Origin: Gammaproteobacteria bacterium | GTDB lineage: Bacteria; Pseudomonadota; Gammaproteobacteria; Pseudomonadales; Azotimanducaceae | Reading direction: 5' to 3' | Assembly: GCA_004356895.1 (NCBI GenBank) | Contig: SMWK01000284.1 | Location: 1 to 35,128 of the forward strand | DNA: 35,128 nt | Part shown: positions 1-35,128 of the stretch, in pieces | How the letters are laid out: each line of letters begins with the position of its first letter | How positions within the stretch are numbered: position 1 is the stretch's first letter | Notes under the pieces: model-generated | The model's database searches: none | What the model saw: the letters and a program-made list of their open reading frames with translations, nothing else | What the model was told of the DNA's origin: nothing | Made by a program: the position numbers and the translations under genes

Positions 1-2
1 CG

Positions 3-560
3 GGGTATGGCAAGGCGGACATATTCGACGCGAGCTTTGCGTACCATTTCGGGCTGAGCAAACCCGTCATAGCGGCGATAAACGGACCGGCCGCAGGAGT
101 TGGCCTTGCGCTCGCGTGTTTTGCCGATCTGCGTTTTGCTGCAAGCGGCGTGAAGCTCACGACGGCGCACGGCAAACTGAACCTTCCAGCCGAGTATGGA
201 CTTTCGTGGCTGTTGCCGCGAATGGTGGGTCTTACCCGGGCCAACGACCTGCTGCTTACCAGCCGCACGTTTCTGACTGACGAAGCAAAAGAGATCGGCC
301 TCGTGAATGAGGTTTTCCCAGCAGAAACGCTGTTGGAGGAGACCTACAAATATGCGCAGAACCTCATTCGCACGGTGTCTCCGAACTCCCTTACCCAGAC
401 CCGTTGGCAGATTTATCAGGATCTACATCGCGACGTGGCAAGCGCGGTTGATGAATCCGAAGTGTTGTTAAACGAGATGATGCGTGAGCCGGATTACCGG
501 GAGGGGGTAGCCGCCTTTCTGGAGAAACGCCCGCCGAGCTGGGGTAAAACCGGACGGTAA
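3..560 (+). CDS. enoyl-CoA hydratase/isomerase (crotonase) family protein, 3' part
   Basis: The window opens inside this gene; the frame starting at base 3 is open to the TAA at 558-560, giving about 185 C-terminal residues. The segment KPVIAAINGPAAGVGLALA is the classic crotonase oxyanion-hole region, followed by CFADLRFAA and a PAEYGLSWLLPRMVG block that matches the active-site glutamate loop of enoyl-CoA hydratases. The family acts on CoA thioesters, usually hydrating 2-enoyl-CoA in fatty-acid or amino-acid breakdown. Substrate cannot be told from this fragment. It converges on the amidohydrolase that ends 18 bases away. The N-terminal part lies outside the window; the internal ATG at 150 is not the real start, because the conserved domain is already under way upstream of it. 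Confidence 0.9.
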   Translation, partial: GYGKADIFDASFAYHFGLSKPVIAAINGPAAGVGLALACFADLRFAASGVKLTTAHGKLNLPAEYGLSWLLPRMVGLTRANDLLLTSRTFLTDEAKEIGLVNEVFPAETLLEETYKYAQNLIRTVSPNSLTQTRWQIYQDLHRDVASAVDESEVLLNEMMREPDYREGVAAFLEKRPPSWGKTGR

Positions 561-577
561 TACTTTCCGTATCAATC

Positions 578-1747
578 TTACGGGGCGAGAACGTTGCGTC
601 CGCGCGTCCAGACCCCGACGGGTGAGGTGAGGGCGGCGAGATCGGTCAGCGGATTCCCGTCCACCAGAACAATGTCAGCGGCAAACCCAGGAAGTAGAGC
701 CCCTGTGCGTCCGTCCAGGCCAAGAGCGCGCGCAGCGTTGGAGGTAGCGCACCGTAATGTTTCTTCCGGGGAGAGCTGGGCGATCTGACTGAACACCTTG
801 AGCGCCAGCGGTAATTCATGGTGGAAAATACCTGGTATACCGGCATCGGTCGATGCAACGAACGGGATGCCGAGCTCGAGCATTTTGACATAAGCCTTGC
901 GTACCCGGTCCAGCACGGAGCTGTTTTTGCTGTCGAGCATGCGCTGCCAACCTTTGTTGACCGTCGGCGACACCCAGATTCCCTGTTCCAGGATCAACTT
1001 GGCGATTGGTGCCTGGTAGTCGGACGCCCAGCCTTCTTTGCCGACCCATGAACAGTGCTCGATAGTACTCACACCAGCGCGCGCGGCGACCTCGATGCCC
1101 TGGGTCCCGTGGCAATGAGCGGCAACGGGGAGACCGTGGGAATTGGCTTCAGCCACGATTGCAGATAGAGTTTCTAGATCGAATTGGGCTTTACTCGGAT
1201 CACTGCCCCTGGTCATGCGTCCACCGCTGGCCATTACTTTTATCAGATCCACACCGTGATCCACCTGGCGTTGCAGGACGGTCCTGGCCTCTTCCAGGTT
1301 TGCCGCTTCACCACCCCAGAAATGGCAGTGACCACGAAGGCTGGTAATGGGCTGACCGGAACAAATCAACCGTGGACCAGGCAACTCGCCAGCGTTGATC
1401 CGGTCGCGTAAGGCGAGTTCGAGCCAGGCGCCGCCTCCCAGATCACGGGCGGTGGTGATACCACTACGGACCATGGCGGCGGCACGTTCGGCCATCTGTG
1501 GGCCCTGATCCATGTCGGTATGCGCGGGCGCTACGGTGTGTTCCGGGTTCAACTCGAGGTGCACATGAGCGTCGATCAGGCCGGGTATGGCCGTGGCTCC
1601 ATCGCAGGAGATGCGGGTGCTATTTCGTTGTAGGCTTTCACCGTCGCCCACTGCGGCAATATTTTCACCTTCGATACGGATAGCGTCGGCAGCGACGATT
1701 TCGTGTCCATTCCAGATGGTTAGGCCTGTCAGCGTGATGGCGTTCAT
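578..1747 (-). CDS. metal-dependent amidohydrolase (imidazolonepropionase-like)
   Basis: This 389-residue protein has the full metal-dependent amidohydrolase layout. A small N-terminal beta-sandwich portion is followed by the HVH metal pair at residues 61-63, a candidate carboxylated lysine at 170 (LIKVMASGG), histidines at 211/213 (AAHCHG) and 231 (IEHCSW), and the catalytic aspartate at 301 (STDAGIPG). The C-terminal GALLPGFAADIVLVDGNPL closes the sandwich domain. This pattern is typical of the Xaa-Pro dipeptidase/imidazolonepropionase-like subgroup, which hydrolyses cyclic amides or peptide-like substrates. No signal peptide is visible, so it is probably cytoplasmic. No neighbour suggests a pathway, so the substrate is unknown. 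A 113-base gap separates its start from ubiA, which it precedes on the same strand. Confidence 0.85.
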   Translation of the reverse strand: MNAITLTGLTIWNGHEIVAADAIRIEGENIAAVGDGESLQRNSTRISCDGATAIPGLIDAHVHLELNPEHTVAPAHTDMDQGPQMAERAAAMVRSGITTARDLGGGAWLELALRDRINAGELPGPRLICSGQPITSLRGHCHFWGGEAANLEEARTVLQRQVDHGVDLIKVMASGGRMTRGSDPSKAQFDLETLSAIVAEANSHGLPVAAHCHGTQGIEVAARAGVSTIEHCSWVGKEGWASDYQAPIAKLILEQGIWVSPTVNKGWQRMLDSKNSSVLDRVRKAYVKMLELGIPFVASTDAGIPGIFHHELPLALKVFSQIAQLSPEETLRCATSNAARALGLDGRTGALLPGFAADIVLVDGNPLTDLAALTSPVGVWTRGRNVLAP

Positions 1748-1860
1748 ACGACCGATCGTACAACGTTTGGGCTAACTGATCGAAGACGTTTCCATGACTA
1801 CTAGCGCCATAGCCCAGCAAACAGCGTCGGCAAGCTTGTCAATAATTTCGACTGGCGTGG

Positions 1861-2751
1861 TCAAGTGGTGAGCGCTGCCAGCCACTGCGTCAGCGAGAGT
1901 TCAAGAACCACGCCGAGAAAGAGCGCAAAACCGACCCACACGTTGTTAGCAAATGCCTGGAAGCAGGCTTCGCGATTTCGGTTGCGAATCAGATATTGCT
2001 GGTAAATAAAAAGCCCTGCCACGGCAATGAGACCAAGCTGGTAGAAGATCCAATACTCCAGTTGCTCACCTAACATGACCAACGCGAACAGCGCGCTCAG
2101 CTGCAACAAACCCACCATCGTGCGATCTGCATTTCCGAACAGAATCGCGGTGGATTTGATACCAACTCTGATATCGTCTTCGCGATCTACCATGGCATAG
2201 AGTGTGTCGTACGCAACGATCCAGAGAACGCTGGCGACGAAGAGAAGCCAACCAACAGCGGGTACCTCCTCTTGAATAGCCGCGAACGCCATGATCATCC
2301 CCCAGCTGAACGCGGCACCCAGCACGACCTGTGGTAGGTAAGTCCAGCGTTTCATAAAGGGATAGAACATTGCGATGGCAAGGCCCGCCACCGCAAGCCA
2401 GCGCGTCAAAGGGTTGAGAAACACGAGAAGCAACAGTGCCACCGTGCAGAGTCCGGCGAGCACGAGGAGTGCTTCGAACTTGGAGATCAGCCCGGTGGCC
2501 AGGGGTCGGTTGCGTGTTCTTTCTACGTGACCGTCAACTTCCCTGTCTGCATAGTCGTTCATGACGCAACCGGCGGAACGCATGACTAATGTACCCAACG
2601 TGAACACGATGATCATCGTTAACGGCGGGATTCCGTCGGCGGCTATCCAGAGTGCCGCCAACGTCGGCCAGAGTAGTAGAAGGCTGCCAACGGGGCGATC
2701 GAGACGCATGAGGACCAGATAGAGGGCGAACTTGCTGGATGTTGTTTTCAT
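1861..2751 (-). CDS. ubiA: 4-hydroxybenzoate polyprenyltransferase
   Basis: UbiA attaches the polyprenyl tail to 4-hydroxybenzoate in the inner membrane, an early committed step of ubiquinone synthesis. The 296-residue protein opens with the family N terminus LVLMRLDRPVGSLLLLWPTLAALW. It carries both aspartate-rich Mg2+/prenyl-diphosphate motifs: NDYADREVDGHVERTRNRP, and YDTLYAMVDREDDIRVG with the following KSTAILFG. Several hydrophobic helices fill the rest. The frame is open 29 codons further upstream, but that extension has no family similarity, so I chose the ATG at 2751 (MKTTSSKFALYL). Its ribosome-binding site is weak. Length fits the family at about 290 residues. It is divergent from the rubredoxin gene. 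No ubiC (chorismate lyase) is adjacent. Confidence 0.93.
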   Translation of the reverse strand: MKTTSSKFALYLVLMRLDRPVGSLLLLWPTLAALWIAADGIPPLTMIIVFTLGTLVMRSAGCVMNDYADREVDGHVERTRNRPLATGLISKFEALLVLAGLCTVALLLLVFLNPLTRWLAVAGLAIAMFYPFMKRWTYLPQVVLGAAFSWGMIMAFAAIQEEVPAVGWLLFVASVLWIVAYDTLYAMVDREDDIRVGIKSTAILFGNADRTMVGLLQLSALFALVMLGEQLEYWIFYQLGLIAVAGLFIYQQYLIRNRNREACFQAFANNVWVGFALFLGVVLELSLTQWLAALTT

Positions 2752-2925
2752 TAATTTGAACTGGCCGCGCGATAAGGAGTGTAGCGGCTGCATCAGTGGC
2801 AGACCAGAACACACGCCCGTGTTGCACCCGCGTTGCACCCGCGTTGCTTTTTACAGGCCGGACAAGTAGTTTATCGCGCCTTAAAGTCTTCCTCCTTTCT
2901 CGCGCGCCAAGGGGTCAACGAACGA

Positions 2926-3093
2926 ATGCGAAAGTGGCAATGTATCGTATGCGGTTGGATATACGACGAAGCTGAGGGCTGCGACGAAGAGGACGTTGCA
3001 CCCGGGACAAAGTGGGAAGACGTCCCCGCGGATTTCGTCTGTCCCGAATGCGGGGTCAGCAAGGAAGACTTTGAAATGATCGAGGTCGGCTGA
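2926..3093 (+). CDS. rubredoxin
   Basis: This is a 55-residue one-electron carrier with a single Fe(Cys)4 site. The two cysteine knuckles are visible as CIVCG (Cys6, Cys9) and CPECG (Cys39, Cys42). The rubredoxin core sequences GWIYDEAEG, APGTKWEDVPADFVCPECG and the terminal FEMIEV are also present. I chose the ATG at 2926 (MRKWQCIVCG) because the open frame upstream to 2833 has no rubredoxin similarity. An AAGGGG stretch about 12 bases upstream may serve as the ribosome-binding site. Rubredoxins pass electrons from a rubredoxin reductase to alkane hydroxylases or oxidative-stress enzymes, but neither partner is in the window. The gene stands 15 bases before the symporter and may share its transcript. 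It starts divergently from ubiA. Confidence 0.95.
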   Translation: MRKWQCIVCGWIYDEAEGCDEEDVAPGTKWEDVPADFVCPECGVSKEDFEMIEVG

Positions 3094-3108
3094 GGTCATC
3101 GATAAACG

Positions 3109-4380
3109 ATGAACCTTACTGCTCGCATCCTCATTGGCATGGTCTCAGGGTTACTCCTTGGGCTCTTGATTCAACAGATTGGATTTTCCGAGGAAGACTG
3201 GCTGGGATGGTTCTTCGTCAACGGGGTGATGGATGCGGGGGGTCAGATATTCATCCGCAGCCTCATGCTGATGGTGGTTCCGCTGGTTTTCGTTTCACTC
3301 GTTTGTGGTGCTGCGAGTCTCGGTAATACAGGCAGTATGGGGCGCCTCGGTGGCAAGGCTTTGGGGTTGTATCTGTTGACCACTGCGCTGGCGGTGACCA
3401 TCGCGCTGGTGGTTGCCCTGGTGGTAAGCCCGGGCGAAGGCGCTGAAGCGGGCGCAGCGGCAGCCGAATTCGAAGCGCGTGAAGTCCCGAGCGTCAAAGA
3501 TACGCTGGTCAACATCGTTCCGACCAATCCGGTAGCCGCAATGGCGGAAGGCAAGATGTTGCAGATCATCTTGTTTGCCCTGTTGCTGGGCGTCGCTTTC
3601 AGTCATGCCGGAGCAGCAGGAGCCCGGATATCAAGCTTCTTCAGCGATGTGAATGAAGTGCTCATGAAGCTGATCACGATGTTGATTCAGCTCGCGCCTT
3701 ACGGCGTGTTCTGCTTGATGACCGAACTCTTCGCTACAATTGCATTTGAGGAAATATACAAGCTCATCTACTACTTCCTGACCGTGGTGGCTGCGCTATT
3801 GATCCATGTAACAGTGGTGTATCCGTTGATCTTGACAGTGTTTGCCCGGGTTAACGTGGTGACGTTTTTCTCCAAGATGCGTGAACCGATGCTGGTGGCG
3901 TTCAGCACCTCCTCGAGTGGCGCGACCCTACCGGTGACCTTGCGCACGGTAAAACATCGCATCGGAGTCAAGAACGAAGTGGCTTCCTTTGCGGTGCCGC
4001 TTGGAGCCACCATCAACATGGATGGCACCGCGATCATGCAAGGTGTCGCTACCGTATTCATCGCTCAGTTTTATGGCATTGATCTCGCGGTCGGCGACTA
4101 TCTGAATGTGATTCTTATCGCGACACTCGCTTCGGTGGGTACGGCAGCGGTACCCGGCGTGGGTCTCATTATGTTAACCATGGTGCTTGCCCAGGTAGGC
4201 CTGCCCGAGGAAGGCATCATGTTGATTATTGGAGTCGATCGGCTGCTCGACATGATGCGCACAGCGGTTAACGTCGCAGGAGACGGTATGGTGGCAACGA
4301 CGGTTGCCCGCAGCGAGGATCAACTGGACATGGAAGTGTTTAATGACCCTGAGGCCGGCCGCGTCTTCGAGTCTCAATAG
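3109..4380 (+). CDS. dicarboxylate/amino-acid:cation symporter (DAACS family)
   Basis: This 423-residue inner-membrane protein belongs to the sodium/proton:dicarboxylate symporter family (GltP/DctA/GltPh type). It takes up glutamate, aspartate or C4-dicarboxylates with cations. The hallmarks are visible: the serine-rich hairpin tip STSSSGATLPVT (about 266-276), the cation-binding NMDGT at 303-307, the second hairpin ASVGTAAVPGVG, and the substrate-site helix DRLLDMMRTAVNVAGD (377-392) with its conserved Asp and Asn. Multiple long hydrophobic segments fit eight transmembrane helices plus two re-entrant loops. An Ala/Glu-rich extracytoplasmic loop lies at about 108-128. Substrate cannot be settled between acidic amino acids and C4-dicarboxylates. 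It follows the rubredoxin gene by 15 bases and converges with the HDOD gene. Confidence 0.92.
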   Translation: MNLTARILIGMVSGLLLGLLIQQIGFSEEDWLGWFFVNGVMDAGGQIFIRSLMLMVVPLVFVSLVCGAASLGNTGSMGRLGGKALGLYLLTTALAVTIALVVALVVSPGEGAEAGAAAAEFEAREVPSVKDTLVNIVPTNPVAAMAEGKMLQIILFALLLGVAFSHAGAAGARISSFFSDVNEVLMKLITMLIQLAPYGVFCLMTELFATIAFEEIYKLIYYFLTVVAALLIHVTVVYPLILTVFARVNVVTFFSKMREPMLVAFSTSSSGATLPVTLRTVKHRIGVKNEVASFAVPLGATINMDGTAIMQGVATVFIAQFYGIDLAVGDYLNVILIATLASVGTAAVPGVGLIMLTMVLAQVGLPEEGIMLIIGVDRLLDMMRTAVNVAGDGMVATTVARSEDQLDMEVFNDPEAGRVFESQ

Positions 4381-4441
4381 AGCGTTACAGACTCTGTCGC
4401 AACATCGGCTGCGTCGATTAGCGGCTTGCCAGCAATCGCAA

Positions 4442-5758
4442 TCAACCCATAAACCGGGCGAAACCAGCCAGATCGTCACGCGACTCGTTGATGAGTTCCG
4501 CCACCCCCGCAAGAGCCTCCCAATCAAGACCGAGGCTGGCTGCTGCTGCCTCATCGAGGGGGCTTGGCGGGCTATCGTTCAGTCCTTGTGCGCCAAGGGT
4601 TTTGCGAGCGAGCGACAATAGGTTCACGTATGTAGCATTATTGCCTTCGTAATCGGTCGCGTACTGAAAGCGGACAGCGTCGGAAACTTCCTGAGGAAGC
4701 GCCCATAGTTCTAACAAGGCACTGGCAACTACCTCCCGGGGTAACTGCAGGACCTGTTGATCGATGAACGTATGCGGCAGATGGCGGTTTGCCTCCTGCA
4801 GTGCGCAGATAGTCGCAAAATACGGTGCAAACACATGACCTAACACGAGTGTACCGAAATTAGCCAGGAGACCGGAGAGGTAACACAGTCCGATGATCGG
4901 ACGTTGTCTCGCTGGTATATGCCTCGCGAGCGCCTCCATCGTAGCGGCACAGAACACCGTATCAAGCCAGAATGGTGGCAGACCACCGACATGGGAACGT
5001 GGCAGGCGCAAACTTTCGCCGATGGCGATGCCTAAAGCCATGCTCATCGCTGTATCGGCGCCCAGGATCCGCACTACCGCATCCTCGATAGACTTGGCGG
5101 GTGGGTTGGCGTTGAGGAAAGCGGAGTTTGCCCAGCCCAGGATCCGAGCTGCGATGCTTGGATCGGTCTCGATAATCCCAACCAACTCCCCCAGGCTATA
5201 ATTCGGATCGGCTTGCAGCGTAATGATGCGCTGTGCCGACTCCGGCAAGGGGGGAATCTGCAGCGTCTCGTCCAGGCGCTTTTGAATTCTCAACTCAGTG
5301 AAGTTGTTCAGCGCTTCGCTGATCAGTGACACATCTTCAGTCCGTGATGACTGGATCTGTTCGCCGCTTAACGAAGTCGTTAGCCGACAGGTGCGTGTTT
5401 CAAAGTAACCGTTCAGCAGGGCTGATCCGTTGGTTTGCAGATATGCCCCCGGCACGGTGCTCGTCAGAGCCAGATCGTTACGATCGAGCAACGTCTCGTC
5501 GACGATCACAGGCACGTCGTAGAATCCGGGAACAGCGGATGTGGTTTCGGCAACTTCGCAAGGTTCCGCGCATAGTTCGATCTTGGTGATGCGCTGTAGA
5601 GCCTGAATATCGAACAGCGCCAGTTCCGGCACGATGACCTGGACCCGGTTGCTGCCACGGCTCATCAATACACCACGTACCCTGGCCTCAGGGGGCGGGC
5701 TGACGTAGGGTTTCAGGTCTTTCCACTGCAGGGTTTGCTGGGCGGAAACGTGCGCCAT
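4442..5758 (-). CDS. HDOD-domain signalling protein with N-terminal YbaK-like domain
   Basis: The 438-residue protein has two parts. Residues about 168-370 form an HDOD domain, recognisable from IPPLPESAQRIITLQADPNYSLGELVGIIETDPSIAARILGWANSAF and the AVVRILGADTAMSMALGIAIG block. HDOD domains resemble HD phosphohydrolases without the catalytic metal site and usually act in regulation. Residues about 25-125 contain VPGFYDVPVIVDETLL followed by AYLQTNGS, which resembles the YbaK/ProX aminoacyl-tRNA deacylase fold; this is a weaker, pattern-based call. There are no membrane segments. A cytoplasmic regulator is likely, but its target is unknown. The gene is downstream of recG across a 124-base gap with two palindromes. 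Start ATG at 5758 has only a poor ribosome-binding site. Confidence 0.85.
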   Translation of the reverse strand: MAHVSAQQTLQWKDLKPYVSPPPEARVRGVLMSRGSNRVQVIVPELALFDIQALQRITKIELCAEPCEVAETTSAVPGFYDVPVIVDETLLDRNDLALTSTVPGAYLQTNGSALLNGYFETRTCRLTTSLSGEQIQSSRTEDVSLISEALNNFTELRIQKRLDETLQIPPLPESAQRIITLQADPNYSLGELVGIIETDPSIAARILGWANSAFLNANPPAKSIEDAVVRILGADTAMSMALGIAIGESLRLPRSHVGGLPPFWLDTVFCAATMEALARHIPARQRPIIGLCYLSGLLANFGTLVLGHVFAPYFATICALQEANRHLPHTFIDQQVLQLPREVVASALLELWALPQEVSDAVRFQYATDYEGNNATYVNLLSLARKTLGAQGLNDSPPSPLDEAAAASLGLDWEALAGVAELINESRDDLAGFARFMG

Positions 5759-5770
5759 GGCTTTGAACCT

Positions 5771-5789
5771 TTATTGAGCTATTCAATAA
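5771..5789. repeat. 7-bp-arm palindrome just upstream of the HDOD gene
   Basis: TTATTGA (5771-5777) and TCAATAA (5783-5789) are perfect inverted repeats separated by GCTAT. The element lies 13 bases upstream of the HDOD start codon on the minus strand, so it would be in the leader or promoter. It could be an operator or a weak RNA hairpin affecting translation. The pairing is seen directly; the role is inferred. Confidence 0.5.
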
Positions 5790-5794
5790 GTGTA

Positions 5795-5827
5795 GTTAGT
5801 TCCCGTCCAGAATGGACGGGAACTAAC
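5795..5827 (-). terminator. perfect 15-bp hairpin after recG (possible terminator)
   Basis: GTTAGTTCCCGTCCA (5795-5809) and TGGACGGGAACTAAC (5813-5827) pair perfectly over 15 bp with a 3-base loop GAA. It lies 55 bases after the recG stop codon on the minus strand and 37 bases before the HDOD start. The stem is long enough to terminate transcription or protect the recG mRNA end. However, the following bases on the minus strand (TACACTTATTG) are not a U-tract, so a classical intrinsic terminator is not proven. Confidence 0.55.
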
Positions 5828-5882
5828 GCGATGGGCATGGATGCTCGCTGCGTTCACGTCCCGTTTCGAGACAAGCTGAGAG

Positions 5883-7892
5883 TTATACGGAAATGTGGCC
5901 GGTATCCGCAGGTGCCCACGCTTCGAGAAGGCGCTTTACGGCTCCGGGATCTTCCTTGAGCAGCCGATCTCCGGTCGCGATCACCTGTGGCATCAGGTGT
6001 GCGTGACTGCGGAGATCAGCTACGCGGAATTGCTGCTCGCCGGTTTGTCTCGTGCCCAGCAACTCGCCAGGTCCACGTAGTTTCAAATCCTGCTCAGCGA
6101 TGAAAAAACCGTCGCAGCTTTTGCGAATTGTTTGCAACCTGGTCCGTGCGGTTTCGCTGAGCGGCGATTTGTACAACAAAATACAGTGAGAAGATTCTCT
6201 CCCTCTACCGATGCGACCTCGCAGTTGGTGTAGTTGAGACAAACCCATGCGTTCGGGATTCTCTATAACCATCAACGTTGCATTCGTCACGTCCACACCG
6301 ACTTCGACAACGGTTGTTGCGACAAGAAGTTGAATCCTTCCGTCCTTGAAATCGTTCATCGTCTGCCCTTTCTCGGCACTCGGCATGCGCCCGTGTAGCA
6401 AACCAACACGTATTTGCGGCAGAGATTTTCGTAACAGTTGCTCGGTAGACTCCGCCGCCGCAGCTTCGAGCTGTTCGGAATCTTCTATCAGTGGACACAC
6501 CCAATAGGCTTGCTGACCTGTAGCGAGCACCTCCCCGACTCGCCTGATGACCTCCTCCCGGCGGCTCTCCGGTACGGTACGGGTCTCTATGGGTTGGCGC
6601 CCCTTTGGCAGCTCGTCTATGAGTGATATGTCCATGTCCGCATATAAAGCCATGGTCAGTGTGCGTGGTATGGGCGTGGCGGTCATGACAAGCTGGTGAG
6701 CCGCTCGACCCTTGTTCTTGAGCGCCATGCGCTGGTGAACCCCGAACCGGTGCTGCTCATCGACGATTGTGAGTGCGAGATTTTTGAAAACCACCGAGTT
6801 CTGGAACAGCGCATGGGTACCAACGGCAACCAGGGCCTTACCTTCAGCTATGGCAGCCTGACACTGCCTGCGCACTTTTACTGTTTGTCGACCCGTGAGA
6901 AGTATTACATTTATTCCAAGCGGCTCGAGCCAGTTAGAGAAAGTGAGATAGTGTTGTTCTGCAAGAATTTCCGTCGGGGCCATCAGAGCCGTCTGCATAC
7001 CGTGTTCGGCGGCTCGAATCGCCGCGAACGCGGCGACGACCGTCTTGCCGGAACCGACATCACCCTGGAGCAGACGCAACATCGGTTGGGTGCGTGCCAG
7101 ATCTTCCAGAACTTCGGTGACCACCCGCCGTTGTGCGCCAGTGAGTTTGAACCCGAGAGACTGAAGCAACACTCGCCCGAGTTGCTGGGCTTGTGGAAGA
7201 GGAATTGTGCGCTGGTGTGCGCGGTCTGATTGGCGGTGACGCATTATCAGGTAGTAGGCGACGAGTTCGTCTAAAGCAATCTTCTCCCGGGCGACTGCGA
7301 TTTCCTGCAAGGGCGTATCCGCGGGTGGTGCATGTAAAAACAGCAGAGTGCTATATGGCGTGCCGGAATTTTCAGGCCACTTCATGGCTTGCAGCTGGAG
7401 GGTCAAACTACGAATACGTGCCTGCCCTAAACCTTTGGTGGTGTGATAGACAGGTGTGAGTTCCCGTTCTGTCTCGGGTGGTAGAGAGTGATAGCCGCGG
7501 TACTCCGGATGCGTCATCTCTAAACCACCGGCACCGAAGCGGACCTCGCCGAAAGCCCGCACGAACATCCCAGCGCTCAGGCTTGCTTGTTGTTGTCTGG
7601 AAAAATAAAAGAAACGAAGTCCAAGAAACCCGGAATCATCTGCAATCGTGACCAGCCAGCTACGGCGTCGTCCGTAGGTTATCTTGGATTCCACCACTCG
7701 ACCCACGACTAGGCATTCGGTTTGCGCCCTGACCTCGCGCAGCGGTACTAACCGAGTACGATCCTGGTAACGCATCGGCAAATGCAGGAGAAGATCGGTG
7801 GTGCGCAAGATGCCTAATCGGGCGAGTTTGCCTTGCAAACTGGGTCCAACCCCCTTGAGCGTCTCAATGGGTTGGTTGGGGCCGGTAATCAC
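5883..7892 (-). CDS. recG: ATP-dependent DNA helicase RecG
   Basis: RecG remodels stalled replication forks and branched recombination intermediates. The 669-residue protein has an N-terminal wedge (OB-fold) domain containing the characteristic RYQDRT and LVVGRVVESK sequences. The helicase core follows: Walker A GDVGSGKT at 277-284, DEQH box at 378-381 (VDEQHRFGVHQR), TATPIPRT, then the RecG signature MALYADMDISLIDELPKGRQPI and the motif VI region LHQLRGRIGRG. Length is close to the E. coli enzyme (about 690). The start is GTG at 7892 (encoding MITGPNQPIETLKGVGPSLQ), which matches the family N terminus. It lies 3 bases after the ridA stop in its repaired frame, implying co-transcription and coupling with ridA. 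A strong hairpin follows the stop. Confidence 0.97.
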   Translation of the reverse strand: MITGPNQPIETLKGVGPSLQGKLARLGILRTTDLLLHLPMRYQDRTRLVPLREVRAQTECLVVGRVVESKITYGRRRSWLVTIADDSGFLGLRFFYFSRQQQASLSAGMFVRAFGEVRFGAGGLEMTHPEYRGYHSLPPETERELTPVYHTTKGLGQARIRSLTLQLQAMKWPENSGTPYSTLLFLHAPPADTPLQEIAVAREKIALDELVAYYLIMRHRQSDRAHQRTIPLPQAQQLGRVLLQSLGFKLTGAQRRVVTEVLEDLARTQPMLRLLQGDVGSGKTVVAAFAAIRAAEHGMQTALMAPTEILAEQHYLTFSNWLEPLGINVILLTGRQTVKVRRQCQAAIAEGKALVAVGTHALFQNSVVFKNLALTIVDEQHRFGVHQRMALKNKGRAAHQLVMTATPIPRTLTMALYADMDISLIDELPKGRQPIETRTVPESRREEVIRRVGEVLATGQQAYWVCPLIEDSEQLEAAAAESTEQLLRKSLPQIRVGLLHGRMPSAEKGQTMNDFKDGRIQLLVATTVVEVGVDVTNATLMVIENPERMGLSQLHQLRGRIGRGRESSHCILLYKSPLSETARTRLQTIRKSCDGFFIAEQDLKLRGPGELLGTRQTGEQQFRVADLRSHAHLMPQVIATGDRLLKEDPGAVKRLLEAWAPADTGHISV

Positions 7893-7895
7893 ACA

Positions 7896-8278
7896 TCAAT
7901 CGAAGACCAGGATGGCTTCGACCTCTACTTGGGCAAGTTTCGGTAGTTCGGCGACGCCCACAGCCGCCCGGGCTGGAAATGGGGGCTAAAAAACTCTTCC
8001 ATCGCCTCGTTAACCGCTTGGAAATTGCTCAGATCGGTGAGGTACACCGTGAGCTTGACAAGGTTATCGAGCGTACCGCCCGCAGCGGCGGCGACCGCGC
8101 TGAGGTTTCGAAACACCTGCCTTGCCTGCTCGTCGAACCCACCTGCTACGAGCACCATGGTTTGTGGGACTAAGGGAATCTGTCCGGACAGGTAGACCGT
8201 TAGCCCAACCCGCACCGCTTGGGAGTAAGTGCCAATTGCTGCGGGTGCCATTTCGGTGGTAATGGTCGTTTTGGACAC
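7896..8278 (-). pseudogene. ridA: RidA family deaminase with apparent 1-base frameshift
   Basis: RidA hydrolyses reactive enamine/imine intermediates from PLP enzymes to 2-keto acids. The N-terminal part is typical (PAAIGTYSQAVRVG, YLSGQIPLVP, VFRNLSAVAAAAGG, VKLTVYLTDLSNFQAVNEAMEEFF). The open frame then ends SPHFQPGRLWASPNYRNLPK and stops at 7925, which is not RidA-like. The next frame, from about 7980 down to a TGA at 7896-7898, encodes FPARAAVGVAELPKLAQVEVEAILVFD, the expected C terminus with the catalytic arginine. The switch falls in a run of five C on the coding strand (G run 7981-7985). Adding one C gives SPPFPARAAVGV and a normal 127-residue protein. Either this is a sequencing or assembly error or a true inactivating deletion; I cannot tell which. 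As it reads, the product is 117 residues and lacks the active-site arginine. It sits between spoT and recG. Confidence 0.88.
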
Positions 8279-8330
8279 GGTGTGAATTTCCTGATTCGGC
8301 TGCTTGCTTAATTTGCCGGACGAATAAGCG

Positions 8331-10574
8331 TCATGCGGCTACGCGGGTAATTGTCAGTACGCTACCAATGGTTCGCAAGCGGCGTATGCCACGGGCCAGG
8401 TGGTTTCTATCGCACACGGAGAGCGTCACGATGACGCTTGAGACTTGGGCGTTTCGTTCCTCCACGTGGATATTTTCCACGCCAGCATCGGCATCGTGGA
8501 GCGTCGCTGCCAGCTCTGCGATGATCCCCTTTTTACGGTTGACCTCGATTCGCAACGTGGTGAGGAATTCTCCCTCGGTGGTCGCCCAGTAGGCTGGAAT
8601 GATCCCCTTGCTACCGCGCCGCCGCCGGATTTCGGTCATGTTACGACAGGTTTCGACGTGTACGACAAAACCTTTACCGGGCGTCATATGCCCGACGATG
8701 GGATCGCCAGGGACCGGTCCGCAACATCTACCGTAGTTGATGACAAGCCCCTCTCCGCCGTGGATTGCCACCGGTCCTCCGGTTTCCACAGGGACGCCCT
8801 GGAAATCAGGGTTATCGGCTTCCAGCAGGCGCTGCGCGACTACGTAGGATAAAAGCTCACCGTTACCGATGGCTTCGAGTACCTCGTTCAAACGTCGCAC
8901 GCCAAACTCCTTGAACACACGTCGTAATCGACGGAAATCCAGATCGTTGATGCTCTTGTTCGCGTTTGCCAGCGAACGATTCAGCAGCCGACGGCCGAAG
9001 GCGATGGAGTCGCCCTGTTGCTGGTCTTTCAGGGCGTGGCGGATACCACTGCGTGCTTTGCTGGAAACCACGAACGTGAGCCAGTCCGGGTTTGGCTTCG
9101 CGCCGTCTGAGGTGATGATCTCTACGCTCTGGCCACTCTGCAGTTGTTGAGAGAGCGGCGAGAGGTTCCGATCTATTCGACAAGCCACGCAGCGATTGCC
9201 GATATCGGTATGAACTGCGTAGGCAAAATCCACTGGGCAAGCGCCCCGTGGTAGTTCCAGAATGTTACCCCGTGGAGTGAATATGTAGACTTCATCGGGG
9301 AACAGGTCAATTTTCAGACTTTCAACGAACTCGAGGGGATTTCCAGCACGCTGCTGTAGATCCAACAGGTCTTTCACCCAGCGCCGTGCCCGGTGCCGGC
9401 TTGTCTGATGGTCACCCTGATCGGTCTTGTATAGCCAGTGCCCGGCGATACCGGCATCCGCCACTGTGGCCATGTCTCGAGTACGAATCTGCACCTCGAT
9501 GGGTACGCCGTGCATGCCGAAAAGGGTCGTGTGCAGCGATTGGTAACCATTGACCTTGGGGATCGCTATGTAATCTTTGAAGCGCCCCGCCACTGGCTTG
9601 TAAAGGTTATGCACCACGCCGAGTGCGCGGTAGCAATCGTCGTCCTGTGCAACGACGATACGAAAGCCAAACACGTCCATGATCTCAGAGAACGGTTTAT
9701 GTTGGGATTTCATCTTCCGGTAGATGGAATAGAGGTGTTTCTCCCGGCCTACCACCTCGGCGTTTATCCCATCGGTAGTAAGTGCGTTGGCGATAGATTT
9801 CCTCAATTCGTTCATCAATGCACTACGGTTACCGCGGGCCGCCTTCACTGCCCGGCCGATACGATCGGCGCGTAAGGGGTATAAGGCGTGAAAGCCGAGG
9901 TCCTCAAACTCAAGCTTCATCGTATGGATACCGAGCCGATTCGCGATTGGTGCGTAAAACTCCAGTGTTTCCCGCGCGATCCGTCTGCGCTGTTCGTTGG
10001 ACATGACGCCGATGGTGCGCATGTTATGCAATCGGTCGGCGAGTTTGACCATGATCACGCGAAGATCCTTGGCCATGGCCATGGCCATCTTCTGGAAGTT
10101 TTCGGCCTGGGCCTCAGCGTGGGAGCGGAATATTTTTTCGAGCTTCGAGACGCCGTCGACGATTTCGGCAACGGGTTTTCCGAAACGTTTGCCAAGTGCT
10201 TGTTTAGCGACCCCGGTGTCTTCAATAACGTCGTGCAACAGGGCGGCAATCACGGTCTGATGATCCATGCCCATGGTGGCCAGGATGTTAGCCACTGCCA
10301 GTGGGTGGGAAATATAGGGATGGCCGGAAAGGCGGAGCTGGCCCTTGTGGGCAGACTCAGCGTAAAGATAGGCTTTGTGAACCTGCTGAACCTGCTTTTG
10401 CGGCAGATACTTTTCCAGAGCCTCGATAAGCGACTCTATGGTGGTCGGTGCTGCTACGTCATCGCGCCGGGCTTGTTTCGCCAGCCGCTGCAGAAAGTAG
10501 GATTTGGTGGCAGGCTCAGCCGGAGGCTCAGCTCCGGCCTGGGTCGAAGTCTCGGGCCTCGCGGTTTTCACCAT
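8331..10574 (-). CDS. spoT: bifunctional (p)ppGpp synthetase/hydrolase
   Basis: This 747-residue RelA/SpoT-homologue makes and degrades the stringent-response alarmone. The HD hydrolase domain is intact: HDVIED at 114-119, and [10 protein letters not shown]. The synthetase domain has [22 protein letters not shown] and [24 protein letters not shown] at 331-334 is the RxKD motif known from bifunctional enzymes, not the ExDD of monofunctional RelA. A TGS domain (about 427-490, [31 protein letters not shown]) and a C-terminal ACT domain (about 675-745) follow. Relative to E. coli SpoT it has about 45 extra N-terminal residues. The 5' end overlaps rpoZ by 47 bases. No alternative ATG, GTG or TTG start exists nearby except GTG as the second codon, which is better spaced from the AGGAG just before the ATG. 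Order gmk-rpoZ-spoT is the usual gammaproteobacterial one. Confidence 0.96.
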
Positions 10575-10824
10575 CTCCTATACCGAAGGACAATTCCACC
10601 TCCTCATCCTCGGTGGCGGCATCCTTTGCGTCAAGTATTTCATGGGAGACTAAACCTGCCGCGATTTCCCGCAAAGCGATCACCGTTGGTTTGTCATCTT
10701 CCTCGGGCACCATGGGTTCTGCCCCGAAACGACGCATCTGTCGCGCTCGGCGGGTGGCGAGCATGACCAGTTCAAAGCGGTTCGCTACGTGTTCCAAACA
10801 ATCTTCAACGGTGATTCGGGCCAT
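10528..10824 (-). CDS. rpoZ: DNA-directed RNA polymerase omega subunit
   Basis: Omega (98 residues) helps assemble and stabilise RNA polymerase by chaperoning beta-prime, and forms part of a ppGpp-binding site in proteobacteria. The conserved N terminus [30 protein letters not shown] and the [15 protein letters not shown] helix are diagnostic. The acidic C-terminal tail ([12 protein letters not shown]) is longer than usual because the gene runs 47 bases into spoT. The ATG at 10824 is preceded by AAGGA at good spacing. A candidate sigma-70 promoter lies upstream, so rpoZ-spoT can be expressed separately from gmk. The overlap physically links omega with the enzyme that makes and degrades its allosteric ligand. 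Confidence 0.95.
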
Positions 10825-10880
10825 GGAGTTCCTTTGGTGTTAGGTGAAGTTACGCGGTTTAGCAGTTCGGCGAGCACGCG

Positions 10881-10909
10881 AGTGTACCGATCCTAACGTA
10901 CTCCATCAA
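10881..10909 (-). promoter_or_regulatory. candidate sigma-70 promoter for rpoZ-spoT
   Basis: On the minus strand, TTGATG (complement of 10904-10909) and TACACT (complement of 10881-10886) are separated by exactly 17 bases. Both hexamers match the sigma-70 consensus at 4 of 6 positions. The -35 lies inside one arm of the 17-bp inverted repeat at 10898-10969, so that repeat could be an operator. Predicted transcription would begin about 50 bases upstream of the rpoZ ATG. This is a pattern match only. Confidence 0.4.
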
Positions 10910-10969
10910 CTTGATATTTGGGGTACAGCGTTGCCACTGCGAGGTGTGAACCTCAAGTTGATGGAGTAC
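10898..10969. repeat. perfect 17-bp inverted repeat between gmk and rpoZ
   Basis: GTACTCCATCAACTTGA (10898-10914) is repeated as its exact reverse complement at 10953-10969, with 38 bases between. One arm touches the gmk stop codon (TAG, 10969-10971). The other contains the predicted rpoZ -35. As RNA the arms would close a 38-base loop after gmk. As DNA they are two identical inverted sites about 55 bp apart centre to centre, roughly five helical turns, which would suit a looping regulator. No U-tract follows. Confidence 0.65.
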
Positions 10970-11589
10970 TAATTTTCTGACAAGAGCTCATCCAGTAGGA
11001 TTTTCATATCCTGGCGTGGTAGCCGTCTGCCGCACCTTGCCGCCGTTACGATAGCAGCGATATGGGAAAGCGCCTCGGCAAAGTCGTCGTTGACGACGAG
11101 ATTTGCATAATCGTTGTAGTGGGACATTTCTTTTCGAGCCTCACTCATGCGCCGGTTGATCACCTCGGGATCGTCTTCACCACGGCCCTTGAGACGTGTG
11201 GCGAGCTCCGCACGGGAGGGTGGCAGAATAAAGATGTCCACTGCATGGGGAAATTCAGCGCGGATCATCCGTGCACCCTGCCAGTCGATCTCGAGCACCA
11301 CGTCGTGGCCGCGAGCGAGTTCTTCTGCAACTGCCTGTCGGGCGGTGCCATACCAATGACCAAAAACTTCCGCGTATTCGAGAAAGGCCCCCTCCTCAAC
11401 CATCGCGGCAAACGTCTTGGCATCGACAAAGTGGTAGTCGACGCCATCTCTTTCTCTTGGACGCTTGTCCCGTGTCGTATGGGAAACGGAAACGACGAGG
11501 TCATCGTCCTGGGTAAGTAGCGCGCCAACGAGGCTCGTTTTCCCGGCTCCGGATGGCGCAGAGACGATGAGCAGCTGACCTTTTCTCAT
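10969..11589 (-). CDS. gmk: guanylate kinase
   Basis: Gmk phosphorylates GMP to GDP, feeding GTP and (p)ppGpp pools. The 206-residue protein begins MRKGQLLIVSAPSGAGKTSLVGALL with the P-loop APSGAGKT. It continues with the GMP-binding segment SHTTRDKRPRERDGVDYHFVD, then FLEYAEVFGHWYGT, VVLEIDWQGA and IFILPPS, all typical of guanylate kinases. Length matches E. coli (207). Its ATG overlaps the yicC stop by 4 bases, so translation is coupled. The next gene downstream is rpoZ, after a 144-base gap that holds a perfect inverted repeat and a candidate promoter. Confidence 0.97.
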   Translation of the reverse strand: MRKGQLLIVSAPSGAGKTSLVGALLTQDDDLVVSVSHTTRDKRPRERDGVDYHFVDAKTFAAMVEEGAFLEYAEVFGHWYGTARQAVAEELARGHDVVLEIDWQGARMIRAEFPHAVDIFILPPSRAELATRLKGRGEDDPEVINRRMSEARKEMSHYNDYANLVVNDDFAEALSHIAAIVTAARCGRRLPRQDMKILLDELLSEN

Positions 11590-12455
11590 TCTACGTTCTG
11601 CACCTGCTCACGTATCTGCTCGATGATCACCTTGAGATCGACGGCTTTTTGTGAGGTTTCAGCGACCGCGGACTTGGATCCGAGGGTGTTGGCCTCGCGG
11701 TTCAGCTCCTGGGCAATGAAGTCGAGGCGTCTACCCTGTGGCCCCGGGCTGAGAAGGTTGGTGCGTGCTTCGGCCACGTGGATCGTAAGTCGATCGAGTT
11801 CTTCGGTCACGTCTGCGCGTTGCGCCAGCAGAACGACTTCCTGCTCCAGACGCAGTTCGTCCACCTGGCCAGCCAGCTCAGCCACTCTGGCTTTGAGCTT
11901 GCTGAGCAACTGCTCACTGAGTGATGAGACAAGTAACTTGATGTCTCTGACAATATGATCGATTTCGTCCAGACGCTGGCTGATCGTTCGCTCAAGCTGT
12001 GCACCCTCGCGTTGCCGATGCGCAATCAGATCTGTCAGCGTTTCCTCGAAAAGCTCGTGAATGACCGCTGTCGCGGCTTCGTTGCTGTCGATGCTCGCCG
12101 AAGTGCCCAGGACGCCCGGCCAGCTTAACAGGTCCATGGGGTTCGGCGAGCCAAGCTCCGGGACTTCCTCGCGAATTTGCTCCAGTGCAGTGAGAATCTG
12201 CAACAAAACGGGGCGATTGAGCACGATCTTATGCTGACCGGACTGCTGTTCGAGGCGCAGCGTACAGTCCACCTTGCCGCGTTTGATTTGCTTGCGCAGG
12301 ATTTCGCGCAGTGGGTGTTCGATGGAGCGCAAGGTATCGGGGAGCCTGAATTGAGCTTCGAGAAAGCGATGGTTCACGGAACGCAGCTCCCAGGTTAGCA
12401 GCAAGCCGTCAGTTTCTGCTTGGCGGCGGGCAAATGCGGTCATGCTGTGAATCAT
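11586..12455 (-). CDS. yicC: YicC family endoribonuclease
   Basis: YicC proteins are metal-dependent endoribonucleases; the E. coli member was linked to degradation of the small RNA RyhB. The 289-residue protein has the family N terminus MIHSMTAFARR followed by TWELRSVNHRFLEAQFRLP. The conserved C-terminal (DUF1732) block is GRRLDFIAQELNREANTLGSKS, with VDLKVIIEQIREQVQNVE at the end. A long helical middle region lies between. Length matches the family (about 287). It is the first gene of the minus-strand run and overlaps gmk by 4 bases. Its promoter would share the 161-base divergent region with rph. Confidence 0.93.
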   Translation of the reverse strand: MIHSMTAFARRQAETDGLLLTWELRSVNHRFLEAQFRLPDTLRSIEHPLREILRKQIKRGKVDCTLRLEQQSGQHKIVLNRPVLLQILTALEQIREEVPELGSPNPMDLLSWPGVLGTSASIDSNEAATAVIHELFEETLTDLIAHRQREGAQLERTISQRLDEIDHIVRDIKLLVSSLSEQLLSKLKARVAELAGQVDELRLEQEVVLLAQRADVTEELDRLTIHVAEARTNLLSPGPQGRRLDFIAQELNREANTLGSKSAVAETSQKAVDLKVIIEQIREQVQNVE

Positions 12456-12521
12456 TGGGAATCGAGCGTGTTTGGTGAGCGCGGCATTCTACCCCAAAAA
12501 TTCCTGCGGGCACTGTATGGG

Positions 12522-12557
12522 TGCTCCATCAATCCAGGACTCTAGATTGTTGGATCA
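12522..12557. repeat. imperfect inverted repeat in the yicC/rph divergent region
   Basis: The arms 12522-12534 (TGCTCCATCAATC) and 12545-12557 (GATTGTTGGATCA) pair at 11 of 13 positions around a 10-base loop. The right arm contains the -35 of the rph promoter. The left arm, read with the preceding G, shares the string GT-CTCCATCAA with the perfect inverted repeat at 10898. This similarity suggests a common protein-binding site or element family, but the sample is only two sites. Confidence 0.4.
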
Positions 12558-12577
12558 CCAGAAGTCGCCCGTATAAT
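12550..12577 (+). promoter_or_regulatory. candidate sigma-70 promoter for rph-pyrE
   Basis: A perfect TATAAT (12572-12577) is preceded at a 16-base spacing by TTGGAT (12550-12555), which keeps the TTG of the -35 consensus. It is placed about 40 bases upstream of the rph ATG. The -35 is embedded in the imperfect inverted repeat described at 12522-12557. Of the promoter candidates in the window this has the best -10. Confidence 0.55.
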
Positions 12578-12616
12578 GTCCGTCCTTTTGTCCGGTGAGA
12601 TTGCACGGAGAAATTG

Positions 12617-13327
12617 ATGAGCCAGACCAGGCCCAGCGGACGTGAGCCAGATCAACTGAGAGACATCAAGTTTACCCGTCGTTTCACCAAACATGCGGCG
12701 GGCTCGGTGCTGGTGGAGTTTGGTGACACCAAGGTGATATGTACGGCGAGTATCGATAACTCGGTCCCAGGTTTCCTACGCGGTCGGGGTAGCGGCTGGT
12801 TGACCGCGGAGTACGGCATGTTGCCGGGCGCGACACATACCCGCAACGATCGTGAAGCCACCCGGGGTAAACAGGGTGGCAGGACGCTAGAAATTCAGCG
12901 GCTGATTGGGCGTGCGCTACGGGCGTCAGTGGACCTGGAAGCATTGGGAGAGAGAACGATCCGCTTGGATTGTGACGTCATTCAAGCCGACGGTGGAACC
13001 CGTACCGCATCCATAACCGGGGGCTCTCTGGCGCTTCATGACGCCATTGCCACGCTGGCAGTTCAGGGTCTATTCAGGGAGTTTGTGGCATCTGTCTCCG
13101 TGGGTATCTGGCAGGGACAACCAGTGCTCGATCTGGATTATGCGGAAGACTCTACCGCGGGAACGGACATGAACGTCGTGTTGCTGGAATCCGGTGGATT
13201 CATCGAGTTGCAGGGCACTGCTGAAGGCGCCCCGTTTGCCGATGAAGAGCTTACCGAGATGTTGCGCCTGGCACGGCAGGGCACCTCGCAACTGTTGAAG
13301 ATGCAAAGAGCAGCTTTGGAGAACTGA
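12617..13327 (+). CDS. rph: ribonuclease PH
   Basis: RNase PH is a phosphate-dependent 3'-5' exoribonuclease that trims tRNA 3' ends. The 236-residue protein matches the family almost throughout: [92 protein letters not shown] and [36 protein letters not shown]. The phosphate-site basic residues in RGKQGGR are present. I chose ATG 12617 because CACGGAG lies about 6 bases upstream; an in-frame TTG one codon earlier is less likely. pyrE begins 1 base after its stop, as in the common rph-pyrE operon. yicC diverges from it. Confidence 0.97.
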
Positions 13328-13328
13328 T

Positions 13329-14006
13329 TTGCTGAATCAAGGCCAAAAACGCGCGTTGCTGGAACTTATGATTGATCGGGAAGTACTGACGTTTGGCGAG
13401 TTCACCTTGAAATCGGGTCGCCAGAGCCCGTACTTCTTCAACCTTGGTGCCATCAACAGCGGGGCTGCGATGCAACGGCTTGGTGAAAGTTACGCCGATC
13501 ACCTCGCAGGTTCCGGGCTTGAGTTTGATGTCGTGTTTGGGCCCGCATACAAGGGTATTCCGATTGCGGTTGCGACTGCTGAAGCGCTCGCGCGGAAAGG
13601 CAGAGATGTTGGTATTGCGTTCAATCGCAAGGAAATAAAAGATCACGGCGAAGGTGGGCGATTCGTAGGCGCCGCGGTTGATTGCCGGGTGCTGCTCGTC
13701 GATGACGTTCTTACTGCCGGAACCGCCATCCGCGAAGCGGTCAATCTCGTAGGCGCCGCGGGTGGCGAGATAGCTGGGGTAGTGATCGCGCTCGACCGCC
13801 AGGAGCGGAGTGAGTCGGGCCGAACTGCAGTTGCCGATCTGCAAGACGAGCTTGGCGTACCGGTCAAAAGCCTTCTATGCCTGTACGATGTGATCGAATA
13901 CCTTGACTTGGCGGCCAAGGAAAACAAAGATCTCAAGGCAACACTTGGAAAGATTCGAAGCTATCAGCAGACCCACGGTACTAGTGAGATTCTTGAAGCT
14001 ACATAG
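13329..14006 (+). CDS. pyrE: orotate phosphoribosyltransferase
   Basis: PyrE joins orotate to PRPP to make orotidine 5'-monophosphate in pyrimidine synthesis. The PRPP-binding signature VLLVDDVLTAGTAIREAV and the family stretches FTLKSGRQSPYFFNLGAINSGAAMQRLGESYAD, FGPAYKGIPIAVATAEAL and GIAFNRKEIKDHGEGG are all present. The 225 residues are slightly longer than E. coli PyrE (213). The start is TTG at 13329, one base after the rph stop, with GGAGA about 8 bases upstream. Translation therefore probably depends on rph translation. I see no attenuator between the two genes, unlike the regulated E. coli case. Confidence 0.96.
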   Translation: MLNQGQKRALLELMIDREVLTFGEFTLKSGRQSPYFFNLGAINSGAAMQRLGESYADHLAGSGLEFDVVFGPAYKGIPIAVATAEALARKGRDVGIAFNRKEIKDHGEGGRFVGAAVDCRVLLVDDVLTAGTAIREAVNLVGAAGGEIAGVVIALDRQERSESGRTAVADLQDELGVPVKSLLCLYDVIEYLDLAAKENKDLKATLGKIRSYQQTHGTSEILEAT

Positions 14007-14046
14007 GCCAAAAGTGCTTGATTAGCGTGTAAGGCAGGGAATAACC

Positions 14047-14670
14047 ATGCTTAAACGAGCAGTAATCGCGTTGATCACGCTGAGTTGTGTCACGCTAGCC
14101 TGGCAAGCGGAGGCAGCCAGGTTCTATCGGTATATCAACGCCGAAGGTCTCGAGGAGATTTCCCATACCATTCCTAACGACCGGGTGGCACTCGGTTACG
14201 ACGTGCTCGATGCCAACATGCGGCTGGTAGAACATGTTGCCCGTCAGCTCAGCCCGGAAGAGATTGTTACCAGGAATCGCCAGCAGAGTGAGGAAGCGGT
14301 GTGCCTTACATCACAGAAGCGCGTTCGCGCACTTTATGAGTCGGAAGAAGACATAACCCAGGCAGAAGAGCAGGCCCTGGATTCGTTGACCAATCGAATT
14401 ACCAATGCTCAGGCTAACCTGGCTCAGCTTCGCAATCAGCATCGCGCGCTGGAAGAAGAAGCTGCCCGCATGGACCGGGCTGGTCAGTCGCTGACGAGTA
14501 TTGTGCTCGGTAACATAGATCGCGCCAAAGCCCAGATCGAAAACCTCGAAGGAGAAATTGCCCAGCGCAAGGTAGAAAAGGAAGAAACCCGGCGCCAACA
14601 CGCGGTTGATCTCGAGGTATTTCGGCGTTCTGAATGTCTGGTGGCGAGCGTGCGACAGCCCGACGTTTGA
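14047..14670 (+). CDS. exported coiled-coil protein with DUF4124-like N-terminus
   Basis: I do not recognise a named gene. The 207-residue product starts with a clear signal peptide (residues 1 to about 23, MLKRAVIALITLSCVTLAWQ). It is followed by ARFYRYINAEGLEEISHTIPND, which resembles the short DUF4124 domain found near the N terminus of many gammaproteobacterial periplasmic proteins. Residues about 95-145 and 150-193 are strongly helical and charged, broken by DRAGQ at 143-147, and look like an antiparallel coiled-coil hairpin. After signal cleavage only two cysteines remain, Cys86 and Cys197, one at each end of the hairpin, where they could form a disulfide. Function is unknown. It follows pyrE by 40 bases on the same strand and converges with slmA. 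Confidence 0.75.
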   Translation: MLKRAVIALITLSCVTLAWQAEAARFYRYINAEGLEEISHTIPNDRVALGYDVLDANMRLVEHVARQLSPEEIVTRNRQQSEEAVCLTSQKRVRALYESEEDITQAEEQALDSLTNRITNAQANLAQLRNQHRALEEEAARMDRAGQSLTSIVLGNIDRAKAQIENLEGEIAQRKVEKEETRRQHAVDLEVFRRSECLVASVRQPDV

Positions 14671-14731
14671 GGATAGCTGCGACTCAATAAACCTTCCTGT
14701 TGAGCTTGTGGAAAAACGATACAGCGATTTT

Positions 14732-18810
<4,079 letters not shown>

Positions 18811-18882
18811 TAGAGCCGTTCCTTATGGGTTCGCTGTGTATGTTAATTCCCCGTATGCAGCCTGACCAGAGATCTTCGCAGC

Positions 18883-20163
18883 TCATACGGCGTGTCGGGG
18901 GTTTGTGTTCGCCAACTGTTTGCTGAAAAGTAACGTTACTTGTTCGACTATCGATCGAGCTAACGATGATTTGTTTTGTTTAGGCAGGGTCAGTTCACCG
19001 TCCGCCCAAACTACCGTAGCGGCATTATCAATGCTGTTAAATCCGATGTCCGCAAGGGAGACGTCGTTGACTACGATGACGTCGAGACCCTTGCGAACTC
19101 GTTTCCCTTTTGCGTGTTCTAATACGTTGTGAGTTTCCGCAGCAAAACCGACAACAAAAGGTTTGTGTGCAGAGGCCGCCACACTGGCAATGATGTCGGG
19201 ATTCTCCACCAGACTGAGTTCGAGTTTCTGATCCCGTTGCGCTTCCTTTTTTATCTTTAAATCGGCGACGTGAGCGGGTCGATAATCGGCAACGGCGGCA
19301 ACGCCGATGAATATATCGCACCCGGGAAGCTCGGCATTAACGGCCGCATGCATCTGCTCGGCGCTGTCAACGGAAATACAGCGTAAGCCTCCTGGAACCG
19401 GAATCGAGACCGGTCCGCTGATTAATACAACCTCGGCTCCTTGTGCAACCGCGGCTGCTGCCACGGCGAAACCCTGCCGTCCCGAGCTATGGTTGGAGAT
19501 GTAGCGAACGGGATCGATTGCCTCGCGGGTCGGACCTGCGGTGACGATCACCTTCCTCCCTTTGAGGGGTTTTCTCTCATGGACGTTTTTTTTTTCGATT
19601 TTCAACTCGCCAGAACTCGCCAGCTCATCGATCAGTCTTTCGAGCAGCTCCTCTGGTTCCAGCATACGCCCGGGACCCACTTCTCCGCAGGCCTGATCGC
19701 CGGTGCCGGGTCCGAGCATCCGGGTGCCGTCGTCTTCGAGTTGTTTTACGTTGCGTCTGGTCGCGGCGCTTTCCCACATGACCTGGTTCATTGCCGGAGC
19801 TAGAAGCAGCGGAGCGTGGCTGGCAAGACAGATGCTGCATAGCAGATCGTTTGCACGACCCTGGGCCAGCCTGCTCAAAGTATCAGCGGTGGTGGGTGCG
19901 ATGAGAATAACCTCCGCCCATCGAGCTAGCTCTATGTGGCCCATCGCGGCCTCAGCCTGCGGATCCCACAGATCGTCCCGCACTGGGTTACCGGCTACGG
20001 CCTGCAGTGTTGTAGCCGTGACGAATCGGTGGGCGTTAGGGGTCATGACAACCTGTACTTCTGCTTGTGCTTCACGCATCAGGCGTACAAGGCTCGGGGT
20101 CTTGTACGCAGCGATGCCGCCGCTGATGCCGAGTACTATTCTTTTGCCAGCCAGCTGGGTCAT
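18883..20163 (-). CDS. coaBC: bifunctional phosphopantothenoylcysteine decarboxylase/phosphopantothenate-cysteine ligase
   Basis: CoaBC performs two steps of coenzyme A synthesis: joining cysteine to 4'-phosphopantothenate (CoaB, C-terminal) and decarboxylating the product (CoaC, N-terminal, FMN). The CoaC half shows GISGGIAAYKTPSLVR, the substrate-binding LLLAPAMNQVMW and the catalytic-cysteine loop DQACGEVGPGRMLEP. The CoaB half starts with KVIVTAGPTREAIDPVRYISNHSSGRQG and includes AAVADYRPAHVADLKIKK, with the conserved lysine, and FAAETHN. The 426 residues fit the family (about 400-430). It begins the coaBC-algC-argB-slmA run and is divergent from radC. The dut gene normally found just downstream is absent. 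Confidence 0.97.
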   Translation of the reverse strand: MTQLAGKRIVLGISGGIAAYKTPSLVRLMREAQAEVQVVMTPNAHRFVTATTLQAVAGNPVRDDLWDPQAEAAMGHIELARWAEVILIAPTTADTLSRLAQGRANDLLCSICLASHAPLLLAPAMNQVMWESAATRRNVKQLEDDGTRMLGPGTGDQACGEVGPGRMLEPEELLERLIDELASSGELKIEKKNVHERKPLKGRKVIVTAGPTREAIDPVRYISNHSSGRQGFAVAAAAVAQGAEVVLISGPVSIPVPGGLRCISVDSAEQMHAAVNAELPGCDIFIGVAAVADYRPAHVADLKIKKEAQRDQKLELSLVENPDIIASVAASAHKPFVVGFAAETHNVLEHAKGKRVRKGLDVIVVNDVSLADIGFNSIDNAATVVWADGELTLPKQNKSSLARSIVEQVTLLFSKQLANTNPRHAV

Positions 20164-20181
20164 GTGAAGTCCGCTGATCGG

Positions 20182-20210
20182 TTGTCAGATTTGAACCGTA
20201 ACGATACTAC
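20182..20210 (+). promoter_or_regulatory. candidate promoter for radC
   Basis: TTGTCA (20182-20187, 5 of 6 matches to the -35 consensus) and TACTAC (20205-20210, 3 of 6 to the -10) are separated by 17 bases, within the 112-base divergent region between coaBC and radC. A 6-bp palindrome (TGCCCT 20222-20227 and AGGGCA 20241-20246) lies downstream in the leader. The -10 is poor, so this is tentative. Confidence 0.3.
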
Positions 20211-20275
20211 CACCTAAGAGTTGCCCTATCTCGCCGCAAGAGGGCAGCAAATGGGGGCGGGTAAGGAGTCACTCA

Positions 20276-20956
20276 ATGGAAATACCGATATCGGAGTGGC
20301 CGGCGGGTGAGCGCCCTCGAGACCGGCTGCTTGCAACGGGCAGCGACGCGCTTACCGATGCGGAGCTCATAGCAGTATGTATTCGTACCGGTGGCAAGCA
20401 GCAAAGTGCGCTGGACCTCGCGCGGAGATTATTGCAGGAGTTTGGCAGCGTTCAGGGGCTGCTGGACGCGCCAGTGTCTCGACTTCGCGCCTGCCGGGAT
20501 CTGGGACCTGCAAAGATTGCTGGCATGAAGGCGGTACTGGGGCTGGCGGAGCGTTATGCACGGGCGCAGCTCGTTGCAGGTGACGTTTTCACTGAGTCGA
20601 GCGCGGTGCTTGGCTTTCTGCGCCATCAGCTTGCAGGCGTCGAGCGCGAGGTTTTTGCCTGTTTGTTCCTTGACACCCGGCACCGCTTGATCAGCTTCGA
20701 AAAACTGTTTCTCGGCTCAGTAGATCGGGCGAACGTATATCCTCGGGAGGTATTGAAGCGTGCGTTGGCCCACAACGCAGCGGCCGTGATTTTTGCTCAC
20801 AATCACCCGTCCGGAGTGGCGGAACCGAGCATCAGCGATATCAAACTAACCCAGGAGCTTTCGAGCCTGCTGCGACAAATTGATGTCAGGGTACTCGACC
20901 ACATAGTTGTTGGCCGTGGTAGAGAAGTCTCCATGGCGGAGCGTGGGCTCTTGTAA
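20276..20956 (+). CDS. radC: RadC family JAB/MPN-domain protein
   Basis: The 226-residue protein has an N-terminal helix-hairpin-helix-like region (LLEAP-type LLDAPVSRLRACRDLGPAKIAGMKAVLGLAERY). A C-terminal JAMM metalloprotease-like domain follows, with its metal motif VIFAHNHPSGVAEPSISD. The family name comes from an early DNA-repair assignment in E. coli that was later questioned; the biochemical role remains uncertain. The opening MEIPISEWPAGERPRDRLLATGSDALTDAELIAVCIRTGG is typical. An AAGGAG about 9 bases upstream supports the ATG at 20276. Placement between coaBC (divergent) and rpmBG is the standard gammaproteobacterial arrangement. Confidence 0.96.
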   Translation: MEIPISEWPAGERPRDRLLATGSDALTDAELIAVCIRTGGKQQSALDLARRLLQEFGSVQGLLDAPVSRLRACRDLGPAKIAGMKAVLGLAERYARAQLVAGDVFTESSAVLGFLRHQLAGVEREVFACLFLDTRHRLISFEKLFLGSVDRANVYPREVLKRALAHNAAAVIFAHNHPSGVAEPSISDIKLTQELSSLLRQIDVRVLDHIVVGRGREVSMAERGLL

Positions 20957-20992
20957 AACCGTAGTTAAGTTATTTAGGTTAGTATGAATAGC

Positions 20993-21027
20993 CTGTGCCA
21001 GAGCCACGAAGTGGCTTGCTCGCACAG
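20993..21027 (+). terminator. nested hairpin between radC and rpmB (possible terminator)
   Basis: An inner hairpin AGCCAC-GAA-GTGGCT (21002-21016) is enclosed by outer arms CTGTGC (20993-20998) and GCACAG (21022-21027). It starts 36 bases after the radC stop and overlaps the -35 of the predicted rpmB promoter. There is no U-tract immediately after it. It may separate radC from the ribosomal-protein transcript. Confidence 0.4.
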
Positions 21028-21044
21028 TGACGCTCTGGTATAAA
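21016..21044 (+). promoter_or_regulatory. candidate promoter for rpmB-rpmG
   Basis: TATAAA (21039-21044) is preceded by TGG, giving an extended -10, and by TTGCTC (21016-21021) at exactly 17 bases. The predicted start is about 25 bases before the rpmB ATG, within a pyrimidine-rich stretch. The strength of the -10 suits a highly expressed ribosomal-protein operon. Confidence 0.5.
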
Positions 21045-21077
21045 CGCGCCTCTTTTTTCCCCCGGAAGGGACGTGTC

Positions 21078-21314
21078 ATGTCTCAAGTCTGTCAGGTAAC
21101 CGGCAAGCGCCCGATGGTGGGAAACAACGTCAGCCACGCGAACAACAGAACGCGCCGCCGTTTTTCTCCCAATCTGCACTATCATCGATTTTGGGTAGAA
21201 GGCGAAAAGCGCTTCGTGCGGTTGCGTGTATCCGCCCAGGGTATGCGGCTGATCGACAAGAAAGGCATTGACGAGGTACTGGCCGACATGCGCAAACGCG
21301 GTGAGAAGGTCTAG
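21078..21314 (+). CDS. rpmB: 50S ribosomal protein L28
   Basis: The 78-residue product is the standard bacterial L28: [64 protein letters not shown], with the usual basic C terminus. I start it at ATG 21078 because a GGAAGGGA ribosome-binding sequence sits about 9 bases upstream and the family N terminus begins there; the open frame back to 21027 is leader. It lacks the paired CxxC zinc motifs of the other L28 class. rpmG follows after 32 bases. Confidence 0.98.
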
Positions 21315-21346
21315 TGTCCTTTGAGCCCCGGCAGGAGTAGAGGAAT

Positions 21347-21502
21347 ATGCGAGAAAAAATTAAACTGGTATCGAGCGCCGGAACCGGCCACTACTACACC
21401 ACCGACAAAAACAAACGCTCGACGCCCGACAAGCTCGAGTTGAAGAAGTACGATCCCGTCATTCGCAAACACGTGCTCTACGTTGAAGCAAAGATCAAAT
21501 AG
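21347..21502 (+). CDS. rpmG: 50S ribosomal protein L33
   Basis: A 51-codon gene immediately after rpmB encodes [20 protein letters not shown], then [21 protein letters not shown], ending VLYVEAKIK. This is the full L33 sequence pattern. It contains no cysteines, so it is the zinc-independent form, consistent with the cysteine-poor L28 next to it. The ribosome-binding site GGAG/AGGA lies 5-14 bases before ATG 21347. rpmB and rpmG form the usual two-gene ribosomal operon, with mutM following 53 bases later. Confidence 0.97.
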
Positions 21503-21555
21503 AAGTTAGCAACGTCAGGTTGCGAACCCATCAATATCTGTTGGTGGAGTAGTCG

Positions 21556-22392
21556 TTGCCTGAGCTTCCCGAAGTAGAAACTATCTCCCGCGGCATTGCG
21601 CCGCTCGTTACCGGTAAGCGCATCGTTGCCACGGTGGTGCGTAATCCCCGACTACGCTGGCCGGTAGAACTTCCGGAAAGGGTTTCAGGTCAACGCATCA
21701 TCACTGTTTACAGGCGGGCAAAATATCTGCTGTTGTGCCTGGAAACCGGCTGTCTCATCGTGCATCTCGGCATGTCCGGGAGTCTTCGAATCGTGCCCGA
21801 TACCACCAAACCCGGAAAACACGATCACGTTGACCTCAAGCTGGATGACGGCCATTTATTGCGGCTCAATGACCCGCGGAGGTTTGGCAGCCTGCACTGG
21901 CATGAAGGGCCGCCTGAGACTCACTGGTTGCTGGCAAAGCTCGGAATTGAACCCCTCACAGAGACTTTCACCGGCACCTATCTTAAGAAACAAGCCCGCG
22001 GACGCCGATTGGCGGTGAAGAACTTTATCATGGACGGGCGGATCGTTGTTGGAATCGGCAATATATACGCCAACGAAGCCCTGTTTTGTGCAGGTATTCG
22101 ACCGTCGGTGCGGGCGGGAAGAGTCACCGCGGCGGGGTATGACAATCTCGTCTTTGCCATTCGCGAGGTTCTTCGAGAAGCGATTAAGATGGGAGGCACC
22201 ACACTGCGAGATTTTGTCAACCAAGATGGCAATCCTGGGTATTTTAAGCAATCACTGTATGTTTACGATCGTGCCGGTCGGCCGTGTCGTCGCTGCGCCG
22301 CACCGATCAAGGTGCTGAAAAGTGCCCAGCGAACCACGTACTTCTGCCCAAAATGCCAACGCACCCAAGGTTTTAGAGGGGATAAGTGGTAA
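21556..22392 (+). CDS. mutM: formamidopyrimidine-DNA glycosylase
   Basis: MutM (Fpg) excises 8-oxoguanine and ring-opened purines and nicks the strand. The catalytic N-terminal proline and glutamate are in place (PELPEVETISRGI), as are the LIVHLGMSGSLRI strand, the RFGSLHW loop and the helix-two-turn-helix segment IVGIGNIYANEALFCAGIRP. The C-terminal zinc finger is CRRCAAPIK...TYFCPKCQ. The start is TTG at 21556; this is required because the mature enzyme needs Pro immediately after the removed initiator Met. A GTGGAG lies about 10 bases upstream. The 278 residues are close to the E. coli length (269). It may be read through from rpmBG. Confidence 0.97.
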   Translation: MPELPEVETISRGIAPLVTGKRIVATVVRNPRLRWPVELPERVSGQRIITVYRRAKYLLLCLETGCLIVHLGMSGSLRIVPDTTKPGKHDHVDLKLDDGHLLRLNDPRRFGSLHWHEGPPETHWLLAKLGIEPLTETFTGTYLKKQARGRRLAVKNFIMDGRIVVGIGNIYANEALFCAGIRPSVRAGRVTAAGYDNLVFAIREVLREAIKMGGTTLRDFVNQDGNPGYFKQSLYVYDRAGRPCRRCAAPIKVLKSAQRTTYFCPKCQRTQGFRGDKW

Positions 22393-22509
22393 AGTACTCA
22401 AGCTTAGTCGGCTTGCTGGAGATCCGGTTTACTTCGATTGTGAAGGTTGACGTCGAAACCGACGGATCATCGTAGCAACCATGCTGAGACTAAATTGAGG
22501 ACAGTGGTT

Positions 22510-22815
22510 ATGAAGCATATTGGTCGCATCGCGCTATTTTTGACGTTAGCGTCCGCGCTCAGCGCCCCCGTATTTGCCGCTCCTGAAGATGGGCCTACCG
22601 CCCTGGCGATGACCGGAGACCTGGTTGTTGCGCGACCGATCGGCGCGGTTGTCACAGTGGTTGGTGCGGTAGCGTTCGTGGTGAGCTTACCGTTCAGCGC
22701 CGCAGGCGGAAATGTCGGACAGGCCGCAGAAACGTTGCTGATAGGCCCTGCGCGGGCAACGTTCCTCCGTTGCCTGGGTTGTAAAACGAGTAGAAAGCGC
22801 CAGAAGTCGAGGTAG
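22510..22815 (+). CDS. small exported conserved hypothetical protein
   Basis: The 101-residue product has a signal peptide (MKHIGRIALFLTLASALSAP, cleavage probably after VFA at residue 23). It then carries ALAMTGDLVVARPIGAVVTVVGAVAFVVSLPFSAAGGNVGQAAETLL, where the middle is one strongly hydrophobic helix, and a short basic tail (KTSRKRQKSR). The ARPIG...VVSLPFS...GGNV pattern is familiar from small gammaproteobacterial proteins, some labelled 'multidrug transporter' without good support. I assign no function. I chose ATG 22510 because GAGGA lies 8 bases upstream and the signal peptide starts there; the frame is open back to 22447. It follows mutM and converges with coaD. Confidence 0.72.
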   Translation: MKHIGRIALFLTLASALSAPVFAAPEDGPTALAMTGDLVVARPIGAVVTVVGAVAFVVSLPFSAAGGNVGQAAETLLIGPARATFLRCLGCKTSRKRQKSR

Positions 22816-22859
22816 CGTTTAGCGCACTAACCCCGCTGAGACCCCACAACCCGCGACGG

Positions 22860-22881
22860 GAACGCGGTACCCACCGCGTTC
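22860..22881. terminator. 8-bp hairpin between convergent genes (possible bidirectional terminator)
   Basis: GAACGCGG (22860-22867) and CCGCGTTC (22874-22881) pair perfectly around TACCCA. It sits between the stop of the small exported protein (22815) and the stop of coaD (22900), which point towards each other. There is no clear U-tract on either strand, so its efficiency as a terminator is uncertain. Confidence 0.45.
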
Positions 22882-22899
22882 GCACAAGTTGCAGGAGTA

Positions 22900-23379
22900 C
22901 TAATCCGTCGGCTTGCTGTATGCCTGTACCACAGCCGGGTGTACGAATTGCGAAATGTCGCCACCTAGTGAGGCAATCTCGCGCACGAGCGTTGACGATA
23001 TGAACGAACATTCCTTGGAGGTAGGTAAAAATACGTACTCGATTCCCGGATCGAGAGATTGGTTCATCTCTGCCATCTGAAATTCGTAGTCGAAATCGGT
23101 CATTGTGCGTAACCCGCGCAGAATGAAGCGCGCGCCTTTGCTGCGTACGTAATTGACCAGAAGGGTATTGAAGCCCTCGACCGACACGCGTTTGCCGAAC
23201 TCTTCCACAGCCTTTCGACATAGGGTAATCCGATCTAGCAGTTCAATGGCCGGATCTTTTTGCGCAGACGTGCCGATGGCGAGCACGACATGGTCAAATA
23301 GATTTAGCGCGCGTTTCACCAGATCCGTGTGTCCGTTTGTGATCGGATTGAACGACCCGGGGTAGATCACCACGTTCAT
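22900..23379 (-). CDS. coaD: phosphopantetheine adenylyltransferase
   Basis: CoaD transfers AMP from ATP to 4'-phosphopantetheine, the penultimate step of coenzyme A synthesis. The 159-residue protein begins MNVVIYPGSFNPITNGHTDLVKRA with the (T/H)xGH nucleotidyltransferase motif (TNGH). It continues with GLRTMTDFDYEFQMAEMN and ends with the second motif region FISSTLVREIASLGGDISQFVHPAV. I start it at ATG 23379, preceded by GGGAGG on the coding strand. The frame is open a further 29 codons, but this extension is not family sequence. Length matches E. coli (159). It lies 49 bases downstream of rsmD, the usual partner gene. coaBC, earlier in the pathway, lies about 3 kb away. Confidence 0.97.
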   Translation of the reverse strand: MNVVIYPGSFNPITNGHTDLVKRALNLFDHVVLAIGTSAQKDPAIELLDRITLCRKAVEEFGKRVSVEGFNTLLVNYVRSKGARFILRGLRTMTDFDYEFQMAEMNQSLDPGIEYVFLPTSKECSFISSTLVREIASLGGDISQFVHPAVVQAYSKPTD

Positions 23380-23428
23380 CTGCTTGCCTTCCCTCCCAAT
23401 GAATTGAAAAGGCGCGATGGTAGCGGCG

Positions 23429-24007
23429 TCAGAATTCCCTGGCAAGGAGACCAAACTGGCTGTCACCTGCCCGGGACTTTTTGGCGACTTGCCATCCGGG
23501 ATGTTCCAGGGAGGCGTTGGTGCGTAATTCTACATAGACCTTTCCGTACTCCTTCAAGAGGTTGCGTTCTACAATTGCCGCCAGAGCTCGGTTGAGAAAT
23601 CCGGAGTCGAAAGGCGGGTCGAGAAAAATTACGTCCCAACGAAGCTCGACCTTTGACTCGCATTGATCGAGAAATTGCCACGCGGACAGTCGGTGGACCC
23701 GTGCACGGGCACTGTCTTTGTCGTTGCCCAGTAGTTGACTCACGTTATTACGCAGGGCTCTTGCCGCGTAATGATTGTTATCGACGAAGGTCACCTCTCG
23801 GGCACCTCGTGACAAAGCTTCGAAACCCAGTGCACCACTACCGGCGAATAGATCCAGACAGCGAGCATCCTCGACATCTGCCATCAGCCAGTTGAACAAT
23901 GTCTCCCGGACACGACCAAGCGTTGGGCGCAGAGTCTTGGAGGCAGCGAAGCTGAGCTTTCGTCCCTTCCACTTACCACCGATAATGTGCACTTCGTTTC
24001 TGGCCAT
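23429..24007 (-). CDS. rsmD: 16S rRNA (guanine966-N2)-methyltransferase
   Basis: RsmD methylates G966 of 16S rRNA. The 192-residue protein has the family start NEVHIIGGKWKGRKLSFAASKTLRPTLGRVRETLFNWL. The SAM-binding loop is CLDLFAGSGALGFEALSRGA and the catalytic motif is IFLDPPF (the NPPY-type position), followed by KVYVELRTNA. I use ATG 24007, with AGGATA about 9 bases upstream; the open frame beyond it (40 codons) is not conserved. It is divergent from ftsY across 83 bases, a standard gammaproteobacterial arrangement, and precedes coaD. Confidence 0.96.
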   Translation of the reverse strand: MARNEVHIIGGKWKGRKLSFAASKTLRPTLGRVRETLFNWLMADVEDARCLDLFAGSGALGFEALSRGAREVTFVDNNHYAARALRNNVSQLLGNDKDSARARVHRLSAWQFLDQCESKVELRWDVIFLDPPFDSGFLNRALAAIVERNLLKEYGKVYVELRTNASLEHPGWQVAKKSRAGDSQFGLLAREF

Positions 24008-24090
24008 GACATATCCTGTGCATGACAGTTGGATATGGGAATGATTTGCACAAAGGTAGCAGAACATTGAGATTGAAGTGAGATACCCGG

Positions 24091-25062
24091 GTGAGTGAAC
24101 AGGATCGAATACCTGGCAAAGATTCATTGGGTGGCGATGAAGGACGAGGGTTCTGGTACCGGCTGAGATCAGGGTTGGGTAAAACGCGTGGTCAACTCGC
24201 TGCCGGGGTGGGTAATCTGTTGCTCGGCGAAAAAGAGATCGACGATGGAGTCTTGGAAGATCTTGAATCCTCGCTATTGCAAACGGATGTGGGGATGGAC
24301 GCTACTCAGGAGATCATGCAGGCGCTAACCTCGCGGGTAAAACGCCGCGAGCTAAACGATACGATGGCTCTGCATGGCTCGTTGGCAACTCTGTTGAAAG
24401 ATATGTTGCGACCTCTGGAAAAGACGTTTTCAGTTGCCGGAAAAAAACCAGCGGTCGTGTTTTTCGTCGGTGTCAACGGGGTCGGCAAAACCACAACGAT
24501 CGGCAAGCTGGCCAAACATCTACAAGATTCAGGGGCACGCGTGCTGTTGGCTGCGGGAGACACCTTTCGTGCTGCCGCGGTAGAGCAGTTGCAACGCTGG
24601 GGGGAACGCAACGAGGTACCTGTCATCGCCCAACCACAGGGTTCAGATAGCGCAAGCGTGGTATACGACGCGGTGCAATCGGCTAAGGCACGCAACTTCG
24701 ACGTCGTGCTTGCCGATACGGCAGGACGTTTGCAGACGAATACCAACCTCATGGATGAACTCAAGAAAATAAAACGTGTGGTCAATCGATTGGATCCCGA
24801 GGCCCCTCATGAAGTGTTGTTAGTCCTGGATGCTGGTGTCGGTCAGAATGCGTTGAGTCAGGTTAAACAGTTTGATGAAGCAGTTGGCGTGACGGGATTG
24901 GTTATCACCAAGCTTGACGGTACTGCCAAAGCCGGCGTGATCTTTGCGATCGCGAGGCAGATAAGCAAGCCCGTCTATTTCATTGGGGTTGGTGAAAGCC
25001 TCGAAGACCTGAACCCGTTTAATCCGGATAGTTTCGTAGACGCACTGTTGGCGATCGACTAA
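24091..25062 (+). CDS. ftsY: signal recognition particle receptor FtsY
   Basis: FtsY is the SRP receptor GTPase that docks ribosome-nascent-chain complexes at the inner membrane. The 323-residue protein has only a short acidic A region (first about 20 residues), then the N domain and the G domain. Visible motifs are the P-loop GVNGVGKT (127-134), the SRP insertion segment LLAAGDTFRAAAVEQLQRW, DTAGRLQTN, TKLDGTAKAGV and the closing GVGESLEDLNPFNPDSFVDALL. E. coli FtsY is far longer (497) because of its extended A domain. Start is GTG at 24091, with a GAAGTGAG stretch upstream. ftsE starts at the very next base after the stop. Confidence 0.97.
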   Translation: MSEQDRIPGKDSLGGDEGRGFWYRLRSGLGKTRGQLAAGVGNLLLGEKEIDDGVLEDLESSLLQTDVGMDATQEIMQALTSRVKRRELNDTMALHGSLATLLKDMLRPLEKTFSVAGKKPAVVFFVGVNGVGKTTTIGKLAKHLQDSGARVLLAAGDTFRAAAVEQLQRWGERNEVPVIAQPQGSDSASVVYDAVQSAKARNFDVVLADTAGRLQTNTNLMDELKKIKRVVNRLDPEAPHEVLLVLDAGVGQNALSQVKQFDEAVGVTGLVITKLDGTAKAGVIFAIARQISKPVYFIGVGESLEDLNPFNPDSFVDALLAID

Positions 25063-25743
25063 GTGGGGCGTATCGAGTTCCATCAAGTCACTAAGCGCTT
25101 TGAGAATGGCCACGAAGCGCTGAAGGACATTTCGTTGGAGTTTGAAGAAGGCTCAATGACCTTCCTGACAGGACATTCCGGCGCGGGCAAAAGCACTTTT
25201 TTGAAATTGTTGATGTGTTTGGAGAAACCTTCCAGGGGCCAGATCCTGGTCAACGGCGTCAACGTAACGCAGATTAGTTCGAGACGGCTGTCTTACTACC
25301 GCCAGAATCTCGGCGCCGTATACCAGGATCACCACCTGCTTGCACACCGTACGGTGTTCGACAATGTCGCGTTGCCGTTGCGTGTCTCTGGTATGCGGGA
25401 AAAAGACATCGCCCGGCGCGTGCGGGCCGCGTTGTCGCGTGTGGGTTTGTTGCCCAAGGAGCAGTTATTCCCTGGCCATCTTTCGACAGGTGAGCAACAG
25501 CGGGTTGGAATCGCACGAGCAGTGGTGCCGAGACCGAAGATCCTTCTTGCGGATGAGCCAACAGGTAATCTCGATCCTGAGCTATCGCAGGACATCATGC
25601 ATCTGTTTGAACAGTTCAATCAGGTAGGTACGACCGTGATCGTCGCCAGCCACGATCATAGTCTGATCGAGTCTATGGGGTCTCGGATCATCGAACTCAG
25701 CAACGGTAGTATCGTCAGGGATGAGATTAATGTGTCACGCTAG
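25063..25743 (+). CDS. ftsE: cell division ATP-binding protein FtsE
   Basis: FtsE is the ATPase of the FtsEX complex, which relays ATP hydrolysis across the membrane to activate septal peptidoglycan hydrolases. The 226-residue ABC protein has Walker [10 protein letters not shown] (37-45), the FtsE-typical Q-loop [16 protein letters not shown], the signature [16 protein letters not shown] (Thr where LSGGE is usual) and Walker [12 protein letters not shown]. The GTG start at 25063 directly abuts the ftsY TAA, so the two are translationally coupled. ftsX follows after an unusually long 78-base gap containing a hairpin. Confidence 0.97.
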
Positions 25744-25767
25744 CTTGTTCATGAATAATCCAGGCTA

Positions 25768-25806
25768 GGAGTCTGCGCGGTAGCAATTTTCTACCGCGCA
25801 AACTCC
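25768..25806 (+). repeat. 16-bp near-perfect hairpin between ftsE and ftsX
   Basis: The arms 25768-25783 (GGAGTCTGCGCGGTAG) and 25791-25806 (CTACCGCGCAAACTCC) pair at 15 of 16 positions (one C-A mismatch) around the loop CAATTTT. It begins 24 bases after the ftsE stop. It ends 15 bases before the ftsX ATG, just upstream of the GAGGT ribosome-binding site. There is no U-tract directly after the stem, so partial termination, RNA processing or a small repeat insertion are all possible. Confidence 0.65.
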
Positions 25807-25821
25807 CAATAGAGGTACTCG

Positions 25822-26787
25822 ATGGCGCGGAAAGCCAAACCCCGCAAAGACCCCTGGCCGAGGCCACATACCGGACCGTTGACCTGGTGTCGCGATCACC
25901 TGCGGGTCGCGCGCGATACGCTGCACTTCGTGAGCGCGCGGCTTGGGACGAGCTTGCTCGTGTGGCTGTTGCTGGGAATTGCTCTGGCCCTACCGGCGGG
26001 GTTGTTCTTGTTGCAGATCAACCTTGCGGGTATGACAACAGCGTGGGAAGGTCGTCCTGGATTATCCGTGTACTTCGATCTGGGTTTGGCGGATGCCGAG
26101 ATAGCGGCCACGGCCGCGGCGCTGGGTAGCCGAAGCGAAATCAGTGTCGTGAAAGTCACCTCCCAGGCCGAGGCGTTGCAAGAATTCCAGACTTACACCA
26201 GCCTCGCGAATGCTTTGGATCTACTCGCGGAAAACCCCTTACCGGCATCGTTACGAGCGACGCTTGCGGAAGGTGCGTCACTTGCGGATCTTGAATTGGT
26301 TGCAGAGTTTGCCGGTCGCAGCGCTGGAGTGAGTGAAGTCGTGGTTGAAAAAACCTGGCTGGAGAGGGTGACCGACATTACCCGGATAGTCAGCCGATTG
26401 GGTCTGATGTTGGGTGTATTATTTGGCGTGGGGGCAGTGCTGGTAACCGCAACCTCTGTACGGTTGGCGATCGAAGCGCGATTGGAGGAGCTTAGGGTTT
26501 TGAAGTTAGTCGGTGCTACAGATCGCCAGATTCGCCGTCCATACCTGTACTTCGGTGCTTTTTACGGTCTTGGTGGTGGGTTGATCGCCGCTATGCTGAT
26601 AAGCCTGTGCCTGCTGATCGTTGAGACGCCGCTCACGCATCTGCTCGGGAGTTACGGCCAGGACTTGGAAATGAGTGGCTTCGACCCCAAATTCCTGTTG
26701 GCGCTGTTGGCGGTTGGTGGAATCCTCGGTATCGCGGGGGCGCTGCTGGCGGCGAGACAGCGATTGGCTGACCTGGAAATCACCTGA
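25822..26787 (+). CDS. ftsX: cell division membrane protein FtsX
   Basis: FtsX is the membrane half of FtsEX. The 321-residue protein has a basic cytoplasmic N terminus (MARKAKPRKDPWPRPHTG), a first transmembrane helix (LLVWLLLGIALALPAGLFLLQINL, about 46-70) and a periplasmic domain of about 130 residues that in other species contacts EnvC-type activators. Three C-terminal helices follow, including MLGVLFGVGAVLVTATSVRLAI, followed by EARLEELRVLKLVGATDRQIRRPYLYFGAFYGLGGG, the FtsX/MacB-type coupling segment. The length is close to E. coli FtsX (352). ATG 25822 has GAGGT 6 bases upstream. rpoH is the next gene. Confidence 0.95.
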   Translation: MARKAKPRKDPWPRPHTGPLTWCRDHLRVARDTLHFVSARLGTSLLVWLLLGIALALPAGLFLLQINLAGMTTAWEGRPGLSVYFDLGLADAEIAATAAALGSRSEISVVKVTSQAEALQEFQTYTSLANALDLLAENPLPASLRATLAEGASLADLELVAEFAGRSAGVSEVVVEKTWLERVTDITRIVSRLGLMLGVLFGVGAVLVTATSVRLAIEARLEELRVLKLVGATDRQIRRPYLYFGAFYGLGGGLIAAMLISLCLLIVETPLTHLLGSYGQDLEMSGFDPKFLLALLAVGGILGIAGALLAARQRLADLEIT

Positions 26788-26831
26788 TTTCAACGAGTTA
26801 GGCATTTTTCGAAGCGTTAGCAGTCTCTGCC

Positions 26832-26854
26832 ATAGAGTGCTAGACTTACTCTAT
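26832..26854 (+). promoter_or_regulatory. 7-bp hairpin in the rpoH upstream region
   Basis: ATAGAGT (26832-26838) and ACTCTAT (26848-26854) are perfect inverted repeats around GCTAGACTT, ending 21 bases before the rpoH ATG and 9 bases before the CGGAGG ribosome-binding site. It could be part of an rpoH promoter, an operator or a leader hairpin. E. coli rpoH translation is controlled by mRNA structure, but no equivalent fold is demonstrated here. Confidence 0.35.
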
Positions 26855-26875
26855 TAGTGTTACCGGAGGTATCAA

Positions 26876-27724
26876 ATGACAACGAGTCTATTACCACTGA
26901 GTAGTCTATCACCAGGCAGGGACCTGGATGCCTACCTGCACACCCTGAGTAACTTTCCGGTTCTGACCGCCGAACAAGAGAAGGTGCTCGCGGAGCGATT
27001 CTACTATGAGAATGATCTCGAAGCGGCGCGCGAGCTCGTGTTGTGCCACTTGCGCTTCGTTGCGCATCTGGCGCGTTCCTACAAAGGTTACGGGCTTCCC
27101 CAGGGAGATCTGATTCAGGAAGGCAATGTCGGTCTGATGAAGGCCGTTAAGCGATTTAATCCTGAAGTTGGTGTACGGCTGGTTTCCTTCGCCGTGCACT
27201 GGATCAAGGCAGAGATGCACGAGTTTATCTTAAGAAACTGGCGCATTGTGAAGGTGGCCACGACCAAAGCGCAACGGAAACTATTTTTTAACCTACGCAG
27301 CTCAAAGAAACGTTTGGCCTGGTTGACTCAAGAAGAAACCAAGGTCATGGCCGATCAACTGGGGGTTTCCGAGCAGGAAGTGACACGGATGGAGAGCCGT
27401 CTGGCGGCGAGTGATATAGCCTTCGATGGCTATGCGACGGACGATGAGCAGCCGGTGGCGCCTGCGCACTTTTTAGAGCGGGAAGGGACGAACCCCGCGG
27501 ATTTGGTGGCAGAAGAAGATTGGCGCCAGGACGTGAGCGGCAAGCTGGCTACGGCGCTCGGGCAACTGGATGACCGCAGCAAAGAGATAATCCAGCGACG
27601 CTGGTTGGTTGATGATAAAAGTACGCTCCATGTCCTGGCAAAGGAATTTGACATCTCGGCCGAACGGATTCGACAGATCGAGAAAAACGCCATGAAAAAA
27701 CTCAAGGCGGCTATCTCAAGCTAG
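26876..27724 (+). CDS. rpoH: RNA polymerase sigma-32 (heat shock) factor
   Basis: RpoH directs RNA polymerase to heat-shock promoters. The 282-residue protein shows region 2 ([68 protein letters not shown]) and the RpoH box [21 protein letters not shown], which separates it from other group 3 sigma factors. Region 4 contains the helix-turn-helix [28 protein letters not shown]. Length matches E. coli (284). A strong CGGAGG ribosome-binding sequence precedes ATG 26876. The ftsYEX-rpoH order is conserved in gammaproteobacteria. Confidence 0.98.
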
Positions 27725-27794
27725 CTTGGGTGATGGGCATGGAGGCCACTTGCCGTCCACGATGGTCAGTAACTAGCTCAACTTCATCCAGTCA

Positions 27795-28184
27795 GTGCCA
27801 CATCTCAAGATATTCTTGATCGCCGGGGCGGCATTTGCCGCCACCGGCGTTCTTTTGGGTGCATTTGGCGCACATGCGCTCAGCAGCCATCTGACTTCCA
27901 CGTCCCTTCACGCTTGGGAGACCGCGGTAAATTATCAACTGAGTCATGCCATGGCATTGCTTATTGTTGGAATCTGGGGCCTGCAGGTGGAAGTCAACGC
28001 CCACCCCCCGACACCCATAATAGTTGCAGGCTGGAGTTTCCTCAGCGGGATCGTGTTGTTCTCCGGCAGCCTCTACGCACTCGCATTAAACGGCCCCTCA
28101 CAGCTGGGTCCGGTGACGCCCATTGGCGGGGTTGCCTTCATTATTGGCTGGGTGACGCTCATTGGCGCTGCGTTGCGGCGTTGA
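27795..28184 (+). CDS. DUF423 family membrane protein (YgdD-like)
   Basis: This 129-residue integral membrane protein has four hydrophobic helices. It shows the DUF423 pattern: FLIAGAAFAATGVLLGAFGAHALSSHL near the N terminus, WETAVNYQLSHAMALL in the middle, then FLSGIVLFSGSLYALALNG and TPIGGVAFIIGWVTLIGAAL. The function of the family is not known. The start is GTG at 27795 with no good ribosome-binding site, so the exact start is uncertain; the helix pattern is complete from there. Its TGA overlaps the proposed TTG start of trmB, so the two are probably coupled. Confidence 0.88.
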   Translation: MPHLKIFLIAGAAFAATGVLLGAFGAHALSSHLTSTSLHAWETAVNYQLSHAMALLIVGIWGLQVEVNAHPPTPIIVAGWSFLSGIVLFSGSLYALALNGPSQLGPVTPIGGVAFIIGWVTLIGAALRR

Positions 28185-28855
28185 CTACTCGCACCTATCT
28201 GCCTCGCCGTGGCCGTATTTCTAAAGGCCAGGCTCGTGCGCTTGCGGAATTTGCTGGCCAATTTCTTGTATCCACCGAGCCAGGCTCGACACCGATACCG
28301 GACTGGTCCACGGTATTTGGGCGTAATGCACCACTCGGTCTGGAGATAGGATTCGGCATGGGTCATGCCCTTGTTCATTGGGGAAAGCAGCATCCCGATT
28401 GGAACCTGCTGGGCATCGATGTCTATCAGCCAGGCATTGGTTCTTTGCTGCTGGGTATGGAGGCGCACAACCTCGTTCACTTACGAATCATCAATGAGGA
28501 AGCGAGCGGCGCGTTAACTGAATTTTTCGATCCAGCCAGCCTGGATGAAGTCCGAATTTATTTCCCCGATCCCTGGCCCAAGAAGCGTCACCACAAGCGG
28601 CGGTTGATTCAGCCGGGGTTTGTAGCCCTGCTTGCTGATCGTATCAAGCCTGGCGGCAGACTCTTGCTGGCGAGCGACTGGCAACCGTATGCCGAATGGA
28701 TGCTCGACGTACTGGATCGCGAATTGGCGCTTACGAATCTGGCGGGACCGGGTCACTTTGCTGAGTGCGACTCTGATCGACCGGTGACAAATTTCGAAGC
28801 GCGCGGTCAAGCGTTGGGTTTTGCGGTCTGGAACCTCGCGTTCAAGCGTCGTTAG
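28181..28855 (+). CDS. trmB: tRNA (guanine46-N7)-methyltransferase
   Basis: TrmB makes m7G46 in the variable loop of tRNAs. The 224-residue protein has RTYLPRRGRISKGQARALAEF at its N terminus, the SAM-binding motif LGLEIGFGMGHALVHWGK and the LGIDVYQPGIGSLL segment. The family signature IYFPDPWPKKRHHKRRLIQPGF follows, and DRPVTNFEARGQALGFAVWNLAFKR closes it. The frame is open to 27914, inside DUF423, but family similarity starts around 28181, so I chose the TTG there, which overlaps the DUF423 stop by 4 bases (TTGA). It converges with hemW. Confidence 0.95.
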   Translation: MTTRTYLPRRGRISKGQARALAEFAGQFLVSTEPGSTPIPDWSTVFGRNAPLGLEIGFGMGHALVHWGKQHPDWNLLGIDVYQPGIGSLLLGMEAHNLVHLRIINEEASGALTEFFDPASLDEVRIYFPDPWPKKRHHKRRLIQPGFVALLADRIKPGGRLLLASDWQPYAEWMLDVLDRELALTNLAGPGHFAECDSDRPVTNFEARGQALGFAVWNLAFKRR

Positions 28856-28904
28856 AGACTTCGCCTTGTCGTCCAGACACCTTGTAATTCGCAACAGGCG
28901 TTGC

Positions 28905-30038
28905 CTACAGGAAACGCTGGATCAATGAATCGAGGTGCCGATACCCTAGCGGAGTGGCGGCCAGTCGCTCCTCGCATACTAAGCCTTGATTAACCAATGT
29001 CTGCCACTGCTCGCTGATGGTTTCGAAGGGAACACCGGTACGTTGTGTGAATAGTTCGAACGACACCCCGTCGGACAGTCGTAATGCGTTCATCATGAAC
29101 TCACCGGCGAGTTCGCACTCTGCCAACCCAAGCTGATTGGTAGCTTCCGGGTTTGCCAGATAGAGTCGCGGTTGGCGCGGTTTGCTTGTGCGTACGATGC
29201 CGGTGGGGCGACTTCGTTTGCCATGGGCGCCAGCACCCGCGCCTAAATAGTCGCCAAACGTCCAGTAGTTGAGGTTGTGAAGGCATTGATGAGACTCCGT
29301 GGCGTAGGCGGAAATTTCATAACGTCGATAGCCGGCGTCGGCCAGCAGCGCATGGCCACGTTTCTCCATACCCTCTACGGCACTTTCGGACGCAAGAATC
29401 GGCGGGCGTCTAGCGAACTCGGTTTTAGGTTCAATGGTCAACTGGTACCAGCTGATATGCTCTGGTGCGAGCGCAATCGCCGAAGTGAGGTCGAAGATGG
29501 CTTCGGATACGGTTTGTTGGGGAAGCGCATACATTAGATCCAGGTTCACGTTTGCGAATCCACCTGTCCGTGCTTTCGCAAAACTCTCACTCGTCTCGAA
29601 AGCTGAGTGGATTCTGCCGAGGCGCTCGAGTTGAACGTTGGAAAAACTCTGTGCTCCCAAAGACAGACGATTTATTCCAGCGGCGCGATACTCTTGGAAG
29701 TTGTGGTATTCGGTAGTACCCGGATTTGCCTCCATGGTCACTTCTGCGTTGGGGACCATAACGTCGCTCAGACTGTCTAACAGCTCCGCAAACGCCCCAG
29801 GTGAAAACAGACTTGGTGTGCCACCGCCGAAAAAAACGCTCTGAATCGAGTTTGCGGGAACATCTTCGAGTTGAATTTCTAGATCCCGTTGCAAAGCACG
29901 AAGGTAGCCTGCTTCGTCCAGGGTTCCGGACAGCGGGTGAGAATTAAAGTCGCAGTAGGGGCACTTGCGCACACACCATGGAAAGTGTACATAAAGGCTC
30001 AGTGGAATTGTTAGATGAATGGAGCCAGTCTGGTACAT
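28905..30038 (-). CDS. hemW: radical SAM protein HemW (heme chaperone)
   Basis: HemW is a heme-binding radical SAM protein, long misannotated as an oxygen-independent coproporphyrinogen oxidase. The 377-residue protein carries the cluster motif CVRKCPYCDF (CxxxCxxC, Cys22/26/29) after SLYVHFPW. It then shows VFFGGGTPSLF, EANPGTTE, GINRLSLGAQSF and a C-terminal HemW domain (ECELAGEFMMNALRLSDGVSFELFTQRTG). True coproporphyrinogen dehydrogenase HemN has an extra cysteine directly after this motif; here the motif ends CDF. The ATG at 30038 lies 28 bases inside the end of rdgB, so the pair is co-transcribed. Length matches E. coli (378). Confidence 0.94.
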   Translation of the reverse strand: MYQTGSIHLTIPLSLYVHFPWCVRKCPYCDFNSHPLSGTLDEAGYLRALQRDLEIQLEDVPANSIQSVFFGGGTPSLFSPGAFAELLDSLSDVMVPNAEVTMEANPGTTEYHNFQEYRAAGINRLSLGAQSFSNVQLERLGRIHSAFETSESFAKARTGGFANVNLDLMYALPQQTVSEAIFDLTSAIALAPEHISWYQLTIEPKTEFARRPPILASESAVEGMEKRGHALLADAGYRRYEISAYATESHQCLHNLNYWTFGDYLGAGAGAHGKRSRPTGIVRTSKPRQPRLYLANPEATNQLGLAECELAGEFMMNALRLSDGVSFELFTQRTGVPFETISEQWQTLVNQGLVCEERLAATPLGYRHLDSLIQRFL

Positions 30039-30607
30039 AACTCTTGAACTGCCTGTCCGCGGTGGCTGATTCGATTCTTGGCCTCTGGCTTGAGCTCAGC
30101 CGAGGTTAGCCCCAGTTCGGAAACAAAAAAAAGTGGGTCGTAGCCAAACCCGTTGGTCCCCTTAGGTTCGGTCGCGATTGTACCGTACCATTGGCCTGTT
30201 GCGATTACCGGCGCAGGATCTTTGGCGTGGCGTAGGAACACGAGCGCACAGTAAAAATGTGCGGATCGAGACTTGCTGGATTTGTTATTGGCAAGCAGCG
30301 CCAGCAGTTTGTCGTTGTTTTCCACATCCGATGCATCGCTTCCGGCGAAGCGAGCCGAATGAATCCCTGGCTCGCCACGCAGAACGTCCACCACCAATCC
30401 CGAGTCATCGCTGAGCGCGGGACAGTTGCTCAAGGCACTAACATGACGGGCTTTCGCAAGAGCGTTCTCGACGAACGTTATCCCGATCTCAGGAACACTC
30501 GCGATGCCGAGTTCCGCTTGCCCGACGAGTTCCAGCGCGAGCGGTTCAAGCAGCGAGCGGAATTCGCTCAACTTACCTTCGTTGTTGGTGGCCAAGACGA
30601 CCTTCAT
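30011..30607 (-). CDS. rdgB: XTP/dITP pyrophosphatase
   Basis: RdgB (Ham1 family) removes non-canonical purine nucleotides such as dITP and XTP, preventing their incorporation into DNA. The 198-residue protein has MKVVLATNNEGKLSEFRSLL, TFVENALAKARHVS, LSDDSGLVVDVLRGEPGIHSARFAG and GTNGFGYDPLFFV, all defining motifs. It ends with AELKPEAKNRISHRGQAVQ. Length matches E. coli (197). The ribosome-binding site before ATG 30607 is weak. It follows metW after a 79-base gap containing two hairpins and overlaps hemW by 28 bases. The rdgB-hemW pairing is widespread. Confidence 0.96.
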   Translation of the reverse strand: MKVVLATNNEGKLSEFRSLLEPLALELVGQAELGIASVPEIGITFVENALAKARHVSALSNCPALSDDSGLVVDVLRGEPGIHSARFAGSDASDVENNDKLLALLANNKSSKSRSAHFYCALVFLRHAKDPAPVIATGQWYGTIATEPKGTNGFGYDPLFFVSELGLTSAELKPEAKNRISHRGQAVQELCTRLAPFI

Positions 30608-30632
30608 GGGGTATCCCGATTCATGGTCTGCT

Positions 30633-30650
30633 GGAAAGTCGGCACTTTCC
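30633..30650 (-). repeat. 7-bp hairpin upstream of rdgB
   Basis: GGAAAGT (30633-30639) and ACTTTCC (30644-30650) pair perfectly around CGGC, 26-43 bases upstream of the rdgB start codon on the minus strand. Together with the neighbouring palindrome at 30668-30685 it fills the metW-rdgB gap with structure. It could be a terminator without a U-tract or a leader element for rdgB. Confidence 0.45.
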
Positions 30651-30667
30651 CGCCGCCCCCGGGAAGC

Positions 30668-30685
30668 ACAATTGTTATCAATTGT
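30668..30685 (-). repeat. AT-rich palindrome directly after the metW stop
   Basis: ACAATTG (30668-30674) and CAATTGT (30679-30685) are perfect inverted repeats around TTAT, one base after the metW stop codon on the minus strand. The symmetric AT-rich form with a short spacer looks as much like a DNA-binding site as an RNA hairpin. Its role is not determined. Confidence 0.45.
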
Positions 30686-30686
30686 T

Positions 30687-31286
30687 TCATCCGCTACGGC
30701 TCCCCAGCCGGTAAAATGCTATCGCGCCAAAAAAATTGGGAAACACATTCATCAAAGGTCGATTGAGATGTTTGGAATCTGCGACAAACCGCTCGATGAT
30801 TCGAACGCCTTTTTCTCGACAAAGTCGCTCGAAGTCACGGAACGTGCATAGATGAATGTTGGGTGTGTCGTACCATGAATAAGGCAGGTGTTGGGCAACC
30901 GGCATCTTACCGCGCAAGGCAATGTGCACACGGCAACGCCAGTTACCGAAGTTCGGAAAGGTGACAATACATTCTTCGCCAATCCGTAACATATCGTCCA
31001 ACATCCGGTCCGGGGCTTTGACTGACTGTAAAGTCTCCGTCATTACGACCATGTCGAAGCTGTTGCTCGCGAAGTTACCGAGGCCCTGATCGAGGTCCTG
31101 CTCTATTACGTTGACACCCTTGTTGATGCAGGTTGTGATTTTGTCGCCATCGATCTCTAGTCCGTACCCGTTAACTTGTTTGGTATTTTGCAGGTGTGCC
31201 AACAATTCGCCTTCGCCGCAGCCAAGATCCAGCACGCGAGCGCCTGGGTTGATCAGATCCGCAATGATAGCGAGGTCAGCGCGCAT
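30687..31286 (-). CDS. metW: methionine biosynthesis protein MetW
   Basis: MetW is a class I methyltransferase-like protein encoded beside metX in many proteobacteria and thought to support homoserine acyltransferase activity. The 199-residue protein begins [32 protein letters not shown], with the SAM-binding GxGxG-like loop. It continues with [56 protein letters not shown] and [20 protein letters not shown], all typical of MetW. Several in-frame ATGs exist (31322, 31298, 31286); I prefer 31286 because MRADL is the usual N terminus. It overlaps the metX stop by 11 bases. rdgB lies downstream. Confidence 0.95.
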
Positions 31287-32430
31287 CACCGATCTCATGG
31301 TGCAGTTGACCCATATAGGCACTTAGTACTTCGAAATAGCGTGGAATAGGCAACAGGAACGAATCGTGCCCGTGATCCGATTCTATGACTGTACTCGCTA
31401 CATCCTTTCGCGCTTTGACCAATGCGTCAACAATCTCCTTCGATCGTTCCACGGAGAACCGCCAATCCGTAGTAAATGAGATTACGAAGAACTTACATAG
31501 CGCGTTCGACAAAGCGAGCACTAGATCGTCCTGATACACTCGCGCTGGATCGAAGTAATCAAGCGCGCGAGTCATGAGCAGATAAGTGTTTGCGTCGAAT
31601 TGTTTTGAGAACGATCGACCCTGGTGGTTTAGATAACTTTCTACCTGAAACTCCACGTCCTGTCCGAGGCTCAAGTCACCGGACTTGAGTTGCCGGCCAA
31701 ACTTCTGGCGCATGCCATCATCCGAAAGATAAGTTACGTGCCCGAGCATCCGTGCCAACATCAAACCGATATCGGGATTGGTCCCTTGCTCGCGATACTT
31801 ACCGTCGTGGAACTCAGCGTCCGTGAGGATGGCCTGACGGGCGATTTCGTTGAACGCGATGTTCTGAGCGGAGAGTTTTGACGCGCAGGCGATTAGCACC
31901 GCGGCGTGAAGACGATCGGGAAAGTCGATGGCCCATTGCATGGCCTGCATACCGCCGAGGCTACCCCCGATAATCGCTGCAAATTGCCGGATGCCGAGAT
32001 CATCTGCTAATAGCGTCTGACTTCTCACCCAATCGCTGACGGTTACTAACGGGAAATCAGGACCAAACGCCGAACCGGTGCGTGGATTGATCGAGCATGG
32101 TCCGGTGCTGCCGTGACAGCCGCCGAGGTTATTGAGGCTGACCACGTAGAACTGCCGTGTATCGATGGGTTTGCCAGGGCCGATGCAATTGTCCCACCAG
32201 CCCGGCCGGCTCTCGGATACTTCATGAAAGCCCGCGGCATGGTGATGACCAGACAACGCATGACAGACGAGCACGGCGTTGCTGGCCTGGTCATTGAGTT
32301 CACCGTAGGTCTCATAAACCAGCTCGAAGCTTTCGAGCGTTACCCCGCACTGCAGCGCAAACGGTGCTTCGTGCCGATACACTTCAGGTATCACCAGACC
32401 GACGGAATCGGCTCTAGACAGATCGGACAT
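31276..32430 (-). CDS. metX: homoserine O-acyltransferase MetX
   Basis: MetX activates homoserine by acetylation or succinylation at the start of methionine synthesis; I cannot tell which acyl-CoA it prefers. The 384-residue alpha/beta hydrolase shows [34 protein letters not shown], the nucleophile elbow [14 protein letters not shown] (catalytic Ser) and the terminal histidine region [12 protein letters not shown]. Two start codons are possible, 32448 and 32430; neither has a good ribosome-binding site. I prefer [16 protein letters not shown] at 32430, which gives a more usual N terminus. metW overlaps its stop by 11 bases, the standard metXW pair. yggU lies upstream on the same strand. Confidence 0.95.
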
Positions 32431-32511
32431 CCGTTGACAACCGTGCATAAGGAATCGAGTGGACGGCGGAGTCTAAAACACTGACTCGGCAAGCAGAAGG
32501 GTCAAAAAAGG

Positions 32512-32787
32512 TTAATCAAGGATCTCTGCGGGCACCCTGCCTGGATGATCCACGCGAATCAGCTTTATGCGACTACTTTGTCCGTGTTCGATATGAACCT
32601 CGCTAAATGTGGTGGCGAATGATTTGGCAAGGAATTTCCTGAGTGCGGCGTTGGCTTTGCCGTCAGTTGGAGCGGCGTTGAGTCGCACGACGGCGTGACC
32701 AGCCCTCGGCGTGTCCCAACACGTTGTTTTAGCGCGGGTAATGACCTTACAGGTGAAGCGCACACTGCCTTGCGCCAGAGGTTTCAC
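32512..32787 (-). CDS. DUF167 family protein YggU
   Basis: The 91-residue protein has the DUF167 core: RLNAAPTDGKANAALRKFLAKSF, matching the family pattern AxPxxGxANxxLxxFLAK. The usual VxIExGxxSRxKxIxI part follows as VHIEHGQSSRIKLIRVDHP. The family function is unknown. The frame runs further upstream inside yggT, but the sensible start is the GTG at 32787 (MKPLAQGSVRFTCKVITRAK). It overlaps the yggT stop in a GTGA arrangement and is translationally coupled. yggT-yggU neighbours are common in gammaproteobacteria. Two cysteines early in the sequence (CKVITRAKTTCW) are not an obvious metal site. Confidence 0.88.
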   Translation of the reverse strand: MKPLAQGSVRFTCKVITRAKTTCWDTPRAGHAVVRLNAAPTDGKANAALRKFLAKSFATTFSEVHIEHGQSSRIKLIRVDHPGRVPAEILD

Positions 32788-33335
32788 CGCAAGGCCGTCG
32801 CAAAAATCTGCGGCAGGACGATTTCGATCACGCCGAGGAGCAGGAAAATCAGGATTGGAGAGAAGTCGAGCCCTCCCATGGGTGGCAACAGACGCCTCGC
32901 CGGAGCCAGTACAGGCTCGGTAATCTGCCGCAGCAGAGTCAAAATCGGGTGCTGGCCCCTCGGGGCGATGAAACTGGCGATGATGACGATGAGGATGATC
33001 CACTTGATGCCCGAGACAAACAGCAACATTACTTGCAGCAGGCTAACGACCAGAATCGGGAAAACGGCCAGGGCACTTCCGTTGAGGGAGGCGGTGCTTA
33101 CCAGTAACACGATCTGAGTAATCCATACCGCAACGAGGGCAGCAAAATCCAGATTCTTGTAACCAGGTAATACGACCCTGACTGGGCGCAGCAGAGGGTC
33201 AGTGAACCGCACAATTCCTTGGGAAATGGGGTTGTAGAAGTCGGCCCGGCAGGCTTGCAGCAGAAAGCGTGCGATGAACAGCACCGTGACTAGCTGCAGA
33301 ATAGCCGTGATGAGATAGTAAAAAACTTCGTTCAT
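32784..33335 (-). CDS. YggT family integral membrane protein
   Basis: The 183-residue protein carries two copies of the YggT unit. The first is LFIARFLLQACRADFYNPISQGIVRFTDPLLRPVRVVLPGYKNLDFAALVAVW. The second is IVIIASFIAPRGQHPILTLLRQITEPVLAPARRLLPPMGGLDFSPILIFLLLG. Each has transmembrane helices followed by the conserved amphipathic TDPLLRPVR/TEPVLAPARR segment. Members have been connected with cell shape, osmotic tolerance and, in chloroplasts, cytochrome assembly and nucleoid distribution; the role here is not known. Its ATG overlaps the proC stop by 4 bases and its stop overlaps yggU by 4 bases. Confidence 0.92.
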   Translation of the reverse strand: MNEVFYYLITAILQLVTVLFIARFLLQACRADFYNPISQGIVRFTDPLLRPVRVVLPGYKNLDFAALVAVWITQIVLLVSTASLNGSALAVFPILVVSLLQVMLLFVSGIKWIILIVIIASFIAPRGQHPILTLLRQITEPVLAPARRLLPPMGGLDFSPILIFLLLGVIEIVLPQIFATALR

Positions 33336-34195
33336 GAGTCTCCAGATTCCTCAGCTAATTCCTGCGCGCGTCGGGCTGCCCCGACCACAGCTTGTTTGAT
33401 GCCGCCGCGCACGTTGTTGTTGTCCAGTATAGATATTGCACATTCGGTCGTCCCGCCAGGAGAGGTAACATTCTCACGCAGCGTTGCCGGTGACGGATCA
33501 CCGTTGCGGGCCATACGGGCGGCGCCATAGGCGGTTTCCAGGGTCAAAAACATTGCGGTTTCCCGGTCCAGTCCCAGTTCAACCGCCGCCGCGATCATGG
33601 CTTCCATGAGGTAAAAAAAGTAAGCGGGTCCACTACCGGAGACCGCCGTGACGGCATCTAGCTGCGCTTCATCGGTTAGCCACACCACCTTACCGGCGGC
33701 TTCCAGAACCTGTTGCGCGCTAGCATGCTGATCTGGTGTTACGTAGGCATTGGCATACAACGCGGTGACGCCCACACCCAGAAGCGCAGGCGTGTTCGGC
33801 ATACAGCGTACGATGGGTTGCTTCGCACTCGTCCAGGCTTCGAGGCTTGAGATCGGTACGCCCGCGGCAATGGAGATCAAGAGTTGAGTTGCGCCACGGA
33901 TCGTCAGGCCTTTGAGTACCGCACCGAGCACCTGGGGTTTCACCGCAGCCACGATCACGCCTGCCCCTGCAACGGCGGTGGCGTTTGCGGCGTAGGTGGC
34001 AACACCGAGCGCTTCTATGACGTTTCGTTGCTCGACAGATGGGTCGCTGGCGCAAATATCGGCCGGGGCGTGGCCACTTGCGATCAATCCGCTGATCAGG
34101 CTGCGCGCCATGTTACCTGCACCAATGAAGGCGATGCGAGTGGTGTCGCGTTTATCGTTTTCCTGTCTATCGTTCAAGGAGCCTTCAGCTTCCAT
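33332..34195 (-). CDS. proC: pyrroline-5-carboxylate reductase
   Basis: ProC makes proline from pyrroline-5-carboxylate with NAD(P)H. The 287-residue protein shows the Rossmann loop IAFIGAGNMARSLISGL, the AVKPQ strand end, RCMPNTPALLGVGVTALYAN, SGSGPAYFFYLMEAM and the C-terminal signature NVTSPGGTTECAI. The first 19 residues (MEAEGSLNDRQENDKRDTT) are not part of the family fold and are hydrophilic. The first six are encoded by the last copy of a 23-bp tandem repeat that runs in from yggS. The repeat also supplies the GAGGG ribosome-binding site. A 14-codon out-of-frame reading frame (34218 to 34174) starts upstream and overlaps the proC start. Length exceeds E. coli ProC (269) partly because of this extension. 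yggT overlaps its stop. Confidence 0.96.
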   Translation of the reverse strand: MEAEGSLNDRQENDKRDTTRIAFIGAGNMARSLISGLIASGHAPADICASDPSVEQRNVIEALGVATYAANATAVAGAGVIVAAVKPQVLGAVLKGLTIRGATQLLISIAAGVPISSLEAWTSAKQPIVRCMPNTPALLGVGVTALYANAYVTPDQHASAQQVLEAAGKVVWLTDEAQLDAVTAVSGSGPAYFFYLMEAMIAAAVELGLDRETAMFLTLETAYGAARMARNGDPSPATLRENVTSPGGTTECAISILDNNNVRGGIKQAVVGAARRAQELAEESGDS

Positions 34196-34260
34196 AAAAG
34201 AGCCCTCAGCGTCTGCATAAAAGAGCCGTCAGCGTCTGCAAAATAGAGCCCTCAGCTTCT
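34179..34260 (-). repeat. 23-bp tandem repeat bridging yggS stop and proC start
   Basis: Copies begin at 34179 (21 bp, two bases shorter), 34200 (23 bp), 34223 (23 bp) and 34246 (partial, at least 15 bp). Each opens with GAGCC(T/C/G)TCAGC on the plus strand. On the coding (minus) strand a unit reads about GACGCTGAGGGCTCTTTTATGCA, so each copy carries a GAGGG-like ribosome-binding site and an ATG or degenerate start. The yggS terminal codons and stop lie in one end copy. The real proC ATG and its first codons lie at the other end. The two middle copies are nearly identical (19 of 23), so the duplication looks fairly recent. Confidence 0.85.
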
Positions 34261-34929
34261 CGGTCCGAATATCGCGGTGCCGATGCGTACATGGGTCGCG
34301 CCAGCGGCGATTGCTTCGCGAAAGTCCCCGCTCATCCCCATGGAAAGTGTATCCCACTCGTTTGCCAGCGGGCGCAATGAAGCGAAGATCTCCGCTAGCC
34401 GTGCGTAGCTCTTAGCGGGGTCTGAGGAGCGTTCAAGCATGGTCATCAGCCCGCGCACCCTGATCCTCGGGAGATCCATCAAAACACGAAGCAATTGGGA
34501 TGTGTCCGCTGGGGCCACACCGGCCTTGTTCGGGTCTTCGTCGATGTTCACCTGAATGCAGAGGTTGAGCATTTTGCCTTCGGGACACTGCTCGCTCAAT
34601 CGACGGGCGATTTTTACCCGATCTATCGTATGTATCCAATGAAAGTATGTCGCAATTGCGCGGGTTTTGTTTGACTGGATCACCCCGATGAAATGCCAAC
34701 GCAAACCGAGATGGGCCAACGCCTCGATCTTGGGAATGGCTTCTTGCAGGAAGTTTTCACCGAAATCCGCAATTCCTGAGGACGCCGCTATGGCGATGTC
34801 GGATGCAGGCTTTCGCTTCGAGACGGCAATCAGGCGGATATCCTCAGGACTGCGATCCGCAGAACGGGCTGCTTGGGTGATGGCCTCCATGGCCGCCTCG
34901 ATGTTTTCGGAGATGGAGCGCAAAGCCAT
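34252..34929 (-). CDS. PLP-binding protein YggS/PROSC family
   Basis: This 225-residue protein is the pyridoxal-phosphate homeostasis protein of the YggS family, a single-domain TIM-barrel PLP carrier. The PLP lysine is at about residue 38 (LIAVSKRKPASDI). The family motifs FGENFLQEAIPKIEAL, WHFIGVIQSNKTRAIA, IHTIDRVKIA, LCIQVNIDEDPNKAG, RGLMTM and LSMGMSGDFREAIAAGATHVRIGTAIFG are present. It precedes proC on the same strand and diverges from pilT; pilT-yggS-proC-yggT is a conserved order in Pseudomonas-like genomes. Its last two sense codons and stop lie within a tandem repeat. Confidence 0.95.
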   Translation of the reverse strand: MALRSISENIEAAMEAITQAARSADRSPEDIRLIAVSKRKPASDIAIAASSGIADFGENFLQEAIPKIEALAHLGLRWHFIGVIQSNKTRAIATYFHWIHTIDRVKIARRLSEQCPEGKMLNLCIQVNIDEDPNKAGVAPADTSQLLRVLMDLPRIRVRGLMTMLERSSDPAKSYARLAEIFASLRPLANEWDTLSMGMSGDFREAIAAGATHVRIGTAIFGPRS

Positions 34930-35080
34930 AGTGCCAACGGTGTCTCAGATTTCGCACGCCTCTACGGTGGAAGCGATTAGAGCGTGGTTTATCAGTAACT
35001 TAGATAATACTATAGGTAAGTCCGGCGTGGGCTTAGCTTGATGGGCAGCGGCGGGCAAAAGAGGTAGACAAGGACAGCCA

Positions 35081-35128
35081 ATGGATATCACCGAACTAAT
35101 AGCGTTCAGCGCACAACAAGGCGCTTCC
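35081..35128 (+). CDS. pilT: type IV pilus retraction ATPase PilT, 5' end only
   Basis: Only 16 codons are in the window: MDITELIAFSAQQGAS. This closely matches the start of PilT (MDITELLAFS-K-GASDLHLSAG), the hexameric ATPase that retracts type IV pili for twitching motility. AAGGA about 8 bases upstream supports ATG 35081. The divergent partner yggS fits the conserved pilT-yggS-proC order. The 151-base region between yggS and pilT should hold both promoters; AT-rich sequence with TAGATAATACTATAGG-like character at about 35004-35019 is the likely site, but no clear -35 is seen. Confidence 0.85.
   Translation, partial: MDITELIAFSAQQGAS

Follow-up and report, generated by a model that had tools for sequence, protein, structure and literature searches.

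Proteins of the archetypal RidA (YjgF, UK114) subfamily, to which PA5339 of Pseudomonas aeruginosa belongs, are described by the profiles TIGR00004 and PF01042. In the excerpts at hand of the published reports, a change of the catalytic Arg to Ala nearly abolished imine hydrolysis by plant and Salmonella RidA (PMC4433059), a ridA mutant of P. aeruginosa showed growth and motility defects that were corrected by isoleucine, and IlvA was the main source of 2-aminoacrylate in Salmonella (PMC9239102). No naturally broken bacterial ridA appeared among the literature matches listed, as judged from titles and abstract openings. The ridA gene described here departs from the archetypal RidA in that its product ends off-frame, without the arginine whose change to Ala had this effect in plant and Salmonella RidA (PMC4433059). 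In its form the break is alike to the single-base frameshift pseudogenes or errors of draft bacterial genomes, as it concerns one base of an otherwise intact gene in this species only. Nothing notable distinguishes it from the usual draft frameshift pseudogenes, and the gene hit here is a conserved one. The break is probably an ordinary single-base break and no new kind of biology.

The ridA gene between spoT and recG is split over two frames

The window, by which we mean the whole stretch of 35,128 nucleotides that was analysed, makes up contig C234 of a draft assembly that totals 3,072,997 bases over 319 contigs, with a completeness of 73%. By RecG, uncultured Proteobacteria and Gammaproteobacteria come closest among the named relatives, and several further relatives carry the label Pseudomonadales; two genomes used for comparison, G001 and G002, are from the genus of this genome. 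On the minus strand the genes are ordered gmk, a gap without any gene recognised, spoT (8331-10574, 747 residues), ridA and recG (5883-7892, 669 residues). Both neighbours, spoT upstream and recG downstream, are open frames, in agreement with the earlier note, to which the locus looked otherwise intact.

The N-terminal frame of ridA (minus strand, 7925-8278) begins with GTG at 8278 and ends with TAG at 7927-7925, and by translation gives a product of 117 residues, which stays in the family frame up to about codon 98 and then carries about 19 off-frame residues before the stop. The C-terminal frame (minus strand, 7896-7985), directly preceded by a TAG at 7988-7986, is open from 7985 to the TGA at 7898-7896, and the GTG of recG at 7892 lies three bases past this second stop. 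Two runs are found at the switch site, one of six A and one of five G, the latter occupying 7981-7985 of the plus strand. The catalytic arginine (Arg105 of E. coli TdcF) is encoded in the C-terminal frame only and is absent from the translated 117-residue product. The positions of both stops, the five-G run, the distance to recG and the displacement of the arginine into the other frame, all claimed before from the letters alone, were thus confirmed.

Pfam PF01042 covers residues 9-105 of the 117-residue product. Against TIGR00004, with a curated cut-off of 106.25 bits, the first frame alone scored 121.8 bits and the joined read-through protein 158.6 bits, indicating that the broken first frame passes the cut-off unaided. 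The joined frames match the whole family, and their best structure match is the solved chain 3k0t_A (residues 2-126, E 1.5e-42). The TIGR00004 profile, built without knowledge of this genome, placed the two pieces separately, at 7964-8269 and 7905-7994. In addition, a C-terminal stretch of 31 residues matched in its own frame (97%, E 1e-12) with a query built from the same DNA, the independent evidence being in this case the match to relatives. The two-frame arrangement is far beyond chance, and the break is real in the assembled sequence.

Comparison with relatives

The earlier note had proposed that ridA is broken by one base and that the nearest relatives be compared. A total of 109 relative loci were scanned for RidA, of which 79 gave a match, reduced to 70 by the removal of identical aligned proteins, while the 30 loci without a match were dropped. 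All 70 distinct matches, including both genus mates, cross the switch region in one frame, supporting the one-base break, and the catalytic arginine is the same residue in every one of them. The alignment residues Pro100, Pro102, Ala103 and Arg104 are invariant in 70/70 relatives, and this limits the lesion to about codons 98-99. A switch downstream of codon 99 was rejected, since it would place His in column 100, which is Pro throughout. Codon 99 itself is variable, being Glu in 36, Gln in 14 and Pro in 4 of the 70 relatives, and Ala and Ser in the two genus mates, neither of which carries a run of five at the switch site. A simple change of run length implies Pro at this codon, and its rarity there suggests that the five-base run at 7981-7985 may have arisen through the deletion. 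When 57 relative genomes were searched together with this one, 56 of the 58 gave a match, and no internal stop was counted inside any match among those listed. Compared with each relative that gave a match, ridA is one base short here, and the break is restricted to this genome among those examined.

The 28 codons detached after the switch differ from those of G001 by 8 silent changes and 1 replacement, and from those of G002 by 8 silent changes and 2 replacements. Replacements in ridA that are unique to one genome number 5 here, 6 in G001 and 11 in G002, so that neither the detached codons nor the 5 against 6 branch replacements gave a sign of further decay or relaxed selection in ridA. Two of the five replacements here are rare elsewhere: among 68 relatives, Leu26 is found in none and Ala92 in two. 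Decay could not be argued from so little. By this codon pattern the frame appears to have been under selection until very recently, or to be so still, and the lesion would accordingly be either very recent or an assembly error.

Some relatives lack the gene altogether. Among 80 named recG loci, 38 carry ridA and spoT within about 1.2 kb, 13 carry spoT that close but no ridA within the fetched DNA, and 29 are arranged otherwise. The 13 loci are L045, L047, L049, L051, L067, L068, L070, L077, L082, L105, L112, L113 and L115, and no remnant of ridA was seen by eye in the 7 of these 13 spoT-recG junctions that were read. From 18 genomes picked for missing or weak ridA (17 distinct, G008 and G062 giving the same places), TIGR00004 gave no match in 7 (6 distinct), five of these six being from the above list, and 3 of the 18 reached the cut-off, one of them barely. 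IlvA scored over the cut-off in 10 of the 18 (9 distinct), and three distinct genomes (G008 = G062, G063 and G064) combine such an IlvA with the lack of any TIGR00004 match, each still having a single weak PF01042 protein (31 to 34 bits). The retention of IlvA in these three indicates that a true loss is viable. The RidA-less relatives show no more than that cells can live with IlvA while lacking archetypal RidA; some of these lineages are remote, and ridA may never have occupied their spoT-recG slot. Such relatives (for instance L045, L047, L049 and L068) resemble this genome in having no working archetypal RidA at the locus, and differ from it in that their gene is wholly gone, whereas all but one base of ridA is still present here.

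Frameshift scan of the assembly and the origin of the break

Using 55 stretches of G002 (712,984 bases) as reference, we scanned 61 stretches of this genome (605,268 bases, window included) for frameshifts. In total 132 frames were matched and 40,490 residues aligned, giving 5 candidates. The four candidates other than ridA, which by sequence look like GlnB, ribosomal protein L28, CoaD and one membrane protein, fall on or upstream of the probable start codon of a gene that is open, and arise from the stop-to-stop frames used in the scan; two of these four junctions have runs of at least 5 bases within 30 nt. Thus ridA was the sole broken gene found in about 40,000 aligned residues, and the aligned coding DNA of 116,558 nt contains 314 runs of at least 5 bases (the ridA run included), 68 of them of at least 6. 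In a sensitivity control, 129 of 198 simulated deletions were recovered overall, a slight overcount as frames already flagged were counted as found, and 118 of 141 away from the ends (65-84%). When only the window was scanned, with looser settings, 5 candidates were obtained against G002 and 3 against G001, ridA being among them both times and the others lying near frame ends or having large offsets. A generally error-ridden assembly is unsupported by the scan; errors of run length do not seem to be a habit of this assembly, yet a single isolated one may have occurred.

With G002 as the scan target, 7 candidates were obtained. Two genes of G002 read as interior breaks: one at about 8026 of L195, matching L239 16757-18268, and an HDOD-domain gene at about 10168 of L169, orthologous to 4442-5758 of the window. 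In alignment these show one extra base and two missing bases, and are not changes of a run by a single base; they could also be errors. A break or two per 120 kb may thus be usual among these drafts, whatever the cause.

An assembly error and a recent loss of the gene, the two readings offered by the earlier note, both still stand; they are almost equally likely, real loss being slightly favoured. The best explanation, to which we give a little better than an even chance, is a real and very recent loss of one base in ridA of the sequenced population, and we infer that the cells themselves, and not just the assembly, lack the base. The lost base need not be a base of the run, which is a poor fit to a run-length miscall and counts for a real loss, as do the single frame of all 70 relatives, the finding of ridA as the only broken gene in an assembly that does not look error-ridden, the absence of RidA from the same spoT-recG slot in relatives and the IlvA kept by the three distinct genomes without a TIGR00004 match. 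Against a real loss, a pure assembly error would show the same lack of decay, and RidA is kept in both genus mates and its loss is harmful in P. aeruginosa. An error of assembly or base calling, with ridA whole in the cells and one base dropped from the draft consensus, falls somewhat short of an even chance: it accords with the undecayed remainder of the gene, with the single frame of 70/70 relatives, with a site at which the adjoining runs, six A and five G, make a miscall conceivable, and with the fragmentary state of this incomplete draft in 319 contigs, and it is opposed by the many runs of the aligned coding DNA, none other of which accompanies a broken gene at the stated sensitivity, and by the many short contigs, which suggest a short-read assembly. 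In short-read assemblies five-base runs are seldom miscalled. The homopolymer itself, held by the earlier note to be the cause, is unsupported in that role, given the lack of a run of five in the genus mates, the rarity of Pro at codon 99 and the 314 runs with ridA as the only break found.

A mixture of strains, in which the break is present in part of the population and was taken up by the consensus, is a sub-case of the real recent loss and not additional to it. We consider this sub-case improbable. In its favour, a recent loss without decay has the look of a segregating mutation; against it, no second contig with an archetypal ridA was found in the genome, though binning could omit one. Programmed -1 frameshifting or slippage at the C run, by which some ribosomes would make full-length RidA, can hardly be credited. 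A -1 slip on the run would yield the family protein and the C-terminal frame looks selected, but the two-frame arrangement occurs in 0/70 relatives, a tandem slippery heptamer was not seen in the sequence, and the stretch of 86 nt starting at the run folds like shuffled sequences (z 0.10; 101 of 200 shuffles at least equal, by pseudoknot-free folding). A five-base run is also short for slippage. For want of conservation, heptamer and structure, programmed frameshifting in ridA was rejected.

Rid proteins, IlvA and other features of the genome

If the real recent loss is accepted, translation would leave the RidA frame at about codon 98 and stop about 19 codons on, and the 117-residue product, lacking the catalytic arginine and the remaining C terminus, should be inactive as an imine/enamine deaminase and is probably unstable. 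The cells would then rely on other Rid proteins, on IlvA handling little serine or on a tolerance of 2-aminoacrylate, the same fallback that RidA-less relatives must have. The earlier note had predicted accumulation of reactive enamines. In favour of this, a full-length IlvA is present (open frame of 506 codons, scoring over its cut-offs); against it, two other Rid-like proteins keep the arginine as read by eye, and the three RidA-less relatives keep IlvA. One of the two Rid-like proteins, on C79, has a signal-like N terminus and Arg at the equivalent place, and the other, on C69, has 169 residues and Arg at the place, and is below the Pfam cut-off with no NCBIfam match. A further protein on C259 (L002 802-2262, G000; 486 residues) begins with a twin-arginine-like N terminus followed by three consecutive Rid domains, none of which showed, by eye, an arginine at the catalytic position. 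A second full archetypal ridA was not found in this genome, which is 73% complete.

A real loss would be a further instance of RidA being lost while IlvA is intact, and the wholly RidA-less relatives would be the better material for asking how cells live without RidA. It is a tentative and rather doubtful proposal that the break is the first step of a loss completed in related lineages, the widespread archetypal RidA being dispensable in some uncultured Gammaproteobacteria that keep IlvA and erased there from the spoT-recG slot; if true, such lineages would need enamine-resistant target enzymes or an IlvA resisting enamine damage. If an error, the case is a warning that a broken gene which passes the TIGR00004 cut-off could be annotated as a working RidA.

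Elsewhere in the window, the genes at 15303-16364 (amino-acid-kinase-like) and, upstream of it, 16204-18810 (phosphomannomutase-like) overlap by about 160 bases as listed, and the kinase-like gene probably starts further inside its listed frame. A dispersed repeat, about 49 bases long and with a hairpin behind it, was found at 25738-25806, between the ftsE-like gene (25063-25743) and the ftsX-like gene (25822-26787), the hairpin being recognised by eye and by an inverted self-match. In G002 this repeat gave 40 matches over 713 kb, often paired on opposite strands at distances of about 70-290 bases, while about 570 kb of this genome gave one other copy; it looks like a REP or miniature-element family that has spread in one species of the genus.
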